Shown: piece after piece, positions 1 to 64,000 of the stretch
Layout: every line of letters starts with the position of its first letter
Position numbering within the stretch: position 1 is the stretch's first letter
Source: Armatimonadetes bacterium Uphvl-Ar2
Lineage (GTDB): Bacteria; Armatimonadota; Fimbriimonadia; Fimbriimonadales; Fimbriimonadaceae
Length of the DNA stretch: 64,000 nucleotides
NCBI GenBank assembly: GCA_002162095.1
Contig: CP021424.1
Location: 1,364,001-1,428,000 of the forward strand
Direction of reading: 5' to 3'
The notes under the pieces: generated by a model
What the model was told of the DNA's origin: nothing
What the model saw: only the letters and a program-made list of their open reading frames with translations
The model's database searches: none
Position numbers and translations under genes: made by a program

Positions 1-1098
1 GGCGGCCAGGTGGTGGCACTCGCCCTCACCACAGCTCGGCGAGTTTACGATGAGGCCGGCATCGAGAACATCGGCTTCCGCGACCTTCTCACGCCGAGTG
101 ACCTCAAAGCCCGTGAATTCGGGAGGAAACTCGCCGAAGGGTTGCCGGCTCACCCCGACGTGTGTCACGAGGAATCGGAAGCCTATCTCGGGCTTTCCTA
201 TGCCGATCTTGTGGCCGAGCATGGCGAGGCGGAAGCGGAGCAACTCCTGACCACCCAGGGGCGCCGGGCTTTCCGCCCCGTGACGGCCATTCGGCGATGC
301 CTGGAGCGGATCAACCCCGTGGCAGTGCTGGCCACCAATAGCCCGCGCGCCGAGCAAACGGCCCTGGCCATCGCTCAAGAGCAGGGTCTCCCCAATGTTT
401 GCGCGGTGGACTTGTTTGCGCGGTACGACTTGGATCGCCTGGGCCAGCCGGACTACGCCCAGAACATCTGCGTCATCACCGAAGGGGACCGGCAGCTATT
501 AGCCCAATCCGGGTGGGGTCCGTCGCGCATCCACGTCACGGGCAATCCTTCGTTCGATCGGCTCGTTTCCGAGAAGTTTGCCGTCCAGGGCGCGGCAATC
601 CGTCGCCGATTGCCCCCGGGGCGCATCATCCTGTTCGCCAGCCAGCCCACCGCCGCCGACCCCGGCTACGGGCCCCGCATGGCGCACGCTCTGGCGCCGG
701 CCGTCCACAACTGGGGTGGTCACCTGGTGGTGCGCCCGCATCCCAACGAATTGTGGAGCCTGGATGACCTCCCGGTGGGCGTCACCGTGTCCCCCACCAC
801 CGAACCAGTCGAAGCCTGGCTCCACGCCGTGGACTATGTGGCCACTGCCACCAGCACGGTGGGCCTGCAGGCGGCCCTGCTGGGGCGGGGCATCCTTGAA
901 CTCGAAATCCCGGCCGGGATGGACCATTTCTCATACGCCGAGATGGGTTTAGCGGCGTCTTTGCCCGCCGATGCCATCACCGAAACTGGCATTCGCAACG
1001 CCCTGGCCACTCCGTGCCCGGGCCTCTCGCAGTTGCCCAAGCCTGGCCAGGGGGCCGCGCGCGTGGCGGATGTGATTGCTCAGGCCATCGCGCGCTGA
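1..1098 (+). CDS. 5'-truncated nucleotide-sugar epimerase / glycosyltransferase-like protein
   Basis: The reading frame is open from the first base (GGQ precedes the first possible GTG at 10), so the true start lies outside the window. The visible ~365 residues look like the GT-B/UDP-GlcNAc 2-epimerase/CDP-glycerol transferase superfamily: an N-terminal Rossmann-like part, an ITEGD strand end, then a C-terminal domain with RPHPNE near residue 245 and TSTVGLQAALLG near residue 285, the usual phosphate/nucleotide-binding segments. It sits 16 bases upstream of murJ and ahead of a sugar-phosphate transferase, so a role in making a surface polysaccharide or cell-wall precursor is likely. The exact substrate cannot be told from sequence. 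Confidence 0.6.
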   Translation, partial: GGQVVALALTTARRVYDEAGIENIGFRDLLTPSDLKAREFGRKLAEGLPAHPDVCHEESEAYLGLSYADLVAEHGEAEAEQLLTTQGRRAFRPVTAIRRCLERINPVAVLATNSPRAEQTALAIAQEQGLPNVCAVDLFARYDLDRLGQPDYAQNICVITEGDRQLLAQSGWGPSRIHVTGNPSFDRLVSEKFAVQGAAIRRRLPPGRIILFASQPTAADPGYGPRMAHALAPAVHNWGGHLVVRPHPNELWSLDDLPVGVTVSPTTEPVEAWLHAVDYVATATSTVGLQAALLGRGILELEIPAGMDHFSYAEMGLAASLPADAITETGIRNALATPCPGLSQLPKPGQGAARVADVIAQAIAR

Positions 1099-1114
1099 GG
1101 CATAAGGAGGCAAG

Positions 1115-2625
1115 ATGAGCGGACGCGGAAGGGCCACCCTTTGGGTTTTTGGTGGCATTCTGCTTGGCCGTATCATCGGCTACGGGCGAGAGCTCAGCAT
1201 TGGCAGTACGTTTGGCATTTCAGGCATGTCCGATATCGTGCAGGCCGCGCTCAGCATCCCCGATGTGATGTTTAACCTGCTGGCCGGAGGCGCGGTAGGG
1301 GCGGCTCTGATCCCCGAGTTCACGCGCCGTAGCCCCGAAGAACGCAATGGCCTGCATCGTACGGCCCTTATCTGGCTGATCTCGGCGCTCGTCCTGGTGG
1401 CCATCCTTGGAGCGGTTTGGCCCGAACCTCTGGCCACGCTGGTCGCGGGCGGCTTGCCACCACGGGATTCCGAACTGCTCAATCAATTGGTGCGGGGGTT
1501 GGTCTTTGTGGTGCCGCTCACGGCGGCGGCGGCGGTCACGCGGGCCTACCTCCACGCGCACCAGAGGTTTGCCTCGGCCAGCGTGAGTACGTTCATTTTC
1601 AATTTAGGTTTGGTGGTGGGTGTGATCCTCATCGGCCAGGGCGCCCCGCTGGAGGTGCTGGTGCTGGCAGCCCTGGCCGCTGCCGCAACTTCCTGGCTAG
1701 TGCAGCTTGCCGAGTCCCGGATCATCCGCGCGCCCGAATCGACTTCCGTCCCCTTAGAGCCTGCGCTCGCCCTGCGCTACGGGCAGGCGCTGGCGGTGGG
1801 GTACTCATCTTTATCATGCCGGTGCTGGCGAAATCCGCAGCGAGCCACTTTGCTGCGGGGAGCTACACCATCATGCACTACGCCATCAAGCTCATCGAGC
1901 TACCCTTGGGCACGGTGCTCACGGTGCTGTCGGTGGTGTTGCTCCCTTCTTTTGCCGAGCGCCTGGAGTCGCATCGCGACGAAACCCTTGCTCTCGCCGG
2001 GAGCGCCCTCCGCGTCACGCTCATGCTGGCGGTGGCCATCGCCGTGCCACTGGCAATCTTCAGCCAAGGCTTCGCTACCGTCTTGTTTGGTTACGGTGCC
2101 ATGGGACCAGAGGGCGCGCGCCGGGTGGGCGAACTCGCCGCGCCCCTCGTGGTGGCCATGGCGGGCCAAGCCGTGCTTTCGCTTCTCACTTCCCTCAGCC
2201 ATGCAAAGCGCGATATGGTGTCCCCGGTGGTCGCTTCGGTGGCCGCACTCGGAGCAGGGGTGGCCACGGGCTTCCTGACCGCCCCCATGGGCGTGGCAAG
2301 CATCGCGGTGGCCTATGCGGTCACGTTTGCGGTATTGCCCTTGGTGCTCATGGCGCTGTTGCACATCCGCCACCGCTTTGATCTGGTGTCGAGCCTCGCT
2401 GGCATGCGGTACGGCATGGCCCTGGCGATGATGTGCGGGCTTGCTTTTGTGGCTTCGCTGGTGGTGCGGGCGTGGGTGCTGACACCCTGGGCCCAGGTCG
2501 GCGTGGGCGTGGTTCTGGGGGCCGTCATGCTGGGCGTAGGGTTCTTTGTCGGGCAAATCCGCCCGGACGTCGCCCAATTGCGCGGTGCGAAGCGGCAAAA
2601 TCAAGAGGAGCCCCAAGACGCATGA
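1115..2625 (+). CDS. murJ: Lipid II flippase MurJ, frameshifted in this sequence
   Basis: MurJ/MviN exports lipid II across the inner membrane for peptidoglycan synthesis. The ATG follows a strong ribosome site (AAGGAGG at about 1103). The first part encodes an N-terminal MurJ-like segment (GRIIGYGRE, then ASVSTFIFNLGLVVG). The frame is lost at the run of four G at 1798-1801 and continues one frame back as VLIFIMPVLAK with the remaining transmembrane helices to 2625. Adding one G restores an unbroken 503-residue protein, the usual MurJ length, reading LAVGGVLIFIMP across the join. It is therefore probably an intact gene with a sequencing deletion, though a real mutation cannot be excluded. 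Its stop overlaps the next start. Confidence 0.85.
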
Positions 2626-3449
2626 AACTCATCATGATTGCCCGCGATCCAGAAATGGCCCAGTTTGTGGTCGAACACGGCGTGGAGCGCCTGATGGTGG
2701 ATCTCGAAGTGCTGGGGAAAGCTGAGCGTCAAGGGCACCTCGATACTGTCTTTAGTCACCACACCTGGGACGATGTGGATGCCGTGCGCCGGGCGGTGCC
2801 GGAGGCCGAAGTGATGGTGCGGATCAACCCCTATCACGAAGAAAGCGCGGCCGAAGTTCAACGCGCGGTGGATGCGGGGGCCGACCTCGTGATGGTGCCC
2901 ATGGTGGCTGATGCCGAGACGGTGCAGGCTTTCTCCGAATACGCCCAGGGCCGAGTGGGATTGGTGCCGCTGGTGGAAACCGCCGCCGGGGCCTGCCGCG
3001 TGCAGGCCATCGCGGCCATCCCGGGCGTACACGAGGTGTATTTCGGTCTGAACGATATGCATCTGCAAATGGGTCTGAGCTTTATGTTCGAGCTTTTGGC
3101 CGGGGGCATGGTGGACGCCATGGCGAGTGCGTGTCGGCAAGTCCCTAACCGGTTTGGCTTCGGGGGCATTGGCCGTATGGCCGGAGACCGCCTGCCGGGC
3201 CGCTCGGTGCTGGGCGAACACGTGCGCCTGGGCTCCGAGAGCGTGATTTTGGCTCGGTCCTTTCATGCCCGTAGCCAGAACCTGGCCGAACTCAAGGAAC
3301 GTGTCGATTTTCCAGCCGAAGTGCAGGCCCTGCGCGCCGCCCAAGCGGAACTCCAGGCCCGCACGCCGCAAGAAGCCGAGCTGGACCGGCACGCTACCGC
3401 GCAGTGCATCCATACCATTGCCGCCCAAATCCGGCAGGGAGGCGCGTGA
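2622..3449 (+). CDS. HpcH/HpaI aldolase / citrate lyase-family protein
   Basis: A 275-residue TIM-barrel protein related to HpcH/HpaI aldolases and CitE. Visible family features are the arginine in VRINPY (~residue 66), the metal-binding glutamate in PLVETAAG (~110) and GLNDMH (~140). These enzymes cleave or form C-C bonds of pyruvate or acyl-CoA substrates with a divalent metal. The ATG at 2622 overlaps the murJ stop by 4 bases and is preferred over the longer upstream frame, which only reads through murJ. It lies between murJ and a sugar-phosphate transferase, so it may supply a modified sugar or acid for a surface polymer. The substrate is unknown. Confidence 0.7.
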   Translation: MKLIMIARDPEMAQFVVEHGVERLMVDLEVLGKAERQGHLDTVFSHHTWDDVDAVRRAVPEAEVMVRINPYHEESAAEVQRAVDAGADLVMVPMVADAETVQAFSEYAQGRVGLVPLVETAAGACRVQAIAAIPGVHEVYFGLNDMHLQMGLSFMFELLAGGMVDAMASACRQVPNRFGFGGIGRMAGDRLPGRSVLGEHVRLGSESVILARSFHARSQNLAELKERVDFPAEVQALRAAQAELQARTPQEAELDRHATAQCIHTIAAQIRQGGA

Positions 3450-4003
3450 TCAAGCGGCTGTTTGACTTCCTGGTGGCGGGCATGGCCCTACTCACTTTTC
3501 TGCCGCTCATGGCCGTGCTGGCCCTTTGGGTGATGCTTAGCTCGCCGGGCGGGGCGCTATACCGCCAAACTCGGGTGGGGCGCCACTGCCGCCCCTTTAC
3601 GATCTACAAGTTTCGCTCGATGGTGGCGGGGGCCGACCAAAAGGGTTCGCACAGTACGGCCAGCAACGACCCCCGCATCACCCGGGTGGGGGCGATCTTG
3701 CGCAAAACCAGCCTGGATGAACTACCGCAGCTATGGAATGTAGTGAAGGGCGATATGAGTCTGGTGGGGCCGCGCCCCGATACCCCCAAGCAGGAATCCG
3801 ATTACTCGCCCGAACAGTGGCAGCAGCGCCACCAGGTGCGGCCGGGCATCACGGGCTTGGCGCAGGCCAAGGGGCGCAATGTCTCTACTCTCGAAGAGCG
3901 CACCGCCTACGATCTCGAATACGTCGACAAGTCCGGCCTGGGCCTTGACCTGCAAATCCTCGTCTGGACGGTGAAGCAGGTGCTGGGCAAGGGGAGTTTC
4001 TAA
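3446..4003 (+). CDS. Undecaprenyl-phosphate sugar phosphotransferase (bacterial sugar transferase family)
   Basis: A 185-residue monotopic enzyme of the WbaP/PglC-type bacterial sugar transferase family, which transfers a sugar-1-phosphate to undecaprenyl phosphate as the first step of polysaccharide repeat-unit assembly. It has the N-terminal membrane helix ([15 protein letters not shown]), YKFRSM, the DELPQLWNV core, the LVGPRP motif and a C-terminal ITGLAQ segment. The GTG start at 3446 overlaps the preceding stop (GTGA). The length fits the short catalytic-core form without the extra N-terminal helices of WbaP. Confidence 0.88.
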
Positions 4004-4006
4004 GTC

Positions 4007-5044
4007 ATGAGGATCTCCGGCATGCGACTGCTCAACACCTTGGTGGTGGGGATGTATGCGCTCATGATAGCTCTGGGGGTCGTGCAGTTCTCATTGTGGA
4101 GCCAGATCACCGACATCATCAGCTACAATACCGACCCGGTTTCGCTGATCCTATCGGGGCACTTGCATGCTCTGCGCTTTGCGGTGGTCTTCCCGGCCTT
4201 GTGGCTACACCTGGCAACGGGCTGGAATCAGGATTTGCTGTTCACGATATGGGTGGGGATGGCAATCATGCTGTGTGCTACCCAGGTGGCGCGGGCGTCC
4301 TCACTGGCGCTTGCGGGCAATGAATCCCTTCGCCGATGGACCTTCTTCCCCTCGCTTCTCGTTTTCATCGGCATTTCCTTTGCCATGAATGGCCGCATCG
4401 CGTTCGCCTTCGCGGGCATTGCGTGCCTGTTGGTCTCGCAATTGCGATGGCACCTGGGGCTCAATCGCAGCCTCACTTGGTTCTTGCTCGGTCAGCTCGG
4501 CAGCCTCATCCTGATGTCGGTCAGCACCGGGACGTTCATGGTGGGGGCGCTGGTCATCTTGCTTTTTGCTTTGGCGCAGCCGGTGATCCGCGACGGGCAA
4601 TACTTGCGGCGGCGGCAGGCCATCCACTTTGGCTCGGCCTTGCTCGTGCTCCTCTCCTTGTATCCGCTGTTAGGAAAGTCTCTCCTCAAGAACATCGATT
4701 TCTACGGCGGCGGCATTGTCGGCCTAATCCGCATGCTCCAGCACGGCCTGGGGCGTTTCTTGCCGACAGACCCCTTGTCCTTGCTGATCTTTGCGGTGGG
4801 TGGGACGTTTTTTGCCTACCACGTGTTGCGGATACTGGCCCTGCTGGTGCGGCAGCAGCACCCCCTAGCCCCCGTGGCCTTGGGCGCAAGCTTGGCCATG
4901 GCCGGCGGTCTCTTCGGCCTTTCCACTCTGCTGGTGTCGTTGCCCGCCTTCGCGGTGATTGGCATCACGTGGGCGTTGCGGCCGCTGGTGGTCGAGCGAC
5001 CTTCACCCCCCGCGGCGATGGGCTCGGGTCTATACTCCACCTAA
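4007..5044 (+). CDS. Polytopic membrane protein, possible polysaccharide polymerase
   Basis: 345 residues with roughly nine to ten hydrophobic helices and short basic loops. No catalytic motif is recognised. It lies 3 bases after the sugar-phosphate transferase gene and 3 bases before asnB. By position and topology it could be a Wzy/EpsG-type polymerase or another integral component of the polysaccharide machinery. That is inference from context only. The start is the ATG at 4007 directly after the preceding stop. Confidence 0.5.
   Translation: MRISGMRLLNTLVVGMYALMIALGVVQFSLWSQITDIISYNTDPVSLILSGHLHALRFAVVFPALWLHLATGWNQDLLFTIWVGMAIMLCATQVARASSLALAGNESLRRWTFFPSLLVFIGISFAMNGRIAFAFAGIACLLVSQLRWHLGLNRSLTWFLLGQLGSLILMSVSTGTFMVGALVILLFALAQPVIRDGQYLRRRQAIHFGSALLVLLSLYPLLGKSLLKNIDFYGGGIVGLIRMLQHGLGRFLPTDPLSLLIFAVGGTFFAYHVLRILALLVRQQHPLAPVALGASLAMAGGLFGLSTLLVSLPAFAVIGITWALRPLVVERPSPPAAMGSGLYST
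5031..5036 (+). promoter_or_regulatory. -10-like box (TATACT) just before asnB
   Basis: TATACT lies 11 bases upstream of the asnB ATG, inside the end of the preceding gene. A transcript from it would have a leader of only a few bases. No convincing -35 is seen. Confidence 0.35.
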
Positions 5045-5047
5045 GCT

Positions 5048-6883
5048 ATGTGCGGCATCTATGGCGTTTGGGACCGGCAACGGGAGCCGATCCTGCCGGC
5101 AACTTGGCACTCCATGGCCGCATGCATTGCCCACCGGGGACCGGACGAAAGCGGCGCCCATGAAGCGCCCGGCGTGGTCATCGGCAACCAACGCCTCTCG
5201 ATCATCGACATTAGCTCCGGCAAGCAGCCGTTTGTCAGCGACGATGGCCAGATCGCCGTCGTGCAAAACGGTGAGATTTACAACTACGTTGAGCTCCGAG
5301 CGGAGCTGCAAGCGCAGGGGGTCGAGTTCCGCACCTCCAGCGATACCGAGGTCTTGCTGCGGCTTTACGAAGCTCATGGCCCCACCTTCTGGTCGCGATT
5401 GAACGGAATGTTTGCGGTCGCCATCTACGACGCGCGGACGGATGAACTCCACCTGGCCCGCGACCGCATGGGCGTCAAGCCGCTTTACATCGCCGACGAT
5501 GGCCAGCGCATCTGGTTTGGTAGCGAAATCAAGGTGATCCTGCAAGCGGGTTTCCCGCGCCGCGTGGACCCCGAGGCCCTGCACCACTATTTCTCGTTCC
5601 TCTTTGTTCCGCCGCCGCTCACCATGTTCCAGGGCATCCGGCATGTGCCGCCCGGCCACGCGGTGCGTATCACCCGGCAAGGGATGGAAACCCATGCATG
5701 GTGGCGGCTCAGTGACATCCAGTGCGGGCCAGAACCTGATCTGGACGAGTGGTGCGAGCAGTTCCGGTATCGGCTCAGCGAAGGCGTGCGCCTGCGCATG
5801 CGGGCAGATGTGCCGTTCGGGGCGTTCCTCAGCGGGGGGCTGGATAGTAGCAGCGTGGTGCATTCGATGTGCGCTCATAGCGACCACCCGGTGCAGACTT
5901 TTTCGATTGGGTTCGACGATCCGCGCTTTGACGAGGGCCCGTTCAGTCAGCAGGTGGCCGACATGTTTGGCACAGACCACACCCTCGAGCGCGTGGACCC
6001 CAACATGATTGGCCTGTGGCCGCTGGTGGTGTGGCACTGCGACCAACCCCACAGTGACGTCAGCTACATGCCCATGTACCGGGTGAGCGAGCTGGCTGCT
6101 CGGCGCGTGAAGATGGTGCTGACCGGCGACGGGGGCGACGAGCTTTTTGGCGGCTACCAGCGGTACGCCGACTTCTTCTCGCGGCCCGAAGTGGCGGATT
6201 ACAGTGCGGGGCAGTTCTCGCAGGCGTACCACGACTCGATGGCACTCCTCACGGAGGCGGACAAGCGCACGTATTACTCGGCTGACCTGGCGCGGCAGAC
6301 GCAGGGGCTGGACAGCCACAGCATCACGGCCGGTCTCTTTGCTAAGGTGCCGGACTACGACCGGATGAACCAGGCGCTGTATCTGGACTGCCGCCTCTTG
6401 TTGCCCGGCAACAACCTGGTAAAGCCCGACCGCATGCCGATGGCGGTGAGCCTGGAGGCGCGCGACCCGTTCCTCGACCCGGCCTTGATCGATTTGGCGT
6501 TCCAGACCCCGGGCTCGTTCAAGGTCCGAGATGGGGTAACGCGGTGGGCCTACAAGCATGCCGTCCAGCCCTTCCTAGGGGCCGACCTGACTCACCGCAA
6601 GAAACAGATGTTCACGGTGCCGATTGGCGAGTGGTTTAAGCGGGAACTGCGAACCTGGACGCCCGACTTCCTCCTGAGCGACCGCACCCTTTCGCGGGGG
6701 CTCTTCCAGCGAGAAGCCTTAGCGCAGATGTTGGATGACCACGCAAACGACCGCGCCAACCATACGCGGCTGATCCGCTCGTTTGTGGCGCTCGAGATGT
6801 GGCACCGCATGTTCATTGACGAATGCTTTGCCAGTGCGCCCACCATGGCGGACCTGGGCGCGCCTGAACCGGAACTCGTTTAG
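5048..6883 (+). CDS. asnB: Asparagine synthase (glutamine-hydrolysing)
   Basis: 611 residues. It begins MCGIYG, so Cys2 becomes the N-terminal nucleophile of the glutaminase domain after Met removal; RLSIID, NGEIYNY and the glutamine-site segments follow. The C-terminal synthetase domain has the ATP pyrophosphatase loop SGGLDSSSV (~residue 270) and GDGGDELFGGY. It makes asparagine from aspartate, glutamine and ATP. Because it ends a polysaccharide cluster, it could instead amidate a sugar acid, as AsnB paralogues in exopolysaccharide loci are thought to do. It is convergent with fabH with only 7 bases between stops. Confidence 0.9.
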   Translation: MCGIYGVWDRQREPILPATWHSMAACIAHRGPDESGAHEAPGVVIGNQRLSIIDISSGKQPFVSDDGQIAVVQNGEIYNYVELRAELQAQGVEFRTSSDTEVLLRLYEAHGPTFWSRLNGMFAVAIYDARTDELHLARDRMGVKPLYIADDGQRIWFGSEIKVILQAGFPRRVDPEALHHYFSFLFVPPPLTMFQGIRHVPPGHAVRITRQGMETHAWWRLSDIQCGPEPDLDEWCEQFRYRLSEGVRLRMRADVPFGAFLSGGLDSSSVVHSMCAHSDHPVQTFSIGFDDPRFDEGPFSQQVADMFGTDHTLERVDPNMIGLWPLVVWHCDQPHSDVSYMPMYRVSELAARRVKMVLTGDGGDELFGGYQRYADFFSRPEVADYSAGQFSQAYHDSMALLTEADKRTYYSADLARQTQGLDSHSITAGLFAKVPDYDRMNQALYLDCRLLLPGNNLVKPDRMPMAVSLEARDPFLDPALIDLAFQTPGSFKVRDGVTRWAYKHAVQPFLGADLTHRKKQMFTVPIGEWFKRELRTWTPDFLLSDRTLSRGLFQREALAQMLDDHANDRANHTRLIRSFVALEMWHRMFIDECFASAPTMADLGAPEPELV

Positions 6884-6890
6884 AACGGGC

Positions 6891-7877
6891 TTACCAGCGG
6901 ATGAGGTTGGCGCCCCACACCAGGCCGGCCCCAAAGCCGACGGTGAGCACCGTCATGCCGGGCTTGAGGACCCCCATCTCTGTGGCTTCGCTGAGGGCGA
7001 TGGGAATGGAACCGGCCGACGTGTTGCCAAATCGGTCCACGTTCACAAAGACTTTCTCGGAGGGAAGATTGAGGCGCTCGCGGGCGCTTTCAATAATGCG
7101 AATGTTGGCCTGGTGCGGCACAAAGAGGTCCACTTCGTCGGGGGTCATCTTTGCTTCGGCCAGCACCTTCATGCACGCATCGCCCATAGCCTGCACGGCA
7201 AAACGGTAGACCTCGTTGCCGTTCATATATACCTTTTGGCTGCGGGGTGCGGCTTGCGGCGAACCAAACGGGTAGCGGCTGCCGCCAACCTCGTTATGAA
7301 TATGCTTGGCGCCCGAACCGTCACTGAGCAGGACCGTCTTGATCACGCCGCGCTCGGAGCCCTCGACCCCCTTGAGGATCACGGCCCCGGCGCCATCGCC
7401 GAATAGAACGCAGGTGCTGCGATCGGTCCAGTCCACGATCTTGGTGAGGACATCCACGCCGACGACGAGGACTTTTTTGGCCATGCCCGTTTCGATGAGC
7501 GCGGCTGCGTTCGCGATGCTGTAGATAAACCCGGCGCACGCGGCTCCGACATCAAAGGCGCCCGCGTGCTTGGCCCCGATGGCGTCTTGGAGCAGGCAGG
7601 ACGTGCTGGGGAACTGCATATCCCCGGTCACGGTGCCTACGATGACCATGTCGAGGTCTTCGGCGGCGACACCCGAATGGGCGAGAGCCTTCTGGGACGC
7701 CTCCAGGGCCAGCGTGAAGGGCGTTTCATCCGGTCCGGAAATATGCCGCTGTCGAATCCCCGTTCGAGAGAAAATCCACTCGTCATTGGTATCGACCATC
7801 GTCGAGAGCTCGTCGTTGGTGAGGATACGAGGCGGGACGGCGTGGCCGACCCCTTCAATGCGCGCACGGATGGACAT
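6891..7877 (-). CDS. fabH: 3-oxoacyl-ACP synthase III
   Basis: 328-residue KASIII that condenses an acyl-CoA primer with malonyl-ACP to start fatty-acid synthesis. The catalytic triad is visible: Cys114 in GAACAGF, His in PHQANIR and Asn in FGNTSAGS, plus the C-terminal VGFGAGLVWG. It is the last gene of a minus-strand operon after DUF177 and plsX, with 7 bases between plsX and fabH, a common lipid-gene arrangement. Confidence 0.95.
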   Translation of the reverse strand: MSIRARIEGVGHAVPPRILTNDELSTMVDTNDEWIFSRTGIRQRHISGPDETPFTLALEASQKALAHSGVAAEDLDMVIVGTVTGDMQFPSTSCLLQDAIGAKHAGAFDVGAACAGFIYSIANAAALIETGMAKKVLVVGVDVLTKIVDWTDRSTCVLFGDGAGAVILKGVEGSERGVIKTVLLSDGSGAKHIHNEVGGSRYPFGSPQAAPRSQKVYMNGNEVYRFAVQAMGDACMKVLAEAKMTPDEVDLFVPHQANIRIIESARERLNLPSEKVFVNVDRFGNTSAGSIPIALSEATEMGVLKPGMTVLTVGFGAGLVWGANLIRW

Positions 7878-7884
7878 GAGGGAC

Positions 7885-8892
7885 TTAGGCTTGGACGGGA
7901 GCTTCGGCGACTTCGGCCGGAGCTTGGAATGACTCTCGGATACGTTGTACCACTTGACCTCGCACGGCCACCTGCGCGTTCCTCAGCGCATTGGCGATGG
8001 CCCGGGCATTACTACGCCCGTGGCAGATGATGCAAAGCCCGTTCAGGCCCAAAAGCGGCGACCCGCCGTATTCGGCGTAGTCGATTTTCTTTCGCAAGGG
8101 GGCCATTGCTCCCTTGAGGGGTGCGAAGAGCAGCTTCTTTGGTCCCGAGGGGATAGCCGCCTTGATCTCGTCGAAAAGGAACTCGCCCACACCCTCGGCG
8201 CACTTGAGCATGAGATTGCCCACAAAGCCATCGCAAACGACCACGTCCACGGGGTTGCGGAACATGTCCTTGGGCTCGATGTTGCCGGCAAACCATGGTT
8301 CGTGGCGCATGCACTCATAGGCTTCCTTGACAAATGCATTGCCCTTGCCTTCTTCTTCTCCGATGTTAAGCAGGTGAACGGTGGGGTTCACGCGGCCCAT
8401 CACTTCGCGGGCATAGGCGCGGCCCATCACGGCGAACTGCGCCAGGTGCTGGGGTTCCACGTCCGGGCTGGCTCCGGCATCCAGCAAGAGACTGTTGCCG
8501 TGCCGTCCGGGCATGGGGGTGGCTATAGCGGGGCGATAGACGCCCGGCACCGGTCGCCAGGAGAGCAGAGACGCTGCCGTGGCCGCCCCCGTGTTGCCGG
8601 CGGCGATGAGGGCATCGCCTTCGCCATCCTTCACCAGGCGGGCGGCGACGGCAATGGAGGAACCCTTCTTCTTGCGCAGGGCCTCGGTCGGCTTATCATC
8701 CATTTCAATGACTTCGCTGGCCGGGTGAATGGTGATGTTGGCCGGCGGGTTGGCGCCCAGGTGGGGCCGAATACGGTCCGGGTCGCCCACCAGGATGATG
8801 GTGCCCTTGATGTCGGCGGCGGCTTCCAGCGCGCCTTTGACGATCTGCTCGGGGGCGTAGTCGCCACCCATCGCGTCCAGGACGAGCTTCAT
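7885..8892 (-). CDS. plsX: Phosphate acyltransferase PlsX
   Basis: 335 residues. It converts acyl-ACP to acyl-phosphate for glycerolipid synthesis. Family signatures include the start LDAMGGDYAP, a GNTGA segment and CDGFVGN near residue 220. Its ATG at 8892 overlaps the DUF177 stop by 4 bases, so the two are probably translationally coupled. The gene usually found just upstream, rpmF (ribosomal protein L32), is absent here. Confidence 0.95.
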   Translation of the reverse strand: MKLVLDAMGGDYAPEQIVKGALEAAADIKGTIILVGDPDRIRPHLGANPPANITIHPASEVIEMDDKPTEALRKKKGSSIAVAARLVKDGEGDALIAAGNTGAATAASLLSWRPVPGVYRPAIATPMPGRHGNSLLLDAGASPDVEPQHLAQFAVMGRAYAREVMGRVNPTVHLLNIGEEEGKGNAFVKEAYECMRHEPWFAGNIEPKDMFRNPVDVVVCDGFVGNLMLKCAEGVGEFLFDEIKAAIPSGPKKLLFAPLKGAMAPLRKKIDYAEYGGSPLLGLNGLCIICHGRSNARAIANALRNAQVAVRGQVVQRIRESFQAPAEVAEAPVQA

Positions 8893-9437
8893 TCCTTGCC
8901 CTCCTCGGCTTCGGTTTGGTCGCCGGCGATTTCAGCGAGGTGAACCAGACCCGGGTGGGTGGGAGCAGCAAAGTGCTTCTTGACCGCGCGGACGTTGGGG
9001 CAGTCGCCTTCCCAACCGAATTGACACAGGGGCTGCACCGGGAGATTGAGGATCAAACCTTGGCGCAGGTAGCCATCGGGGATGAGCGCGTTCTTGTCAA
9101 AAATCTTTTCGGGCTCTTCTTCCGGCACGATGTGCGCGAAACCGTCACTCCCGTAGCAAGAGGGCACACCCTCTACGGTGAACTCGTCATCCATCTCAAA
9201 TTCCACGTCCACTTCGATCGGTTCATTGCATCGGGCGCATTCGACGACGCACCGGGTCCGGAATTGCCCGGAAATCAGCAAGATGTTGCCCGTGCTCACC
9301 GCCGAGAGTTCGCCCTCAATGGGATTTACGAGATCTACATCTTCTTCCTGAGAAAGTGAAGTGTGGATCGTGAAATTGAGTTGCTTCCCGGGGTTTTGCA
9401 GAGCCTCGTTGAGATCGAGGAGATGGTTGCGCTTCAC
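8889..9437 (-). CDS. DUF177 (YceD-like) protein
   Basis: 182 residues of the DUF177/YceD family, which in most bacteria precedes rpmF and plsX and has been linked to 23S rRNA metabolism. The core CARCNEPIEV motif is visible near residue 70, and two further cysteines (LCQFGWEGDC) near residue 145 sit where the family often has a metal-site pair. The GTG start at 9437 begins MKRNHLLDL. A TACACT box lies 9 bases upstream with no Shine-Dalgarno, which suggests a leaderless message. Confidence 0.8.
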   Translation of the reverse strand: MKRNHLLDLNEALQNPGKQLNFTIHTSLSQEEDVDLVNPIEGELSAVSTGNILLISGQFRTRCVVECARCNEPIEVDVEFEMDDEFTVEGVPSCYGSDGFAHIVPEEEPEKIFDKNALIPDGYLRQGLILNLPVQPLCQFGWEGDCPNVRAVKKHFAAPTHPGLVHLAEIAGDQTEAEEGKE

Positions 9438-9446
9438 GCTGAGGCC

Positions 9447-9452
9447 AGTGTA
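9447..9452 (-). promoter_or_regulatory. -10-like box (TACACT) for the DUF177-plsX-fabH operon
   Basis: On the minus strand TACACT lies 9 bases before the GTG at 9437, placing the predicted transcription start within a few bases of the start codon. No clear -35 hexamer is present. Confidence 0.4.
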
Positions 9453-9588
9453 CCTGCGGGGGTGTCGAGGTTCCCGAACGCCCGGCCAATCCTCGGCTTC
9501 CGACCCGCAAAAGTGGGACCGATGCGAAAAGTTGAACGAAATTCATGGCTGTGTTCGTCCGAGGTACGTGTGTTTGCGGCGGTATGGC

Positions 9589-9617
9589 TTGCGTTCTGGC
9601 GCTGAACCAGGTACAGT
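9589..9617 (+). promoter_or_regulatory. Promoter of the 9652 lipoprotein gene
   Basis: TTGCGT at 9589-9594 and TACAGT at 9612-9617 are separated by 17 bases, a sigma70-like arrangement. The predicted start would be near 9624, giving a leader of about 28 bases that contains GAGG before the TTG start. Confidence 0.5.
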
Positions 9618-9651
9618 CACCAGCGTTCGCAACACGAGCGAGGTATTGACC

Positions 9652-11010
9652 TTGAAGAAAGCGGTTTGGTGGGTGTTGGCCGGGCTCATAGTGGTGGGCT
9701 GCGGAGGTGAAGGTAGCGGCCTGACGGGCGGTTCGACGAGTGGCACGACAAGTGGCACGACGAGCGGTTCGACCAGTGGTTCGACTAGCGGTAGTACGGG
9801 ACGTGCGATTCCCGATTCGAAGCTCGGAAACGTGGCGACGATGCAGTTTCTCTATCTTTCGGGTCAGGGCCGTCGTGCCGTGGATTCGAAGATCGCGCAG
9901 ATTACGTTTGCGCAACTCCAAAACAGTTCGGCGGACTTTGTGCCGCGTGAACAACAGGGCTCGGGCAATGGGATCCGGGTGCAGCTTGATGGCTACACGC
10001 TGAACTCGCTGTCGTTTGAAGAGCGCATTGACTTGAACACGACGGCGGCACGCGGCTTTGCGCAGTACCCGCTTTCGGTGAGCCAGATTGACCAGACGAC
10101 CACCACGGGCAACAGCACGCTGTGGCTAGGCAATTTCACGATCTCCCCGCCGCTGGCGGTGAACGCTCGCCTGTTCCCGGGTCGCCAAACGACGCTTCAG
10201 ATGAAGCTGAACGATGCGATTCTGGATACGCAGACGGTGGGCGGCGTGACGAGCCCGACTTTCAATCGCACTCAGTTCGAATCCGAAAACTACGATCCGG
10301 TGGACAACCGCATCAACGGTTTCCTGAGCGACCACGTGGCCTTTGACCTGCGTCAAATGGCGGCGGCGGATCGCCCCTCCATGAGCGGTGGAGCTCCGGC
10401 GGAGCGCATTCTGTTCAGCGGCGACGCGATTGCCCTGACCTCGGGCACGGATGCCAACGGTTCCTTCGAAGTCCTGCCGGCGACCGCCGACGTGACGACG
10501 CGATTCCGAGGCATCTTCCGCCTGCCGACGCAGATTGCGGGCCGAGACGTGCCGGGCACCTACGTGGTGACCGAACCGGACCCGCGCGTGCCGTCGGACC
10601 CAAACGCCAACACGCTGACGGCCCTGCAGGGCATTTGGCGAGCGCACACGGATGTTCTGGATTACTCCCGAACCCCGCAGTTCGCGATGGTGGCGATCCC
10701 GAATCACGATGACAAGTTCCCGACCCCGGATGCCGAAGACGGTATGCAGGTCGTGATCTACAACCTGAGTGGTAGTAACGTGGTGGCGATGTGGCAGGGC
10801 CGAATTCGGTTCACCAACACCACGACGGGTCTGGTGGAGTGCTGGAGCGTAAATCAGATCGCGAACGCCACGCCGAACAATCCGGCGATCGGGACGATCT
10901 CGAACTTCGAACTCAAGAATGGTCGCGTGGTGGCCGGTGACTTCAACTTCACCGTCGCTCCGGGCGCGTTCCCCTTCCCCCGCACGGGTGGCTTCCGCGC
11001 CCTGCGGTAA
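9652..11010 (+). CDS. Exported lipoprotein of unknown function
   Basis: About 452 residues. The N-terminus is a lipoprotein signal: basic KK, hydrophobic stretch, then a lipobox ending VVGC followed by GG. A low-complexity Gly-Ser-Thr linker follows, built from 12-bp DNA repeats. The rest is a soluble, Asn/Thr-rich domain without a recognised motif. TTG at 9652 (or 9646) is chosen because it places the signal sequence correctly and follows a GAGG site; no ATG or GTG gives a better fit. It is 23 bases upstream of the dop/pafA-like gene, but a link with pupylation is not evident. Confidence 0.7.
   Translation: MKKAVWWVLAGLIVVGCGGEGSGLTGGSTSGTTSGTTSGSTSGSTSGSTGRAIPDSKLGNVATMQFLYLSGQGRRAVDSKIAQITFAQLQNSSADFVPREQQGSGNGIRVQLDGYTLNSLSFEERIDLNTTAARGFAQYPLSVSQIDQTTTTGNSTLWLGNFTISPPLAVNARLFPGRQTTLQMKLNDAILDTQTVGGVTSPTFNRTQFESENYDPVDNRINGFLSDHVAFDLRQMAAADRPSMSGGAPAERILFSGDAIALTSGTDANGSFEVLPATADVTTRFRGIFRLPTQIAGRDVPGTYVVTEPDPRVPSDPNANTLTALQGIWRAHTDVLDYSRTPQFAMVAIPNHDDKFPTPDAEDGMQVVIYNLSGSNVVAMWQGRIRFTNTTTGLVECWSVNQIANATPNNPAIGTISNFELKNGRVVAGDFNFTVAPGAFPFPRTGGFRALR
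9730..9801 (+). repeat. 12-bp tandem repeat coding a Gly-Ser/Thr linker
   Basis: Five near-perfect 12-base units plus a degenerate sixth, each coding Gly-(Ser/Thr)-Thr-Ser, follow the lipoprotein cysteine. Third-codon-position changes between units show that the amino-acid repeat is kept. Copy number may vary between strains. Confidence 0.8.
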
Positions 11011-11033
11011 GCCGCGCGGCGAAGACAAAGCGT

Positions 11034-12518
11034 GTGCGACCGATTCTTGCCGGACTTGATACCGAGTACGGCCTGAGTCTCGAAGGTCGCACCGTTCATA
11101 ACCAAATCGAAGACGCCCGGGAGTTCGTGGAAGCGACCCCGGGCGAAGTCTTTTGCGGGTGGGATGCCCGGGATGAGGCCCCGCGATCTGACCTGCGGGG
11201 TTTCCAGGTGGAGCGGCTTTCGTTCGACCCCACCGACGCTCTGTTTGATGCCGGCGCGAGTGTGACGGATGCGGCCGTGGCCCGGGCCGACCGAGTGCTG
11301 CCGAATGGAGCCAGGTTCTACAACGACCACGGCCACCCCGAATACGCCACCCCGGAGTGCTGGAGCGCCCGCGAACTGGCCTTGCACGATAAGGCCGGAG
11401 AGATGTGGCTGCGGGCCACGGCGGCGGCCTACTACCGCCGGACGGGGCGACGAGTACGCCTGACCAAGAACACGCTGGACTACCACGGGGCGAGTTGGGG
11501 GGCACACGAGAGCTACTTGGCCCCCCGGTCGCTGGGTTTTGAAGGCGTCTTTGCGGCCTTGGCGCCCTTGCTGGTGGTCCGGCCGATCTTGGTCGGAGCG
11601 GGGCGTGTTGGTGGTGCCCGTAACGAGCCGGAATTTGAAATCTCGCAACGGGCGCAGTTCATTACGGAGCGGGCGAGTGTGGATACGTTGTTCCGCCGAC
11701 CCTTGGTGAATACGCGGGATGAGCCCCACGCCGCCCGGGGCGAGTGGATGCGGGTGCACGTCATCCCCGGTGACGCCAACATGGCCTTCACCTGCACGCG
11801 CCGCAAGGTGGCCCTGGTGCAGATGGCGCTGGCGCTGGCCGAGGTGGGGCATGCCCCCGCGTGGGACTTAGCCGACCCCGTTAAGGCCCTGCACCAAGTG
11901 AGCCGCAACCCCGACCAAGACGTCCGCATTGAGCTGGCGGGCGGGAACTGGACGACCGCCCGGTTCATCCTTGAATCGTATTGCCAAGCAGCCCGGGAAC
12001 ATCTCGACGCAGGCGCGCCGCCGGTGGCCGAGTGGCTTGCAGTGGCGGAGGAGTGCCTGATGCTGACGGAAGCCCGGTTCAACGACCCCGACCGGTTTGC
12101 CCGGCATGTGGAGTGGGCCTGCAAGCGGCAAATCCTGGGCGGCTTTTTGGCCGACGCCGAGGAAGACTGGCACTCGGACGTGGCGCGGTCGCTGGACCTC
12201 GCCTGGCACGATCTGGACCCCGATGAAGGGCTCTACGCGCCCCTGGCCGCCGATGGCTACATGATGGGTGAACCCAGCCCCACCGAGGTGGTGGTGCGCA
12301 TGCACCACGTCACCGAGCCCACGCGCGCCTTTGCCCGCAGCACAGCGGTGCGGCATTTTCGTGAGAAATTGGTGGCGGCCTCGTGGGGCCGGCTCACTTT
12401 GGGCCAGGGCGAAACTCGCCACGAATGCCTTTTGCCGCCCGATTTGATGTACAGCGAGGCACTTGACCACGCGGAGGACGTAGAATCCTTTGTAACCCTG
12501 CTCCGAGGTCAACCATGA
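11034..12518 (+). CDS. Pup/UBact deamidase-depupylase or ligase (Dop/PafA family)
   Basis: 494 residues of the glutamine-synthetase-like Dop/PafA family that handles prokaryotic ubiquitin-like modifiers. It starts with the family metal/nucleotide motif GLDTEYG and has NDHGHPEYATPEC followed by DKAGE, an ISQRAQF segment, NTRDEPHA and a GDANM segment. The DHxHPEY and DKAGE forms and the position directly before the modifier gene favour Dop, which would deamidate a C-terminal Gln. A PafA ligase role cannot be excluded, and this is the only family member in the window. The GTG start is at 11034. Its stop overlaps the modifier gene's ATG (ATGA). Confidence 0.9.
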   Translation: MRPILAGLDTEYGLSLEGRTVHNQIEDAREFVEATPGEVFCGWDARDEAPRSDLRGFQVERLSFDPTDALFDAGASVTDAAVARADRVLPNGARFYNDHGHPEYATPECWSARELALHDKAGEMWLRATAAAYYRRTGRRVRLTKNTLDYHGASWGAHESYLAPRSLGFEGVFAALAPLLVVRPILVGAGRVGGARNEPEFEISQRAQFITERASVDTLFRRPLVNTRDEPHAARGEWMRVHVIPGDANMAFTCTRRKVALVQMALALAEVGHAPAWDLADPVKALHQVSRNPDQDVRIELAGGNWTTARFILESYCQAAREHLDAGAPPVAEWLAVAEECLMLTEARFNDPDRFARHVEWACKRQILGGFLADAEEDWHSDVARSLDLAWHDLDPDEGLYAPLAADGYMMGEPSPTEVVVRMHHVTEPTRAFARSTAVRHFREKLVAASWGRLTLGQGETRHECLLPPDLMYSEALDHAEDVESFVTLLRGQP

Positions 12519-12700
12519 TTTACGCCGACGATCGCATCCAGAAACCCCGCCCGGAAGAACCCTCGCGGCAAGCCCCGGAAGAAGGGGGCCCCCAGAAGCC
12601 CGATATCGGCCGCCCGCAGCTACCGGATGAGCTCTTGAAGCGCATGCGCCGGGTCGATCCGGACCGAGCCAAGCAGTATCGGCAGCGGTCGGGGCAATGA
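12515..12700 (+). CDS. Pup-like protein modifier (UBact type)
   Basis: A 61-residue, highly charged, proline-rich and probably disordered protein ending YRQRSGQ. The C-terminal Gly-Gln, the LLKRMRRVDP segment and the size match the UBact/Pup family of ubiquitin-like protein tags, which are joined through the C-terminal residue (Glu after deamidation of Gln) to lysines of targets for proteasomal degradation. Unlike actinobacterial Pup it ends in a single Gly before Gln. ATGA overlaps on both sides couple it to the Dop/PafA-like gene and prcB. Two internal lysines are present after the N-terminal part. Confidence 0.92.
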   Translation: MIYADDRIQKPRPEEPSRQAPEEGGPQKPDIGRPQLPDELLKRMRRVDPDRAKQYRQRSGQ

Positions 12701-13416
12701 GTACGGATTTCGCCAAATTGGTGGGATTCCCGAACCCGAGCGGGACGCCCGAGATCGAAGTTCACGGCACCACGGTGCTGGCGCTGGCCTTCCAGGATGG
12801 CGTCATTGTGCTCGCGGACCGCCGCGCCACCATGGGCAACTTGATCATGTTTGATCGGGCGGAAAAGATTGAGGCGCTGGATGATGCCACGGTGCTGGCC
12901 ATCAGCGGGGCCTACGCGCGCAGCGTGGAAGTATGCCGCTTTTTGCGCCACAGCTTTAAGTTTTATGAGCGCATGAATCTCGTGCCGCTCAGCACCGATG
13001 GCAAGCTCATGGCCATTACGCAGGCCCTCGCCAACAATCTGGTGCAGGCTGTGAATGGCGGCGGGCTGTTTCTCCCCATCGCCGCAACGTACGACGCCAA
13101 TGAGGACAAGTTTGAGATTCACTCCTTTGACGCAGCGGGGGCACGTTTCCATTACGATGACTTCGCTTGCGCCGGGAGTGGTAGCGAACGCATCCGAGGC
13201 ATTTTTGATTACATCCGCACCACCAAAGCAGCGTGGAAAGACATGTCACGCGACGATGCGTTAAGAGAAGGGCTACGCATGTTGGCGATTGCCGCGGATC
13301 TTGATTCCGCGACCGGGGGCTTTGATAAGGTCCCGCCGCGCATCGCTTTCCTCACTCGGCAGGGCGTGCAAATGATGGCGGACGACGAATTCCGCGCCTT
13401 TGCTGCTACGCTGTAA
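12697..13416 (+). CDS. prcB: 20S proteasome beta subunit
   Basis: 239 residues. A 24-residue propeptide ends at HG, and Thr25 would become the N-terminal catalytic threonine after cleavage. Counting from it, Asp17 (LAD) and Lys33 (AEK) sit exactly at the conserved active-site positions, and a GSGS segment lies further on. It should form the proteolytic rings of a bacterial 20S proteasome degrading tagged proteins. The ATG overlaps the modifier gene's stop. No alpha-subunit gene follows, which is unusual because prcA normally lies next to prcB. Confidence 0.93.
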   Translation: MSTDFAKLVGFPNPSGTPEIEVHGTTVLALAFQDGVIVLADRRATMGNLIMFDRAEKIEALDDATVLAISGAYARSVEVCRFLRHSFKFYERMNLVPLSTDGKLMAITQALANNLVQAVNGGGLFLPIAATYDANEDKFEIHSFDAAGARFHYDDFACAGSGSERIRGIFDYIRTTKAAWKDMSRDDALREGLRMLAIAADLDSATGGFDKVPPRIAFLTRQGVQMMADDEFRAFAATL

Positions 13417-13452
13417 TCGATTCTCGACCCCCATTGCCTGAGGCGCAAAAAA

Positions 13453-13490
13453 GCCATGCCACTCAATGAACGGGATGGCCTCTTTGTTTT
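13453..13490 (+). terminator. Candidate terminator after prcB
   Basis: GCCATGCC (13453-13460) pairs with GGGATGGC (13472-13479) with one mismatch across an 11-base loop, followed by CTCTTTGTTTT. It lies between the convergent prcB and 5'-nucleotidase genes. Confidence 0.5.
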
Positions 13491-13502
13491 CCGGCGCCGC
13501 CC

Positions 13503-15074
13503 TTAGCGCCGGACGGTGATTCGGCCGTCCATCACAGGCTTGACGGTGCCGCCTAAGCTCTTGATGTACTCCACCGAGGCGTCCACGTCAATCAGGCCGG
13601 TGTCGTAGTAGTACGAGCCCGTGCGCGTCTTGAGGTTAGCGTGGGCATCGCCGCCGCCCGCCGTGAACGAGTTCAGGCAAATGCGGTACGTCTTGCTCAT
13701 GTCCAGGGCTTGACCATCCAGGGTTGCCTCCACCACGCGGTCCCCGGCCGGGCGAGTCACGTCCACCACGTACCGGAAGTTGGCACTGGGGTGCAGGAGC
13801 GCGCCACTGCCCTCGGGGAAGGTGGCCACGCCGTGCTCCAGCATGGATTTCAGTTCCGCGCCCTTCACATCCACCACAGCCAGGGTGTTGGCGAAAGGCT
13901 GCACGGTGATGGCGGTGCCGAAGGTGACCTTGCCGGCCTCGTAGCCTGCGCGTACCCCGCCGCCGTTCATAAAGGCGGCCACCACGCCGTTCACCTTGGT
14001 GGCGTGGAGCATGGCGTCCGCGATGAAGTTGCCCATGGCACTCTCACCAGAGCGGCTCGCCCCCTGCGGGATGGCTTCTTCCGCCGTCGCAATCGGCTTG
14101 GTCATCATCTCTTCGATCGGCACGCGGAAGGCCTGCACCATCGTGGCGACGATCGGGTCTTCGGCCACGGTGGAGTCAATCAGGCGCGGGGTGCCCGCGT
14201 GCGACTTCACCACGCCGTTTTCATCAAACGTCACTTCCAGGCGGCCGAGCATCTTGCCCCACTCCCAGGCCTGCACCACCAGCAGGGGGTTGCCGTCCAC
14301 ATCCTTGAGCTCCGTGGGGTATTTGCCCTCGGGTTGGCGGGTGCCGGGCAGGGGATTCTCAAACTCGCCGAGCGGGGTGTGGCTGTGGCCGCCCACGATC
14401 ACGTCCACGTGGCGGAGCTTCGGCCCGTTGGCCACGTCCACCTCGTAGGCGCTGTGGCTGAGCAGGATGATCTTGTTGATGCCGCGCGCCGTAAGGGCTT
14501 CGGCTTCTTTGTTCACGCTCTCCACCCAGTCCTTCATGATGACGGTTTCGGGCATGGCGCTAATGCTGGGCAGGTCAGGGGTGGTCGCCCCGATGATGCC
14601 AATGCGCTCGCCGCCCACTTCGGTCACCACGCTCGGGCGGATCAAGTCCTTCAGGTCCAGGTCGCCCGCCACATCCAGGTTGGCGGAGAGCAGCGGGAAC
14701 TGAAGCTGCTGGGCAAACTTGGCCAGCGTCGGCGCGCCGCGGTCGAACTCGTGGTTGCCCACAGCCATGGCCGAGTAACCGATGTAGTTCATGATCGCCG
14801 CGTCGGCCAGGCCGCCGTAGACGTTGAAGTACAGCGTGCCCTGGAACACGTCCCCGGCATCCAGCAGGAGGGCGTTTTCCGCCGCACCGAGTTCTTCTTG
14901 GATGGCGGTGGCCAGGCGGGCGTAGCCGCCGTACTCCTGGCGGCTGATGACCACCGGTTCCACGCGGGCGTGGAGGTCGTTGGTGTGAATGATCGTCAGC
15001 TTGTAATCCGCGGCCAGGCTAAGCGAAGCCAGGGCCATCCCTACGGCCGCCGTGATCCATCGAGAACCGAACAT
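13503..15074 (-). CDS. Exported 5'-nucleotidase / 2',3'-cyclic phosphodiesterase family protein
   Basis: 523 residues with an N-terminal signal peptide ending near SLAAD. The N-terminal calcineurin-like metallophosphatase domain carries all five metal motifs: HTNDLHAR, DAGDVFQG, GNHEFDRG, LLSHS and VGGHSHT. The C-terminal 5'-nucleotidase domain includes NGGGVRAG and the substrate-binding NSFTAGGGD. UshA/YfkN-type enzymes hydrolyse extracellular nucleotides to nucleosides and phosphate in the periplasm or at the surface. The length matches UshA-like proteins. It is monocistronic or at the end of a minus-strand unit, separated from mdh by a strong terminator. Confidence 0.9.
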   Translation of the reverse strand: MFGSRWITAAVGMALASLSLAADYKLTIIHTNDLHARVEPVVISRQEYGGYARLATAIQEELGAAENALLLDAGDVFQGTLYFNVYGGLADAAIMNYIGYSAMAVGNHEFDRGAPTLAKFAQQLQFPLLSANLDVAGDLDLKDLIRPSVVTEVGGERIGIIGATTPDLPSISAMPETVIMKDWVESVNKEAEALTARGINKIILLSHSAYEVDVANGPKLRHVDVIVGGHSHTPLGEFENPLPGTRQPEGKYPTELKDVDGNPLLVVQAWEWGKMLGRLEVTFDENGVVKSHAGTPRLIDSTVAEDPIVATMVQAFRVPIEEMMTKPIATAEEAIPQGASRSGESAMGNFIADAMLHATKVNGVVAAFMNGGGVRAGYEAGKVTFGTAITVQPFANTLAVVDVKGAELKSMLEHGVATFPEGSGALLHPSANFRYVVDVTRPAGDRVVEATLDGQALDMSKTYRICLNSFTAGGGDAHANLKTRTGSYYYDTGLIDVDASVEYIKSLGGTVKPVMDGRITVRR

Positions 15075-15156
15075 GCCGTGTGGTTACCCGAAAACAGGGG
15101 CCAAACATACCGATTACGGGGACATTCGGCGCGTGAATCTTAGCAATGTCTTAAGT

Positions 15157-15188
15157 AAAAAAGCCGAGCTCCCGGGGGAACTCGGCTT
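15157..15188 (-). terminator. Rho-independent terminator of mdh
   Basis: Read on the minus strand, a 13-bp stem with one mismatch (15176-15188 with 15161-15173) and a 2-base apex is followed by a run of T. It begins about 20 bases after the mdh stop. Confidence 0.85.
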
Positions 15189-15208
15189 CCGTGTCGCGGA
15201 GAAAGGAT

Positions 15209-16135
15209 TTAGACGCCGATTTGGGCCAGCGTGTCCTTCAGCGCTTGCGCGGACTTGTGCAGCCCTTCGCGTTCGGCATCGGTGACCTTCGGTTCCCAGA
15301 TCTGGTGCGCGCCTCGGCGGCCCACCACGGTCGGCATGGAGTAGCAAACGCCTTCCACGCCCAGCGTGCCTTGTTGCAGCGCGCTCACCGGGAGGATGCG
15401 GCCGTTATCGAGAGCAATGGCCTCGACGACTTCCTGGATGGAGATGCCCACCGCGCGGCCCGCGCCACCCTTTTGGCGGATGACTTCGGCGCCACTGGTC
15501 TTCGTCTTTTGGAAGAGTTCACCGGCGGTGTCGTCGGCCCAGCCCGGAATGCTCGCGATGGGCACGCCGCCCACGGTGGCACTGCTCCAGATCGGCACCA
15601 TGCTGTCGCCGTGCTCACCCAGGATGAGCGCCTTCACGTCCAGCGCGTTCACGTGGAAGTGGTCGGCGATGAGGCTACGGAAGCGCGCGGTGTCCAGCAC
15701 CGTACCGAGACCCAGCACCTGGTGTTCGGCCACCATGCCCGATTGCACGGCCAGTTGGGTCAGGATGTCCACCGGGTTGCTCACCACCAGGATGGTGGCG
15801 TGCTCGGGGAGCTTGACGCTCTTCATCGAGGCCAGGATGTCCTTGAACAGGGTGACGTTGCGGTTGATCAGGTCCAGCCGGCTTTCGTCCGGCTTGCGGC
15901 GCAGACCAGCGGTGATGACCACGCAGTCGCTACCGGCCAGGGCGTCGTAGTCGCCGCTGGTAAAGAACTGGCCGCCGCGCAGAGCCGCGCCGTGGCGCAG
16001 GTCCAGGGCTTCGCCCGCCGCCATGTCGGCGTTGGCGTCCAGGAGACAAATGTCTCGAACGATGCCACCGAGTTGAAGTGCAAATGCGGCGTCGGAACCG
16101 ACCCGACCCCCGCCACCAATGATGCTGACCTTCAT
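15209..16135 (-). CDS. mdh: Malate dehydrogenase (LDH-like family)
   Basis: 308 residues. It has the NAD Rossmann loop GGGGRVG at the N-terminus, DANADMAAGEALDL, the catalytic His in LGEHGDSMVP and the mobile loop GLRRKPDESR. In this loop the residue six before the catalytic Arg, which sets specificity (Gln in lactate, Arg in malate dehydrogenases), is Arg, so malate/oxaloacetate is predicted. A ribosome site (GAGG) precedes the ATG. Confidence 0.85.
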   Translation of the reverse strand: MKVSIIGGGGRVGSDAAFALQLGGIVRDICLLDANADMAAGEALDLRHGAALRGGQFFTSGDYDALAGSDCVVITAGLRRKPDESRLDLINRNVTLFKDILASMKSVKLPEHATILVVSNPVDILTQLAVQSGMVAEHQVLGLGTVLDTARFRSLIADHFHVNALDVKALILGEHGDSMVPIWSSATVGGVPIASIPGWADDTAGELFQKTKTSGAEVIRQKGGAGRAVGISIQEVVEAIALDNGRILPVSALQQGTLGVEGVCYSMPTVVGRRGAHQIWEPKVTDAEREGLHKSAQALKDTLAQIGV

Positions 16136-16186
16136 AAGAAATCCTCAAAAGGATTATGGGTTGGGCGGGCCGGGGCGGTGTGGGGC

Positions 16187-16939
16187 CTAGCGGTCGCGGC
16201 AGTAGGCGTCCACGTGACCAAAAGTCCGAAAGCCGAGCGCTTGGTACCAACGTTCGAGGGTGGAGTCGCACTGCAGCATCACGGGGTCGGGGTGGGCTTC
16301 GCGTCGCACCGCCTGCACCAGTCGTCCGCCCAGGCCCTTGCCCTGGTGGTCGGGGTGAACGCACAGGCAGTAAAGCCCCGCCATGCCGGGGCTGCGGACG
16401 ATCATTACGCCGCCGGTCATGCGGGCAATGCTGGGGGCCGCGAAGAGGGCATGCACTGAGCGGCTGGTGCCGTGCTGGATGCCCGCCTGGGCGTGGCGAT
16501 TGGTGTGGCCAAAGAACTGCCGGACCATAAAGCCGGCCACGGTGTCGCGGTCAACAGGACGGGTGGCTTGTTCCCAAGTGAAATCAGATTCGGTGGGAGT
16601 GGCTTCCGGTTCGGCGACCATGCACAGCAGGCGCGACATGCGGCGGAACCCGTGGTCTCTCAGCTGGCCCGGCAGGTCCGGGGCGCGGTCGGCGTCCGTG
16701 TGGAACGCCCAGATGGTGGCGGGCACTTCGATGGTGCGCAGGGTGGCTTCAGCGCGGTCCAGGGCCTCGGCATCGTCGAATTCCATTAGGAAGTTGGCAA
16801 AGCTCGGCTGTCCCGGTCCCATCACCACCAGGGGATGCCCCGGCCGCACTACGCGCACGCCTTCGATGGGCCGGGCAAGCTCCAGGTAGGCGGCCGCGAT
16901 GTTGGCGCGAGTGCATTCGGTTAGAAGACTATGTTCCAA
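16187..16939 (-). CDS. GNAT-family N-acetyltransferase
   Basis: About 250 residues. The C-terminal half has the acetyl-CoA site of GNAT enzymes (CVHPDHQGKGLGGRLV) and the terminal YQALGF strand-turn. The N-terminal half appears to be a second, degenerate GNAT-like domain. The TTG at 16939 is taken as start because it overlaps the end of the upstream hydrolase gene; the exact start is uncertain and a nearby alternative is possible. The substrate is unknown. It is probably co-transcribed with the alpha/beta hydrolase. Confidence 0.72.
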   Translation of the reverse strand: MEHSLLTECTRANIAAAYLELARPIEGVRVVRPGHPLVVMGPGQPSFANFLMEFDDAEALDRAEATLRTIEVPATIWAFHTDADRAPDLPGQLRDHGFRRMSRLLCMVAEPEATPTESDFTWEQATRPVDRDTVAGFMVRQFFGHTNRHAQAGIQHGTSRSVHALFAAPSIARMTGGVMIVRSPGMAGLYCLCVHPDHQGKGLGGRLVQAVRREAHPDPVMLQCDSTLERWYQALGFRTFGHVDAYCRDR

Positions 16940-18123
16940 ATTGCGCCCCAGGTCGGCTCCTTGCCGGGGATTAGCACTAACCCGAGCCCGATATCGCTCC
17001 CCACGCGCGCGCCAATGAACCCGCGCACCCCTTGCGGGGTGCCCATCAGGCTGGCAAAGGCCTCGCCTTTGCTCCCGGTTCGCCACAGGTCGAGCCCGAC
17101 GAAGAAATTGGCGGGTTCGTCTCCGGCCGCGAGAACCCCCATGCGCAGAGTGGGCGAGAAGAAGTTGCTGGGCGGCTGAAAGGCGTTGCCGCCAAAGGTG
17201 GTCTCGAAGTATCGGGCGAAGGTGCTCATCAACCGGTCGTACACCAGGCCGCCGCCGTAGTGGCCGGTCTCCAAGGTCAAGACTTTGGCGTTAGGAATGG
17301 CGGCCAGCAGGCGATCGGTGGCGAACGGTGGCACCACGGTATCGAACCGCGCACGAACCACAAAAATCGGGCGCGGATCATCGGCCTGCAAGTAGTTCAG
17401 GGGTTCAATGTCCTTGAGATACTCGCGTAGCCGGTCTTCGCTCCAGCCTTCGTCGCGCAGGCGATTCCGGAGGACGACCGTGCGGGAGGAGTTCCAATAG
17501 ATCCCGGCCAAATCGGCCCCGCCCAGCAACAGGCTGACGGAGTGGATGCGAGGCTCCACCGCAAAGGTGAGTGAGGCCACAATGGCCCCTAAGCTGGTGC
17601 CCCCCAGGCCGATGCGGGTGCTATCGAGTTCGGGGCGAGTGGCGATCCAGTCGCAGGCGCGGCGGATATCGGCCACGCTCTGGGCCATCACCTGGCGCAG
17701 CGCCTCGGGGTCGGCGGGTACGGCCAATTCGCCGCTCCGCGTGCCAGCGGGGGCACGCTCCATATGGTACGGCAAGGTGAGCGAGAGGCTGGCAATGCCC
17801 CGGCGGGCCAGCTGGTCGGCCATGGTCATCTCGACTCGATGGTCGGTGGCGCCCCAATAGTGCAGCAGAATGACCACCGGCACCTTGCCCAGGCGGTCGG
17901 TGGGAAGCGTGAAATCCGCCACCACTACATCGTTCAAAAGTTGCCCGCTAGGCCGGGGGGTGTCGTATTGAATGCGGGTGCGCGTCCAATACTCGGTGGT
18001 CAGGCGCGGTTCAGGCCGCCCAAAGGGCACGGGGGCCGGAGGGGCAAGCAGACCTTCTCGTTGCGCCGCTGGGGTCGGTTGGGCCAAAGTGAGAGCAGCG
18101 CACACCACTGCGAAGAAAGCCAT
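16921..18123 (-). CDS. Exported alpha/beta hydrolase
   Basis: About 400 residues with a signal peptide (MAFFAVVCAALTLAQ). The hydrolase fold shows an oxyanion region LLHYWGATDH, the nucleophile elbow GGTSLGA near residue 170, Asp in ARFDTVVPP and His in ETGHYGGG, a complete Ser-Asp-His triad of the acetyl-xylan/dienelactone-type branch. A C-terminal extension of ~90 residues rich in Gly, Phe and Trp resembles a small beta-rich domain. The start at 18123 is chosen for the signal peptide; a longer upstream frame would read through the divergent gene. The start codon shares CATG with the divergent gene. Confidence 0.7.
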   Translation of the reverse strand: MAFFAVVCAALTLAQPTPAAQREGLLAPPAPVPFGRPEPRLTTEYWTRTRIQYDTPRPSGQLLNDVVVADFTLPTDRLGKVPVVILLHYWGATDHRVEMTMADQLARRGIASLSLTLPYHMERAPAGTRSGELAVPADPEALRQVMAQSVADIRRACDWIATRPELDSTRIGLGGTSLGAIVASLTFAVEPRIHSVSLLLGGADLAGIYWNSSRTVVLRNRLRDEGWSEDRLREYLKDIEPLNYLQADDPRPIFVVRARFDTVVPPFATDRLLAAIPNAKVLTLETGHYGGGLVYDRLMSTFARYFETTFGGNAFQPPSNFFSPTLRMGVLAAGDEPANFFVGLDLWRTGSKGEAFASLMGTPQGVRGFIGARVGSDIGLGLVLIPGKEPTWGAIWNIVF

Positions 18124-20128
18124 GATTGCCCGCAAGCTCAAATCCGCCTTGGCTTTGCCCTTAGCCCTCGTTGCTTCGACCTCGGTGGCCAATGCCCCCA
18201 GCCTGACGGACTGGGACGCGGCCTTGGGCGTGGTGGGGCTGAACACGCAAACCGCACGCTTTGACCCGAGCATGCTCTCATTCTATCGTGAAGGCGAGTT
18301 TGCGATGCCGATTTACGAAGGGCTGATGGGCAATCCGTGGAACGCGCCGTTCTTGATGGATATGCACCGGCGTTCGCTGACGGTGACCGTGAGCAACCCG
18401 CTGGAGACGGTGAGCGTGGTGTCGCGGCTGGCGGGGATTCCTTCCCGGCGCGAACTGCTGGGCGACCCGATTGTGGGGGCGAAGACGCGGGCAGCCGCCC
18501 CGGGGGCGCTGGCGGCGATGTTGAACACCTACCGCCAGCAGGGGATCATCACGGGCACGGTGCCGACCCTGGATGAAGTACCGGCGGACGCCCAGCGGGC
18601 CACGGCCCTGATGCTGGACGTGCTGCTGACGAGCCACCGGTTCCGCGCGGCAGCGCTGGCGGATATCAACGACATTCCGGCGGCCTACGCGCGGGCGAGC
18701 CGACCGGAAGGCGCTTACGATCCGGTGGAATCGGCGCGCAGCCGGCAACTGGATCGCCGGGTTGATCGGCGCTACCTGGCCGCGGCCGGGCAGGACTTGG
18801 CGGCGGCCACGGAGGCGGCGCATCTTCTTTTGCGCACGGTGAGCCCGAGCGCGCAATTCCGGGTGGAAATCCCGACCAAATGGGGGGCAATCATCCTGAG
18901 CGGCGCAGGCAACGACACTCACGGCGGCAAAGAGACGCTGCTGGTGATGGACACCGGCGGCGACGACACCTACATTAACACGGCCGCCACTTTGAGTGAC
19001 CAGAACTGGGCGAGCATCGTGGTGGATGTGCGCGGGAACGATAAGTACCTGAGCGACGCCGCGCTGGCGACCACCGAGATTGCCCAATGGACTTCGCGCA
19101 ATGCGGCGCGGGCGCAAGCCGGACCGGGGGGCGCCATCTTGGGCGTGGCGATGCTCCTGGATGGAGAAGGCGACGATTTGTACCGGTCTCAACGCATGGG
19201 ATTAGGCGGAGCCGTTTATGGCGTGAGTTTGCTCCGCGATTTGGCGGGGAAGGACATTTACGATTCGTACGCCGATGCGCAGGGCTTTGCCCGGGCGGGC
19301 GCTGGCATCTTGGAGGACGCGGACGGTGACGATACGTACACTGGATTCTTGCAGGTTCAGGGCGTGGGGTTAACGTTAGGCGCGGGTCTCTTACTCGATC
19401 GCTCTGGCGATGACCGCTACATCGCCAACGACGAAGTGATCGATTTCCCCTCGCCGCAGACGAGCGAACACAACGTGAGCATGTCTCAGGGTGCGGGCAA
19501 TGGCGTGCGGCGGGATTACCTGGGTGGCGACAGCCTGGCTGGGGGCGTGGGCGTGCTGATGGACCAGGGCGGCAACGATGAGTACTCCTGCGGCGTGTTC
19601 GGACAGGGCGTGGGCTACTGGATGGGCGTGGGCTTGCTGTGGGATCAGATGGGCAACGACAAGTACACCGGCCAGTGGTATGTGCAGGGCGCGGCCGCGC
19701 ACTTCGCGGTTGGGATTTTGGAAGACGGCGGGGGCCGCGATACCTATAACGGCTTCCTCAATATGTCCCAAGGGGCCGGGCACGATTTCTCGCTCGGAGC
19801 GCTGTTTGATTACGCGGGCTCGGATGCCTATTCCGCCTCGCCGCTGAGCCTAGGGGCGGGCAATGCGAACGGGATCGGCATCTTCTTCGACGCCGAAGGG
19901 GATGACACCTACAACGCCCAGGGTACGGCGCTGGGCAATGTCAATCCGGCCCCCGTGGGGAGTCTCCGGGAACAAGCTCTGTCCCTCGGTGTGTTCTTAG
20001 ATTTCGGAGGCACCGATCAGTTCCCAGCGGCGGTGCCGCACGCGGTGGACGGTTCGCGCAAGGGCACGTTCGTCCGGCGGGGCGAACCCGAGCCGACGGG
20101 CCAATACGGTGTCTTCTGGGCGAGATAA
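18122..20128 (+). CDS. Exported acidic repeat protein (27-residue repeats)
   Basis: About 668 residues with a signal peptide (LALPLALVASTSVANA). The second half is built of ~27-28-residue repeats with the core D-x-x-G-x-D-x-Y followed by a Gly-rich hydrophobic stretch ending hG-h-L/F (for example DQMGNDKY, DGGGRDTY, DYAGSDAY, DAEGDDTY). The pattern suggests a beta-solenoid with regularly spaced, possibly calcium-binding Asp residues; it is reminiscent of RTX repeats but longer. The function is unknown. It starts the long plus-strand envelope gene series; the rhomboid gene follows immediately (stop 20128, start 20129). Confidence 0.65.
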   Translation: MIARKLKSALALPLALVASTSVANAPSLTDWDAALGVVGLNTQTARFDPSMLSFYREGEFAMPIYEGLMGNPWNAPFLMDMHRRSLTVTVSNPLETVSVVSRLAGIPSRRELLGDPIVGAKTRAAAPGALAAMLNTYRQQGIITGTVPTLDEVPADAQRATALMLDVLLTSHRFRAAALADINDIPAAYARASRPEGAYDPVESARSRQLDRRVDRRYLAAAGQDLAAATEAAHLLLRTVSPSAQFRVEIPTKWGAIILSGAGNDTHGGKETLLVMDTGGDDTYINTAATLSDQNWASIVVDVRGNDKYLSDAALATTEIAQWTSRNAARAQAGPGGAILGVAMLLDGEGDDLYRSQRMGLGGAVYGVSLLRDLAGKDIYDSYADAQGFARAGAGILEDADGDDTYTGFLQVQGVGLTLGAGLLLDRSGDDRYIANDEVIDFPSPQTSEHNVSMSQGAGNGVRRDYLGGDSLAGGVGVLMDQGGNDEYSCGVFGQGVGYWMGVGLLWDQMGNDKYTGQWYVQGAAAHFAVGILEDGGGRDTYNGFLNMSQGAGHDFSLGALFDYAGSDAYSASPLSLGAGNANGIGIFFDAEGDDTYNAQGTALGNVNPAPVGSLREQALSLGVFLDFGGTDQFPAAVPHAVDGSRKGTFVRRGEPEPTGQYGVFWAR

Positions 20129-20818
20129 ATGATTCCGATCCGCGATGATTTGATCTTCCGCCAGCGGGCGATTCTCACGCTCACGCTGGTGGGGCTCATC
20201 GCGGTGCTCTATTTTTGGGACCGGGAGGGGCGCATCTGGGGGGCAAGCATCGCCTTTGCGGACCTCGCCATGCGCCCGGGTCAGATCTCGGATGTGCTGC
20301 GAGGCCAGGGTGACCCGGTGGACCTCAGCCGCCTCTTTACCTCCATATTTTTGCACGCCAACCTGCCGCATATGGTCACCAACGTGGTGTTCCTCTTTGC
20401 GTTTGGGCCAAGCGTAGAAGCGGCCCTGGGCGGGGTGCGGTTTGCCTTGTTCTATCTGTTTTGGGGCGTGGTGGCGTTCCTGGCTCAGATCCAAGCCGCG
20501 CCCGAGAGCATGGTGCCGGTGCTGGGAGCTTCGGGGGCCATCGGCGGCGTGCTGGGGGCGTACTTTTTGCTGTTCCCCGGCAACAACATTAAGCTGCTCA
20601 TCATTCCGTTCTTGTGGCGCACGTTTGTGCTGCCGGCGTGGGTGCTACTAGCGTTCTGGTTTGCCACCCAGCTCTTGGTGCCGCAAGAGGGCGTGGCCAC
20701 GTGGGCGCACGCGGGTGGGTTCTTGGCGGGCATGGCCACGGTGTTGGTTTTGGGGGGGCGAAACGCCATCCTCAAAGACTTGAAGTACGATACGATTTCA
20801 GAGTTCGATGAAGACTAA
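20129..20818 (+). CDS. Rhomboid-family intramembrane serine protease
   Basis: 229 residues with about six transmembrane helices. Catalytic Ser in GASGAIGG and His in WAHAGGFLAG form the rhomboid dyad; the HxxxN-type segment HANLPHMVTN is also present. It would cleave membrane-anchored proteins within the bilayer. It begins one base after the repeat-protein stop and overlaps the next gene by 11 bases, so it is part of the envelope operon. Confidence 0.9.
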   Translation: MIPIRDDLIFRQRAILTLTLVGLIAVLYFWDREGRIWGASIAFADLAMRPGQISDVLRGQGDPVDLSRLFTSIFLHANLPHMVTNVVFLFAFGPSVEAALGGVRFALFYLFWGVVAFLAQIQAAPESMVPVLGASGAIGGVLGAYFLLFPGNNIKLLIIPFLWRTFVLPAWVLLAFWFATQLLVPQEGVATWAHAGGFLAGMATVLVLGGRNAILKDLKYDTISEFDED

Positions 20819-22607
20819 GCTCCCCATTTGGTGTGTCTTGGCCTGGGGGCTAATGTTCCTGGCCGCGTTGGCTGCCTTGTCCTATCGCCATTCGGTCGAG
20901 CACTCCAACCGCGCCGTCGGCATGTTGCTGGAGATGAAGGCGGTGCATGAACTCTCGGTCGCCGAGGGGATGACCCGCGAGGACGCCCTCTCCCGCCTCA
21001 AAACGAGCGGGCTGACCGGGATTGCCCTGAACGAGGAGCGCCTCAACGATCTGGTGCAGTCGGGGCGTCTGAAGCTGGACGGCAACCGCCTCACGGCCGC
21101 CGACAAGTCCACTTATGACCGGCTTCAATTTGCGGTGGCCCTGCGGGGGGTTCAGCCCGTGGAGTGGACGCCGAATGCGGTCGTCATCCCCCCGGCGGAT
21201 GTCGCACTGCTCCTCGAGACGCCGTGCGGGATTAACCCCGACGACGCGGCGCTGGCCCGAGCCCAGGGGCTCGAAATCGTGGCGCGCCACGCCAACATCC
21301 CGGGATACAGTTCGGGCGATATCCGGGCCGTGATTGCCGATAGCGCCGACAAAGGCGCGCGGTACTACCTCCCGCTGGGCGACCAGGTGCTGGGCCAACG
21401 CAGCGCGGTCGAGTCGCTGGTCCAGGCGCTGATTGACCACGAGATGTTCTATCTCACGATCGAGTTCAGCAACCTCGCGGGTGACCGCCGCGTGGTCAGC
21501 GAGATTCCCGGGCGCACCATTCGCCTGCACTCCATCCAGCAGGCCGAAATTGACCGCTTGACCCCCGGGGGCATCCGGGAGCGCTTCGTGAAGGCCTTCG
21601 CCGAACGCAATATCCGCTGGCTTCTCTTGCGCCCGCCGACGCTGGCCGGGGAGAACCCAATGCAAGACCTCGGCGCGACCATGCAGGTCATCGCCCGGGG
21701 CGTGGCGCATGAGAAAGGGGCCGTGCGGGCTCCCCGCGCCTTTGCCGAGCCGGTGGTGAACCCCGCCTTCCCGGCGGCGGCGACGCTGCTGGGCGGCATT
21801 GCCCTCATCGGCGTCATTCTCGTGGCTCCGTTCCCGGGCCGGTGGCGCGCCGGTCTGGCCGTGGTGGTGGCCTTGGTTTCCGTCGCCGCCCTGCTGGGTG
21901 TTTCCAAGAGTTACTTTGCGCTCATGGTCGCGGTGGCCGCCCCGGTGGTGGCCTACGCGCTGCTGCGGGGCCGAGAGGACGAGAACCCGCTGTGGGCGTT
22001 TGCGCGCACCACGCTCATCTGCGTTTCGGCCGGCCTGATGGTGGCGACCACGCTCAATGGGCTGCCTTACTACATTCAGTTGCAGCAGTTTTCGGGCGTC
22101 AAGATGGCGCACTTCCTGCCGCTCATCGTCATCGCGATTTGGTTCATCCACGACCGCTACAATCTCAAGGAGCTGGCCAAGGAGCCCATGCGCTGGGGGC
22201 CGGTGCTGGGGTCCATGGCGGGCGGCTTTGTGGTGTTGGCCATGCTCTCCCGCACTGGCAACGATGGTCCCGTGGGGGTTAGCGGCGTGGAGCTTATGGT
22301 GCGTTCGGCGCTGGAATCTGTTCTCCCGGTTCGCCCGCGCACCAAGGAATTTCTCATCGGGCATCCGTTGCTCTTGCTCGGGTTGCTGTGGCGGCACCGT
22401 ACCCAAGGGCAGGGCAAACTCGCGCCTGAGATCATGATCCTCGCCGGGTTCATCGGCCAGGCTAGCATCATCAATACCTTCTGCCATCTGCACACCCCGC
22501 TCCAAGTGACGGTCATTCGGGTCACGGTGGGATTGGTGCTCGGGGTGGTCGGCGCGCTGGCCGCGTGGGTCGCCTTGCGCCCGTTCATCCGCCAAGAGGC
22601 ACAATAA
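20808..22607 (+). CDS. DUF5693-like polytopic membrane protein
   Basis: 599 residues. A signal-anchor helix is followed by a soluble ~280-residue domain and then about eight to nine transmembrane helices from residue 315 onward. The layout, and the position directly before csaB, match the DUF5693 family commonly encoded beside CsaB in bacteria with SLH-anchored surfaces. The biochemical role is not known; export or polymerisation of the secondary wall polymer is a reasonable guess. The ATG at 20808 overlaps the rhomboid gene. Confidence 0.7.
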   Translation: MKTKLPIWCVLAWGLMFLAALAALSYRHSVEHSNRAVGMLLEMKAVHELSVAEGMTREDALSRLKTSGLTGIALNEERLNDLVQSGRLKLDGNRLTAADKSTYDRLQFAVALRGVQPVEWTPNAVVIPPADVALLLETPCGINPDDAALARAQGLEIVARHANIPGYSSGDIRAVIADSADKGARYYLPLGDQVLGQRSAVESLVQALIDHEMFYLTIEFSNLAGDRRVVSEIPGRTIRLHSIQQAEIDRLTPGGIRERFVKAFAERNIRWLLLRPPTLAGENPMQDLGATMQVIARGVAHEKGAVRAPRAFAEPVVNPAFPAAATLLGGIALIGVILVAPFPGRWRAGLAVVVALVSVAALLGVSKSYFALMVAVAAPVVAYALLRGREDENPLWAFARTTLICVSAGLMVATTLNGLPYYIQLQQFSGVKMAHFLPLIVIAIWFIHDRYNLKELAKEPMRWGPVLGSMAGGFVVLAMLSRTGNDGPVGVSGVELMVRSALESVLPVRPRTKEFLIGHPLLLLGLLWRHRTQGQGKLAPEIMILAGFIGQASIINTFCHLHTPLQVTVIRVTVGLVLGVVGALAAWVALRPFIRQEAQ

Positions 22608-22616
22608 GGACAACTT

Positions 22617-23690
22617 ATGGCAAATCTCCTTTTGGCCGGATACTTCGGCTGCGGCAATTTGGGTGATGACGCCATTCTGCTGGGCTTCCTCAACGGCATC
22701 GCCGGCAAGGGCCACGAAATCCAAACTCTGTGCGGCAGCCCGGACCGGGTGATGAACGCCTACGGCGTGCGAGGCATCCCCCGGCTGGACTTCAACGAAG
22801 TGGGGCGGGCGCTGGACGATACCGATGCGCTTGTCTTCCCGGGCGGCAGCATTTTCCAGGATGTCACCTCCATGCGCAGCGTGGCCTACTACTACAAGCT
22901 GGTGGCCATGGCCAAGAAGCGCGGCAAGAAGGTGGTGATGCTGGGCCAGGGTGTGGGGCCGCTGAACGGAATGATTGGCCGCACGCTGAGTGCCAAAGCG
23001 TTCAACCTTGCCGATGCGGTGGTGGTGCGCGATCCGGGTTCCTCCGATACGCTCCGCAAGATTGGCTACAAAGGCATGCCGCGCCTGGCCGCCGACCCCG
23101 CTTTTCTCCTGCCCACTCCGCAGGTGGAAGAGGATCTGCCTCGGTTCGGCGTAGCCGGAATGAAGACGGTCGGAATTAGCGTGCGCCCGTTCGGCAAGGA
23201 CAAGGGCAAGGCGGTGATCGAGACGTTCGCCGAGCTCACGCGCATCCTGTTCAGCAACGGGTGGATGCCGGTGCTGATCGAGATGGACAGCGCCATGGAC
23301 CGCAGCGTCATCAGCGCCATTGGCAAGGCCAACGGGGGCAAGGTGCCCGAAATCAAGAACCTGCAATCGCCCATTGACGTGCAGAAGCGCATGACCCGGA
23401 TGGACGCCGTGATCGCGATGCGCCTGCACGCCGGGATCCTGGCCAGCACGGTGGGGGTGGCGCCCTTTATGGTGAGTTACGACCCGAAAGTGACGGCGCT
23501 GACGAACCTCTTGGGCTTGCCGGCCCCTCCCACGGTCGAGAACCTGAACGCCGGACGCATTTTTGATTTGTTCAAGGATTTCCAAAGCCGACAAGAGTCG
23601 GTGGCGAAGACGATGGACGCGCGCCGGCAGCAACTGGTCGAACAAGCGCGTGGCAATATCGATGCACTGGATTCGGTACTCGGTCGCTAG
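22617..23690 (+). CDS. csaB: Polysaccharide pyruvyl transferase CsaB
   Basis: 357 residues matching CsaB, which adds ketal-linked pyruvate to a cell-wall polymer so that SLH-domain proteins can bind. Visible family features are GYFGCGNLGDDAIL at the start, FPGGSIFQD, LGQGVGPL and AMRLHAGILAS with MVSYDPKV near the C-terminus. A ribosome site (AAGGA) precedes the ATG. No SLH-domain protein lies in the window, so its target is elsewhere. The end overlaps the start of the next gene. Confidence 0.9.
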   Translation: MANLLLAGYFGCGNLGDDAILLGFLNGIAGKGHEIQTLCGSPDRVMNAYGVRGIPRLDFNEVGRALDDTDALVFPGGSIFQDVTSMRSVAYYYKLVAMAKKRGKKVVMLGQGVGPLNGMIGRTLSAKAFNLADAVVVRDPGSSDTLRKIGYKGMPRLAADPAFLLPTPQVEEDLPRFGVAGMKTVGISVRPFGKDKGKAVIETFAELTRILFSNGWMPVLIEMDSAMDRSVISAIGKANGGKVPEIKNLQSPIDVQKRMTRMDAVIAMRLHAGILASTVGVAPFMVSYDPKVTALTNLLGLPAPPTVENLNAGRIFDLFKDFQSRQESVAKTMDARRQQLVEQARGNIDALDSVLGR

Positions 23691-26313
23691 CCTGAGCCTG
23701 CTGGCGGGCATGGCGCTGGTCGCGGCGCAAGAAGTCGCGCCGGACTCCGGGCAGGAGACGCCGCCCGCCGAAGCCCCCGCCCCCGCGGAACCCAAGCGAG
23801 AGTCCGAGATCGACCGGATGTGGCGCGACCTGGTGCGCGAACTGCAAACCAAGGTGGTCCTGAGCGGTTTCCGGGTGTTTGGTTATCACAACCACCGGAT
23901 CACCGGGGACCGTGACGCCTTCCGGAGCACCAACTACGGCGGCTTGGGCAACAGCGGATTTACGAACCGAGGCACGGTACGGGCTTCCGCGCAGAGCCTC
24001 TTTGGGTTCGTCAACTTCGACGCCACGGTGCAGGACAACCGACTGGCCCGCCCCCAAGATGACCGGCTGAGCCTGAACTATCGCAACGGCGACTGGCAAG
24101 TGGACCTGGGCGATGTCCGCGGCACCTTGGCCAACACGAATCGCTTTGCACGGATGGACAAGACCCTGCGCGGGGTGAATGCGGCATATCGCTCGTCGGG
24201 GTTCTCGGCGCAAGTGGTGCGGAGTGAGGTACGCGGCGAATCGCGCACCGTGAGCGTGCCGGGCAATAACACGGCAGGCCCGTACTACCTCCAGTCCAGC
24301 CAAATTGTGCGGGGTAGCGAGCGCATCCGCATTGATGACGAAGACCTGGTGCTGGGCCAGGATTACATCATCGATTACGAGGTTGGCAGCGTCACGTTTG
24401 TGAATCGCCAGTCCTTGGCGGCGCGGGTGGTGCCGGCGTCGAGCTCCATCGTGGCGACCTACGAAGCCTTCGGTTTGACGGGTTCACGCGGGACGGTGGA
24501 AGGCGGCAGCCTGAGCTACAACTTTGGCGCGGCCGGGCAGGTGGGCGTGACGATGCTACGCACGCGCACGGGCGCCACCGGCAGCCTCAGCACGCGGGTG
24601 GAGAGGTTCCAGGGCTTTGGCGCGCCCAGCACGCCCTACTTCTTGCAATTCGAACCCCTGGCGGGCACCAACCTCACGATCCGGGCGGACGGGGTGCTGC
24701 AAGTGGAAGGTGTGGACTACCGCCGTGACAATGACAACCCGGCGGTGTTCTATTTCAACCGGACGATGCCGTCCGACACGACCATCGAAGTGCTCTACAC
24801 GCCGCGCCCCACCACCACGGTGCAGGGCGACCGGGAAACCTTCGGCATTGACTACCGCATCCCCCTGGGCACCGGCGGCAACATCACCCTTCAGCAGGCC
24901 ACCGGCCGGGCACTAGGGGCCGGGGGCCGGAGCGGCCTGGCGCGCGGCATCGATATGCGCTGGGGAGATGCCCGGTGGGGCGTGACGGCTTCGTTGCGTG
25001 ATATTCCGAGTAGCTACGTGGCCGTAGAAACCGTGGGCTTTGAACGCAACGAACGCGCCGCCGACGCTCGCCTGACCTACCGCCCGAATGTGGGGCAGGA
25101 GGCAGGCCTGAACTTCCTCAACACCCGCATTTCCACGCTCACGATTGATAATAGTGGGAATAGTGTGGTGCGGGCTTCGCGCCTCACGCTGGCCGAGGCG
25201 TACTTCAACGTGCAATCCGGGGGGCGGCCCTGGGGGGTACGGCACCGCCGCACGGCCACTGGGCTCACGGCCAACAACAGTAGCCAGCGCACGAGCCTGG
25301 AGAGCCAAATTTCCGGCGGGGCGTTCCCGGTGAATCTGGAGCTGAGTCACGAGGCACTCACCGGCGGCACCGGCACCCAGCGCACCTCGGCGACCGTGAG
25401 CGGGGTCAACCTGCGGGCACGCACGAACATGTCGGGGCCGTGGTCGGCCACCGGCTCGTTCGGCTTCAACCGGGTGACGCGGGCGGGCACCACCGGGGAC
25501 GGTCGCGATCTGCAATTCAGCGTGGGCTACGTCTTCCGCGACTTCGACGAGGAAGGGAGTTACAAGTACCCCTCGGGCACCTTGCGGCTGGACTACACGG
25601 ATAGCGACTCCGGGGCGTTGGCCTCGCTGGGCGGGCTGAACTCAGGCTTTGGCGCGGGTTACGGCGGCAACGGATTCAGCGGCGGCAGCGGCAACAACTT
25701 CATTGGCGGGGCCAACCGGTTCCGTAACCTCAGCCTCTCCGGCACGATGGATCTCCGTCCGGGGCTTACGGGCTTTGGGGGGCTGTTTCAGCGCGAAAGC
25801 CGAGGCGACATTGGCAGCAACACGCGCACCCTAGGGGCGTCGGCGGGCCTCACGTGGTCGCTCAACGACGACACCCTCCTGAGCGGCACGCTGAGCCAGA
25901 CCAACACCGAATTCATCGGCAATGCCTTGTCGGCCCAGGCCACCACTTTCGACGTGACGCTAGATGGACGGTTCAATCCGAAATGGACGTTCCAAACCAC
26001 CTTTAGCGGCCTACTGAGCGGGGGTGGAAGCCAGTTTGCACAGGACATCTGGAACGGCGAGGTGCGGTCCACCTACCGGCTGGCCCCTCGCCAAAATCTC
26101 ACGTTCTTCGGCCTGCTGGGCAACGCCTCGGGCTACCTGCCGCAGGACACCAACGACTTCAATCTCACCTACCAGTATCAAATCTGGGAAAGCCTGGCGC
26201 TGAACGTGCGCTACCGCTGGCAGGATATCGTCAGCCGGGATGCCACTGTGCAGAGCGGGGCGTTCAAGTCGCGCGGGTTCGATATCGAACTCGGCTTCAA
26301 CTTCGGGTTCTAG
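23662..26313 (+). CDS. Outer-membrane beta-barrel protein
   Basis: About 883 residues: signal peptide (SVASLSLLAGMALVAAQ), a Pro/Glu-rich linker, then a long alternating polar/hydrophobic, Gly/Asn-rich region ending in GFNFGF. The C-terminal phenylalanine is typical of outer-membrane barrels. Two internal segments share a motif of the form LxxGxDYxxDxxxGxxxF (LVLGQDYIIDYEVG and LQVEGVDYRRDNDNP), found in large surface-export barrels. The ATG at 23662 overlaps the end of csaB and is chosen for the signal peptide. Its position beside csaB and the LptC-like gene supports a diderm envelope. Confidence 0.7.
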   Translation: MHWIRYSVASLSLLAGMALVAAQEVAPDSGQETPPAEAPAPAEPKRESEIDRMWRDLVRELQTKVVLSGFRVFGYHNHRITGDRDAFRSTNYGGLGNSGFTNRGTVRASAQSLFGFVNFDATVQDNRLARPQDDRLSLNYRNGDWQVDLGDVRGTLANTNRFARMDKTLRGVNAAYRSSGFSAQVVRSEVRGESRTVSVPGNNTAGPYYLQSSQIVRGSERIRIDDEDLVLGQDYIIDYEVGSVTFVNRQSLAARVVPASSSIVATYEAFGLTGSRGTVEGGSLSYNFGAAGQVGVTMLRTRTGATGSLSTRVERFQGFGAPSTPYFLQFEPLAGTNLTIRADGVLQVEGVDYRRDNDNPAVFYFNRTMPSDTTIEVLYTPRPTTTVQGDRETFGIDYRIPLGTGGNITLQQATGRALGAGGRSGLARGIDMRWGDARWGVTASLRDIPSSYVAVETVGFERNERAADARLTYRPNVGQEAGLNFLNTRISTLTIDNSGNSVVRASRLTLAEAYFNVQSGGRPWGVRHRRTATGLTANNSSQRTSLESQISGGAFPVNLELSHEALTGGTGTQRTSATVSGVNLRARTNMSGPWSATGSFGFNRVTRAGTTGDGRDLQFSVGYVFRDFDEEGSYKYPSGTLRLDYTDSDSGALASLGGLNSGFGAGYGGNGFSGGSGNNFIGGANRFRNLSLSGTMDLRPGLTGFGGLFQRESRGDIGSNTRTLGASAGLTWSLNDDTLLSGTLSQTNTEFIGNALSAQATTFDVTLDGRFNPKWTFQTTFSGLLSGGGSQFAQDIWNGEVRSTYRLAPRQNLTFFGLLGNASGYLPQDTNDFNLTYQYQIWESLALNVRYRWQDIVSRDATVQSGAFKSRGFDIELGFNFGF

Positions 26314-26422
26314 TCATAGGGATGGTGAAGGGGAGCGAGCGCGTCACCCGTTTGATTCCCGGGAGTATCCTCTCGGCGGCATCCGAACCTTTGCCGGTTT
26401 CGGTCCTTCCTTGCACTGAGTT

Positions 26423-29080
26423 ATGTGGACATCAAAACGTTTCTGGTTGGCCAGCCTGCTGTTGGGCGCCGCCACGGGCGCGTGGGCCCAGGGCCTCGCG
26501 TTGGAGGTCGCGCAGGGGCGCAACCAAAGCCTGGATGCGCAGATTGACCAGGCCCTCGTCCGTCTAGGTGCGGAAAGCGTTGCCAGTGCGTCGGCTCAGC
26601 GCCGGGGGCGCACGGCCTTTGCGGCGTCACCGGTGGCGATCACGCTTTACCGGGATGGGGTGAAGCTGCCGTTTCAGCCGCGTGGTCGGGCCGGAGATTT
26701 GAGCCTTGAATTTGATACGACGGGCACGCGGGTGTTTCCGACTTCGTATCGGCAGCACTTGGAGGCAACTTTCACGCAGGCGAAGGCGACCATGGACGCG
26801 ATTTATGGTCCGGCCCTGCGCAACGTAACGATCCGCGTGCGGAACTACGACGCCGACCTGCCCGACCGCGCGGCGGTGGCGGGGGGTGCCTTTGTGGCCA
26901 ACGCGCCGGACGGGCCGGAGATCCGGTTCCCGGTTTACAACAACTCCACGGCGGCCAGCATCCACTTCATCCATTGCCTGCTGCTGGCCTACCAAGCGGA
27001 CCGGCCATATCCGATTGACAGCTTCCAGGAAGGTCTGGCCCGCGCCGCCACCATCCAGGTAGCCCGCACCACGGGGGCCCTGCCAAACAGCCCAAGCATT
27101 GACGCCGTGAATGCGGTGCTGGACGCCGCCTATGACGTCTCCACCTTCTACGATTGGTGGAACCAGCCCAGCCTGGCCGCGCCGCGCTTTATCGCCCCGA
27201 ATCTGGTATCCACGCCGCTCCCGGCGGGCGGTAGCACGGGCGGGATCTTCCTGCTTCGATTCCAGATGGCCGGCACGGCATGGAATCGCCTGTTGGCCGA
27301 GGTGCCGGGGTTCTTGGTGCAGTTCAACGCACGCTATCAGCTCAGCCCGGCCAGCTACCCCAACGAAGCCAGCCTGGTGGCGCTGGGTCAAGTCGCACTG
27401 GATGCGGCAGCGGGCCGCGCCAACGCCACGGTGGAGGGCAAGACCTTTGCGCAGTGGTTCGAAGAGCAGCGCGTGCTGGATAGCGACCTAATCCCGGGTC
27501 CGAAGCTGCACGTTCAAGCCTTTCCGCTCGACCCGACCCCGGGGAGCAGCGACTTTGGCGTGTTCGCGATTGTGGCGAACGCCTTCCAACTGGAACCCAA
27601 CGGGAACGAGACCCTGTTTGGGGGCCGCGCCTTTCCCGTGTACTGGCGTGAGGACGGCACCCGGTTCCTGACGAGCGTGCAGGATGACGTGCTGGAGATC
27701 GCGGGGGCCTACGGTTCGGTGGCGCCTAACTTCCCGGCAACGAGCGGCACCACGCCGTACCGCACGCTGGTGGACGTTCCCTTTTCCGGTCTTCTCACGC
27801 GATTGAGCTTGCCCGCCGGTTCGTTTGCGACGGGTTCGGCCCCGGTGCCGCGCAATCTCTACGGCACGGTGCGCGGGGTGCCCAGCACGGGCAGCTACGT
27901 CGTGCGTGTGACCAGCAGCCGCCTGAGCGGGCCGGTGGACATCCCGGTGCAGCGGTTTGCCTTTGGCACCACGGTGTCGGATGCCAACTTTACGCCCGCA
28001 CAGCCGCTGCGCATTCAGGTGTTCCGCGACAACGTGCAGGTGATCGATCGGCTGTTCAACAAGGGCTACGGCCCGGTGGCGCTTGACTTGCGAGGAGCCG
28101 GAGACCTGGCCCCGATTGGCGTCACTTTGCCCGCTGGGCTCTCGCTTTACGCGCCCATTGGCACGCCGTATCGGCACCGCGCCGACCGGGTGCTCGGGCT
28201 GGCCGAAAACCAGACTCTGCTGGGCCGCTGGAGCCCCAGCACGGGCCAGTTTGACCTCTTCCCCAACGAAGGCGGCATGATGGCCGGGCGCGGGGCTTAC
28301 CTCTCGCTGGGTTCCGCGGTGAGCACGACTGTGCTTGGCGTGCGCGACACCAGCGAGCCTGTATCCATCCCGCTGGAACCCGGCTGGAATATGGTGGCGA
28401 ATCCGCTGAACGAGGACATCCCCTTCAGCCGCATTACCGTGACGACCACCACAGAAGCGCCGGCCACCTACAGCCAAGCGCGGGGGACGATTATTGGGAC
28501 GACGATGTTTGGCTTCGGGCGCGACAATGTGAACATCTATCAGGGCTCGCTCACGCCGCTGAGTAGCGTGCCGGGGGGCGCGGCCTTCTGGGTGCGGTGT
28601 GACCGCACCGAGGGTGCGATCATGACCTTTACACCGTCGTCGTTCGGAGCGGGGACCCGCACCGGCGGCAACGTCGCCGAGCCCAAACCCGACTGGGAGA
28701 TGATTGTGCAGGTGATGGGCGGCGGACACAGTAGCCGGGCCTTCATTGGTCAGGCGCGGCGCGCTTCCGATACCTTTGACCGGGCCTGGGATAGCGGCAT
28801 GCCACCCCTGGCGGGCGGCCTGCAGGTGCAGGTGGGGCCGAGCCTTTACCGCGACATTCGCGGGGCGGGCCGCGCGCAGACGTACCGGGTGACCTTGACC
28901 GGACTGCGGCCGGGCACCGAGTACAAGCTCATGCTCGGGCGCAAGCTGCTCTACCGAGCCGCGACCCTGACGGACCGCCGCACGGGAGCCTCCAAGTACT
29001 ACCCAAGAGGAGGGACATACACCTTCCGCGCGACGCAAGAGACGCACGAATTTGACCTGCGCACGGGGACGGGGCGGTGA
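26423..29080 (+). CDS. Large exported protein of unknown function
   Basis: 885 residues with a signal peptide ending GAWA-Q. No catalytic domain is recognised. Residues ~650-700 contain the GWNMVANPL motif, a short conserved sequence seen in many secreted surface proteins with C-terminal beta-sandwich domains. The C-terminal ~60 residues hold a short stretch with basic residues (RKLLYRAATLTDRR). A 109-bp gap separates it from the barrel gene, so it may have its own promoter, although none is clear. Its stop overlaps the GTG of the next gene. Confidence 0.6.
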   Translation: MWTSKRFWLASLLLGAATGAWAQGLALEVAQGRNQSLDAQIDQALVRLGAESVASASAQRRGRTAFAASPVAITLYRDGVKLPFQPRGRAGDLSLEFDTTGTRVFPTSYRQHLEATFTQAKATMDAIYGPALRNVTIRVRNYDADLPDRAAVAGGAFVANAPDGPEIRFPVYNNSTAASIHFIHCLLLAYQADRPYPIDSFQEGLARAATIQVARTTGALPNSPSIDAVNAVLDAAYDVSTFYDWWNQPSLAAPRFIAPNLVSTPLPAGGSTGGIFLLRFQMAGTAWNRLLAEVPGFLVQFNARYQLSPASYPNEASLVALGQVALDAAAGRANATVEGKTFAQWFEEQRVLDSDLIPGPKLHVQAFPLDPTPGSSDFGVFAIVANAFQLEPNGNETLFGGRAFPVYWREDGTRFLTSVQDDVLEIAGAYGSVAPNFPATSGTTPYRTLVDVPFSGLLTRLSLPAGSFATGSAPVPRNLYGTVRGVPSTGSYVVRVTSSRLSGPVDIPVQRFAFGTTVSDANFTPAQPLRIQVFRDNVQVIDRLFNKGYGPVALDLRGAGDLAPIGVTLPAGLSLYAPIGTPYRHRADRVLGLAENQTLLGRWSPSTGQFDLFPNEGGMMAGRGAYLSLGSAVSTTVLGVRDTSEPVSIPLEPGWNMVANPLNEDIPFSRITVTTTTEAPATYSQARGTIIGTTMFGFGRDNVNIYQGSLTPLSSVPGGAAFWVRCDRTEGAIMTFTPSSFGAGTRTGGNVAEPKPDWEMIVQVMGGGHSSRAFIGQARRASDTFDRAWDSGMPPLAGGLQVQVGPSLYRDIRGAGRAQTYRVTLTGLRPGTEYKLMLGRKLLYRAATLTDRRTGASKYYPRGGTYTFRATQETHEFDLRTGTGR

Positions 29081-29967
29081 AGCACATGAGCCCCCTCACC
29101 AAGTGGCTGCTGTTCGTTGTCGGCCTGATTATCCTGGGCTGCGGAGGCGGCGGGGGTGGTGGCGTCGTGGCCCCGACCAACGTGACCCTGACGGGCCGCG
29201 TGGTGTGGGTGGGCACGGGTGGCCCCCCGAACCCGGTGGCCAGCGTGCGCGTGGGCACCACCAGCGTGGCGACGGATGCCTTTGACGGCTTCTTCGAGAT
29301 CCCCGCGCCCAGTGGCACCGACCAAGTGGTCGTGACCTACAGCCCGAGTACGGGCAGTCCGGTCATCCAGACCTTTACGTTTACGGCGGCCACGGCCAAC
29401 CGTGACCTCGGCGACCTCTATATCGGCCCCGAAACCGTGAGTGTGCGCGGGCGGGCGGTGAGTTCGTCAGGGGGCGCAGAGATCGCTGGCGGGGCGGTGA
29501 CCTTCGCGGGTCGCAGCGCCACTACCGATGCCAGCGGGGTGTTCATCCTCACTCAGGTGGCTTATGACCCGGCCAGCCAGGCCGTGTTCTTCGGATTGCG
29601 CGGAACCATTGCCGCCACCGGCTTCTTCGATGGCTTCTTCAGTCCGGCTTCGCCGCCGGTGGGAGGCGTGGTGGATGTGGGCGATGTGGCGCTGTCTCCG
29701 GTGGGCGGAGGCGACCCGCCGCCGCTACCGTTCAATCTCACCGGACTCGTGCAGCCCACGGCGACGGGGGCCTTGGCGACGGTGGAATTGCGGCAGGGGA
29801 CGACCCTGATTCGCACCGCCACGGCGGATATCAATGGCCGGTACAAGCTCTGGGTTCCGGCCGGGACTTACACCCTTACGGCCACAAAAGGGGCACAATC
29901 GGGTTCGGAGCCGGTGACGATTACGCAACCGAGCCAACTCACTACCGTGAATGTCACCCTCAACTAA
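29077..29967 (+). CDS. Lipoprotein with carboxypeptidase-regulatory-like repeats
   Basis: 296 residues. The hydrophobic signal ends in a lipobox IILGC followed by seven Gly. The remainder consists of about three beta-sandwich modules of the carboxypeptidase-regulatory-like (CarboxypepD_reg/Ig-like) type, each with a TGRV or RGRAV strand, a TDASGVF-like turn and a hydrophobic end; the last ends YTLTATKGA. Such lipoproteins are usually surface-attached structural or binding proteins. GTG 29077 overlaps the previous stop; ATG 29086 is an alternative start. Confidence 0.72.
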   Translation: MKHMSPLTKWLLFVVGLIILGCGGGGGGGVVAPTNVTLTGRVVWVGTGGPPNPVASVRVGTTSVATDAFDGFFEIPAPSGTDQVVVTYSPSTGSPVIQTFTFTAATANRDLGDLYIGPETVSVRGRAVSSSGGAEIAGGAVTFAGRSATTDASGVFILTQVAYDPASQAVFFGLRGTIAATGFFDGFFSPASPPVGGVVDVGDVALSPVGGGDPPPLPFNLTGLVQPTATGALATVELRQGTTLIRTATADINGRYKLWVPAGTYTLTATKGAQSGSEPVTITQPSQLTTVNVTLN

Positions 29968-31354
29968 GTTCCGCTGGCGTCAAGCCTTCACGTCGCTCCT
30001 GCTTCTGGCCGGGGCGACGGGAGCGGTGTGGGTCGTGCGCGACATTCTGCGCCAAGACCCGGCCCGCGGCTTGAGCAACCGGAACGAGCGCCCCGTCACG
30101 CTGACGATGACTAACAGCGTTTTTCGCAGCTACGGCGCGGATGGGCGGCTGGTGGCCGAAGCTACCGTGGACAGCATCGGGGTCACCAAGGACCGCATGC
30201 GGGTGGAACTGGCAGGAGTGAAGCAGGGGCAGTTCCTGCGCCCCGGCGAGGCTCCGGTGGGGTTCACCGCCGCGAGTGCCGTGTATTACCCGCCGGTGGA
30301 AACCCTGGAAGGCCAAGGCGCCATGCGGGTGCGAGGCAAGGGTTTTGACCTGACCAGCGAAACCGGGAAGTACGACGGCCGCCAGGGGACGATGGACATC
30401 CGCACACCGGTGAAGGGCATGTTCGGACCGGGGCGGATTGAAGCCAAGACCATCCGGTTCAACACCAAGACCAACATCGGCGTGGCGGAAAAGCTCACCT
30501 ACCGGGGCAAGCTGCAAGACCCGGACGTAGGGGCCACCCGTCGCGACTGGACGATCCAAGCGGAGCGCACGGATCTGCGCGGCCGGGTGTACATCCACTC
30601 GCGGGCGCGGGCAACGGACGGGGAAGTCATTGTACGCGCTGACCGCATCGAGCAGAACACTGAAACTCAGGTGATCACGTGCATCGGCAATGTGCGGTAC
30701 TGGGGTCCGGATGCCAACGTGCAGGCTGGGCGCGTGACGATTTTTCGACGGGAGCGCCGCGCAATTTTCGGCACCAACGTGCAGATGCTGGTGCGGCCCA
30801 AGAACAGTCCGCCGGCCAAGGAAGAGCCGATCCCGCCGCTGGCCCCGGTGGTGCCGGACGAGATTGCCAAGAACCGGCCGGCACCCAGCGCCGACCCGGT
30901 GGCCCAAGACCCGGTGCGCGACACTGGCAACCTGCGGCAGTACCCGATCACGATCCGGGCCGAACAGATTGAGACCACCTACGCCCGGGGGCAGCGCCGG
31001 GCCAAGGCCACCGGCAACCCACAGGCGCGGCAGCAGATTTCGCCGACCTCGTGGCGGCTGGCGTTTGCACCGGCAGCCGACTTTGATGTGGAAGCCGACT
31101 GGCTCATCTTGCGGAGCACCGGGCAGGGTCGCCAAGTGCGCCTCATCAACTCGGTGGGGGATGACGTGATGGCCCGCGAGATTCAGCTTTCCACCCGAGA
31201 GGGCGACGACCGCATGAGCGCGCAAGACCTGACCGGCACGATCGCGATTGACGAAGAAGACCTGCCGCCGCGCAGTACGGGTGGCGGGACGGGCGGCGGT
31301 ACAGGTGGCGGCACGGGGCCGAGCCTGCGCGGCCCCATCGGCACGCGCCTTTAG
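29951..31354 (+). CDS. LptC/OstA-like lipopolysaccharide-transport periplasmic protein
   Basis: 467 residues: an N-terminal membrane anchor (FTSLLLLAGATGAVWVVRDIL), an LptC-like region with the VTLTMTNSVFRSYGADGRL segment, then beta-jellyroll OstA/LptA-like stretches (ADRIEQNTETQVITCIGNVRYWG). The second half therefore looks like an LptA-type bridge fused to an LptC-type anchor. The C-terminus has a Gly-Gly-Gly-Thr repeat. Such proteins carry lipopolysaccharide, or an analogous glycolipid, across the periplasm. It overlaps the preceding gene by 17 bases and is the last gene of the envelope series. No lptB, lptF or lptG lies in the window. Confidence 0.72.
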   Translation: MSPSTKFRWRQAFTSLLLLAGATGAVWVVRDILRQDPARGLSNRNERPVTLTMTNSVFRSYGADGRLVAEATVDSIGVTKDRMRVELAGVKQGQFLRPGEAPVGFTAASAVYYPPVETLEGQGAMRVRGKGFDLTSETGKYDGRQGTMDIRTPVKGMFGPGRIEAKTIRFNTKTNIGVAEKLTYRGKLQDPDVGATRRDWTIQAERTDLRGRVYIHSRARATDGEVIVRADRIEQNTETQVITCIGNVRYWGPDANVQAGRVTIFRRERRAIFGTNVQMLVRPKNSPPAKEEPIPPLAPVVPDEIAKNRPAPSADPVAQDPVRDTGNLRQYPITIRAEQIETTYARGQRRAKATGNPQARQQISPTSWRLAFAPAADFDVEADWLILRSTGQGRQVRLINSVGDDVMAREIQLSTREGDDRMSAQDLTGTIAIDEEDLPPRSTGGGTGGGTGGGTGPSLRGPIGTRL

Positions 31355-31389
31355 GGATCGTTCTCCATGTTTGCCGGGTTTCGTCCCGG

Positions 31390-31441
31390 TAGAATGACCT
31401 CGGTCTGCCGTATCCGACCCGGATGCACCCGTAAGACCGAG
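31390..31441 (+). promoter_or_regulatory. -10-like box and nested inverted repeat upstream of sdhA
   Basis: TAGAAT (31390-31395) is followed by a perfect 8-bp inverted repeat, CTCGGTCT (31399-31406) and AGACCGAG (31434-31441), which encloses a second perfect repeat ATCCG-ACC-CGGAT (31412-31424). It ends 7 bases before the sdhA ATG. It could be a structured leader or a repressor site at the transcription start. Confidence 0.45.
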
Positions 31442-31448
31442 AAGCACT

Positions 31449-33371
31449 ATGCCGCAACGCACTGTCGTCGTCGTTGGAGGGGGCCTCGCCGGCCTGATGA
31501 CCTCCATGAAGCTCGCGGAATCGGGGGTGAAGGTTCAACTCTTCAGCCTGGTCCCCGTCAAGCGCAGTCATAGCGTGTGTGCCCAAGGGGGCATCAACGG
31601 GGCGGTGAACCTGCGCGGGGAAGGCGACTCGCCTTATCTGCACTTTGAAGACACGATTACGGGCGGCGACTTCTTGAACCACCAGCCGCCGGTGATGCGC
31701 ATGGCCGAGCGCGCGCCTGCCATCATCTACCTGCTGGACCGCATGGGCGTGCCGTTTAACCGTACTTCGGAAGGCTTGCTCTCGTTCCGCCGGTTTGGCG
31801 GCACGCTGAAGCACCGCACCGCCTACGCCGGGGCCACTACGGGCCAACAGCTGCTCTACGCGCTGGACGAGCAAGTGCGCCGCTACGAAAGCGGCAACCT
31901 GGTGCAGAAATTTGAAGGCTGGACATTCCTCGGCCTTATCAAGGACGAGAAAGGTCGCGCGCGCGGCATCGTGGCGCAAGACCTGCGCACCATGAAGATT
32001 GAAACCTTCCCGGCGGATGCCGTGTGCATCGCCTCGGGCGGGAACGGGGTGGTCTTCGGCAAGACGACGAACTCCATTATCAACACCGGCGAGCCGGTGA
32101 GCATCGCCTATCAAGAAGGAGCCGTCTACGGCAACCCGGAAATGGTGCAGATTCACCCCACCGCCATCCCGGGCGAAGACAAGTGCCGGCTGATGAGCGA
32201 ATCGGTGCGCGGCGAAGGCGGCCGCGTGTGGGTGCCGCGTGACCCGATGGACGCACGTACGCCGTCGGATATCCCGGAATCTGACCGCTGGTACGTGTGC
32301 GAAGAGCTTGACCCGGTTTACGGCAACCTGCTTTCGCGCGACATTGTCAGCTTCATCATCTACTGCGTGTGCCGCATGGGACGCGGGGTGAAGGGTCGCC
32401 AGCAGGTGTACCTCGACATTTCGCACCTGCACCGCGAGCGCGGCATGTCCCGTGAACTCATCATGGACAAGCTGGGCGGCGTGTTGGAGATCTACGAGAA
32501 GTTCATGCGCGAAGACCCGGTGACGCAGCCGATGCGCATCTACCCGGCCGTGCACTACACCATGGGCGGCCTGTGGGTGGACTACGAAAAGGGCACCGAT
32601 GGCGCCACGCTGAACCTGGACAGCCCGCGCAACCAGATGACGAGCATCCCGGGCCTGTATGCCGCCGGCGAAGCGGATTATCAGTACCACGGGGCGAACC
32701 GCTTGGGCGCTAACGCGCTGCTTTCGTGCTTGACCGGCGGCGAACTCACCGCCCAGGGCATCACGGCTTATCTGCGCGAGATGGACACCGACGCGGCGAG
32801 CCTGGACAGCAAGTGGATCAGCGACGCCCGTCAGCGTCACGAATCGCACTATGCCGGCCTGGCCAACCCGAACGGCAAGGAGAACCCCTATCAACTGCAG
32901 GCCGAACTGGCCGACACGATGTGGAACTACTGTGGCATTTGGCGGCTACAGAGCGACCTGGAGAAGGCTCGCGGCATCCTGGATGACCTGACCCAGCGCG
33001 CCAAGAACTGCGCGGTGGTGGACGGCGGCACTTGGACGAACCAGGCCACCCCCTACGTGCGCAGCGTGCAGCACATGGTGGAAATGAGCAAGGCGATTGT
33101 GGGCGGGGCGCTGCTCCGCAACGAAAGCCGAGGTGCTCACTTCAAGATGGACACGCCGGAGCGCGACGACTCGAAGTGGCTGCGCACCACCAAGGCGATG
33201 TGGACCGAGGGTGGCCCGCAGTTCAACCACGACGAGGAAGTGGAGTGCAATGTGATTGCCCCCCGCGCCCGCAAGTACAAGGTGAACCAAGTGACCATCG
33301 TCAAGAAGCTGATGGGCGAGGACTTCCTGGAGAAGGGCGGCAACCTCGAGGGCTCGACCGTCCCGAACTAA
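31449..33371 (+). CDS. sdhA: Succinate dehydrogenase / fumarate reductase flavoprotein subunit
   Basis: 640 residues of the B. subtilis-type SdhA/FrdA family. The FAD site GGGLAG is at the N-terminus, the covalent-FAD histidine lies in SHSVCAQGG, and the active-site region HPTAIPG..RLMSESVRGEGG is intact, as are HYTMGGLWVD and the C-terminal cap. It oxidises succinate in the TCA cycle or reduces fumarate. The iron-sulphur and membrane subunits are not adjacent, which is uncommon. It ends in a 4-base stop overlap with the convergent methyltransferase, with a terminator just beyond. Confidence 0.93.
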   Translation: MPQRTVVVVGGGLAGLMTSMKLAESGVKVQLFSLVPVKRSHSVCAQGGINGAVNLRGEGDSPYLHFEDTITGGDFLNHQPPVMRMAERAPAIIYLLDRMGVPFNRTSEGLLSFRRFGGTLKHRTAYAGATTGQQLLYALDEQVRRYESGNLVQKFEGWTFLGLIKDEKGRARGIVAQDLRTMKIETFPADAVCIASGGNGVVFGKTTNSIINTGEPVSIAYQEGAVYGNPEMVQIHPTAIPGEDKCRLMSESVRGEGGRVWVPRDPMDARTPSDIPESDRWYVCEELDPVYGNLLSRDIVSFIIYCVCRMGRGVKGRQQVYLDISHLHRERGMSRELIMDKLGGVLEIYEKFMREDPVTQPMRIYPAVHYTMGGLWVDYEKGTDGATLNLDSPRNQMTSIPGLYAAGEADYQYHGANRLGANALLSCLTGGELTAQGITAYLREMDTDAASLDSKWISDARQRHESHYAGLANPNGKENPYQLQAELADTMWNYCGIWRLQSDLEKARGILDDLTQRAKNCAVVDGGTWTNQATPYVRSVQHMVEMSKAIVGGALLRNESRGAHFKMDTPERDDSKWLRTTKAMWTEGGPQFNHDEEVECNVIAPRARKYKVNQVTIVKKLMGEDFLEKGGNLEGSTVPN

Positions 33372-34393
33372 TCGAGACGTTCGGCCAGAACGGCTTGCAC
33401 TCGGCGCCCCGTGGTCCACAAAAGGGCCACGGGGCCTTTTGTGTCGTGCCCCCATTGCCGGGCGAGGGTTTCCGGCGCGGGCGTAGGTCCGCGCTTCTTG
33501 ATGGCCTGCACCGGCCCGGGGGATTTCTTCGGGTTGAAGGCTTGGATGACCCGGAAGGCTTTGAGCCAGGGCGAAGGCGGCACGGCTCCGCCGGTGAGAT
33601 AGCCCGGGTGGTCTCCCAGTTGGGTGAGCCCCCAGTGGCCGCGAGCGTGGGCGCGTACGGCGGCGGGGTCAAGTTCGTAGATGTGCGTGCCAGGCGCTCC
33701 GGTGGTGGCGGGGTCGGGGGTTTGGGTGATGGTCTCCCCGCTCTCGATGTGATAGGCGGCCACGCCCTCGAACATTGAGCCCAGGACGGCCTCCAGGCAC
33801 GCCCCTTCGTAGCTGACGAACCTGACGCCGGGAGCAAGGGCTTGGAGTTCGGCGTCGGGCATCAAGGGCGAAAGCTTGACGGCGAAGGCTTCGGCGTGAG
33901 GGATGAAGAGGTGGGGGTCGGGGCGGAGGTCGCGCCCGCCGCGCCGCATGGGGTCCATCCAGAGGCCTTCGTAGGGTCCGCCGGGTTGGCAGGTGCCGGG
34001 CGTGACAGTGGCGCTCGTGCCCGCCACTTGGACGTTGTGCGCGGCGTACTCGGCCCGGGTGCGGTCGGCTTCCCAGCCCTCGGCGGGGCCACGTCGGGCG
34101 AGGGCAATGAGGTCTGCCCCCAGCCCGCAGCCGATATCCGCCACTGGCATCCCGGTGGGGAATAGCGAAGCGTGCCAGGCCGCCACCGGCAGGGAGCTGG
34201 CCATCTCCAGGCCGTCGCGGTCCAGGTACCAATCGTGGCCGAGGGGGAATTTGCGTTCCGCCTTAGTCCGCAGCGTCCACTGGGTGAACGCCCAGGCGGC
34301 CAATTCCGGTCCCACCTCCCGGGCCACGCGCTCAATCTCGCGCGGGGTGGCGGCACACCCGGCGCTGAGTTCCAGGGCGCGGGCGCGGCTCAT
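33368..34393 (-). CDS. Class I SAM-dependent methyltransferase, THUMP-like C-terminal domain
   Basis: 341 residues. The SAM-binding motif ADIGCGLGAD lies near residue 88, followed by WEADRTR and WMDPMRR. The region from about residue 240 resembles the THUMP-like domain found in a family of putative RNA methyltransferases. The substrate is unknown. The gene converges on sdhA and their stop codons overlap (CTAA at 33368-33371). Confidence 0.75.
   Translation of the reverse strand: MSRARALELSAGCAATPREIERVAREVGPELAAWAFTQWTLRTKAERKFPLGHDWYLDRDGLEMASSLPVAAWHASLFPTGMPVADIGCGLGADLIALARRGPAEGWEADRTRAEYAAHNVQVAGTSATVTPGTCQPGGPYEGLWMDPMRRGGRDLRPDPHLFIPHAEAFAVKLSPLMPDAELQALAPGVRFVSYEGACLEAVLGSMFEGVAAYHIESGETITQTPDPATTGAPGTHIYELDPAAVRAHARGHWGLTQLGDHPGYLTGGAVPPSPWLKAFRVIQAFNPKKSPGPVQAIKKRGPTPAPETLARQWGHDTKGPVALLWTTGRRVQAVLAERLD
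33407..33440 (+). terminator. sdhA terminator embedded in the convergent gene
   Basis: A perfect 8-bp stem, CCCCGTGG (33407-33414) with CCACGGGG (33427-33434), with a 12-base loop, is followed by CCTTTT. It lies 36 bases past the sdhA stop, inside the 3' end of the methyltransferase coding sequence on the other strand. Confidence 0.75.
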
Positions 34394-34397
34394 GCGG

Positions 34398-34876
34398 CTA
34401 TTGTACGGGCCACTGGGTCACCGAGTACGCCCGCACAGGCTCCGGAAGGCAGATCGGCACGGCCAGGGCATCTCGCAGGGCCGCGTACTGATCCACCAGG
34501 GCGTCCACCAGCTCGTTCCATTCAATCACCGGCGAAGCCCACCCGGTGCCGAGCGCCGGAGTCTCGATCCCAAAAGAAACCACGCCCGGCACCCAGTTGA
34601 GCGAGCCGCCAAAAGCTCGTTCGATGTCCGCCCGGTGCTGGCCCAGGTAGCCCGCCATCGGCGCGAGCATGGCGGGGGTTCGGGGTGCAGGCGATAGACG
34701 CACTGCGCCATCTCCTCTTCCACGTAAATGCCGAGAGCGTCACGGTGGGGGCGTACCTCCGCCCACATCAGGTTCGGGTCGTGTTCATCAGGGTGCAAGA
34801 ACCCGGGCATTTGGCGGCTGCGCCACTCGTCCCCAAAGATTTCCCACCAACGTAGCGACCTTTCGTCCCGATTCAT
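34398..34876 (-). CDS. Hypothetical protein, frameshifted in this sequence
   Basis: Two overlapping minus-strand frames form one protein of about 159 residues once one C is added to the five-C run near 34674-34678: MNRDERSLRWWEIFG through CVYRLHPEP in the first frame and AMLAPMAGYLGQHRADIE to the stop in the second. It is rich in Trp, Glu and Leu with no signal peptide, and no family is recognised with confidence. It ends 4 bases before the methyltransferase start, so the two may be co-transcribed. The start is chosen at the ATG (34876) upstream of RSLRWWEI. Confidence 0.6.
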
Positions 34877-34923
34877 CCCCGTAGGTTGTACGGTTGTCCC
34901 GGTCGGCGGGTTTCTCGGCTCCG

Positions 34924-34929
34924 TATACT
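34924..34929 (+). promoter_or_regulatory. -10-like box (TATACT) for pdxS
   Basis: TATACT lies 14 bases before the pdxS ATG. An AAGG stands between them. No clear -35 is seen. Confidence 0.4.
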
Positions 34930-34943
34930 CGTAGGCCAAGGCG

Positions 34944-35846
34944 ATGAGCAACAACGGCGTAGTCAATGCGGCCAAGACCTGGCGCGAGAAGGTCGGCCTG
35001 GCCGAGATGCTGAAGGGCGGCGTGATCATGGACGTCACGACCCCGGAACAGGCACGAATTGCGGAAGATGCACAGGCTGTCGCGGTGATGGCGCTGGAAC
35101 GCGTGCCGGCCGATATCCGGCGCGACGGGGGCGTGGCCCGCATGAGCGATCCGGAGATGATTTTGGCCATCAAGGAAGCGGTGGACATCCCGGTGATGGC
35201 CAAGTGCCGCATCGGTCACTTTGTCGAGGCGGAAATTCTGCAGGCGCTGGAAGTGGACTTCGTTGACGAAAGCGAAGTGCTGACCCCGGCGGACGAAGAG
35301 AACCACGTGGACAAGCACGCCTTCACGGTGCCGTTTGTGTGCGGTGCGCGCAACCTGGGGGAAGCCCTGCGCCGCTGCGGCGAAGGCGCGGCCATGATCC
35401 GCACCAAGGGCGAAGCTGGTACGGGCGACGTGGTGCACGCCGTGTGGCACATGCGCACGATCATGAAGGAGATCCGCCAGGTGCAGGCCGCCCGCGAGGA
35501 CGAGCTGTTCAAGCTGGCCAAGGATCACCAAGCCCCGTTGGAACTCATCCGCGAAGTGCACCGCACGGGCAAGCTGCCGGTGCCGAACTTCAGCGCGGGC
35601 GGCATTGCCACCCCGGCCGACGCGGCCCTGATGATGAAGCTGGGTGCGGAAACGGTGTTTGTGGGTAGCGGCATCTTTAAGAGCGGCGACCCGGCCCGAC
35701 GCGCACAGGCGATTGTGGATTCGGTGGTGTTCTACAACGACGCCAAGAAGCTGGCTGAGATTAGCAAGAACCTGGGCGAACCGATGGTGGGTATCAACAT
35801 CTCCTCGCTTAAGCCGGAAGATCAGCTCGCCACGCGCGGCTGGTAA
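34944..35846 (+). CDS. pdxS: Pyridoxal 5'-phosphate synthase subunit PdxS
   Basis: 300 residues, near-identical in pattern to Pdx[32 protein letters not shown], the catalytic Lys in [17 protein letters not shown] and the phosphate site [13 protein letters not shown]. It makes PLP from ribose 5-phosphate, glyceraldehyde 3-phosphate and ammonia supplied by the PdxT glutaminase. pdxT, usually the next gene, is absent here; a strong terminator follows instead. Confidence 0.97.
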
Positions 35847-35867
35847 GCCCTTCATTGGGCAACGAAA

Positions 35868-35905
35868 AACCCCCGGTCTCGAAGAGGCCGGGGGTTCTTG
35901 TTTTT
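35868..35905. terminator. Bidirectional terminator between pdxS and the small barrel gene
   Basis: A 13-bp stem with one wobble pair (35868-35880 with 35884-35896) and a 3-base loop is followed by TTGTTTTT on the plus strand and preceded by AAAAA, giving a T run on the minus strand. It can end both convergent genes. Confidence 0.9.
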
Positions 35906-35918
35906 GGTGACCGGGGGT

Positions 35919-36434
35919 TTAGAACCGGTAGCCGACGTAAGCACCGATGCTGGTGGCGCGGGCGCCGGCGGCATCGTCGCTGTAGATGAACGTGAGTTCA
36001 CCGAAGATGTTCGGACCAAACTCCTTGCCCACGCCGCCACGGATGGCCCACACGGTGTCGGAGCTGGTGATGTCCATGATGGCCACACCCGCGCCGGCGA
36101 ACCAATAGGTGCGACCGCCGCCGGCTTCCAGTTCCGGACCGTTGTAGAACCGCTGGTTGATCATGATCGGGAAGGCGTTACCCTTGGCACCCGAAACGCT
36201 CTTGCCAAGCCAGTCGATGGAAATGGTGGTCTCACCTTCGCCGAAAAGGGACTTTTCGAGGAAGTAGTCGAAACCGACGCCGATGAAATTGTTCACCACG
36301 TTTCGGGTAGTGCCGTCCAGCGGGTAAGCCGCGCCAACGCGAAGGGCCGCGTTGGACGGATAACCAAAGGACGAGCCTTGGGCCGGCGCGACGGCGACGA
36401 GGCCGAGGCCTGCGAGCCAAAGAGTTCGCTTCAT
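35919..36434 (-). CDS. Small outer-membrane beta-barrel-like protein
   Basis: 171 residues: signal peptide (TLWLAGLGLVAVAPAQG) then short amphipathic strands, many aromatic residues, and a C-terminal AYVGYRF ending in Phe, as in outer-membrane barrels of the OmpA/OmpW type. The ATG at 36434 is preferred over a longer frame because it begins the signal peptide (MKRT); a GGAGG lies 13 bases upstream. It has a good promoter upstream and its own terminator, so it is probably monocistronic. Confidence 0.72.
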   Translation of the reverse strand: MKRTLWLAGLGLVAVAPAQGSSFGYPSNAALRVGAAYPLDGTTRNVVNNFIGVGFDYFLEKSLFGEGETTISIDWLGKSVSGAKGNAFPIMINQRFYNGPELEAGGGRTYWFAGAGVAIMDITSSDTVWAIRGGVGKEFGPNIFGELTFIYSDDAAGARATSIGAYVGYRF

Positions 36435-36495
36435 GCTATGTTTTGATCCTCCAAATGTGGCGGGAAGCCAGCCCAAAACTCCTCTGGGCCTGGTG

Positions 36496-36525
36496 ATTCT
36501 ACTTGACCCGATGCGCTCAGGTCAA
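36496..36525 (-). promoter_or_regulatory. Promoter of the small barrel gene
   Basis: On the minus strand TTGACC (36525-36520) and TAGAAT (36501-36496) are spaced by 18 bases. The TTGACC is also one arm of a perfect inverted repeat TTGACC-N11-GGTCAA (36503-36525). Confidence 0.65.
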
Positions 36526-36539
36526 ACCGTACGCCTCGG

Positions 36540-36545
36540 TAAACT
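36540..36545 (+). promoter_or_regulatory. -10-like box (TAAACT) for glyS
   Basis: TAAACT lies 8 bases before the glyS ATG with no Shine-Dalgarno between, so transcription would start at or next to the start codon. Confidence 0.35.
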
Positions 36546-36553
36546 AAAAATCC

Positions 36554-38605
36554 ATGCCCCACTTCCTTCTTGAGATCGGTTGCGAGGAGCTTCCGGCGTC
36601 TTCTATCGTCCGGGCGAACCGTGCTTTAGCCGCCGAAATCCAGGGCATGTTGGAAGAGCGCGGGCTGGGCGTGGACGGGGTGCAGCTGTACGGCACACCG
36701 CGACGATTGATTGTGGCTTTCGATGGTTTGCTGGCGCAGCAGCCGGACCGTGAGAAGCGGAGCCGAGGACCGGCGGTGGGGGCCGCCTACGACGCCGAGG
36801 GGAAGCCGACGAAGGCGCTGGAAGGTTTTTGTCGGGGGCAAGGGGTGGATCCTGCCACGGCCGAGAGCGACGGCCAGTACGTGTGGGTGACAAAGACCGA
36901 ACCCGGCCGCCCGACGCAGGAGATTCTGGGCGAGTTGATTCCTTTGGCTCTGGAGAAGGTGCCGTTCTCGAAGACGATGCGCTGGGCGGACCTGAGCGTG
37001 CGGTTTGCGCGGCCGGTGCGGTGGATTCTGGCCGCGTTTGACGGGGAACTGGTGCCGTGCGCGTGGGCGGGGATTGCATCGGGGCTGACGAGCCGGGGGC
37101 ACCGGTTTGAGCATCCTCACCCGTTCGAGGCGCGAACCCTGGAGGATCTGGTGCGGGAACTCCGCGCACGGATGGTGGAGCCGGACCCGCAGGTGCGGAT
37201 GCAGGTGATCGCCGACCGGGCGCAGGCGGTGTGCTCCGGGACCCCGGATTTGAGCGGCGACTTGGTGGAGGAGAACGCATTTTTGACCGAGTGGCCGGAG
37301 GCGTTGGAGGGCAGCTTCCCCGACGAGTATTTGGAACTCCCGGAGCCGGTGTTGGTCACCACGATGGCCAAGCACGAGCGGTTCTTCCCGGTGCGCGATG
37401 GCGCGGGGCGGCTGATGCCCAAGTTCATCTCGATTCGCGGCGGCGGGGTGGATGAAGACGTGCGCAAAGGCAACGAATGGGTGCTGCGGGCGCGGTTTAA
37501 TGACGCCCGGTTCTTCTTCATCCAAGACCAGCGGCGGACGCTGGATGAGTTCCTCGAAGCCACCCAGGGCATGAACTTTGACGCCAAGCTGGGCACGATC
37601 CGACAGCGGGCGGACCGACTGGCCAGCCTGGCGCGTACGTTTGCGGAGGTGGCCTACGGAGCCGACGTGGCATGGGTGGCCGAGCAAGCCGGGCGATACG
37701 CCAAGGCCGACCTCACCACCGGCCTGGTGGACGAGATGGACGAACTGCAGGGCGTCATCGGCGGGGTATATGCCAAGCGGGACGGCATGAGTGCCGACGT
37801 GGCGCACGCCATTGGCACCCACTACGCCTACCAAAGCAACCTTTTGGTGGACTCGTTCGGGGCGAAAGCGGGTCTGGCCGTCACCTTAGCTGACCAAATG
37901 GATAAGTTGGCGGGATTCTTGGGCTTGGGGCGCATCCCGAGTGGCAGCAGTGACCCCCTGGGCCTGCGCCGCGCCGCCAATATCCTGATTGAGATTGCCG
38001 AGAACGGCGGCGCGCCCACCGGCTACGAAAGCCACCTGGATGCGGCCCTGGCCGCCTACGCCGCCCAAGGCGTAGAACTCGACGGCGATGGTGCGCACAA
38101 GGCGTTGAAGTCATTGATGGAGCAGCGTTACCGCTCGCGCGCCGATGATGTGCCCGCGGACTGGCTGGATGCGGCGATGGGCGATGGGCAGGACTTGCTG
38201 AACCCGCTGGTCATCCAATTCCGGGTGCTCATGGCTCGAGAGCTGGCGGGCGAGCCCGAGTTGCTCAGCACGCTTTCGCGCCCGCTCAACCTCTGGTCAG
38301 CCGCACAGAAGCAGGGTCTGAACGGATCGGAAGGCACCGCCGACCTGCAAAGCGCCGAAGGCGAGCAACTCCGCCAGCAGGCCACCCAAGCGGCGGCGGG
38401 GCTCAACGAAGCCTACGAGCGAAGGGATGCGGCGGCGGTGAAGGCGGCCTTCGTGGCCCTCGCTACGCCGATCCATCAGTTCTTTGAGTCCACGATGGTG
38501 ATGGCCGAGGACACCCAAGTGCGGGATGCGCGGCTGGCGCTGTTGCGCCAGATCACGGAGATGATCCGCCCGGCCGGCGACATCACCAAGATCATCGCGG
38601 GTTAG
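36554..38605 (+). CDS. glyS: Glycine-tRNA ligase beta subunit
   Basis: 683 residues matching GlyS of the bacterial alpha2beta2 glycyl-tRNA synthetase: start LLEIGCEELPA, GPAVGAAYD, FISIRGG, NEWVLRARFNDARFFF and the HD-like and anticodon-binding regions toward the C-terminus. It binds and helps charge tRNA-Gly together with GlyQ. The alpha-subunit gene, normally just upstream, is missing from the window. The stop overlaps the galM stop (TTAG at 38602-38605). Confidence 0.95.
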   Translation: MPHFLLEIGCEELPASSIVRANRALAAEIQGMLEERGLGVDGVQLYGTPRRLIVAFDGLLAQQPDREKRSRGPAVGAAYDAEGKPTKALEGFCRGQGVDPATAESDGQYVWVTKTEPGRPTQEILGELIPLALEKVPFSKTMRWADLSVRFARPVRWILAAFDGELVPCAWAGIASGLTSRGHRFEHPHPFEARTLEDLVRELRARMVEPDPQVRMQVIADRAQAVCSGTPDLSGDLVEENAFLTEWPEALEGSFPDEYLELPEPVLVTTMAKHERFFPVRDGAGRLMPKFISIRGGGVDEDVRKGNEWVLRARFNDARFFFIQDQRRTLDEFLEATQGMNFDAKLGTIRQRADRLASLARTFAEVAYGADVAWVAEQAGRYAKADLTTGLVDEMDELQGVIGGVYAKRDGMSADVAHAIGTHYAYQSNLLVDSFGAKAGLAVTLADQMDKLAGFLGLGRIPSGSSDPLGLRRAANILIEIAENGGAPTGYESHLDAALAAYAAQGVELDGDGAHKALKSLMEQRYRSRADDVPADWLDAAMGDGQDLLNPLVIQFRVLMARELAGEPELLSTLSRPLNLWSAAQKQGLNGSEGTADLQSAEGEQLRQQATQAAAGLNEAYERRDAAAVKAAFVALATPIHQFFESTMVMAEDTQVRDARLALLRQITEMIRPAGDITKIIAG

Positions 38606-39672
38606 TCCAGCGGGCGGAAGGCGTACTCCGTGCGGTGCAGATAGACCTGCCCCGGGCGGAGGCATGCGCTGGGGAACGAAGGCACGTTCGGGGCGTTGGG
38701 GAAGTTTTGGGCTTCCAGGCACACCCCGTCATACTTGCGCCACGGGCCGCAATCTAGCACCACACTGGTGTAGATTTGTAGCCCCGCTTGGTCAGTGCTC
38801 ATGGTCATGGCCACGCCGGATTCGGGGTTGGTCAGCCAGGCCACACTGCGCATTTGGCCGGGGGTGCCGTTGAGCACATAGTTGTGGTCTAGGCCGCCTT
38901 GGATGAGGTGGCCGTGGGGGTCGGGGGACTGGTAGAGGTCGCCTAGGCGGGTGGTGCTTCTCAAATCGAGAGGCGTGCCTGCCAGCGAGGCGATTTCGCC
39001 GCGTGGAATCATGTCAGCGCTCACCGGGGTGTAAGCCTCGGCGTCCACTCGCAACTGCAGGTCAAGCGTATGGCCCGTGCGCGCCGCGCCGAGGTCAAAG
39101 TAAGAGTGTTGGGTCAGGTTGACCATGGTGGCCGCTGTGGCAGTGGCCACATATTCGATCTCCCAGGTGCCGTCTTCAGTCCAGCGGTAGGTGGTGGTGG
39201 CGTGAAGTTCGCCCGGGTAGTTCTCCTCGCCCGCCGGGCTCGTGTAGTCCAGGCGCACGCCGAGGGTGTCGCCTTCGGAGAAGGGCTCGGCCCTCCACAT
39301 GCGTTGGTCAAAACCCACGTTTCCACCGTGCAGGTGGCACGGAACCTCACCGGGCTGGTCGTTGGTGGCGAGCTGATATGCCACCCCATCTACCAGGAAC
39401 CGCCCGGCTTCAATGCGGTTGGCAAATCGACCCGCAATCGCACCGAGGTAGCTGCGGGCCGCTAAGTAGTCCGAGGGGGCCGGCAGGTCCAGCACCATGT
39501 TTTGCAGGCCGCTGGCCTTGGTCGGCACCTGGATTTTGGTGACGATCCCGCCGAGGTCGGAAATCACGAGCTCGCAGCCGTTGGGGAAAGTCAGCGTGAT
39601 CAGGTGCGCAGTCCGGCCATCCGGTAACTGACCCCACTCCTTCACCTCAATGCGACCGGCCATGCGATTCAT
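38602..39672 (-). CDS. galM: Aldose 1-epimerase (galactose mutarotase)
   Basis: 356 residues. GalM interconverts alpha and beta anomers of aldoses such as galactose. The substrate segment GRFANRIEAGRF and the catalytic His in NLTQHSYFDLG are visible, with GLDHNYVL and a late EAQNFPNAPN motif carrying the catalytic glutamate. ATG 39672 is used; ATG 39663 (MAGRIEV) is equally possible. It is divergent from the YHS lipoprotein gene. Confidence 0.92.
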   Translation of the reverse strand: MNRMAGRIEVKEWGQLPDGRTAHLITLTFPNGCELVISDLGGIVTKIQVPTKASGLQNMVLDLPAPSDYLAARSYLGAIAGRFANRIEAGRFLVDGVAYQLATNDQPGEVPCHLHGGNVGFDQRMWRAEPFSEGDTLGVRLDYTSPAGEENYPGELHATTTYRWTEDGTWEIEYVATATAATMVNLTQHSYFDLGAARTGHTLDLQLRVDAEAYTPVSADMIPRGEIASLAGTPLDLRSTTRLGDLYQSPDPHGHLIQGGLDHNYVLNGTPGQMRSVAWLTNPESGVAMTMSTDQAGLQIYTSVVLDCGPWRKYDGVCLEAQNFPNAPNVPSFPSACLRPGQVYLHRTEYAFRPLD

Positions 39673-39710
39673 TTTGAACTTGAATGGAACGCCCGAGGGA
39701 GAAGAGTTGT

Positions 39711-39718
39711 TATTATAG
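39711..39718. promoter_or_regulatory. Overlapping divergent -10 boxes of galM and the YHS gene
   Basis: TATTAT on the plus strand (39711-39716) lies 7 bases before the lipoprotein ATG. TATAAT on the minus strand (39718-39713) lies 40 bases before the galM ATG. The two boxes overlap by four bases. Confidence 0.4.
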
Positions 39719-39723
39719 GTACG

Positions 39724-40062
39724 ATGAAATTATTCATTGGTAGTTTGTTGGCGCTTGTTATGGGTGCCGCTCTCGTTGGCTGCTCGCCGGCGGCTCCGGC
39801 GGAAGAAGGTACGACCCCGCCCGCCACGACGGGCTCGGGCGAGACCAGCAAGACCGAAGGTGGAGCCACGGCCGAGCCGGTGGCCTTTAAGAAGGACGGC
39901 AAGCTCTGGTGCCCGGTGATGGACTCGGAAGTGGAAAGTGCCGAGAAGGCCGTGGGCTACCAAGACGTGGACGGCGTTCGTTACTACTTCTGTTGCGCGG
40001 GCTGCCCCGAGCCGTTCAAGGAAGATCCGAACAAGTACATCAGCAAGTTCCCCAAGTCCTGA
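39724..40062 (+). CDS. Lipoprotein with YHS/TRASH-like metal-binding domain
   Basis: 112 residues. A signal ending in the lipobox ALVGC gives a lipid-anchored protein. After a Thr/Glu/Pro linker, the C-terminal ~55 residues are a YHS-type domain: LWCPVMD, then GVRYYFCCAGCPEPF. The CPVM and CCAGC cysteines are typical metal ligands of YHS/TRASH domains linked to copper and other metal handling. It has its own terminator downstream. Confidence 0.85.
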   Translation: MKLFIGSLLALVMGAALVGCSPAAPAEEGTTPPATTGSGETSKTEGGATAEPVAFKKDGKLWCPVMDSEVESAEKAVGYQDVDGVRYYFCCAGCPEPFKEDPNKYISKFPKS

Positions 40063-40096
40063 CGGCTCGCATCGAGTCCGCAAGGATCATCCTCAT

Positions 40097-40133
40097 CAAC
40101 CCCGGTGGCTTTCCGCCGGGGTTGCTTCTTTTT
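40097..40133 (+). terminator. Terminator after the YHS lipoprotein gene
   Basis: A 12-bp stem with one wobble (40097-40108 with 40113-40124) and a 4-base loop is followed by CTTCTTTTT. Confidence 0.88.
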
Positions 40134-40177
40134 GGGTCTGGTGTCGCCGGAATGCCTCGCCAGAGCGTCTAAGAGAT

Positions 40178-40552
40178 ATGTCACGGCGCCCCGCTCGTAA
40201 CGTATTCGGCGAACCGCTCCAGAGTTGCTCGGTGATGCCCATGACGGGCTACTGGCGCGATGGCTGCTGCGAATCCGGCCCCGAAGACTTAAGCATGCAC
40301 ACCGTGTGCGCGGTGATGACAGCCGAGTTCTTGGCCTTCTCCGTCACGATGGGGAACGACCTGACTAGCCCGCGTCCGGAATACGGATTTCCGGGGCTGC
40401 GCCCGGGCGACCGCTGGTGCCTGAGTGTGATGCGCTGGGCCGAGGCTCTGGAAAATGATGTGGCCCCGCCGGTCGTTTTGAATGCGACCCACGAGGCCTG
40501 TCTTGAGTTTGTGGAAGCGCAAGCTCTGTTAGAGCACGCGCTTCCGGTTTAA
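40178..40552 (+). CDS. DUF2237 family protein
   Basis: 124 residues with the DUF2237 pattern: NVFGEPL, PMTGYWRDGCC, GPEDLSMHTVCAVMT, FSVTMGNDL, PEYGFPGLRPGDRWCL and APPVVLNATHEACLE. The family is widespread and short; its function is not known, though the conserved Cys, His and Asp suggest an enzyme or metal site. ATG 40178 is chosen for agreement with the family start; the longer frame upstream reads through the terminator. It is convergent with the peptidase gene, overlapping by 4 bases. Confidence 0.88.
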   Translation: MSRRPARNVFGEPLQSCSVMPMTGYWRDGCCESGPEDLSMHTVCAVMTAEFLAFSVTMGNDLTSPRPEYGFPGLRPGDRWCLSVMRWAEALENDVAPPVVLNATHEACLEFVEAQALLEHALPV

Positions 40553-42159
40553 CCGCGCGCGTTCGGGTTGGTGGTGCCCGCCGCCCGGGGAGAGACCGGC
40601 GTGTTGGCGGTCTCCCACAGAATGGCCAGAATCGCACGGCTGACGATTTCGAGTTGCTCGAAATCAATCAGCTCAATCTCATCGGACACTTGGTGATAGT
40701 CCGCGTGCGTTCCTCCAAAGAAGAATGCGGCAGGGATGCCCACTTCGGCGAACGGGTAGTGGTCGCTGCGCGCCCAGAAGCGGTTCGGGTCGTTCGGGTC
40801 ATCGTAACGCTGGTCCAGGTTGAGCTTTTGGTAGCTATCGTTCACTCGGTTCATTAGCGAGCTGAGGGCGGGGCTAAACACTTTCGGTCCAATCAAGAAG
40901 ATTTGCCCTTTGTTGACCAGGCTTTGGTTGGCGGGGACATCCGGGCTCGTTTCCTTTGTGCGGCCGATCATGTCGATGGTAAACATCGCCGCGGTCTTGC
41001 TGAGGTCTACCGTGGGGTTGGCGACGAATTCTCGCGAGCCAAGCAGGCCGCGTTCTTCGCCGGTGAACCAGATGAACAGGATGGAACGCTTCGGCTTCAC
41101 CGGGTTCTTGGCAATCGCCTCGGCCATGTTGAGAAGGGCCACCGTGCCGCTTCCGTCGTCGTCTGCCCCGTTGAAGATGCCGTCTTGGCCGGCCGGCACT
41201 TCACGCATTCCCACGTGGTCGTAGTGCGCACCAAGGATAACAGTTTCGGCCTTTAGTGTGGGGTCAGTGCCCGGGATCAGCCCGCATACGTTGTGCGAGA
41301 CGCTTTCTTGAGTATCCACTTGGATCGCAGCGCTCACTTCGGCGCGGAAAGCCTTGGTCTTTAGCAGTTCCGGGGTCACCGTGGCCCCCATGAGGGCATC
41401 GGCATCGAGACCGGAACCGGAGAGCAGGGCAGTGGCTCCGGCGGGGCCAAGGCTGAGGGCGGGGACACCCGGTTGCGGTCGTCCGGGGCGCATTTGTCCG
41501 GCTTCCGATCGCGATCGGCGCTGCGTCCAGTTGGGGGAGCCTGCGCGGCGATCCAGCATGATCACGCCGGCGGCGCCTTCGGCCCGTGCCACCAGGGCCG
41601 GGGTCTCGTAGTCAGTGCCCGGTCGGCCGCGTAGACCGGCGGGAGCGGCTCCGGCCACCGCGACGATGGTCTTGCCCTTCAGATCAAGTCCGGCGTAGGG
41701 GTTGTCGCCGTTCGGCACGCGATAGCCGTGGCCCACAAAAACGAGGTCGCCCGAAAGCTGGCCCGGCTGGGTATCGGCGATATAGTCTTCGCCGTACACC
41801 AGGGCCTTGCCGTTGACGCTGACCTTGGTACCGTCCGGCACCACCCGGCTCGACGTCATTGGGAGCGGGTGGAAATAGGTGCCGTCCACGCCGCCCGGCT
41901 GCACGCCCCACTGCTTGAGGTGGCTGACGATGTACTTGGCCGCGAGCTGTAAGCCGCGCGAGCCTGTGTCTCGGCCTTCGAGCAGGTCACTGGCGATGAA
42001 TTCCATGTGGGCCCGCAGCTTGACGCGGTCCACGACTTCAACGGGCGCCCCGTTGGGAGCGGCCTGGGCGAAAACCAACGAGGGGGCGAGACACGCCCCG
42101 GCGAGAGTGGCCACCAAGAGACGGCGCTGAACGACAGCAAATCGCAACATTCTCTGCAT
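40549..42159 (-). CDS. Exported M28-family zinc aminopeptidase with PA domain
   Basis: About 536 residues with a signal peptide ending FAQA. A PA insert (TPALVARAEGAAGVIML) lies in the middle, then the M28 catalytic motifs: HYDHVG, GADDDGSG, the catalytic pair in GEERGLLGS, and a late zinc ligand near DYHQVSDE. It is a secreted or periplasmic peptidase of the aminopeptidase/glutamate-carboxypeptidase-like type. ATG 42159 (MQRMLRF) is chosen to give a normal signal peptide rather than the longer upstream frame. Confidence 0.88.
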   Translation of the reverse strand: MQRMLRFAVVQRRLLVATLAGACLAPSLVFAQAAPNGAPVEVVDRVKLRAHMEFIASDLLEGRDTGSRGLQLAAKYIVSHLKQWGVQPGGVDGTYFHPLPMTSSRVVPDGTKVSVNGKALVYGEDYIADTQPGQLSGDLVFVGHGYRVPNGDNPYAGLDLKGKTIVAVAGAAPAGLRGRPGTDYETPALVARAEGAAGVIMLDRRAGSPNWTQRRSRSEAGQMRPGRPQPGVPALSLGPAGATALLSGSGLDADALMGATVTPELLKTKAFRAEVSAAIQVDTQESVSHNVCGLIPGTDPTLKAETVILGAHYDHVGMREVPAGQDGIFNGADDDGSGTVALLNMAEAIAKNPVKPKRSILFIWFTGEERGLLGSREFVANPTVDLSKTAAMFTIDMIGRTKETSPDVPANQSLVNKGQIFLIGPKVFSPALSSLMNRVNDSYQKLNLDQRYDDPNDPNRFWARSDHYPFAEVGIPAAFFFGGTHADYHQVSDEIELIDFEQLEIVSRAILAILWETANTPVSPRAAGTTNPNARG

Positions 42160-42240
42160 ATTACGCGAAGGAGGATCGAAATCGTTTCCTACTGACATGA
42201 GATTTTGTGTCGGGGGCCGTCGGGTCTTTTGCGCATACAG

Positions 42241-42270
42241 TTGCATGAATCTGCAAGATGTGCATATAAT
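42241..42270 (+). promoter_or_regulatory. argR promoter with palindrome (candidate ArgR operator)
   Basis: TTGCAT (42241-42246) and TATAAT (42265-42270) are 18 bases apart and the ATG is 9 bases after TATAAT. A perfect inverted repeat TTGCA-N6-TGCAA (42241-42256) overlays the -35. ArgR binds AT-rich palindromic ARG boxes, so autoregulation of the arginine operon at this site is plausible. Confidence 0.6.
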
Positions 42271-42279
42271 GAGCATAGT

Positions 42280-42717
42280 ATGGCGATTTTATCCGAGCAG
42301 CGCCGCGAAGTGATCCGGCGGCTCCTGGCTTCGGGGCAAGTGAAAGCCCAGGACGATTTGGTGCGGATGCTGAAGGCGCAGGGCTATTCGGCCACGCAGA
42401 GCAGCATTTCGCGCGACCTGCGGAGCCTGGGCGCGGTGCGCCAGAACGGGCGCTACGTGTTGCCCAGCCGCGTGAGTTTGCCCTTGGGTTTAGATCGGTC
42501 GTGCGTGGTCGCGATTTTGCCCGCCGGGCCGCATATGCTGGTGGTGCGCACCACCATTGGGAGCGCCACCCGCCTCGCCCTAGAAGTGGATAATCAAGGC
42601 TGGGAAGAGGTCGTCGGCACCGTGGCCGGGGACGATACGATCTTCATCGCCACCCCCGATGCCGGGGCGCAAACGGTGCTGATGAAGCGCCTTCTGCCCG
42701 GGGTTGACCGTGGCTAA
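42280..42717 (+). CDS. argR: Arginine repressor ArgR
   Basis: 145 residues. The N-terminal winged-helix domain carries SEQRREVIRRLL and ATQSSISRDLRSLG (ArgR DNA recognition). The C-terminal half has the arginine-binding/hexamerisation core RTTIGSATRLALEVD and VGTVAGDDTIFIATPD. It controls arginine biosynthesis in response to arginine. It is the first gene of the arg operon and overlaps argG by 8 bases. It lacks a Shine-Dalgarno, and its -10 is only 9 bases upstream. Confidence 0.93.
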   Translation: MAILSEQRREVIRRLLASGQVKAQDDLVRMLKAQGYSATQSSISRDLRSLGAVRQNGRYVLPSRVSLPLGLDRSCVVAILPAGPHMLVVRTTIGSATRLALEVDNQGWEEVVGTVAGDDTIFIATPDAGAQTVLMKRLLPGVDRG

Positions 42718-43915
42718 GCCCATCATCCTGGCCTACAGCGGCGGGCTCGACACCAGTTGGTGCATCCCGCATCTCATCGGCGAAGGGTGGGAGGTCATCA
42801 CGGTCACGGTGGACGTGGGCGGGATGTCGGATGCCGAGCGCGAAGACCTGGCCGAACGGGCGCAGAAGCTCGGGGCCATCAGCCACCACTTTGTGGATGC
42901 GCGGGCTGCATTTTATGCAACGACCTTGCGATTCTTGATTGCGGGGAACGTGCGCCGAGGCGGCGTGTATCCGCTGTGCGTGGGCGCAGAGCGATTCTTA
43001 CAAGCGCAAATGGTGGCCGAATTTGCCAACCAAGCGGGCGCCTCGGCCATTGGCCACGGCTGCACGGCGGCGGGCAACGATCAGGTGCGATTCGAGACCG
43101 CCCTGCGCGCCCTGGCACCGGGGATGGAGATCGTGGCGCCGATCCGCGACCTCACGCCCTCCCGCTCCCAGCAAGTCGAGGATTTGCAGCGGCTGGGGAT
43201 GCCCGTGCCGAAGCACGGCGCGGCCTATTCCATCAACTCCGGCCTGTGGGGCGTGACGATTGGGGGTACTGAAACCACCACTAGTGACGGCCAAGTGCCG
43301 GAGCATGCGTGGGTGCGCACGCAGGGCGCCTTTGCCAACCCGAAGGCGCCAACCAAGATCACTTTGACCTTTAAGGAGGGCCAGCCCACCCACGTGGACG
43401 GCGTGGCGATGGAGCCGGTGGCGCTGATTGAACATGTGGATGCCCTGGCCGCGGGCTACGGAATTGGGCGCGGGGTGCATCTCGGCGACACGGTACTGGG
43501 TGTGAAGGGGCGCGTGGCGTTCGAGGCCCCCGCCGCCACGGTGCTGATTGAATCGCACCGCGAACTGGAAAAGCTGGTGCTTACCGGCCGCCAGCAAGCA
43601 ATGAAGGATGCGGCCGCCCGAAACTACGGCGACTGGCTGCACGAGGGGCACTTCCTGGACCCGGCCTGCCGCGACATCGAGGCCCTGCTGACCCAAAGCC
43701 AAACCCGCGTGTCTGGTGAGGTGGTGGTGACCTTGCGCACGGGCAGCCTGTTTGTGGAGGGTGTGAGCTCGCCCTATTCGCTGATGGCGGCCAGCGGGAG
43801 CACCTACGGCGAGGCAGCGAAGGACTGGACCCCGACGGATGCGGCGGGCTTCAGCCGCTTGGTGGCCTTGCCGAGCATCTTGGCGGCGCGTGCGGGTGCG
43901 CGAGCCCAGTCATGA
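42710..43915 (+). CDS. argG: Argininosuccinate synthase
   Basis: 401 residues. It joins citrulline and aspartate using ATP. AYSGGLDTSW is the ATP pyrophosphatase motif; GHGCTAAGNDQVRF is the citrulline/aspartate site (TAAGNDQ rather than the usual TGKGNDQ). The segment GLWGVTIGGTETT resembles the Bacteroidetes-type ArgG branch. GTG 42710 (MAKPIILAYSGG) is preferred over TTG 42704. It overlaps argR by 8 bases and the next gene by 4. Confidence 0.93.
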   Translation: MAKPIILAYSGGLDTSWCIPHLIGEGWEVITVTVDVGGMSDAEREDLAERAQKLGAISHHFVDARAAFYATTLRFLIAGNVRRGGVYPLCVGAERFLQAQMVAEFANQAGASAIGHGCTAAGNDQVRFETALRALAPGMEIVAPIRDLTPSRSQQVEDLQRLGMPVPKHGAAYSINSGLWGVTIGGTETTTSDGQVPEHAWVRTQGAFANPKAPTKITLTFKEGQPTHVDGVAMEPVALIEHVDALAAGYGIGRGVHLGDTVLGVKGRVAFEAPAATVLIESHRELEKLVLTGRQQAMKDAAARNYGDWLHEGHFLDPACRDIEALLTQSQTRVSGEVVVTLRTGSLFVEGVSSPYSLMAASGSTYGEAAKDWTPTDAAGFSRLVALPSILAARAGARAQS

Positions 43916-44975
43916 GGCCGCTGCACCTGGACAAGATTGCGAGCGTGACTCGCAACTGCGCCCTGGACCGCGACGTGCGGGTGGGGGATGAATATCCCTG
44001 CCGCGAAGGCGACGTGATTGCGGTGCGGATCCTTTCGCGCAAGGGCACCTACAATCAGTTGGAGTTGGTGAGCGGACGGTTTTCGAACCTGAAGCCCGGC
44101 GACACTGTGGCAGGGGCGCTGGGGCATCGCCGCGCCTTGCAGGGATACGCGGGGCATATCCCGAGCGAAATCAAGACCGGCGACACGCTGCAAATGCTGA
44201 ACATGGGTGGCGTCATTGGGGTGTGCACCTCGTTTTCGCCCGAAGTCGGCCCGCCGTTTGAGTGCGAAGTGCTGGGGCAAGTGTTGTCGTTCCCATTTTT
44301 GGGTCAGCGCGTGGGGGAACCGGCCAATATCGGTCGCCAAGCCGGGACCCTGCGAGAGAAGATTGCCGGGGGGATTCCGCCGGTGCTGGCGATTGTGGGC
44401 ACCTGCATGAACAGCGGCAAAACCGCAGCCTGCGCGAGCTTGATCCAAGAATTTGCGCGGCAGGGCCTGCAGGTGGCGGCGGCCAAGGTGACGGGCGTGA
44501 GCCTGATGCGCGATACCCTGGCCATGGTGGACGCGGGCGCCCGCACGGCCGCGAGCTTTACGGAACTTGGCATTGTGACGACGCAAAGATCGAATGCGGC
44601 TTCCATCACACGGACGCTTTTGGCCCAACTTGCCGAAGGTTCGCCGGACTTGATCGTGTTGGAATTGGGCGATGGCCTGATGGGGGACTACGGCGTGGAC
44701 GCGATCCTGGAGGCCGCCGATATCAAGGCCACCGTGGGGGCGTTGGTGCTGGCGGCGAGCGACCCCGTGGGGCGTGGGGCGGCGTGAAGTTGCTGCAGGA
44801 TCGTTTTGGTTACCCGGTGGCGGCCATCACGGGCCCGTGTACGGACAATAGCGCGGGCGTGGATAACGTGGAGGCCGCGACGGGCTGCGTGGCGCTGAAT
44901 GCGCGCTTGGAATCCGAAGCCCTGGCCGCGCACCTCATGAAGACCCTGGGCTTGGGCGCGGGGGTGGTTTCTTGA
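43912..44975 (+). CDS. P-loop protein of unknown function in the arg operon, frameshifted
   Basis: The first frame ends at 44787 (GALVLAASDPVGRGAA), but adding one G in the run at 44769-44772 joins it to a frame continuing GVKLLQDRFGYPVAAITGP to 44975, giving about 354 residues. An N-terminal beta-rich part (REGDVIAVRIL) is followed near residue 165 by a Walker A motif, GTCMNSGKTA, then a Walker-B-like VLELGDG. It resembles P-loop (DUF1611/BioD-like) proteins, but the role is unknown. Its place between argG and argC, with overlaps on both sides, argues for a step or control function in arginine synthesis. Confidence 0.7.
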
Positions 44976-46015
44976 AGCCCGTGTTTGTGTTCGGGGCTAC
45001 GGGCTACGTGGGCGGTGAATTGCTCCGTTTATTGGCCTTGCACCCGGAGTTTGAGCTCGCCGGGGCGGTGAGTGGTTCGCAGGCGGGGAAGCCGGTGGCG
45101 AGCGTGTTTCCGCACTTGTTGACCGCATATGGTTCGACGTGCTTTGTGGGGGCCGAAGAGGGGCTGCGCGCGGTGGGAGAGGGTTCGGAATCCTTTGTGT
45201 TTCTGGCGCTTCCGCACGGGGAGAGTGCGCGCGTAGCCCGAGAAATCCTTGCCATGGGCAAAAACATCCATTTGGTGGATTTGTCGGCAGATTTCCGGTT
45301 CCAAGAGGCCGTTCAGTACGAGAAGATGCACGGCCACCCGCACCCGACGCCGGAGTTGCTGGGCCAGTTCGTCTTCGGGCACCCGGAGTTATTACCCGAG
45401 GTGAAAACCGGGCCGGTGGCGCACCCGGGCTGTTTCACCACGTCGGTCACGCTGGCCGTCGCCCCGCTCTTGGCGGCGGGTGCGGTGGGGCCGAACGTGC
45501 GCGTAAGCGCCGTCACGGGGAGCACCGGCAGCGGGCGGGAACCCAAAGCCGCCACCCACCACCCCGATCGGCACGGCAATGTGCGGGCTTACAACCCCTT
45601 GCGTCACCGGCACGCCGACGAAATGAGCGCCCTGCTCGGGCGTGTGGCGGGGGCGGAGATTGACGTGCGGTTTGTGCCGCACAGCGGCAACTTCGCGCGG
45701 GGGATCTTGAGCACGATCTTCCTGGATGCGCAGACTTCCGCAAGCGAAGAAGAATTGATCCAAATGGTGAATGAAATGTATGCCCCTCGGGGTGGATTTG
45801 TGACGGCGAGTGCCGCCATGCCTTCCGTCAAGGATGTCGTAGGCACTAACCTAGTGCGCGTGGGGGTGGTGCGGGAGGGCGACCAGATCGTGCTCACTTC
45901 GGCCCTCGATAATCTGACCAAGGGAGCCAGCGGCGGTGCCATGCAATGGATGAACCGCCTGGCGGGCCTGGACGATGCCACGGGGCTGAAATCGCCGGGC
46001 TGGGGGTGGAACTGA
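44972..46015 (+). CDS. argC: N-acyl-gamma-glutamyl-phosphate reductase
   Basis: 347 residues. GATGYVGGEL is the NADP-binding loop; the catalytic Cys is in HPGCFTT; the conserved PHSGNFARGILST segment follows. ArgC reduces N-acyl-glutamyl phosphate to the semialdehyde. The TTG at 44972 overlaps the preceding stop. In this cluster the acyl group may be succinyl rather than acetyl (see argF'). Confidence 0.92.
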   Translation: MKPVFVFGATGYVGGELLRLLALHPEFELAGAVSGSQAGKPVASVFPHLLTAYGSTCFVGAEEGLRAVGEGSESFVFLALPHGESARVAREILAMGKNIHLVDLSADFRFQEAVQYEKMHGHPHPTPELLGQFVFGHPELLPEVKTGPVAHPGCFTTSVTLAVAPLLAAGAVGPNVRVSAVTGSTGSGREPKAATHHPDRHGNVRAYNPLRHRHADEMSALLGRVAGAEIDVRFVPHSGNFARGILSTIFLDAQTSASEEELIQMVNEMYAPRGGFVTASAAMPSVKDVVGTNLVRVGVVREGDQIVLTSALDNLTKGASGGAMQWMNRLAGLDDATGLKSPGWGWN

Positions 46016-47016
46016 TGCGCCGCTTCCTTGACCTGCAACACCTGGACGATGCGACCATCCGCCGCCTCCTTGACCTCGCCCACGAGCTGCAGAAGAGCCC
46101 GATTCGCGAGGACCTGAAGGGCAAGGTGCTGGGATTGCTGTTTATGAACCCCTCCCTGCGCACGTTGGCCTCATTCCAGGCGGGCATGGCGCAACTGGGC
46201 GGGAGTAGCTTCGTTATTCAGCCGGGGCAAGGCAGCTGGTCACTGGAAACCCGCACCGGCGTGACCATGGACGGGGCGCACCCGGAACACATCCGCGAGG
46301 CCATTCCGGTGCTCAGCCAATATTGCGACGCCCTGGGTGTCCGCGCCTTTGCCGGCGGGACAGACCTGAAAGCCGACATGAACGAGCGCTTCCTCAACCT
46401 TTTGGATGAAATCACACCCGGGCCGCTGATCAATCTGGAGAGCGCCGCCAACCACCCCTGCCAGGCCCTGGCCGAGTGGAAGGCGCTAGAAGACTATGAA
46501 ATCCGGGAGGACGCCAAGTTCGTGCTGAGCTGGACCTGGCACCCCAAGGCTCTGGCCCACGCCGTCCCGGCCGCCACCGCCACCATGGCCGCCCGCCGGG
46601 GCATGAACCTGGTGATCTGCCGCCCCGAGGGCTACGACCTCCCCGAAGCCGTAATGAACCGCCTGCATGCCGCCGCCACCCAGGGTGGGGGCACGGTGAA
46701 CGTGACCGACGACCGCGATGCCGCCATGGCGGGGGCACACGTGCTCTACGCCAAGAGCTGGGCCAGCCCGGCGCACTACGGCAACCCCGACGCCGACGCC
46801 CAGGCCAAAGCGGACCTGCGCGATTGGTGCGCGCGCGAATCTTGGTTCGCGTTGGCCCACAAGGATGCCCGCTTCTTCCACTGCTTGCCGCTGCGCCGCA
46901 ACGTCGAGGCGGCCGACGAGATTCTGGATGGCCCGCGCTCGGCCGTCACGACCATTGCCGGTAACCGGCTCCACGTTCAAAAAGCCGTTCTCATGGAGAT
47001 GCTTGCTCATGCCTAA
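46015..47016 (+). CDS. argF': N-acylornithine carbamoyltransferase, N-succinylornithine type predicted
   Basis: 333 residues of the special carbamoyltransferase branch that acts on N-acylornithine (AOTC/SOTC). The carbamoyl-phosphate loop NPSLRTLAS, WTWHPKALAHAV, HCLPLRRNV and NRLHVQKAV are diagnostic. In this family residue 90/92 selects the acyl group: Glu in the Xanthomonas N-acetyl enzyme, Pro in the Bacteroides N-succinyl enzyme. Here the aligned residue in MDGAHPEHI is Pro90, so N-succinyl-L-ornithine is predicted. The neighbouring EAIPVLSQYCD also resembles the Bacteroides form. ATG overlaps the argC stop. Confidence 0.9.
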   Translation: MRRFLDLQHLDDATIRRLLDLAHELQKSPIREDLKGKVLGLLFMNPSLRTLASFQAGMAQLGGSSFVIQPGQGSWSLETRTGVTMDGAHPEHIREAIPVLSQYCDALGVRAFAGGTDLKADMNERFLNLLDEITPGPLINLESAANHPCQALAEWKALEDYEIREDAKFVLSWTWHPKALAHAVPAATATMAARRGMNLVICRPEGYDLPEAVMNRLHAAATQGGGTVNVTDDRDAAMAGAHVLYAKSWASPAHYGNPDADAQAKADLRDWCARESWFALAHKDARFFHCLPLRRNVEAADEILDGPRSAVTTIAGNRLHVQKAVLMEMLAHA

Positions 47017-47925
47017 ATCCGCCCTTGCTTCCAGCCTTCGCAGCGATGCCATCGCCGCCCTGCGCACCGCACTGCCGTACCTCAGCCTCTATCAGGGCAA
47101 AACGTTTGTCGTGAAGGTGGGGGGCGAAGCCTTTGTGGGCGGCCCTCAGGCCGGCAAAGATCTGATCGAGCAGGTGGGCGTGCTGCACCGGCTGGGCATG
47201 CGGGTGGTGTTGGTGCACGGGGGCGGGCCGCAGGCCTCGGCGCTGACGGAAAGCCTGGGCGGCGAGCCGATCAAGATCGAAGGCCGCCGCGTGACGGACC
47301 CCATCGCCCTGCGGGCAACGACTCTGGCCCTGAATGGCGAGGTTGCCACCCACATCGTGGCGCTGGGCCAAGCTCTGCAGATGAGCATGGTGGCGGTGAG
47401 CGGCGTGAGTGCGGGGATGATCCTGGCCCACCAGCGTCCGCCGACCAAGGACCGCCACGGCAACCCCGTGGACTACGGCCTGGTGGGGGATGTGGACCGC
47501 GTGGATGTGAGCTACATTGAGACGATCCTGGCCGCCGGGCATATCCCGGTGGTGAGCCCGCTCGGGGTCTCCAAGTCGGGGCAGGTGCTGAATTTGAATG
47601 CCGACGGCGTGGCGGCAGAGTTGGCCATCGGGCTCGGGGCAGCCAAGATAGTCTTCCTCACCGGGGCGCCGGGCATCCTCCGCGACGCTCAGGATCCGAG
47701 CTCGCTCATCAGCTTTATGGACCTGAAGGGTTTGGCCGATCTGGAGTCCACCGGGGCCGTGCAAGAGGGATGTGGCCGAAGAGTGCCAGCATCCGCCGGG
47801 CGCTGGAAGGCGGCGTGGAGCGCGTGCATGTGGTGGGGCAAAACACCATCGACGGCCTGCTGAAGGAAGTGTTCACCAACGAAGGGAGCGGGACGCTGAT
47901 CGTCCGCGAAGGCTCGCACTCATGA
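47009..47925 (+). CDS. argB: N-acylglutamate kinase, frameshifted in this sequence
   Basis: ArgB phosphorylates N-acetyl- (or N-succinyl-) glutamate. KVGGEAFVGG, VLVHGGGPQASAL and NLNADGVAAELAIGLG are clear. The frame fails at the GGG at 47767-47769; one more G continues it as MWPKSASIRRALEGGVERVHVVG through to the stop at 47925, giving 305 residues, the normal ArgB length. A sequencing deletion is the likeliest cause. The start overlaps argF' and the end overlaps the deacylase gene (ATGA). Confidence 0.87.
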
Positions 47926-49016
47926 TGACGGACGCGGACCTCTTGGCATTCCACCTGGCATTGGTGGCCACGCCCAGCTTGAGCGGTGAAGAGGGGAGAG
48001 CCGCCGAGCTGGTGGTGCAGACCCTGGCGGGCTACGGAGTGGCCGCCGAAATCTGGGATTTGCACACCGTGGTTGCCCGCTCGGGCCAGGGTCCGCGCCT
48101 GCTCTTGAATTCGCACCTGGACACCGTGCCCCCCGGGGCGGGGTGGACCCGCGAGCCCTGGCAGCCGACGGTGGAGGGTGACCAAGTCTTCGGGCTGGGC
48201 AGCAACGACGCCAAGGCGAGCGTGGCAGCATTGGTGGGGGCGTTCCTAGAGATTCACGCGCTGGGCGGGCCGGTAGAGGCGGTGCTGCTGCTGACGACGC
48301 AGGAAGAAACCACCAGCCGGGGCGCGGAGTGGGCGGTGCCGGAGGTACTGGCGAAGTTCGGGGTGCCTGATGGCGGCATTGTGGGGGAGCCCACCGACCA
48401 CACCATTGCCGTGCGGCAAAAGGGGCTGATGGTGCTGGACCTGGTGGCGGAAGGCGACGCCGGCCACGCCGCCCACGCCGAGCGGCTGGGCATGCGCAAC
48501 CCGATTCACACCCTAGCCGAAGATTTGCTGGCCCTGCAGACGCTGGATCGCGGCCCTGAGGACCCCTGGCTGGGCGTGAGCAGCTATCAGCCCACGGTGG
48601 TGCAGGCAGGCGAGGCCCGCAACGCCATCCCTGCCGAGGCCCGCGCCGTGGTGGACGTGCGCAGTGTGCCAACGATGAGCCACGAAGAGTGGCTGGCGCG
48701 CATCCGCTCGATGGTGAAATCTCGGGTGGAGGTGAGGAGCCAGCGGCTGGAACCCTACGCCGTGGATGAGAATCACGCGATTGTGCAGGCGGGGCTGGCC
48801 ACAAATCCCCAGGCCCGGGTGGTGGGGAGCGCGACGATGAGCGACCTGACGTGGATGCGCGGGTTCCCGGCGGTGAAGTGTGGCCCCGGCAAAACTGAAC
48901 GATCTCACCAATTGGATGAATTTGTGTTGCAATCGGAAATCGTGGCGGCGCGGGCGTGGTATGTGCGCTGGGCGGCGGCATTTGCGGGGCAACTCGCGGG
49001 AGGGGAAAAGGGATGA
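47922..49016 (+). CDS. argE': M20-family deacylase, predicted N-acylcitrulline/ornithine deacylase
   Basis: 364 residues of the ArgE/DapE/M20 metallopeptidase family: NSHLDTVPP, GLGSNDAKAS and the TTQEETTSRGAEW glutamate pair. In clusters using N-acylornithine carbamoyltransferase, the M20 enzyme here removes the acyl group from N-acylcitrulline to release citrulline for ArgG. That substrate is inferred from the neighbours. ATG 47922 or 47925 both fit; its stop overlaps argH. Confidence 0.88.
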   Translation: MMTDADLLAFHLALVATPSLSGEEGRAAELVVQTLAGYGVAAEIWDLHTVVARSGQGPRLLLNSHLDTVPPGAGWTREPWQPTVEGDQVFGLGSNDAKASVAALVGAFLEIHALGGPVEAVLLLTTQEETTSRGAEWAVPEVLAKFGVPDGGIVGEPTDHTIAVRQKGLMVLDLVAEGDAGHAAHAERLGMRNPIHTLAEDLLALQTLDRGPEDPWLGVSSYQPTVVQAGEARNAIPAEARAVVDVRSVPTMSHEEWLARIRSMVKSRVEVRSQRLEPYAVDENHAIVQAGLATNPQARVVGSATMSDLTWMRGFPAVKCGPGKTERSHQLDEFVLQSEIVAARAWYVRWAAAFAGQLAGGEKG

Positions 49017-50218
49017 GACTATGGGATAAAGGCGAAAGCACGGACGAACTGGTGTTCACGTTCTGCGTGGGCGAGGATTACATCCTGGATAACCGGCTGG
49101 TGCCCTATGATGTGCAGGCCAGCCAGGCGCACGTGCAGATGTTGGCGGCGCAGGGTTACTTGGCGCCTGCGGATGCCGAAGCGCTTTGTGGGAGCCTGGC
49201 CGAACTGGGGGAAGCCCATGCGCGGGGTGAATGGGTGGTGGAACTAGCCGACGAAGACTGCCACACCGCTCTGGAACGCCACCTTACCGAACGCCTGGGC
49301 GAGGCCGGCAAGCGCGTGCACCTGGGCCGCAGTCGGAACGACCAAGTGCTGACCGCCCTGCGGCTTTACCTCCGCGAAGCCCTCGCCACCGCCGCCGACC
49401 AAGCCGAAGCCGTGGCCGAAGCCCTGGACGAACTGGCCAAAGCCAACCCCAATGTAGAGATGCCTGGCTACACCCACATGCAGCGGGCCATGCCGAGTTC
49501 GGTATCCGAATGGGCGGGGGCGTTTGCCAGCGAAATCCGCGATGACGCTGAGGGGCTCCGGGCCGCCCAGCGCCGGGCCGGCAAAAACCCCCTGGGCACG
49601 GCGGCGGGCTACGGCACCCCGGGCGTGAACCTGGACCGGGAGCAAACCACCCAGGCCCTGGGCTTTGCCGAAACCCAGTGGCCGCACGCGGCCGCGCAGC
49701 TCAGCCGGGGCAAGGCCGAGGCGGAAGCCGTCTTCGCCCTCACCTTGCTGGCCCAGGATTACGGGCGGCTGGCCGCCGATCTGTGCCTGTTTGCCACCAG
49801 CGAGTTCGCGTTTGTGCGGCTGCCGGCGGCGTTCACCACGGGCTCCAGCATCATGCCGCAGAAGCGCAACCCGGACGTTTTTGAGCTTCTGCGCGCCAAG
49901 AGTGTGGGCGTGGCGGCGCAACTGGGCCACATTTTGGCGATCACCAATAAGATGACGAGCGGCTACCACCGGGACCTGCAGGAGATCAAAGCGCCCCTGT
50001 TCCGGGCCTTTGACGAGGTGGCGGGGATGAGCGCGGTGCTGGCCCGGGCCGTCCCGGGAATTGAGTTCGACGCGGTACGTTTGCAGGCGGCAATGGACCC
50101 CGGACTCTACGCCGCCGAGCGGGCCAATCGGTACGTGACGGAGGAGGGCATGTCGTTCCGGGATGCCTACCGGCGGGTGGCGGAAGAGCTTGCCGCCGAG
50201 GCCAAATCCCAGGGATAA
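49013..50218 (+). CDS. argH: Argininosuccinate lyase
   Basis: 401 residues of the fumarase/aspartase superfamily. The signature GSSIMPQKRNPD with the catalytic serine loop, HLGRSRNDQV and MPGYTHMQRA are intact. It cleaves argininosuccinate to arginine and fumarate, the last step of the pathway. The ATG at 49013 follows GAGGGGAAAAGGG and overlaps the deacylase stop. It is the last gene of the arg operon. Confidence 0.94.
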   Translation: MRLWDKGESTDELVFTFCVGEDYILDNRLVPYDVQASQAHVQMLAAQGYLAPADAEALCGSLAELGEAHARGEWVVELADEDCHTALERHLTERLGEAGKRVHLGRSRNDQVLTALRLYLREALATAADQAEAVAEALDELAKANPNVEMPGYTHMQRAMPSSVSEWAGAFASEIRDDAEGLRAAQRRAGKNPLGTAAGYGTPGVNLDREQTTQALGFAETQWPHAAAQLSRGKAEAEAVFALTLLAQDYGRLAADLCLFATSEFAFVRLPAAFTTGSSIMPQKRNPDVFELLRAKSVGVAAQLGHILAITNKMTSGYHRDLQEIKAPLFRAFDEVAGMSAVLARAVPGIEFDAVRLQAAMDPGLYAAERANRYVTEEGMSFRDAYRRVAEELAAEAKSQG

Positions 50219-50285
50219 TCACCTCCCCTACTTAACGAGCCCGGAGGCAGCGGGTGCGGAGTTGGTATGATTCAGCCTCAGGCTT

Positions 50286-51596
50286 ATGGATTGCGGCTTG
50301 CGAATGGCGACCCACGCGGTAGTAAAGACGTGGACCGAGGACCCGGCGAACGGGGCCGAACTTGAGGTTGCCCGCGTCATTGCCAGCCAGTTCCGCATCC
50401 CGCCGGTGGCCACGGTGGAGCGATTCCGCGAGCGCGGCAATATCAATTTGCACACGTTTTCGGTGGTGACCGAAGACGGCCAGCCCTACCTGCTGCAGCG
50501 CCTGAACACCGACGTTTTCGCCTTCCCCGACCGCGTGATGGACGCGATGGTGAGCTGGCTGCGCGCTCAATCTTCTGCCCTCGAGCAGCGCCCCGAACTC
50601 AACTGGAACCCCATCACCCTCGTGCCGACGCTGGATGGCGATTCGTGCTTGGATTTCCGGGTGGCGGGCATCCCCAACGTGTGGCGCCTGATGGTGCTGA
50701 TCCCGAACTCCACCACGTTCAAGAGCCTGAGCGAGGTGCCCGGGCGGACGGCCCAACTGGCGCTGGCCGAGCAAGTGGGGCGCGGCCTGGCCCTGGCCGC
50801 CGACCTGACCTCGGACCTAGACGCCCACGCCATGGATGTGAGCCTGCCGGGCTACCGCGACACCTACGGCTACTACGCGCAGTTTGATGCGGTGCTGGGC
50901 ATGCACCGCGACGCCGATGCGGTGGAGCCTTACCTGCCCGAGAGCGCCGAAGTGCGCCGCGCCACCGAGCACCTTTATCGCCTGAGCGCGAACATTGGCG
51001 ATGCCGAAGCCGAAGCCCGCCGCTACGACACCGAACTGCGGCCCTACCTGGACCTGGTGCAAGAGGCGCGCGGCCAGGCCCTGATGATTGCCGATGGGGT
51101 GCGCGCGGGGTGGCTGCGCAAGACGGCGATCCACGGGGATACCAAGATTGACAATTTCTTGTTCGACCGGACGACGCTGGAAGTGAAGAGCCTGGTGGAC
51201 CTGGACACGGTGATGCCCTACACCTGGCTGGCCGACTGGGGCGACTGTGTGCGTAGCCTGTGCAATGTGGCGGGCGAGAAGGAGCGCGACCTGTGGCAGG
51301 TGCAGGTGGACCGTGAGGTTTACGCGGCGGTTGCGCGGGGGTTCTTGGCGACGGCGACCACGCCGCAGCGCGAGGAGATTGCCCTGATGGTGGACGCCGT
51401 GGAGGCGATTGCGCTGGAGCTGGGCCTGCGGTTCTTGACCGACTACCTGCGCGGGGATAACTACTTTATGCTGGGCGAGGAAGACCCGGCGGACCTGAAC
51501 CGGGTGCGGGCGATGGTGCAGCTGACGCTGTACGAGCGCCTGCGCGAGGCGCGACCGGAGCTGGAAGCGCTGTTCGTGGAGCGGTTGGAGAGCTAA
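50286..51596 (+). CDS. Aminoglycoside-phosphotransferase-fold kinase (N-acetylhexosamine-kinase-like)
   Basis: 436 residues with the choline/aminoglycoside kinase fold: an N-terminal phosphate region, the catalytic loop IHGDTKIDNFLF and the metal motif VDLDTVMP. Length and motifs are closest to N-acetylhexosamine 1-kinase (NahK)-like sugar kinases; other small-molecule kinase roles are possible. A TATGAT box lies 14 bases before the ATG (50266-50271). Confidence 0.72.
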   Translation: MDCGLRMATHAVVKTWTEDPANGAELEVARVIASQFRIPPVATVERFRERGNINLHTFSVVTEDGQPYLLQRLNTDVFAFPDRVMDAMVSWLRAQSSALEQRPELNWNPITLVPTLDGDSCLDFRVAGIPNVWRLMVLIPNSTTFKSLSEVPGRTAQLALAEQVGRGLALAADLTSDLDAHAMDVSLPGYRDTYGYYAQFDAVLGMHRDADAVEPYLPESAEVRRATEHLYRLSANIGDAEAEARRYDTELRPYLDLVQEARGQALMIADGVRAGWLRKTAIHGDTKIDNFLFDRTTLEVKSLVDLDTVMPYTWLADWGDCVRSLCNVAGEKERDLWQVQVDREVYAAVARGFLATATTPQREEIALMVDAVEAIALELGLRFLTDYLRGDNYFMLGEEDPADLNRVRAMVQLTLYERLREARPELEALFVERLES

Positions 51597-51673
51597 GGCG
51601 TTACCAGTTATTTTCTAAGGTTTGCGCCGTTTCCATTGCTTTTTGAATGGGGTGCGGGGGCAAACTAGCTCGC

Positions 51674-51934
51674 ATGAGGACGACCTATACCGAGCAGTTT
51701 CGGGACGCAATTCGTGCCAAGTTTGAAAGGGCCGATGATATGGGGCTCGACTCTATAACTATCCGCGCAAAAGACCTGCATGCAGCAATCTATGGTGAGA
51801 CTAGCAGTATCAACCGAATGCCAATCTGCTGTTCAGCGATGCTTGACATGAAGCAGGAGTTCGATACGTTCATTTATCGACCACCAAGCGGCAAGGGGCC
51901 ATTGTTGGAAATCGAATACCGATTGCCGCGTTAG
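51674..51934 (+). CDS. Small conserved protein beside the Mrr gene
   Basis: 86 residues, ending YRLPR with an NRMPICCSAM cysteine pair in the middle. It resembles a family of short conserved proteins I recall from accessory loci, of unknown function. ATG 51674 is chosen because the ATG codon begins a compact, family-like start. It is convergent with the Mrr-type gene and their stop codons overlap (TTAG at 51931-51934). Confidence 0.55.
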   Translation: MRTTYTEQFRDAIRAKFERADDMGLDSITIRAKDLHAAIYGETSSINRMPICCSAMLDMKQEFDTFIYRPPSGKGPLLEIEYRLPR

Positions 51935-52788
51935 TCTTCTCGAAATAGATCAAAGAACTCGTGGTCTACGTCGTAAACAGTTCTGGGCTTTACGCCGATT
52001 TGCTTACTTTCCATGAGGGCAATGAGTCGATCCTTATCCACGAGTTCGATGGTGGGGACGCCATCGCGAACTGCCTCACGTTGGGCGTCCGAAGTGAATA
52101 GTCCTGTTGTGAGAAATATCCCCAAGTCGGTCCTGCCGCTCATCGCGCCGCGAAAGTTGCGGATTTCACCGGAGTTGACCGAACCTTGATATCGCTTGCA
52201 CTGAAAGAGCACTTGGAAGGACACAAGCTCATTGACCTTGAGAACTCCATGACCATCAATGCCCCCGTCCCCGGAGCGTCCGGTAACCACGACTTCGGCA
52301 AACCCGAGCTCACGCAGGATTCGCTGACAAAGTCGCTCAAAGCCCCGGGGAGGCAACTCTCTAATCGTTTCGATCAAGCTTAGGCTTTGCTGAGTTGCAT
52401 CGCCATCGTGCTGCTCGGCATCGTCCTCGGGCGGTTCGGATTCGTCCGGTGCTTGCCGTCCGACGATCTTGTCGTGTCGGCCTATCTTTCGCGCCTGCTC
52501 CAGCGATAGATGGGTTTTCCAGCCGAGTTCCGTGAGTCGCCAAATGCCACGGGTCGATCCATCGATGAGTCCAGCGGCTCTCAAGTTGTTTCTGGCCCAG
52601 GCAACTTCGTTTTCGGCAGCATTCACGCCCGATTTCAGTTCACGATCCCTCTCTGCTGTGCCTCCTACCAAAAGATCCGCAACTTTTCGAGCAATTTCGC
52701 GGGCAGGAGCTTCGCCCCCTGCTTCCCGCAGCGTGTCAAGTAGCGGTCCGTATGCGCGGACACATCGGTCCTTTGATTCCTTGGCCAT
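51931..52788 (-). CDS. Mrr-type restriction endonuclease
   Basis: 285 residues. An N-terminal winged-helix-like Mrr_N region (ARNNLRAAGLIDGSTRGIWRLTELG) is followed by a PD-(D/E)XK nuclease domain of the Mrr type: GFERLCQRIL, GRSGDGGIDG and the FQCKRYQG catalytic segment. Such enzymes cut modified or foreign DNA. No methyltransferase partner is present, so a type IV-like activity is likely. A TATTCT box lies 11 bases upstream (52800-52805, minus strand). Confidence 0.82.
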   Translation of the reverse strand: MAKESKDRCVRAYGPLLDTLREAGGEAPAREIARKVADLLVGGTAERDRELKSGVNAAENEVAWARNNLRAAGLIDGSTRGIWRLTELGWKTHLSLEQARKIGRHDKIVGRQAPDESEPPEDDAEQHDGDATQQSLSLIETIRELPPRGFERLCQRILRELGFAEVVVTGRSGDGGIDGHGVLKVNELVSFQVLFQCKRYQGSVNSGEIRNFRGAMSGRTDLGIFLTTGLFTSDAQREAVRDGVPTIELVDKDRLIALMESKQIGVKPRTVYDVDHEFFDLFRED

Positions 52789-52937
52789 TTCCTAGGTGGA
52801 GAATAGCACCTTCGGTGCAAGCGCCGACATTCCCTTACGGGGTGATTGCTCAAGGCACGAACTGGTAACAGGGAATGCCTCCGATGTTGTGGATTGGTAC
52901 TGAAATTTATGGCAAGCTTCAGGAAAAGCAGGTTCTC

Positions 52938-53395
52938 ATGAGCAACCACGAAGACAAACTCGAAGACGAAATGACCGAAGCCGAGGAGGAGCAGTGGTGC
53001 GAGGAGCGCCGTGCTGAGGTGGTGGACTACCTGGCGCGGACGGGCATCCGGCACGGCCAGATTGGCGAGTGGCCGGCCTGGCACCTGCCGCCCTACGTCT
53101 CCCTGTGGGCGATTGAGAGCGGCGAGAACCCGGGCTGGGTGGGCTGGTGGGTGATCTGCGGCGACCTGCCGACAGACTATGTTTCGGCCCAGACGATCAA
53201 GCATCCCCGCGAGGCGATGCGCGCCCTCGCCGACCGCTGGGCGCCCGCCGCCGAGCGCATGGCCCGGGGGAGGCGCCCGAGGACTTCTCCCTCGGCCAAC
53301 CCGAAGATTGGCCGACCCTCGCTCCCCTCCTGGCCAGCCGCGCCGCCCTCCTTCAAGACTTCGCGGCGGACGACGCGATGTGGGAAGGGTATTGA
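52938..53395 (+). CDS. DUF4826 family protein, frameshifted in this sequence
   Basis: About 152 residues once one G is added in the five-G run at 53266-53270. The first frame runs through PYVSLWAIES, GWVGWWVICGDLPTDYVS and AERMARG, and the second continues GEAPEDFSLGQPEDWP to DAMWEGY. These match DUF4826, a family of unknown function in accessory loci. ATG 52938 (MSNHEDK) follows AGGAAAAGCAGG. The upstream 52789-52937 gap holds a small hairpin (52806-52818) and nothing else clear. Confidence 0.68.
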
Positions 53396-53439
53396 ACTCT
53401 TCAAAGATTGCCAGGAAACGGTTTCACAATCGTCAGTGG

Positions 53440-53445
53440 TAGTAT
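53440..53445 (+). promoter_or_regulatory. -10-like box (TAGTAT) for the 53453 gene
   Basis: TAGTAT lies 7 bases before the ATG at 53453, consistent with a leaderless start. No obvious -35 is present. Confidence 0.35.
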
Positions 53446-53452
53446 TTGATAT

Positions 53453-54385
53453 ATGAACATTGAGGCCACGCTTGCGCAGTTAGCCGCGCGTAGACCCGTC
53501 TTTCACTCCGAATCTGATTTCCAGCACGAGTTGACGTGGGCATTGAGAGAAACAACGGGAGCCGACATGAGACTAGAAGTTCCGATGCCTGGATTTTCGG
53601 GCCGGGCTTCCCTAGATATCCTTCTCTCCCACGCCGGAACGCGCCTTGGAATTGAACTCAAGTATCCCAAGCAAGCCCTCAATCGCGTGGTGAACTCGGA
53701 GATGTTTAAGTTGTCAAGCTCCGTGGCTCGGGACATCATTCGCCATGACATCTGCAAAGACATTATGCGGCTCGAACGCGCCATTGAGCAGAAGTTCATA
53801 GACAAGGGCTACTTGATTGTCGTGACGAATGATTCGAGCTTTTGGAAACCGGGGCAGCGGGATGATGTCATTGATGCGGATTTTCATGTTCATGATGGGC
53901 GTAGTCTTGAAGGCACACTGTGCTGGTCAGAGCGTGCGGGGGCAGGCACGACGAAGAAACGGGACACGCCGCTCGTGTTCGCGGGGAGTTACTCGTTAGA
54001 ATGGGGCCCCTATTCCAAGATTGAGGGTGAGCGATACGGGGAATTCCGGTCGTTGATCGTGGAAGTGAATACGCCGGCATCACCCGAGGAAGTTCGGGTG
54101 GCCAACCGCCCATCTGCGCCATCAAGCCGGGCGTCTCGCCCGGTCACCTCTAAGCGTGAAGGTCTCAATCGACTCCAGGAGTTCTTCCGCAACTGCGAAG
54201 TGGATGAGCTGACGATGACATTCGCCGAGTTGGAATCCATCCGTGGCCCGCTCCCATCTTCGGCCCGGAATCACAACGCGTGGTGGTATGGGGTGGCCAG
54301 CCATCCTGATGCGGTGTGGGAGCACGAGGGCTACCGTGCTTCGCCGAAGCTAGCGGAGCAGCGAGTGATATTCCGAAAGAGGTAG
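53453..54385 (+). CDS. PD-(D/E)XK-like nuclease fused to DUF7662
   Basis: 310 residues. Residues ~1-170 look like a restriction-endonuclease fold: FSGRASLDILL then GTRLGIELKYPK, an acidic-ELK catalytic pair. The C-terminal ~75 residues (LNRLQEFFRNC, LTMTFAELESIRG.LP, ARNHNAWWYG, VIFRKR) match the DUF7662 pattern often found in accessory and mobile regions. A joined nuclease-like and DUF7662 architecture suggests a role in foreign-DNA handling, which is inference. No partner methylase is present. Confidence 0.6.
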   Translation: MNIEATLAQLAARRPVFHSESDFQHELTWALRETTGADMRLEVPMPGFSGRASLDILLSHAGTRLGIELKYPKQALNRVVNSEMFKLSSSVARDIIRHDICKDIMRLERAIEQKFIDKGYLIVVTNDSSFWKPGQRDDVIDADFHVHDGRSLEGTLCWSERAGAGTTKKRDTPLVFAGSYSLEWGPYSKIEGERYGEFRSLIVEVNTPASPEEVRVANRPSAPSSRASRPVTSKREGLNRLQEFFRNCEVDELTMTFAELESIRGPLPSSARNHNAWWYGVASHPDAVWEHEGYRASPKLAEQRVIFRKR

Positions 54386-54469
54386 GGCCCCTTTTTCTGG
54401 ACTTGGCTCACGCTGACCTCCAAAACAGGGGCTTGATTCGCCGGGCACGCACTCTCCACAATGCCAGCC

Positions 54470-54969
54470 ATGACGGACAAACACTGGGCACTCATCCACG
54501 CGGCGGGCGGCGACCCGGATCGCCTGTTTGCGGAGCTCACCCCGCTCAGCACCGAGGAACTCATGGACTTCGGCCGCGCCTATTACGAGGCCCTTATCGA
54601 ACTGAATCGGTGGGAAATCTGGGGGGCAGGGTTCGTCATGGGCCGCTCTCAGGGCTGGTGGATGAGCGACGATGCGTTCCACTATTTCCGCTCGTGGATC
54701 ATTGGGCACGGCAAGGCGGCGTACGACATCGCGCTGAGTTCACCGGATGATTTGGGCCAGTTCTACGGCGGGGAGGAAGACGAATTTGACAACGAACTGC
54801 TGGAATACGTGGTGATAGATGTGCTGGAAGAGCGCGGGGTGGAAGACGACCCCCGCGACACGGTTGATGGCGATGCAGACGGCACGCCCCGGGCACAGAA
54901 TATGACCCGAACACGGTGCATGCGCAGTTCCCCAAGCTGGCGGCGCAGTTCCCGCCGCTGGAAGCCTAG
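54470..54969 (+). CDS. DUF4240 family protein, frameshifted in this sequence
   Basis: About 166 residues after adding one base in the CCCCGGG at 54887-54893. The intact part has MTDKHWALIHAAGGD, AYYEALIELNRWEIWGAGFVM and DDAFHYFRSWIIGHG, the DUF4240 pattern; the restored tail reads PGTEYDPNTVHAQFPKLAAQFPPLEA and ends at 54969. The family's function is unknown. The start at 54470 matches the family; ATG 54461 also fits. Confidence 0.68.
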
Positions 54970-55003
54970 CCGTAGCAACCTTCGGCCCCGCGATCCCGTA
55001 ACT

Positions 55004-55009
55004 TAAACT
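55004..55009 (+). promoter_or_regulatory. -10-like box (TAAACT) for the 55023 gene
   Basis: TAAACT lies 13 bases before the ATG at 55023. No Shine-Dalgarno is visible. Confidence 0.3.
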
Positions 55010-55022
55010 ACGGGCTCTCGCC

Positions 55023-55586
55023 ATGTCCACGTCCGCACCAGCTTCTACCGAATCCACCGCCCGGGCCAAGTTGCTCCGGCGGCTGCGGCCGTACTACAAG
55101 ATGGAGGCGGCCAACGTGGTCATGGTGCCGCTCATCGCATGCGTGGCGGTGCTGGCAGACCCGGCAGGGGTCATCCGCCCGGCGATGATCGCGGCCATGG
55201 TGGCCACCTCATTCCTGCTCGTGGTCGGCACTATCGCCTGGAAGATGGTGGTGGACGGGCTGGAAGGAAACCGCGCCACCGAGCGGACGTGGGTGCCCCG
55301 GCTGGATGCGGCACGCTGGCCGTCGCTGGCGCTCATCCTCATCGCCCTGGTCTTGACCGGCATGGAAGCCGCGCAGACCCTGCCCGCGTGGCCCGGCAGC
55401 CTCATTGCCGCCACGATTTTGCTGGTGCTGGCGATCTTGGAGTACATCAACTACTATCACTATCAGCTTCAGCACTTCGACCACGCGGCGGACTTTGCGC
55501 GGCTGATGTCGGGGCGGGGGTTCCGCCGCTCGCACCTCTCCAGGGCCATCGCCGCTTGGAAAGCCGCCAAGAAAGAGCGGGTGTAA
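55023..55586 (+). CDS. Hypothetical membrane protein
   Basis: 187 residues with about four hydrophobic helices and a basic C-terminal tail (RRSHLSRAIAAWKAAKKERV). Nothing in it identifies a family. It stands alone between the DUF4240 gene and a repeat copy 48 bases beyond its stop. Its overall base composition resembles the surrounding core more than the Hen1-Pnkp pair. Confidence 0.55.
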   Translation: MSTSAPASTESTARAKLLRRLRPYYKMEAANVVMVPLIACVAVLADPAGVIRPAMIAAMVATSFLLVVGTIAWKMVVDGLEGNRATERTWVPRLDAARWPSLALILIALVLTGMEAAQTLPAWPGSLIAATILLVLAILEYINYYHYQLQHFDHAADFARLMSGRGFRRSHLSRAIAAWKAAKKERV

Positions 55587-55633
55587 GGAGGCCGCCGAAG
55601 GTATGGGATCCACGCCCACCGCTTTGCCGGGGT

Positions 55634-55676
55634 GGCACCCTTGCGGGAGTGGCTGGGTGCGTTGGGCTTGGCGTGA
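55634..55676 (+). repeat. 43-bp direct repeat, copy 1 (left of Hen1-Pnkp)
   Basis: A 43-bp sequence starting GGCACCCTTGCGGGAGTGG recurs at 59693-59735 with only two differences (both C/T). Inside it, GCACCC (55635-55640) pairs with GGGTGC (55655-55660), and in this copy CACGCC (55611-55616) also pairs with GGCGTG (55670-55675). The remaining 55587-55779 gap holds only this element and a -10-like box. Confidence 0.85.
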
Positions 55677-55762
55677 TCTCGGCACTAACCTTCAATCGAA
55701 GCTTTTCAGCACGAACTTGATTGGCATCGTTGCGGTGCAAATGCTTACTTAAGTTCGTCGGG

Positions 55763-55768
55763 TAGATT
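55763..55768 (+). promoter_or_regulatory. -10-like box (TAGATT) for hen1
   Basis: TAGATT lies 11 bases before the hen1 ATG, without a clear -35 or Shine-Dalgarno. Confidence 0.35.
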
Positions 55769-55779
55769 CCCCACTTCGG

Positions 55780-57174
55780 ATGATTCTCATTTCGACCACT
55801 CATAAGCCGGCGACTGATCTGGGCTACCTTCTTCACAAGAATCCTGAGCGGACTCATAGTGTGGATGTGAGCTTTGGGCAGGCGTTTGTGGTCTTTCCCG
55901 AGGCGAATGAGGATCGTTGCACGGCCGCTCTTCTTCTTGAGGTGGATTCCGTAGCCCTGGTGCGGGGTAAGCGCGGAGACCGGGGTTCGCTTAGTCAATA
56001 TGTAAACGATCGGGGTTATTGCGCTAGCTCATACGCCACGGTCGCTCTCCGCAGTGCCTTTGCGACTGCGTTGAATGGACGATGCAAAGAGCGGCCAGAC
56101 CTCGCCCAGCAAGCAATTCCTCTGGAGATTCGAATTCCGGTGTTGCCCTGTGCTTGGGGGCCGAGCAAAGTGCGCTCGCTTTTTGAACCACTTGGTTACG
56201 AGGTCGATGTGATCCAGAAGGAGCTCGACCCGGAATTTCCGGATTGGGGAATGAGCCCCTACTTGGATTTGACTCTGCGGGGCCAAGTGGTGCTGCAACA
56301 TGCCCTGCGCCATCTTTACATTCTCTTGCCTGCTTTGGATTCAAAGAAGCACTACTACATGGGAAGCGAAGAGGTGCAGAAGTTGGTCGCGAAAGGGGAG
56401 GGGTGGCTCGACACTCACCCAGAGCGCGGTTGGATCATGCGAACTTACTTGGGCGGTAACCGCACCCTCGTGCAAGAGGCCCTCGAGCAACTTGCCAATG
56501 TCGAAGAGAGTCTACTAGTGGAGGCACAAGAGGCGGAGTCGGAAGTTGCGCCCGACGACGCAAAGCCGGCGGCCGAGCCCAAGCTTTCGCTTCACCAGGT
56601 GCGTCACGGGCGCGTCATCGAATGGGTGCGTAAGCTCAAGCCCAAATCACTCTTGGACTTAGGGTGTGGCGACGGCAAGCTCTTACGCGAGGTCGTGAAG
56701 GTTCCCGGCGTTGACCGGATCGTGGGGATGGATGTGAGTTACTTCTCTCTGGAGCGGGCGCAAAGACGGCTCCGGCTGGAAGATGCTGGCGCCCGGTACA
56801 AGGATCGTGTTCAGCTGATCCACGGTAGCCTGATGTATCGCGACCGAAGGCTTGAGGGGTTTGATGTGTGCACGATCGTTGAGGTGATCGAACACATGGA
56901 CTTGCCGCGACTCGCGGCATTTGAGCGAGTCGTCTTCGAGTACGCCCGGCCCAAGACGGTGATTCTCACCACGCCCAATCGTACTTACAACGCGGTGTAT
57001 GAGTTCGATGGGATGAGGCACGATGACCACCGATTCGAGTGGAGTACGGAGGAATTTGAGGCTTGGTGCCAGTCCGTTGGCGATCGGTTTGGATATCAGT
57101 TTGAAATAGAAGGCGTTGGGCCAGCGCATGAGTCGTACGGTTCTCCCAGCAACTTGGCGGTGTTCACGGCATGA
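55780..57174 (+). CDS. hen1: 3'-terminal RNA ribose 2'-O-methyltransferase Hen1
   Basis: 464 residues. The N-terminal ~240 residues are the bacterial Hen1 N-domain, which in known systems activates the Pnkp ligase. After an acidic linker, the methyltransferase domain has DLGCGDGKLL (SAM) near residue 290 and the metal cluster EVIEHM with a later RHDDHRF histidine, typical of Hen1. It methylates the 2'-OH at a repaired RNA break so the same site cannot be cut again. The stop overlaps pnkp (ATGA). Confidence 0.94.
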   Translation: MILISTTHKPATDLGYLLHKNPERTHSVDVSFGQAFVVFPEANEDRCTAALLLEVDSVALVRGKRGDRGSLSQYVNDRGYCASSYATVALRSAFATALNGRCKERPDLAQQAIPLEIRIPVLPCAWGPSKVRSLFEPLGYEVDVIQKELDPEFPDWGMSPYLDLTLRGQVVLQHALRHLYILLPALDSKKHYYMGSEEVQKLVAKGEGWLDTHPERGWIMRTYLGGNRTLVQEALEQLANVEESLLVEAQEAESEVAPDDAKPAAEPKLSLHQVRHGRVIEWVRKLKPKSLLDLGCGDGKLLREVVKVPGVDRIVGMDVSYFSLERAQRRLRLEDAGARYKDRVQLIHGSLMYRDRRLEGFDVCTIVEVIEHMDLPRLAAFERVVFEYARPKTVILTTPNRTYNAVYEFDGMRHDDHRFEWSTEEFEAWCQSVGDRFGYQFEIEGVGPAHESYGSPSNLAVFTA

Positions 57175-59687
57175 GAATTCAGATTCCCGAGTTCAGCATG
57201 GTCTTGCTCGTGGGCACGTCGGGGTCCGGTAAGTCGTCGTTCGCGCGGCGCCACTTCCTGCCGACCGAAACTTTGAGCAGCGATACCTTCCGGGCCCTAC
57301 TTGTGGATGATGAAACGGACCAGGCGGCGACCAAACCTGCTTTCGAGGCCCTGCACTACATGTTAGGCAAGCGCTTGGAGCTTGGGCGCCTGACCGTGGT
57401 GGATGCAACCAATGTGCAAGCCCCCGCGCGAAAGTCGCTGATAAATATTGCGAACCAGTACCACGCGCTAAAGGTGGCCATCGTTTTTGATACGCCCCTT
57501 GACGTGTGTATGGAGCGGAACGCGGCGCGCGAGAACCGCCAGTTCGGGGTGCATGTTATTCGGCGGCAGCGGCAGGACCTGATGAGGTCCATGGGGGCCC
57601 TACGAAAGGAAGGCTTCCAGAAGGTTTACGTGCTGAAGCCCGACGATGTGGAGCGAGTGGAAGTCGTGCGCGAGCCCATGCTCACGCGGCGGCTAGACGA
57701 ACGTGGCCCCTTCGACATCATTGGCGACGTGCACGGCTGCTGGGACGAACTCCAAGAGTTGGTGGTCGAGCTTGGATATGACTCGGAAACGTGGACGCAC
57801 CCCGAGGGCCGAAAACTGTTCTTTGTTGGCGACTTGGTAGACCGGGGGCCAAAGCCAGTCGAAGTTGTACGCCGAGTGATGGCCGCAGTCAAAGACGGTA
57901 TTGCCCTAGCAGTGCCGGGCAACCACGACGTTAAGCTCTCAAGGGCGCTGGAAGGCCGACAGGTGAACCGGGATCATGGCCTGAAGGAAACCATGGAGCA
58001 GTTCGAGGCTGAGCCCCTTGAATTTCGCAACGAAGTCAAAGACTTCCTAAAGGGGCTAATCAGCCATGCGGTATTGGATGGCGGCAAGCTGTGCATCGCG
58101 CATGCGGGCATGCCCGAGAACATGCAGGGCCGGGGATCGGCGGCGGTGCGGGATTTTGCACTGTACGGTGAAACCACCGGCGAGATTGATGACTTTGGAT
58201 TGCCCGTTCGCTACGCTTGGGCCAAGGATTACCGTGGGAGCGCCTTGGTTGTGTACGGCCACACCCCCGTTCTGGAGGCCGCAATCTCGAACAATACGAT
58301 TGATATTGATACGGGCTGCTGCTTTGGCGGCAAACTCACCGCACTCCGTTACCCCGAACGCGAGATGGTGAGTGTGCCCGCGCACGCGGCCTACGCCACT
58401 TCGAAGCGGCCCATGGAGGCCAATGCGACAGCAGGGCAAGACGATGACTTGCTCGACATTGCCGATGTACTGGGACGGCGCAGGATAGAAGTTGGCCTGG
58501 GCGGGGCCAAGATCATCCGGGAAGAGAATGCGATCGCCGCTCTTGAGATCATGTCGCGCTTTGCGGCCGATCCTCGATGGATCGTTTACCTGCCCCCGAC
58601 GATGTCGCCGTGCGAGACCTCGGATTATCAGGACTACCTCGAATATCCCACAGAGGCGCTGGCCTACTACCATAGACACGGGGTAAGCGAAGTGGTGTGC
58701 CAAGAGAAGCACATGGGTTCGCGAGCCGTGGCCGTCGTGTGCCGCGATCCCGCCGAGGCGGCCCGACGTTTTGGGGTGGATACAGGTGAAACCGGGGCCA
58801 TTCTTACGCGAACAGGTCGCCGATTCTTCGATGATTTGGAGCTTGAATCAGCCCTGTTGAAGAGGTTGGCCGCCGCGGCTGAGCGTAGCGAAGTTTTCGC
58901 CGAGTTGCAGTCCAATTGGGTGCTCTTGGACATGGAATTGATGCCCTGGTCGGCCAAGGCCGTTGGCCTCCTCCGCGACCAATATGCACCAGTGGGGGTA
59001 GCGGCAATCGCCCATGCAGACGCTATGAGCGAAGTGGTGCAACGGGCACAAGCGCGAGGAGTCGCCACCGAAGAGCTGATTGAGATTGCTAGCCACAAGT
59101 TGGAGTCGGCGACGAAGTTCAGAGAGGCTTATCGGCGATATGTGTGGCCGGTGCATTCCATCGCGGATTACAAGCTGGCTCCGTTTCATATCCTTGCGAG
59201 CGAGTCGGGTGTCCACATGGATCGGAATCACATTTGGCACATGGAAACATTGGCCAAGCTCTGCGAGCAGGATCCGGAGGTTCTGCAACCGACAAACTAT
59301 CGCCGGGTCAAGCTTGGGGATCCTGATGCGGAAAAGGAGCTCTGCCTGTGGTGGGAGGACTTGGTGAACTCCGGCGGAGAGGGGATGGTCGTGAAGCCCC
59401 TGGACTTCATCGTGCGAGGCGCGAAGGGGTTGGTTCAGCCGGCGGTGAAATGCCGGGGGCCGGAGTACTTGCGAATCATCTACGGGCCGGAGTATCGGCT
59501 GCCTCACAACCTGGTGCGGCTACGCCGACGCGGACTGACGCGCAAGCGCTCGTTAGCCGTGGCGGAATTCTCGTTGGGGGTTGAAGGATTGGAGCGGTTC
59601 TTGAGGGGCGAAGGGGCGCGCCGAGTGCACGAATGCGTTTTTGGCATCCTTGCCCTCGAAAGTGAGCCGGTTGATCCGCGATTGTAA
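57171..59687 (+). CDS. pnkp: Polynucleotide kinase-phosphatase-ligase Pnkp
   Basis: 838 residues with the three bacterial Pnkp domains in order: an N-terminal 5'-kinase with Walker A GTSGSGKSS (Lys21); a central metallophosphatase (GDVHGCWDEL, GDLVDRGP, PGNHD) removing 2',3'-cyclic phosphate; and a C-terminal adenylyltransferase/ligase with the nucleophilic Lys513 in QEKHMGSR. With Hen1 it forms a heterotetramer that repairs ribotoxin-cut tRNA. All key residues are present, so the cassette should be functional. It overlaps hen1 by 4 bases. Confidence 0.95.
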   Translation: MRIQIPEFSMVLLVGTSGSGKSSFARRHFLPTETLSSDTFRALLVDDETDQAATKPAFEALHYMLGKRLELGRLTVVDATNVQAPARKSLINIANQYHALKVAIVFDTPLDVCMERNAARENRQFGVHVIRRQRQDLMRSMGALRKEGFQKVYVLKPDDVERVEVVREPMLTRRLDERGPFDIIGDVHGCWDELQELVVELGYDSETWTHPEGRKLFFVGDLVDRGPKPVEVVRRVMAAVKDGIALAVPGNHDVKLSRALEGRQVNRDHGLKETMEQFEAEPLEFRNEVKDFLKGLISHAVLDGGKLCIAHAGMPENMQGRGSAAVRDFALYGETTGEIDDFGLPVRYAWAKDYRGSALVVYGHTPVLEAAISNNTIDIDTGCCFGGKLTALRYPEREMVSVPAHAAYATSKRPMEANATAGQDDDLLDIADVLGRRRIEVGLGGAKIIREENAIAALEIMSRFAADPRWIVYLPPTMSPCETSDYQDYLEYPTEALAYYHRHGVSEVVCQEKHMGSRAVAVVCRDPAEAARRFGVDTGETGAILTRTGRRFFDDLELESALLKRLAAAAERSEVFAELQSNWVLLDMELMPWSAKAVGLLRDQYAPVGVAAIAHADAMSEVVQRAQARGVATEELIEIASHKLESATKFREAYRRYVWPVHSIADYKLAPFHILASESGVHMDRNHIWHMETLAKLCEQDPEVLQPTNYRRVKLGDPDAEKELCLWWEDLVNSGGEGMVVKPLDFIVRGAKGLVQPAVKCRGPEYLRIIYGPEYRLPHNLVRLRRRGLTRKRSLAVAEFSLGVEGLERFLRGEGARRVHECVFGILALESEPVDPRL

Positions 59688-59692
59688 GGGCC

Positions 59693-59735
59693 GGCACCCT
59701 TGCGGGAGTGGTTGGGTGCGTTGGGCTTGGTGTGA
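59693..59735 (+). repeat. 43-bp direct repeat, copy 2 (right of Hen1-Pnkp)
   Basis: Matches 55634-55676 at 41 of 43 positions, beginning 6 bases after the pnkp stop. The internal GCACCC/GGGTGC pairing is kept, but the outer pairing seen in copy 1 is not. Flanking bases of the two copies differ. Confidence 0.85.
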
Positions 59736-59787
59736 GTAGCTAGCCAAGTAGTCGTACCGCAACGGTGACGTCCTGGGCGAGGTAATA

Positions 59788-60474
59788 GTGGATGAGGACA
59801 GTCCAATCGTGAAAGAGATCGCCCTCGGATTCGTAGCGGCAATCGTGACGCTCATAGTCATACTCGCCCTGCGAAGGCGCGCTGTAGATCGTCGAGTGGC
59901 CTTTGTAAGACAATACTCTTTCCCTTACTACATCCTTGAGAAAATCAAGAGTCAGTATCCAACTATTCCGGCCTCACATTTCGATCTTGTTGCTGCGGCA
60001 CTGAGGCAGTATTTCCTTATTGCCCATTCCGCTCGCAATAAGGTGGTGCCCATGCCTTCAAAGGTCGTTGATGCCCTTTGGCATGAGTTCATTCTTGATA
60101 CGAGAGAGTACACAAGGTTCTGTGCAGGAGCATTTGGGTGCTTCTTTCATCACACGCCCACGGCGAGCTCGACCTCGTCCGGCGCGGCGAGTTTGAGTTT
60201 GGAAGAAACCATGATCTTGGCTTGTACTGAAGAAGGGATTAACCCGAAGCATCCTTCGCGGCTCCCCATTCTCTTTGCCATTGATGAGATCACCCAGATT
60301 CCTGGGGGCAACGTATACAAGCTTCCGAAGAGTTTGGGCCGGAGGACTCGCGGGAGTCAGTGGGCGGACTCAGGATGCGGCGGCTCCGCTTGCGGGGGTG
60401 GAGGCAGCGACCACGGAGCGGAGGGCTCACACAGTTGCGGCGGAGACAGTGGTGGAGGATGTGGTGGTGACTAG
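59788..60474 (+). CDS. Membrane protein with GRDP-like domain and Gly/Cys-rich tail
   Basis: 228 residues. A transmembrane helix near residues 8-28 is followed by a cytosolic domain with DALWHEFILDTREYTRFC and FGCFFHH, resembling glycine-rich-domain (GRDP/DUF1399-like) proteins, then a 35-residue tail of Gly, Cys, Ser and His repeats (GCGGSACGGGGSDHG). The function is unknown. The GTG at 59788 gives the N-terminal MDEDS; the nearby ATG is out of frame. Confidence 0.55.
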   Translation: MDEDSPIVKEIALGFVAAIVTLIVILALRRRAVDRRVAFVRQYSFPYYILEKIKSQYPTIPASHFDLVAAALRQYFLIAHSARNKVVPMPSKVVDALWHEFILDTREYTRFCAGAFGCFFHHTPTASSTSSGAASLSLEETMILACTEEGINPKHPSRLPILFAIDEITQIPGGNVYKLPKSLGRRTRGSQWADSGCGGSACGGGGSDHGAEGSHSCGGDSGGGCGGD

Positions 60475-60538
60475 CGGCTACAACTTGCGTAACGACTGAG
60501 CTTTGGGTTATCTTCTCCCAGAACAGAGGAGGTTAGTA

Positions 60539-61006
60539 ATGGGCTACTACATGCGTGTGTTCTGTACGTCGGAGAAGATTCCGACTCTGGCGGAAGTTGA
60601 GAGCGAGGTCAAGAAGGTGGTGGCGAGGGCGCGATTCGAGACCGACGATGCCCGGCAGGAGGTTCCGTGGGAGGGGTTTGAATACCATTACAACCCTTCG
60701 AATCAACCGATCTTGGTGGAGCTGAATGTGAACGACGCGCCGGATTCCATGGCCGCCGAGGAGATCGAGGAGTTCATCGGCGAAATGGAGGACGTGGACG
60801 ACAGCCTCGCCAAAGCCCAGGTGACGGCCCACCTCGGCCAAACCCGGTTTGTGATCTGTTGCCAGCTTCTGGGTGACATCGCAGAAGAGGGATTCGAGGC
60901 CAATGATGCGCTCTTTGAGTTCTTCGTCCAGAAGTACGGCGGCATGATCCAGGCGGACGGAGAAGGCTTCTACGGCGCAGAAGGATTGCTGGTCGACCTT
61001 AGCTAA
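60539..61006 (+). CDS. Hypothetical acidic protein
   Basis: 155 residues, acidic, soluble, no recognised family. A strong GAGGAGG ribosome site lies 6 bases before the ATG, so this gene, unlike many nearby, is clearly translated from a leader. ATG 60551 is an alternative start. Confidence 0.6.
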   Translation: MGYYMRVFCTSEKIPTLAEVESEVKKVVARARFETDDARQEVPWEGFEYHYNPSNQPILVELNVNDAPDSMAAEEIEEFIGEMEDVDDSLAKAQVTAHLGQTRFVICCQLLGDIAEEGFEANDALFEFFVQKYGGMIQADGEGFYGAEGLLVDLS

Positions 61007-61016
61007 GGGGCTTCAC

Positions 61017-61039
61017 TTCCTTCGTATCGAGCGAAGGAA
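61017..61039 (+). other. Perfect 8-bp hairpin after the 60539 gene
   Basis: TTCCTTCG (61017-61024) pairs perfectly with CGAAGGAA (61032-61039), loop 7, directly after a stop. No T run follows at once, but a run of ten T lies 28 bases on (61068-61077). It may be a weak terminator or a processing site. Confidence 0.4.
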
Positions 61040-61144
61040 AAGAATAGGATACTGATGTCTACTGGCATTTTTTTTTTCCGTAAGGACGATAATCTTCTAG
61101 AGAAACCTCGCCAAACATACTAAAAGGCGAGGAGGGAAGAATTC

Positions 61145-62080
61145 ATGACCAAGTCCGTAGCCGCCGCCGCCCTTATGCTGTGCCTGGCCCAGGTGCAAGC
61201 CGCCGAATACCGAGTCACGGTGGTCGCCAAACCCACGGGGTGGGATGTGGAGCAAGCGGTCAAGGCCGATTTGGACCTCTTCCGGAAGAACGGCCACACG
61301 GAAGCGCAACTCAAGGACTCGGGCGATCAGCTTCGCTCTCAATACTCCCGTCTCAGCCAAGAAGGCACGCGCGCGGAGGGCACGCTCTCCGTGGTACGTG
61401 CGGGCGAAGTCGTGAAGTACGGCGGCGCGGCTACCTGGACTCATTTGGGCCAACAACCCCGACTTATCCAAGGTGAAGTGCAGCGCAATGGGACGGTGGA
61501 GTTCGTTCAATCAAACGGCTCCTTGCGAGTTGCAGACTTGCTCACTTCCAACACGCTCCTCTCCCCCATTGACCTCGCCATTCTGGCGGGAGACACCGAG
61601 CTCTTAGCAACCATCAAAGCCGCGCACGAGCAGCGGATGGTGATGGTCAACGGCCAAGAAGTGCCGCTCTACAAGATCACGTTGACGAAAGATGCCATGG
61701 GCAACGCGGTGGGCTACATTGTAAATCAGAGCTCCCCGGCGCCGTTCCTCACCGTAACTTTCACCAAGCAAGGCGACACCTGGCGCAAGGAGAACTTCAA
61801 ATCCAACGGAAAGCTGGAGCGATTGACCTTGATCGAGCCTTCCGCCGCCAACGCCATTGCCTTCAAAGCGATCCCGCACGGCACTCCAGTGATTGACCAA
61901 CGCGATCGCGAACTCGGCACTGTGAACTATGCATGGAACGGCGAGATCCCGGAAGCCGAGACCCTGGCGGCATTGCAGCACCGCCCTTCCCGCCTCGCTT
62001 GGGGCTTGGCAGTCTTGGGATTGGCGGTGGTCGGCGGAGGTGCCTGGGCGCTGAAGGGTCGCAGGACGCAGATCTCCTGA
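61145..62080 (+). CDS. Exported protein with C-terminal membrane anchor
   Basis: 311 residues: signal peptide (SVAAAALMLCLAQVQA-AE), a soluble domain without a recognised fold, and a C-terminal helix (RLAWGLAVLGLAVVGGGAWAL) followed by basic residues, so it is likely anchored to the outside of a membrane. A strong site (GGCGAGGAGGG) precedes the ATG. The function is unknown. Confidence 0.6.
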   Translation: MTKSVAAAALMLCLAQVQAAEYRVTVVAKPTGWDVEQAVKADLDLFRKNGHTEAQLKDSGDQLRSQYSRLSQEGTRAEGTLSVVRAGEVVKYGGAATWTHLGQQPRLIQGEVQRNGTVEFVQSNGSLRVADLLTSNTLLSPIDLAILAGDTELLATIKAAHEQRMVMVNGQEVPLYKITLTKDAMGNAVGYIVNQSSPAPFLTVTFTKQGDTWRKENFKSNGKLERLTLIEPSAANAIAFKAIPHGTPVIDQRDRELGTVNYAWNGEIPEAETLAALQHRPSRLAWGLAVLGLAVVGGGAWALKGRRTQIS

Positions 62081-62167
62081 TTGAGTCCGTCCGGGTATCG
62101 CGCCGTCCTCCTAGCGGCCATTCGAGAGTGAAGGTTTCTTGCCCTACCTCGGTATATTGGGGGCACC

Positions 62168-63088
62168 ATGACCTCCCTGGCCCTTGCCCTCCTGGTTTCT
62201 GCCGCGCCCGCCCAGGAGCCACCGGTGCGCGTGTTCATCCTGGCCGGGCAATCGAACATGGTGGGGCACGGATTCATTGCCGCCAACCCCGAGCGCAACG
62301 GCGGCAAGGGCAGCCTGGAGTACGTGGTTTCGGCCCCCGGGGCGCCCCCGCTCTATCGTCGACTCAAGGACTCCGACGGTGAATGGCGCGTGCGCGATGA
62401 TGTCTTCATCGACTACTTCGACCGGAAGGGCAATCTCACGGTCGGCTACGGGGCAGGCAAGGACACCATTGGCCCTGAGCTCGGCTTTGGCCACGTGGTG
62501 GGGGATGCGCTGGAGGAGCCTGTCCTCCTCATTAAGCTGGCGTGGGGTGGAAGGAGCTTGGCGGTGGACTTCCGTCCGCCGAGTTCGGGGGGCACCGTCG
62601 GCCCCACCTACACCGAGATGATCCGGGGCGCAAAGAAGGCGATGGCCGATGCCGAAACCAACTTTCCGCAGTGGAAGGGCCGGCGCTTTGTCATCAGCGG
62701 ATTCGGCTGGCACCAGGGTTGGAATGACCGGATCAACGGGGACTATGTGGCCGAATACCAAACGAACATGGCGAATTTCATCGGGGATGTCCGGCGGGAT
62801 TTGAAGGCGATCGGGATGCCCTTTGTCATCGCCGAAACCGGCATGGGCGGCAGGGAAGAGACCAACGAGCGCGCCCTGGCCCTGATGAAGGCCCAAGCCG
62901 CCGTGGCCGAGCAGCCGGAATTTGAAGGCAATGTGGCCTTTGTGGGTACGCGCGGGTTTTGGCGCTCCCCCGATCAGTCCCCAAGTGACCAGGGCTACCA
63001 CTGGAACCAAAACGGAGAAACCTACTTCCTGATTGGCGATGCCATGGGCCGGGCGATGGTGAAACTGATGGACGAGGCTGCGCGATGA
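62168..63088 (+). CDS. Exported SASA-type carbohydrate esterase
   Basis: 306 residues with a signal peptide (SLALALLVSAAPAQ). The SGNH-like motif VFILAGQSNMVGHG carries the catalytic serine; FGWHQGWND and the late GYHWNQNG histidine complete the sialate-O-acetylesterase (SASA/CE6-like) pattern. It probably removes acetyl groups from a polysaccharide. Its stop overlaps the next gene (ATGA), suggesting a joint role in carbohydrate breakdown. Confidence 0.82.
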   Translation: MTSLALALLVSAAPAQEPPVRVFILAGQSNMVGHGFIAANPERNGGKGSLEYVVSAPGAPPLYRRLKDSDGEWRVRDDVFIDYFDRKGNLTVGYGAGKDTIGPELGFGHVVGDALEEPVLLIKLAWGGRSLAVDFRPPSSGGTVGPTYTEMIRGAKKAMADAETNFPQWKGRRFVISGFGWHQGWNDRINGDYVAEYQTNMANFIGDVRRDLKAIGMPFVIAETGMGGREETNERALALMKAQAAVAEQPEFEGNVAFVGTRGFWRSPDQSPSDQGYHWNQNGETYFLIGDAMGRAMVKLMDEAAR

Positions 63089-64000
63089 TCCTGCAACTCC
63101 TGGCGCTGGCCGCCCTTCCTCACCAAACGGTGAATACGCCGGTGCCGACGGAGATGGCGGGCTACCTCATCGTGCCGCACGAGCGGGTCGATAGCAAGTA
63201 CAACGCGGGCTTCTCCATGTACGTGGCGGCCTGGCCGCTGCAGCAGAACTACCCGGGCAATGCGTTCCAGAGCGGCCTGTTCGGCACCTGGATGTTCCCC
63301 CAGTTTGAGGGCGAGGGCCCCAAGGACCACTACACGGATATCGAAGGCGGGCTGGGCTGGTGGCGCGACACGCGGTTCGCCACCGAGACCCCCAAGTTCA
63401 TCATGGGTGGGGTGACGCTCAACTTTGCCGAATGGGCGAACGGCCCCGGCGCGGGCAAGGGGCGCGATTGGAAGAACCCGACCGGGCTCTACGGGGTGGC
63501 GCAGCTGAGCCCGTGGGTGATCTGGCCACCCGATGGCCTGAACCTGAAGCAAGGCACGCGGGGCGAGCTGTTCGGCTACGGCTATCTGCCTTTGCCGCTC
63601 ACCGAGCCAAAAGCCCAAACCGCCGGCAAGCCCGTGCCGACGGGGAACCATGCCTGGACTCTCTTTTTGAACACCCAGAACTTCAAAGGGCCGGTGGCGT
63701 TCTTCACCCCCTACTTCTGGTCCAAGGCTTCGGCGGAGAACCCGGCCCTCGCGGGATTGTTCCTGGATTCGCGGCCCTCGGAGCCGAACCGGGCGGTGCA
63801 AATGGAAACCCAGCACGTGCCGGCGATGGTCTCGGCGGCGGCCGACGGCACGATGTACGCGCGGATCGCCCCGACGCATTTCCCGGGGGCGGCGCAGGGG
63901 GAAGCGCCCCTCATTCACCGCATGACGGTGTACGACAAATCGGCCCTGTGGAACTCAGTGGAGCGGTGGTTCCAGGGTGGCCCGGCGGTCAATGGCGGCA
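63085..64000 (+). CDS. 3'-truncated exported protein of unknown function
   Basis: Open from ATG 63085 to the window end without a stop: at least 305 residues. It begins with a short hydrophobic signal (MILQLLALAALP) and is rich in Trp, Phe, Pro and Gly (YVAAWPLQQNYPG, GGLGWWRD), as in secreted carbohydrate-active or surface proteins. No family is recognised. It is coupled to the esterase gene by an ATGA overlap. Confidence 0.6.
   Translation, partial: MILQLLALAALPHQTVNTPVPTEMAGYLIVPHERVDSKYNAGFSMYVAAWPLQQNYPGNAFQSGLFGTWMFPQFEGEGPKDHYTDIEGGLGWWRDTRFATETPKFIMGGVTLNFAEWANGPGAGKGRDWKNPTGLYGVAQLSPWVIWPPDGLNLKQGTRGELFGYGYLPLPLTEPKAQTAGKPVPTGNHAWTLFLNTQNFKGPVAFFTPYFWSKASAENPALAGLFLDSRPSEPNRAVQMETQHVPAMVSAAADGTMYARIAPTHFPGAAQGEAPLIHRMTVYDKSALWNSVERWFQGGPAVNGG

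Follow-up and report, generated by a model that had tools for sequence, protein, structure and literature searches.

The UBact conjugation–proteasome system of this bacterium is complete, but its genes, normally found in one cluster, are scattered over the chromosome. All six components are present in single copy on one contig of 2,633,441 bases (2.63 Mb). Three of them, dop, UBact, and prcB, lie together in the window, the whole stretch of 64,000 nucleotides that was analyzed, whose host belongs to the Fimbriimonadaceae, Armatimonadota. These three genes are very probably the surviving core of a six-gene cluster, ATPase–dop–UBact–prcB–prcA–pafA, which came apart in the order Fimbriimonadales with no part lost. 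This picture is built on the gene content and order, the family assignments, the conserved residues, and the selection on prcA, as observed here.

The dop–UBact–prcB operon and its upstream gene

Table 1. Features of the operon; positions are counted from the first letter of the window.
Feature	Position	Strand	Evidence
Predicted lipoprotein, 452 aa, proposed fourth operon member (family-specific)	9652–11010	+	Lipobox VVG/C, Cys codon at 9700
dop, predicted Dop-type UBact deamidase/tag-removing enzyme	11034–12518	+	GTG start, 494 aa; PF03136, 387 bits
ubact, 61-aa UBact modifier, Gln terminus, ends YRQRSGQ	12515–12700	+	PF20513, NF033388
prcB, 20S proteasome beta subunit, 239 aa, 24-residue propeptide	12697–13416	+	PF00227, 94.2 bits
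ATGA overlap dop/UBact, 4 nt	12515–12518	+	Sequence
ATGA overlap UBact/prcB, 4 nt	12697–12700	+	Sequence

The coordinates and frames of the three genes, both overlaps, and the end of the modifier are as an earlier note on this DNA had described them. That note had also suggested a UBact-type system in a Gram-negative-like bacterium. This was borne out, Armatimonadota being a phylum of the Gram-negative type and the modifier scoring as UBact: it passes both PF20513 (74.3 bits, cut-off 27.8) and NF033388 (68.6 bits, cut-off 35), and its C-terminus follows the UBact pattern QR[ST]G[QE]. Its SGQ end departs from the GG[EQ] of Pup, and a search of the whole genome with the Pup model PF05639 gave no match at E ≤ 0.001, which rules out that the modifier is Pup.

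The Pup-ligase-family protein of the window scores 324.6 bits with TIGR03688 (Dop), below the equivalog cut-off of 492.3 bits, vs. 228.4 bits with TIGR03686 (PafA). Its closest solved structures in phmmer are those of Dop, 4b0r and 5lrt (E = 2.5e-72), with PafA 4b0t at 2.2e-40. The Dop structures align over residues 6–454 and PafA 4b0t only from residue 87, so that the part before residue 87, taken as the Dop-loop segment, is covered by Dop structures and not by PafA structures. Furthermore, its NDH aligns with VDH of the Dop structures, and we take the Asp of this motif to be the catalytic Asp of Dop. Judged by these scores and alignments, the window enzyme is of the Dop type, not the PafA type. 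It is the only ligase/deamidase at the locus, with no second ligase adjoining, as had been claimed.

For PrcB, the best model is TIGR03690 (126.9 bits, under the cut-off of 191.9), and the phmmer matches are actinobacterial PrcB structures. Thr1, Asp17, and Lys33, which the earlier note had seen as kept, correspond to T25, D41, and K57, and these residues are the same in 36 of 36 aligned PrcB sequences. Scans of positions 9380–13520 were uninformative, with no sigma-70 promoter-like site and four terminator-like sites, vs. 4.1 expected.

A predicted lipoprotein gene, missed in the first reading, ends 23 nt upstream of dop. The protein has a Gly/Ser/Thr linker and an all-beta model (pLDDT 72.5, built from 8 sequences), and a lipobox is present in 8/8 full-length copies. 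Among 28 fetched Fimbriimonadaceae loci, 26 have a homologue immediately upstream of dop, as do all seven named loci, four of which are the same as fetched ones; over distinct family loci the count is 30 of 32. No homologue stands there in any of 12 other Armatimonadota loci. The gene seems to belong with dop–UBact–prcB, since it adjoins dop although the family has shuffled the other proteasome genes, and the gap between the two ORFs in family loci is often 0–4 nt. By contrast, none of the 28 fetched loci carries a homologue of the 5′-nucleotidase gene that lies downstream of prcB here. We nevertheless consider the matter evenly balanced between membership and a passenger with its own function, which would stand beside dop by chance or through a shared promoter only. 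What would tie an exported lipoprotein to a cytosolic protease is not obvious; the gene is absent in the basal locus L144 and was not seen in L152, where dop is separated from UBact–prcB. No useful match to the family was found in Pfam, NCBIfam, or PHROGs, and none in PDB sequences. Foldseek gave no match for the model at E ≤ 0.001, and in a second fold comparison the best Z was 5.7 (TbpB), too low to be meaningful. If the link to dop is real, it raises the question of a connection between UBact tagging and the cell envelope.

The remaining components and the break-up of the cluster

The earlier note had described the operon as having no alpha subunit, with the alpha ring, ligase, and ATPase lying elsewhere or absent. 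This holds locally, as no prcA adjoins prcB, but not for the genome, where the proposed search found prcA, a second Dop/PafA homologue, and an Mpa/ARC ATPase, each once on the same chromosome; they are elsewhere, not absent. The genome-wide PF00227 search returned prcB and only one other place, prcA, 601 kb from prcB. Consequently, the window holds no frameshifted prcA, a possibility that had also been raised. From the operon, pafA lies 1.17 Mb away and the ATPase gene 160 kb away.

The PrcA of this genome scores 67.3 bits with TIGR03691 (E = 1.3e-18), under the cut-off of 139.05, and carries a Lys aligned with Lys52 of Mycobacterium tuberculosis PrcA. The fold was checked on the UBact-type PrcA of a relative in the same order (L205); its predicted structure is that of an alpha subunit (pLDDT 94.9), the fold matches are headed by the Rhodococcus and M. 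tuberculosis alpha subunits, and the best Z, 27.2, is to M. tuberculosis PrcA. Comparison of prcA between this genome and G119 gives dN/dS = 0.07, so prcA is under purifying selection.

The PafA is only weakly separated from Dop by profile (274.5 bits with the PafA model vs. 255.5 bits with the Dop model, under the PafA cut-off of 551.3), and in single-sequence phmmer, Dop structures rank above PafA structures. It is 47–54% identical to cluster-encoded PafA, and we assign it as the probable PafA because it is orthologous to the gene that closes intact clusters. The ATPase scores 449.6 bits with TIGR03689 (E = 1.5e-134), short of the cut-off of 504.75, but exceeds the cut-offs of PF17758, PF16450, and PF00004 (OB and AAA domains, pup_AAA type). 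Thus, none of the five proteins (Dop, PafA, PrcB, PrcA, and ATPase) reaches its NCBIfam equivalog cut-off. The models look actinobacterial, because the PrcA and ATPase cut-offs are reached in none of 291 genomes of the phylum. Among these 291 Armatimonadota genomes, UBact is found in 167, prcA in 165, Pup_ligase in 188, and the pup_AAA ATPase (E ≤ 1e-70) in 169.

Read on its own, an operon with no adjoining prcA, pafA, or ATPase gene could be a minimal system with a PrcB-only ring, like HslV or Anbu, one bifunctional Dop/PafA, and no ATPase. This is very improbable, and at the gene level it is refuted by the genome searches, which place all three genes on the same chromosome; the purifying selection on prcA also stands against it, as does the finding of prcA, away from the operon, in the 60 family genomes for which both genes are listed.

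The order ATPase–dop–UBact/Pup–prcB–prcA–pafA is ancestral and kept across phyla. Outside families f1 and f2, 66 of 70 genomes have UBact and prcA no more than 4 kb apart. Of 80 loci from many phyla, 58 have prcB and enough sequence, and in 51 of these prcA is ≤ 762 bp from prcB. In the Fimbriimonadaceae, however, prcA is away from UBact in 60/60 genomes with both located. A split was at first suspected in four genomes outside the family as well, and three of these proved to be contig breaks with prcB adjoining prcA, so one might ask if the separation of prcA arises from assembly or contig artefacts. The chance of this is negligible, and one-contig genomes refute it: the window genome is a single contig, and in 13 family genomes a single contig carries both UBact and prcA, with 116 kb or more between them. 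In addition, 31 distinct family loci have prcB with no adjoining prcA. The separation of prcA from prcB departs, family-wide, from an order called rigidly conserved for Pup systems in the available part of PMC3511204, and it raises the question of alpha/beta balance. The alpha/beta distance ratio is 1.59 in the family and 1.34 in linked families (15 taxa each), a difference of 0.25 (bootstrap over taxa 0.08–0.40, the pairwise distances not being independent). As a sign of relaxed evolution of prcA after leaving the operon this is only modest, and the idea was set aside.

Tail of the ATPase and pocket of the alpha subunit

The UBact branch appears, from its sequences, to dock its motor to the proteasome by a tail unlike the textbook one. 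The C-terminal two residues are aliphatic in 75 of 78 UBact-type ATPases, and a penultimate Tyr or Phe occurs in 0/78 of these vs. 11/11 Pup-type ATPases. The tail in the present genome ends YRRTVL, neither GQYL nor HbYX. Conservation in the UBact-type tail is highest at its last two positions, with entropies of 1.25 and 1.09 bits compared with 2.68–3.62 bits at −3 to −19. In M. tuberculosis PrcA, Glu119 is the residue that contacts the penultimate ATPase tyrosine, and Lys52 is a carboxylate-binding residue of the activator pocket. Position 119 is V/I/L/T in 69/69 UBact-type PrcA, and Lys52 and Asp144 are invariant in the aligned PrcA. According to the accessible portion of PMC8755798, docking of proteasomal ATPases, eukaryotic and bacterial alike, depends mainly on a penultimate Tyr.

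On the Dop tree, the tail and pocket traits need one change each; the match between them is suggestive only, because it reflects one ancient switch that is not replicated on the tree. Moreover, 16 of the 152 scored PrcA columns, that of residue 119 included, have no residue common to both types, so the pocket residue could be among them by chance. At alpha-26, Gln replaces Arg/Lys in the Poribacteria whose tail is GTFL, which may be one small pointer in the direction of tail/pocket coupling.

Alternatively, the ATPase might have lost its docking to the 20S particle, as in corynebacteria, where the GQYL tail is missing from the ATPase; tagging would then be regulatory, or the 20S would use another activator. 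The general lack of a penultimate Tyr or Phe would fit this, as would the absence of the C-terminal interaction motif from ATPases of organisms without proteasome genes, noted in the part of PMC3511204 at hand. We consider loss of docking unlikely, since a useless tail would not have its last two positions the most conserved. The alpha Lys52 and Asp144 are invariant, the ATPase and prcA are found in nearly equal numbers of genomes, 12 of 14 genomes with a dop locus without prcB have proteasome genes elsewhere, and no homologue of Bpa, an alternative activator, was found in the window's genome.

We lean slightly toward a UBact docking code in which a Tyr-free x-[V/I]-[I/V] tail would enter pockets where Glu119 is replaced by V/I/L and Lys52 and Asp144 are kept, combined in the Fimbriimonadaceae with a scattered plan that ties tag, deamidase, and beta subunit to a lipoprotein, with the alpha subunit expressed elsewhere. 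If this is true, a proteasome branch with an altered contact residue opens its gate without the penultimate Tyr, and the UBact ATPase and 20S offer a ready second motor/20S pairing for tests.

Proposed working and comparison with known systems

We infer the biochemical steps from the gene families. Dop would convert the C-terminal Gln of UBact to Glu, and PafA would join this Glu to lysines of target proteins; Dop may also be able to remove the tag. The Mpa/ARC-type ATPase would take the tagged proteins, dock on the PrcA alpha ring, and feed the PrcB chamber. Docking would most likely use the Tyr-free tail (RRTVL here), whose carboxylate would sit on the conserved alpha-Lys and whose aliphatic penultimate residue would face the hydrophobic residue at the Glu119 position.

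A UBact conjugation–proteasome system of Gram-negative phyla was reportedly described by Lehmann, Udasin, Livneh, and Ciechanover in 2017. It has the same parts as here, UBact, Dop, PafA, PrcA, PrcB, and an Mpa/ARC-type ATPase; the present system differs in its scattered genes, with prcA apart from prcB family-wide, and in the lipoprotein gene attached to dop. A literature search gave no report of the Tyr-free tail, the prcA split, or the lipoprotein, which is no proof of novelty, as the search did not extend to most subscription papers, the original UBact paper among them. UBact is mentioned once in the accessible text of PMC11354881 and does not occur in that of PMC7203096. In the available part of PMC5666114, the proteasome subunits of Armatimonadetes, Nitrospirae, and Verrucomicrobia form a subcluster separate from the Actinobacteria, which agrees with our Dop tree; tails, the order of the genes, and the separation of prcA from prcB are not dealt with there.

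The actinobacterial Pup–proteasome system (mpa/arc–dop–pup–prcB–prcA … pafA) has the same enzymes, in the order of the ancestral cluster, and a Gln-ended modifier requiring deamidation is known for Pup as well (PMC3511204, in part). Here, however, the modifier is UBact, the ATPase tail is without Tyr, and alpha residue 119 is V/I/L/T, not Glu. The alpha and beta genes of archaea are usually unlinked. The archaeal 20S proteasome with PAN thus resembles the present system in this respect, whereas the subunits here are of the bacterial type, the tagging is of the Pup-ligase type, and the ATPase tail is without the Tyr of HbYX.

A UBact operon and the rest of its system

In the window, dop, UBact and prcB follow one another, with an ATGA overlap at both junctions. 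The earlier note had described this layout, a UBact-kind modifier ending YRQRSGQ, and a beta subunit that keeps Thr1, Asp17 and Lys33. The ORFs and junction sequence bear out the layout, the modifier has that end and exceeds both family cut-offs, and the three residues, at PrcB positions 25, 41 and 57, are invariant in 36/36 aligned relatives. The observation of the operon is sound. The Dop/PafA-family protein scores 324.6 bits for Dop versus 228.4 for PafA, and Dop structures 4b0r and 5lrt rank first in a structure sequence comparison.

Features in the window (plain positions) and elsewhere on the same contig (C1 positions)
Feature	Position	Strand	Length	Evidence
Predicted lipoprotein gene	9652-11010	+		23 nt upstream of dop
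dop (Dop-type Pup_ligase)	11034-12518	+		PF03136, 387 bits
UBact modifier	12515-12700	+		PF20513, 74.3 bits (cut-off 27.8); NF033388, 68.6 (cut-off 35)
prcB (Proteasome)	12697-13416	+		PF00227, 94.2 bits
Repeat ORF	17972-20128	+	718 aa	many GDD-type repeats; without Pfam match
prcA	C1:775,558		220-aa ORF	20S_bact_alpha, 67.3 bits, E 1.3e-18
ATPase	C1:1,216,900		552 aa	TIGR03689, 449.6 bits; one strong match in the genome
pafA	C1:2,542,593		490 aa	closer to PafA, 274.5 vs 255.5 bits

The genome is a single contig of 2,633,441 bases, 99.66% complete, on which the window spans C1:1364001-1428000. Alpha subunit, ligase and ATPase had been thought to lie elsewhere or to be absent. A whole-genome check for prcA, a second Dop/PafA homologue and an ARC/Mpa ATPase found all three on this contig, so that "elsewhere" stands and "absent" does not. 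PF00227 matches at two places, prcB and the prcA ORF, and PF03136 also at two, the window dop and pafA; the ATPase carries proteasomal-ATPase OB and AAA domains. Dop, PafA, PrcB, PrcA and the ATPase of this genome stay below their equivalog cut-offs, and those for PrcA and the ATPase are reached by 0/291 Armatimonadota genomes. Since all components are found on one contig, no part of the system is missing; it is ordinary in content and belongs to the UBact kind.

Across the phylum set, UBact occurs in 167/291 genomes, prcA in 165, Pup_ligase in 188 and the ATPase (E<=1e-70) in 169. Two small genomes of the window's family, Fimbriimonadaceae (f1), give no match to any of these four (G132 and G133; 1.5 Mb, 97% complete), and there the whole system has apparently been lost.

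The most likely route is that Dop would deamidate UBact-Gln and PafA would join the resulting UBact-Glu to lysines; the ATPase would recruit and unfold tagged proteins for degradation by the PrcA/PrcB core, and Dop would also reverse the tagging. The chemistry is modelled on Pup, as set out in PMC3511204 and PMC7947786, and carried over to UBact. UBact ends in Gln at 22 of the 28 f1 loci (L133-L160) and in Glu at the other 6, and its last residue alternates between the two within a single genus, g41 of family f3 (L015, L020, L021, L025, L026, L029, L037). Such switching among close relatives suggests that the requirement for deamidation is readily gained and lost.

Parting of the alpha and beta genes

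The scattered plan, with alpha and beta genes apart across the whole of f1, is unusual. Positions were taken from the matches listed, in incomplete tables (UBact in 149 genomes, prcA in 150, ATPase in 150). Among these matches, UBact and prcA lie within 4 kb of each other in 0/60 f1 genomes, 0/3 of family f2 and 66/70 of other families. Three of the four exceptions outside f1 and f2 (G018, G002, G038) are contig breaks, with prcB adjoining prcA on a second contig; only G065 is a true separation. In the 13 f1 genomes with UBact and prcA listed on the same contig, the distance between them ranges from 116 kb to 1.9 Mb, and the ATPase is apart from UBact in 77/77 genomes of f1-f4 among the matches listed. 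The 28 f1 loci read directly all have prcB and no adjoining prcA; dop does not adjoin UBact in L152, and an insertion separates UBact from prcB in L156. The Dop+PrcB tree unites f1 in a single clade (SH-aLRT 99), with f2 as its sister group (100). Family f2 keeps the prcB-prcA pair in 5/5 loci, away from UBact except in G067, and f3 and f4 retain dop-UBact-prcB-prcA, also with pafA except in G163. In G119, of the window's genus, a degenerate second prcB 3' end lies downstream of prcB (L146:973-1506), with the same last residues and the frame lost before them; it is a local partial duplication.

Among 80 multi-phylum loci, 60 have prcB. Of these, 51 have an adjacent prcA (<=762 bp) and two are not long enough to judge. 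The other seven lack it: six belong to f1 and one, L234, to Verrucomicrobiales, where a prcA-like gene lies on a different contig. In Chthoniobacterales-type Verrucomicrobia the break falls between dop and UBact, and UBact-prcB-prcA is intact. Thus, clusters are often broken and the alpha and beta genes part rarely: in three lineages seen, and family-wide in f1 only. The Chthoniobacterales-type two-locus split, ATPase-dop / UBact-prcB-prcA, is found in L216, L228, L235, L239-L242, L248 and L253, with L274-L282. L218, L238 and L249 (Nitrospinota) and L222 are rearranged, with prcA ahead of UBact-prcB, and in L222 two prcB-like genes flank prcA.

In the window's genome, prcA now lies between the gene for a 5'-nucleotidase-C-domain protein, itself preceded by rplK, and that for a phytase-like protein, which is followed by a probable mnmG. 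Of 19 further prcA loci taken from f1 and f2, 5 also have an rplK homologue and 6 the 5'-nucleotidase-C protein. Comparison with G119 gives a dN/dS of 0.07 (dN 0.062, dS 0.90), showing that prcA is under constraint. Between the two genomes (G000, the window's own, L173:4796-6140, and L174), dS values of 0.68-0.90 for prcA and the preceding gene contrast with 0.02 for rplK and 0.25 for mnmG; this high-dS stretch has perhaps recombined.

A predicted lipoprotein gene ahead of dop

Homologues of the predicted lipoprotein stand directly before dop in 26/28 fetched f1 loci and in L193-L199; with four loci present twice counted once this is 29/31, and 30/32 with the window added. The gaps are often 0-4 nt. 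The gene was not found upstream of dop in L144, on the basal f1 branch of the Dop+PrcB tree, nor in 12 dop loci outside f1 with 1.0-3.7 kb of upstream sequence each (f2 L161, L162, L183; f3 L165-L168; f4 L164; outgroups L169-L172). As a rough control for linkage, the 5'-nucleotidase gene after prcB has a homologue in 0/28 f1 loci. Sequence family searches matched the lipoprotein to no known family, and its all-beta model clearly matches no known fold either. Its attachment to the f1 gene plan is unusual, and by position it is a candidate partner.

ATPase tail and alpha pocket

How might the ATPase dock on the alpha ring? Two residues from V, I, L and M end 75/78 UBact-branch ATPases (exceptions L106, L107, L221). 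Tyr or Phe is penultimate in 0/78 of these versus 11/11 of Pup type, whose tails are GQYL, GHYL, GHYF and GTFL; Pup was confirmed in 10 Pup-type loci, a Pup ORF was looked for and not found in L269 and L272, and L271 was classed from its Dop and tail. Nitrospirota and Poribacteria each include both types, so the tail tracks the kind of system and not the phylum.

As PMC9599533 describes for M. tuberculosis, whose PrcA numbering is used here, alpha Arg26 or Glu119 is the bonding partner of the tail Tyr, Lys52 can bond the tail carboxylate, and Asp144 and Ser146 bind the tail Gly. In 69 UBact-type PrcA, Lys52 and Asp144 never vary and position 119 holds V, I, L or T; this position is Glu in 13/13 of Pup type, although 16/152 PrcA columns separate the types as completely. 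The window's genome has Lys52, Val119 and Asp144. The tail and residue-119 traits each change once on the Dop tree. In that tree, midpoint-rooted, the Pup-type branch is nested within UBact-type diversity; the true root may differ.

Docking by an aliphatic tail is more likely than no docking in UBact-type ATPases, because the tail end is its conserved part (entropy 1.25 and 1.09 bits at the last two positions versus 2.68-3.62 at -3 to -19) and because prcA and prcB occur alongside these ATPases. Judged from sequence, an ATPase tail that lacks the docking tyrosine throughout the UBact branch sampled is unusual.

Follow-up and report, generated by a model that had tools for sequence, protein, structure and literature searches.

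The described systems closest to the locus reported here are the N-succinyl arginine pathway of Bacteroidetes and the AOTCase pathway of Xanthomonas campestris. In Bacteroidetes the first step is catalyzed by a GNAT protein, BT3761/ArgA2 (PMC7311316, PMC9026213), and argA2 is colocalised with argF3 in 23 genomes (PMC9026213). The published residues that discriminate the two carbamoyltransferases correspond to Glu92, Asn185 and Lys302 of AOTCase. Ala, Ser, Pro, Val or Gln at position 92 is regarded as the mark of N-succinylornithine enzymes, or SOTCases (PMC4581275, PMC7311316), and work cited in the same two papers reports that substitutions at this position switch specificity to succinylornithine.

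The window analyzed here is a stretch of 64,000 nucleotides from a 2.63 Mb genome (99.66% complete) of the Armatimonadota (Fimbriimonadaceae), a host outside Bacteroidetes, as the original prediction had held. Overlapping genes in the order argR-argG-X-argC-argF'-argB-argE'-argH occupy positions 42280-50218 (Table 1), and argD is missing from this operon. Every arg gene named in the prediction is present and matches family models, and the predicted order argG-argC-argF'-argB-argE'-argH is correct in its genes, except that gene X, between argG and argC, had been overlooked. The description of the cluster as Bacteroidetes-style fits only in part, as the operon contains no GNAT gene and has the unrelated gene X there instead. 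Several models scored below their cut-offs, namely TIGR01529 on the argR product (101 bits), PRK04527, which is the best NCBIfam match of ArgG (324 bits, far under the cut-off of that model), and the ArgE/DapE models on ArgE'. An Rfam scan of the window returned no matches. Similar motifs of the TATGCGCAT type, as judged by eye, precede the operon in several relatives.

Table 1. Features of the arginine operon, with positions counted from the first letter of the window.
Feature	Coordinates	Strand	Basis
Candidate ArgR operator/promoter region	42215..42279	+	TGCAT/TGCGCAT repeats upstream of argR, spotted by eye
argR, arginine repressor	42280..42717	+	Heads the operon; Pfam Arg_repressor and Arg_repressor_C over cut-offs
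argG, argininosuccinate synthase	42704..43915	+	TIGR00032, 294 bits, over cut-off
gene X, uncharacterised P-loop protein	43912..44975	+	354 aa once a missing G near 44775 is bridged
argC, N-acyl-gamma-glutamyl-phosphate reductase	44972..46015	+	TIGR01850, 299 bits, over cut-off
argF', N-acylornithine carbamoyltransferase	46015..47016	+	NCBIfam NF003384, 354.9 bits (cut-off 288)
argB, N-acylglutamate kinase	47009..47925	+	305 aa once a missing G near 47770 is bridged; TIGR00761, 162 bits, over cut-off
argE', M20-family deacylase, proposed N-acylcitrulline deacylase	47922..49016	+	Pfam Peptidase_M20 and M20_dimer over cut-off
argH, argininosuccinate lyase	49013..50218	+	TIGR00838, 303 bits, over cut-off

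Gene X is broken into two frames by its missing G, and argB carries a lesion of the same type. True gene decay is unlikely, because each lesion consists of one G missing from a G-rich run, both genes are intact in a close relative, L002 (98% identity for X and 98.7% for argB), and the rest of the operon is unbroken.

The assignment of the carbamoyltransferase to the N-acylornithine branch was borne out (Table 1), and the window enzyme, a knotted carbamoyltransferase of this type, conserves the 80's-loop Trp and the equivalents of Glu144 and Lys252. The Pro in its MDGAHPEHI motif, to which the original prediction had drawn attention, aligns with Glu92 of X. campestris AOTCase. At AOTCase positions 92, 185 and 302 the enzyme has Pro, Ala and Glu, so that it departs from AOTCase at each; two of the three residues are SOTCase-like (Pro within the A/S/P/V/Q set at 92, and Glu within the V/I/E set at 302), while Ala185 is neither the Asn of AOTCase nor the Pro of SOTCase. 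The predicted SOTCase type is thus supported at positions 92 and 302 but not at 185, nor by overall similarity, which is higher to Xanthomonas AOTCase (~242 bits) than to Bacteroides fragilis SOTCase (~176 bits). The best PDB match is 3l04, an AOTCase chain with Pro at position 92. In a phylogeny whose only references were Xanthomonas AOTCase and canonical OTCs, the Xanthomonas enzyme falls inside the broad ArgF' family and outside the 21-row clade containing the window enzyme.

The overall similarity is compatible with a pathway running through N-acetyl intermediates, in which X would make N-acetylglutamate and ArgF' would act as an AOTCase despite its Pro at position 92. Ala rather than Pro at position 185 of the window enzyme and the retention of Lys302 in 13 of 45 ArgF' relatives from X operons point the same way, as does the annotation of DgcN, a possible fold relative of X, as an acetyltransferase. 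However, Glu92 has been lost in all 45 of these ArgF' sequences (which have A, V, Q, T, P, I or S) at the very position where changes swap specificity to succinylornithine, and 39 of the 45 have Pro at position 185. We consider N-acetyl intermediates unlikely, and the succinyl assignment, which draws on one to three residues of the ArgF' sequence, is probably the better one.

With positive controls, a search of the entire 2.63 Mb genome yielded only one ArgF' match. Canonical argF was not found there and ArgJ (PF01960) gave zero matches, again with positive controls; the original prediction had raised the absence of both genes as a possibility. The genome as read contains 16 GNAT-family matches, none of which has an amino-acid-kinase domain, and those scanned stay below the glutamate-acetyltransferase cut-offs; one of them, L083, shows weak similarity to amino-acid N-acetyltransferase models (42 bits, cut-off 180). 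The PF04768 (NAT) profile had no match in the genome, nor in the controls, and its silence therefore carries no information. The window operon has no space for a GNAT gene, and X is in that slot.

Loci encoding X were fetched by the sequence of X alone, arginine genes not being used, and all of the first 18 obtained lie among arg genes. Across 48 loci, argG is directly upstream of X in 44 and argC is downstream in 40. The complete operon, argR-argG-X-argC-argD-argF'-argB-argE'-argH, is present in 15 loci, with intergenic gaps too small for an additional gene. Many genomes encode seven of the eight pathway enzymes in the operon together with X, the sole missing assignment being the N-acylglutamate synthase. 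X is found in Armatimonadota, Planctomycetota, Acidobacteriota and Myxococcota; an archaeal occurrence (L013) was set aside as probably a binning error, because its ArgF' is nearly identical to that of the Fimbriimonadaceae locus L019, with short branches in the tree. A role of X in arginine synthesis is very well supported by this context. The idea that X substitutes for ArgD was rejected, as most other operons carry both X and argD.

One of the GNATs in the genome, or an ArgA2 of the Bacteroidetes type, could catalyze step 1 instead of X. The locus would then belong to an ordinary Bacteroidetes-style succinyl pathway with its GNAT encoded elsewhere, as expected from the Bacteroidetes enzyme (PMC7311316, PMC9026213) and from the GNAT matches described above, L083 included, and X would be an accessory or regulatory P-loop ATPase or GTPase, in keeping with the adaptor GTPase MobB being among its best named sequence relatives. 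Yet X operons leave no room for a GNAT gene, even though the one in Bacteroidetes frequently sits with arg genes; the argG-X-argC slot is kept across several phyla, which is unexpected for an accessory factor; and X persists where argG, argH and argF are swapped, as in L171 and L173, where argG and argH are of a different type and X still precedes argC. We regard this explanation as rather improbable.

In two Acidobacteriota X adjoins argB and argC (in L006 the order is argG-argD-argB-X-argC-argH), and an N-acyl-type carbamoyltransferase was not found in either genome; one of this phylum, G155, carries canonical ornithine carbamoyltransferases instead. X therefore tracks argB and argC, that is, the acylglutamate steps, and not ArgF'. 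This occurrence of X without ArgF' argues against the suggestion that X provides carbamoyl phosphate for ArgF', or couples its delivery, and does not acylate glutamate. Such a function would agree with the presence of the P-loop amide-forming enzymes CTP synthase and dethiobiotin synthetase in the fold class of X, but it leaves step 1 without a gene in the operon and is very improbable.

X and ArgJ are mutually exclusive. ArgJ is encoded in 0 of 11 X-containing genomes of the host's own family versus 11 of 15 genomes lacking X, in 0 of 47 versus 101 of 148 among 195 Planctomycetota genomes, and in none of the 18 genomes from which the first X loci came; these genomes are not independent, and ArgF' by itself would account for part of the exclusion, because ArgJ requires N-acetylornithine.

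The Walker A motif of X is GTCMNSGKT, with K170 invariant in 63 of 63 sequences. The AlphaFold2 model (pLDDT 90) predicts a SIMIBI-type P-loop fold for the C-terminal domain and a beta-rich N-terminal domain; modeled separately, the latter gave a weak prediction (pLDDT 75, with one good model of five), without a clear fold match. The match of the predicted P-loop domain is not specific, as the DUF1611 structures 2g0t (Z-score 17.3) and 2obn (16.9) lie in the same range as CTP synthase (17.6) and dethiobiotin synthetase (16.6); DgcN (7xrj) reaches 15.4. DgcN is annotated as an N-acetyltransferase of a D-glutamate pathway (7xrj; PMC12363236), an observation that we counted for the role of X.

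No curated family matched X over its cut-off, and X has no match to PF01960 (ArgJ) or to GNAT family models. Identity with DUF1611/DgcN was rejected: PF07755 gives 13.3 bits for the X of L002 and 21.4 bits for that of G025 (cut-off 25 bits), an hhalign profile comparison covers 36 P-loop columns only, with a probability of 48%, and a genuine DUF1611 gene (L073) is present elsewhere in the genome. MobB was likewise rejected, with 24 bits, under both curated cut-offs, and an arginine context throughout. We found no paper on X in the open-licence literature. X belongs to an undescribed family and is neither a GNAT nor an ArgJ protein.

Glutamate can also be protected without acylation, by covalent attachment to the small protein LysW (PMC4490483), and X might be thought to make such carrier-bound glutamate. 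This is scarcely credible, as X matches no ATP-grasp ligase family, ArgB and ArgE' match best with the argB and ArgE/DapE models and not with LysW-pathway models, and a carrier gene is absent from the operon.

We conclude, with a probability of roughly two in three, that X is a non-GNAT P-loop N-acylglutamate synthase supplying the first step otherwise missing from an arginine pathway that runs through N-acylornithine, the intermediates most likely being N-succinyl compounds. In this scheme X would acylate L-glutamate on its alpha-amino group, and the resulting N-acylglutamate would be converted to N-acylornithine by ArgB, ArgC and ArgD. ArgF' would carbamoylate N-acylornithine, ArgE' would strip the acyl group to yield citrulline, and ArgG and ArgH would convert citrulline to arginine; ArgR, the product of the first gene, would act as repressor of the operon. 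Gene order, conservation, ArgJ exclusion, the three ArgF' residues and the fold class come directly from the computations; the reaction itself, the acyl group (succinyl over acetyl) and the donor, either acyl-CoA or ATP with the free acid, are inferred. X may even found a new enzyme family of ATP-dependent P-loop ligases, comparable to dethiobiotin synthetase and CTP synthase, that form N-acylglutamate from free acid, ATP and glutamate, in which case several bacterial phyla would initiate the pathway with no acyl-CoA acetyltransferase; we put this forward tentatively and hold it to be doubtful.

No recognisable enzyme accounts for step 1 of arginine synthesis in the X-bearing members examined of Planctomycetota, Armatimonadota, Acidobacteriota and Myxococcota, and genome-based prediction would therefore tend to call the pathway incomplete. 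If X is the step-1 enzyme, a recurrent gap is filled, a new fold joins the short list for a classic biosynthetic step, and the succinyl pathway is a trait of several phyla and not a peculiarity of Bacteroidetes.

The Bacteroidetes succinyl pathway (B. fragilis SOTCase, BT3717; BT3761/ArgA2; BT3549) resembles the window in its non-Glu residue at position 92, its M20-type deacylase, its lack of ArgJ and its arg cluster. It differs in using a GNAT for step 1, which is assigned here to the P-loop protein X, in that the window ArgF' is nearer AOTCase in overall sequence, and in that X operons are headed by ArgR and occur in the four phyla listed above. The X. campestris pathway shares a knotted carbamoyltransferase of the same broad family (39% identity) and carbamoylation before deacylation, but its AOTCase has Glu92/Asn185/Lys302 where the window enzyme has Pro/Ala/Glu, and no counterpart of the bifunctional NAGS/kinase of Xanthomonas (PMC4490483) was found in the window genome. 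DUF1611/DgcN proteins resemble X in their SIMIBI-type P-loop domain (Z 15.4-17.3) and in their GT-x-M-x-x-GK loop, although this reads GKM in DUF1611 and GKT in X; X has, in addition, a predicted beta-rich N-terminal domain. The amide/urea-forming SIMIBI enzymes CTP synthase and dethiobiotin synthetase have the fold class of the C-terminal domain in common with X (Z 16.6-17.6), with an identity of ~13-19% in the aligned part and a different genomic context. The N-acetylglutamate synthases ArgA, ArgJ, S-NAGS, ArgO, C-NAGS and ArgA2 catalyze the same reaction as that proposed for X; these described types are GNAT-related or ArgJ, with the exception of C-NAGS, which a 2015 review considers unrelated to other synthases, whereas X is a P-loop protein.

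The original prediction of an arginine gene cluster in the window proved real, as all of the arg genes it named could be read there. The order it proposed, argG-argC-argF'-argB-argE'-argH, lists genes that are indeed present but overlooks a gene between argG and argC, which we call X. Along the whole operon each gene shares a few bases with the next (argG and X at 43912-43915, and argE' and argH at 49013-49016, for instance), as expected of one translationally coupled operon. X is read as two ORFs, with one base missing in a G-rich run near 44775, and argB has a similar lesion, a single G missing from a G-rich run near 47770. Since both genes are whole in a 98%-identical relative (L002), these frameshifts are likely sequencing or assembly errors, and automatic annotation could miss both genes. 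The genome is a single contig of 2.63 Mb, 99.66% complete; among named relatives the closest is a MAG carrying the label Chthonomonas sp. UBA2785, with proteins 98% identical, and further close relatives are labelled Fimbriimonadaceae, which places the organism in the Armatimonadota. Upstream of argR lie TGCAT/TGCGCAT repeats that may serve as ArgR operators, and similar TATGCGCAT motifs precede the operon in several relatives. Elsewhere in the window, a protein resembling restriction endonucleases is encoded together with other accessory proteins where GC content is lower (0.585-0.61 from 52 kb on), possibly marking a mobile or defence region.

Features of the window, with positions in the window
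Feature	Position	Strand	Basis
Arginine operon argR, argG, X, argC, argF', argB, argE', argH	42280-50218	+	reading of the strand and family matches
Gene X (354 aa)	43912-44975	+	
Likely sequencing error in X	44760-44800		one base missing in G-rich run
Likely sequencing error in argB	47760-47790		single G missing from G-rich run
Candidate ArgR operators	42215-42279		repeats upstream of argR
Possible mobile or defence region	51931-54385		accessory proteins, lower GC

Using X alone as a query against GTDB genomes, we identified 18 loci encoding a relative, all of them inside arg clusters. Further X genes were collected, with their surroundings, by X-profile searches of genomes from the same phylum and from Planctomycetota, the phylum of another X locus (L009, from a MAG labelled Planctomycetia). 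Of 48 X loci, 44 have argG as the gene immediately before X and 40 have argC as the one immediately after it, and the commonest full order, argR-argG-X-argC-argD-argF'-argB-argE'-argH, occurs at 15 loci, with nine more lacking a detected argR. L171 and L173 have another type of argG and argH, and yet X still precedes argC there; the order at L006 (Acidobacteriota) is argG-argD-argB-X-argC-argH. In two Acidobacteriota with X adjoining argB and argC, neither ArgJ nor an N-acyl-type carbamoyltransferase was found, and in the Acidobacteriota genome G155 the carbamoyltransferase matches comprise canonical OTCs, one of which scores 553 bits and passes the cut-off, and a YgeW. This indicates that X travels with argB and argC, the users of acylglutamate, and a role for X in arginine synthesis is very likely. 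A divergent paralogue (approximately 30% identity; L174:7985-9079, genome G002), adjoining a PGA_cap/M36-peptidase protein and ABC transporters, and weaker relatives (L175-L177) lie outside arg clusters, mostly in ArgJ-bearing genomes.

The N-acyl route from glutamate to arginine takes eight enzymes. X operons encode seven recognizable pathway enzymes plus X and leave no intergenic room for a further gene, which makes X the candidate for the remaining step, N-acylation of glutamate. ArgJ can perform this step elsewhere, and the two genes exclude each other: within the Fimbriimonadaceae ArgJ occurs in 0/11 genomes with X versus 11/15 without it, and in the Planctomycetota sample in 0/47 versus 101/148, leaving out one 33-bit partial match in an X-containing genome. 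The source genomes of the first X loci likewise yielded no ArgJ (0/18). Exact tests give p = 2e-4 and 4e-19, respectively, as descriptive values that ignore shared ancestry. Because ArgJ and ArgF' are chemically incompatible, this exclusion alone is no proof of the role of X; the two Acidobacteriota described above, however, decouple X from ArgF'. A GNAT enzyme, for example one of the Bacteroidetes ArgA2 type, could also supply acylglutamate. The genome has 16 GNAT matches; none of those read carries an ArgA-like kinase domain, and none of those scanned passed a glutamate-acetyltransferase cut-off. We estimate the probability that X N-acylates glutamate, as the first enzyme of the route, at about two in three. 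Two near-complete Fimbriimonadaceae genomes (G037 and G130) gave no match to X, ArgJ or carbamoyltransferase and are possible arginine auxotrophs.

X reaches no model's cut-off in Pfam or NCBIfam. Its Walker A motif is typically GT(C/S)M(N/D)(S/A)GKT, and K170, K192, D201, E251 and D254 are invariant in 63/63 sequences; the motif ends in GKT where DUF1611 has GKM. Together these features suggest nucleotide binding. In a confident AlphaFold2 model built with 17 orthologues (pLDDT 90, pTM 0.89) the N-terminal part is beta-rich, and the C-terminal domain has a P-loop fold. This domain resembles SIMIBI-class structures, namely CTP synthase (Z 17.6), DUF1611 proteins 2g0t (17.3) and 2obn (16.9) and dethiobiotin synthetase (16.6), as well as 7xrj, deposited as the N-acetyltransferase DgcN (15.4). 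These near-tied scores narrow the fold class rather than the reaction. X could activate a carboxylate in an ATP-dependent manner, as dethiobiotin synthetase and CTP synthase do. Alternatively, it could depend on acyl-CoA, the mechanism annotated for DgcN, a member of a D-glutamate pathway (PMC12363236). Outside the window, the same genome encodes a true DUF1611-family protein separate from X (L073, G000:C1:1293672-1294268; 224.6 bits, over the Pfam cut-off, and 222 bits to NCBIfam DgcN, below that model's cut-off).

The original prediction assigned ArgF' to the N-succinylornithine type from a single proline, and alignment places this proline at the equivalent of Glu92 of X. campestris AOTCase. 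AOTCases are distinguished by Glu92, Asn185 and Lys302, and SOTCases by A/S/P/V/Q, P and V/I/E, according to a review of transcarbamylases (PMC4581275). ArgF' has Pro, Ala and Glu, so that two positions are SOTCase-like and Ala185 is of neither type, and over its full sequence it resembles AOTCase structures (242 bits) more closely than the B. fragilis SOTCase (176 bits). The assignment thus stands at residues 92 and 302 but not at 185 or in overall similarity, and ArgF' probably works like a SOTCase despite lacking one of its features. Stronger evidence than this one protein comes from 45 ArgF' sequences of X-containing operons, in which position 92 is A in 21, V in 9, Q in 6, T in 4, P in 3, and I and S in one each, never Glu (0/45), and position 185 is Pro in 39/45. 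Canonical argF and argJ, whose absence had been proposed as a check, are both missing: a search of the whole 2.63-Mb genome returned a single ArgF' match and zero ArgJ. As the identical query picks up canonical OTCs in relatives, the absence of argF is meaningful. Several unusual carbamoyltransferase loci were also observed. In three Fimbriimonadaceae genomes lacking X (L046, L050 and L053) a single reading frame of ~720-750 codons joins an ArgD-type aminotransferase to an ornithine carbamoyltransferase that follows it; an X-carrying Acidobacteriota genome encodes ornithine-carbamoyltransferase-like proteins with HDLPAVRG replacing the usual HCLP motif (L132 and L137); and contig L013, which was assigned to a Methanoregulaceae archaeon but is a probable contamination, has an ArgF' nearly identical to that of Fimbriimonadaceae locus L019.

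A succinyl-type arginine pathway outside Bacteroidetes, as originally proposed, is therefore unproven but likely, judging from the residues at these positions. In Bacteroidetes, both GapMind (PMC7311316) and a reconstruction of gut-microbiome metabolism (PMC9026213) assign the first step of the succinyl pathway to a GNAT protein, BT3761/ArgA2. The parts consulted of a review of N-acetylglutamate synthases list GNAT-type enzymes, ArgJ and others, with no P-loop protein among them (PMC4490483), and our search of open-licence papers found none mentioning X. X would thus be a new solution for a known step inside a known kind of pathway. The operon is accordingly not Bacteroidetes-style in its first step: where Bacteroidetes use a GNAT, a P-loop protein is proposed here.
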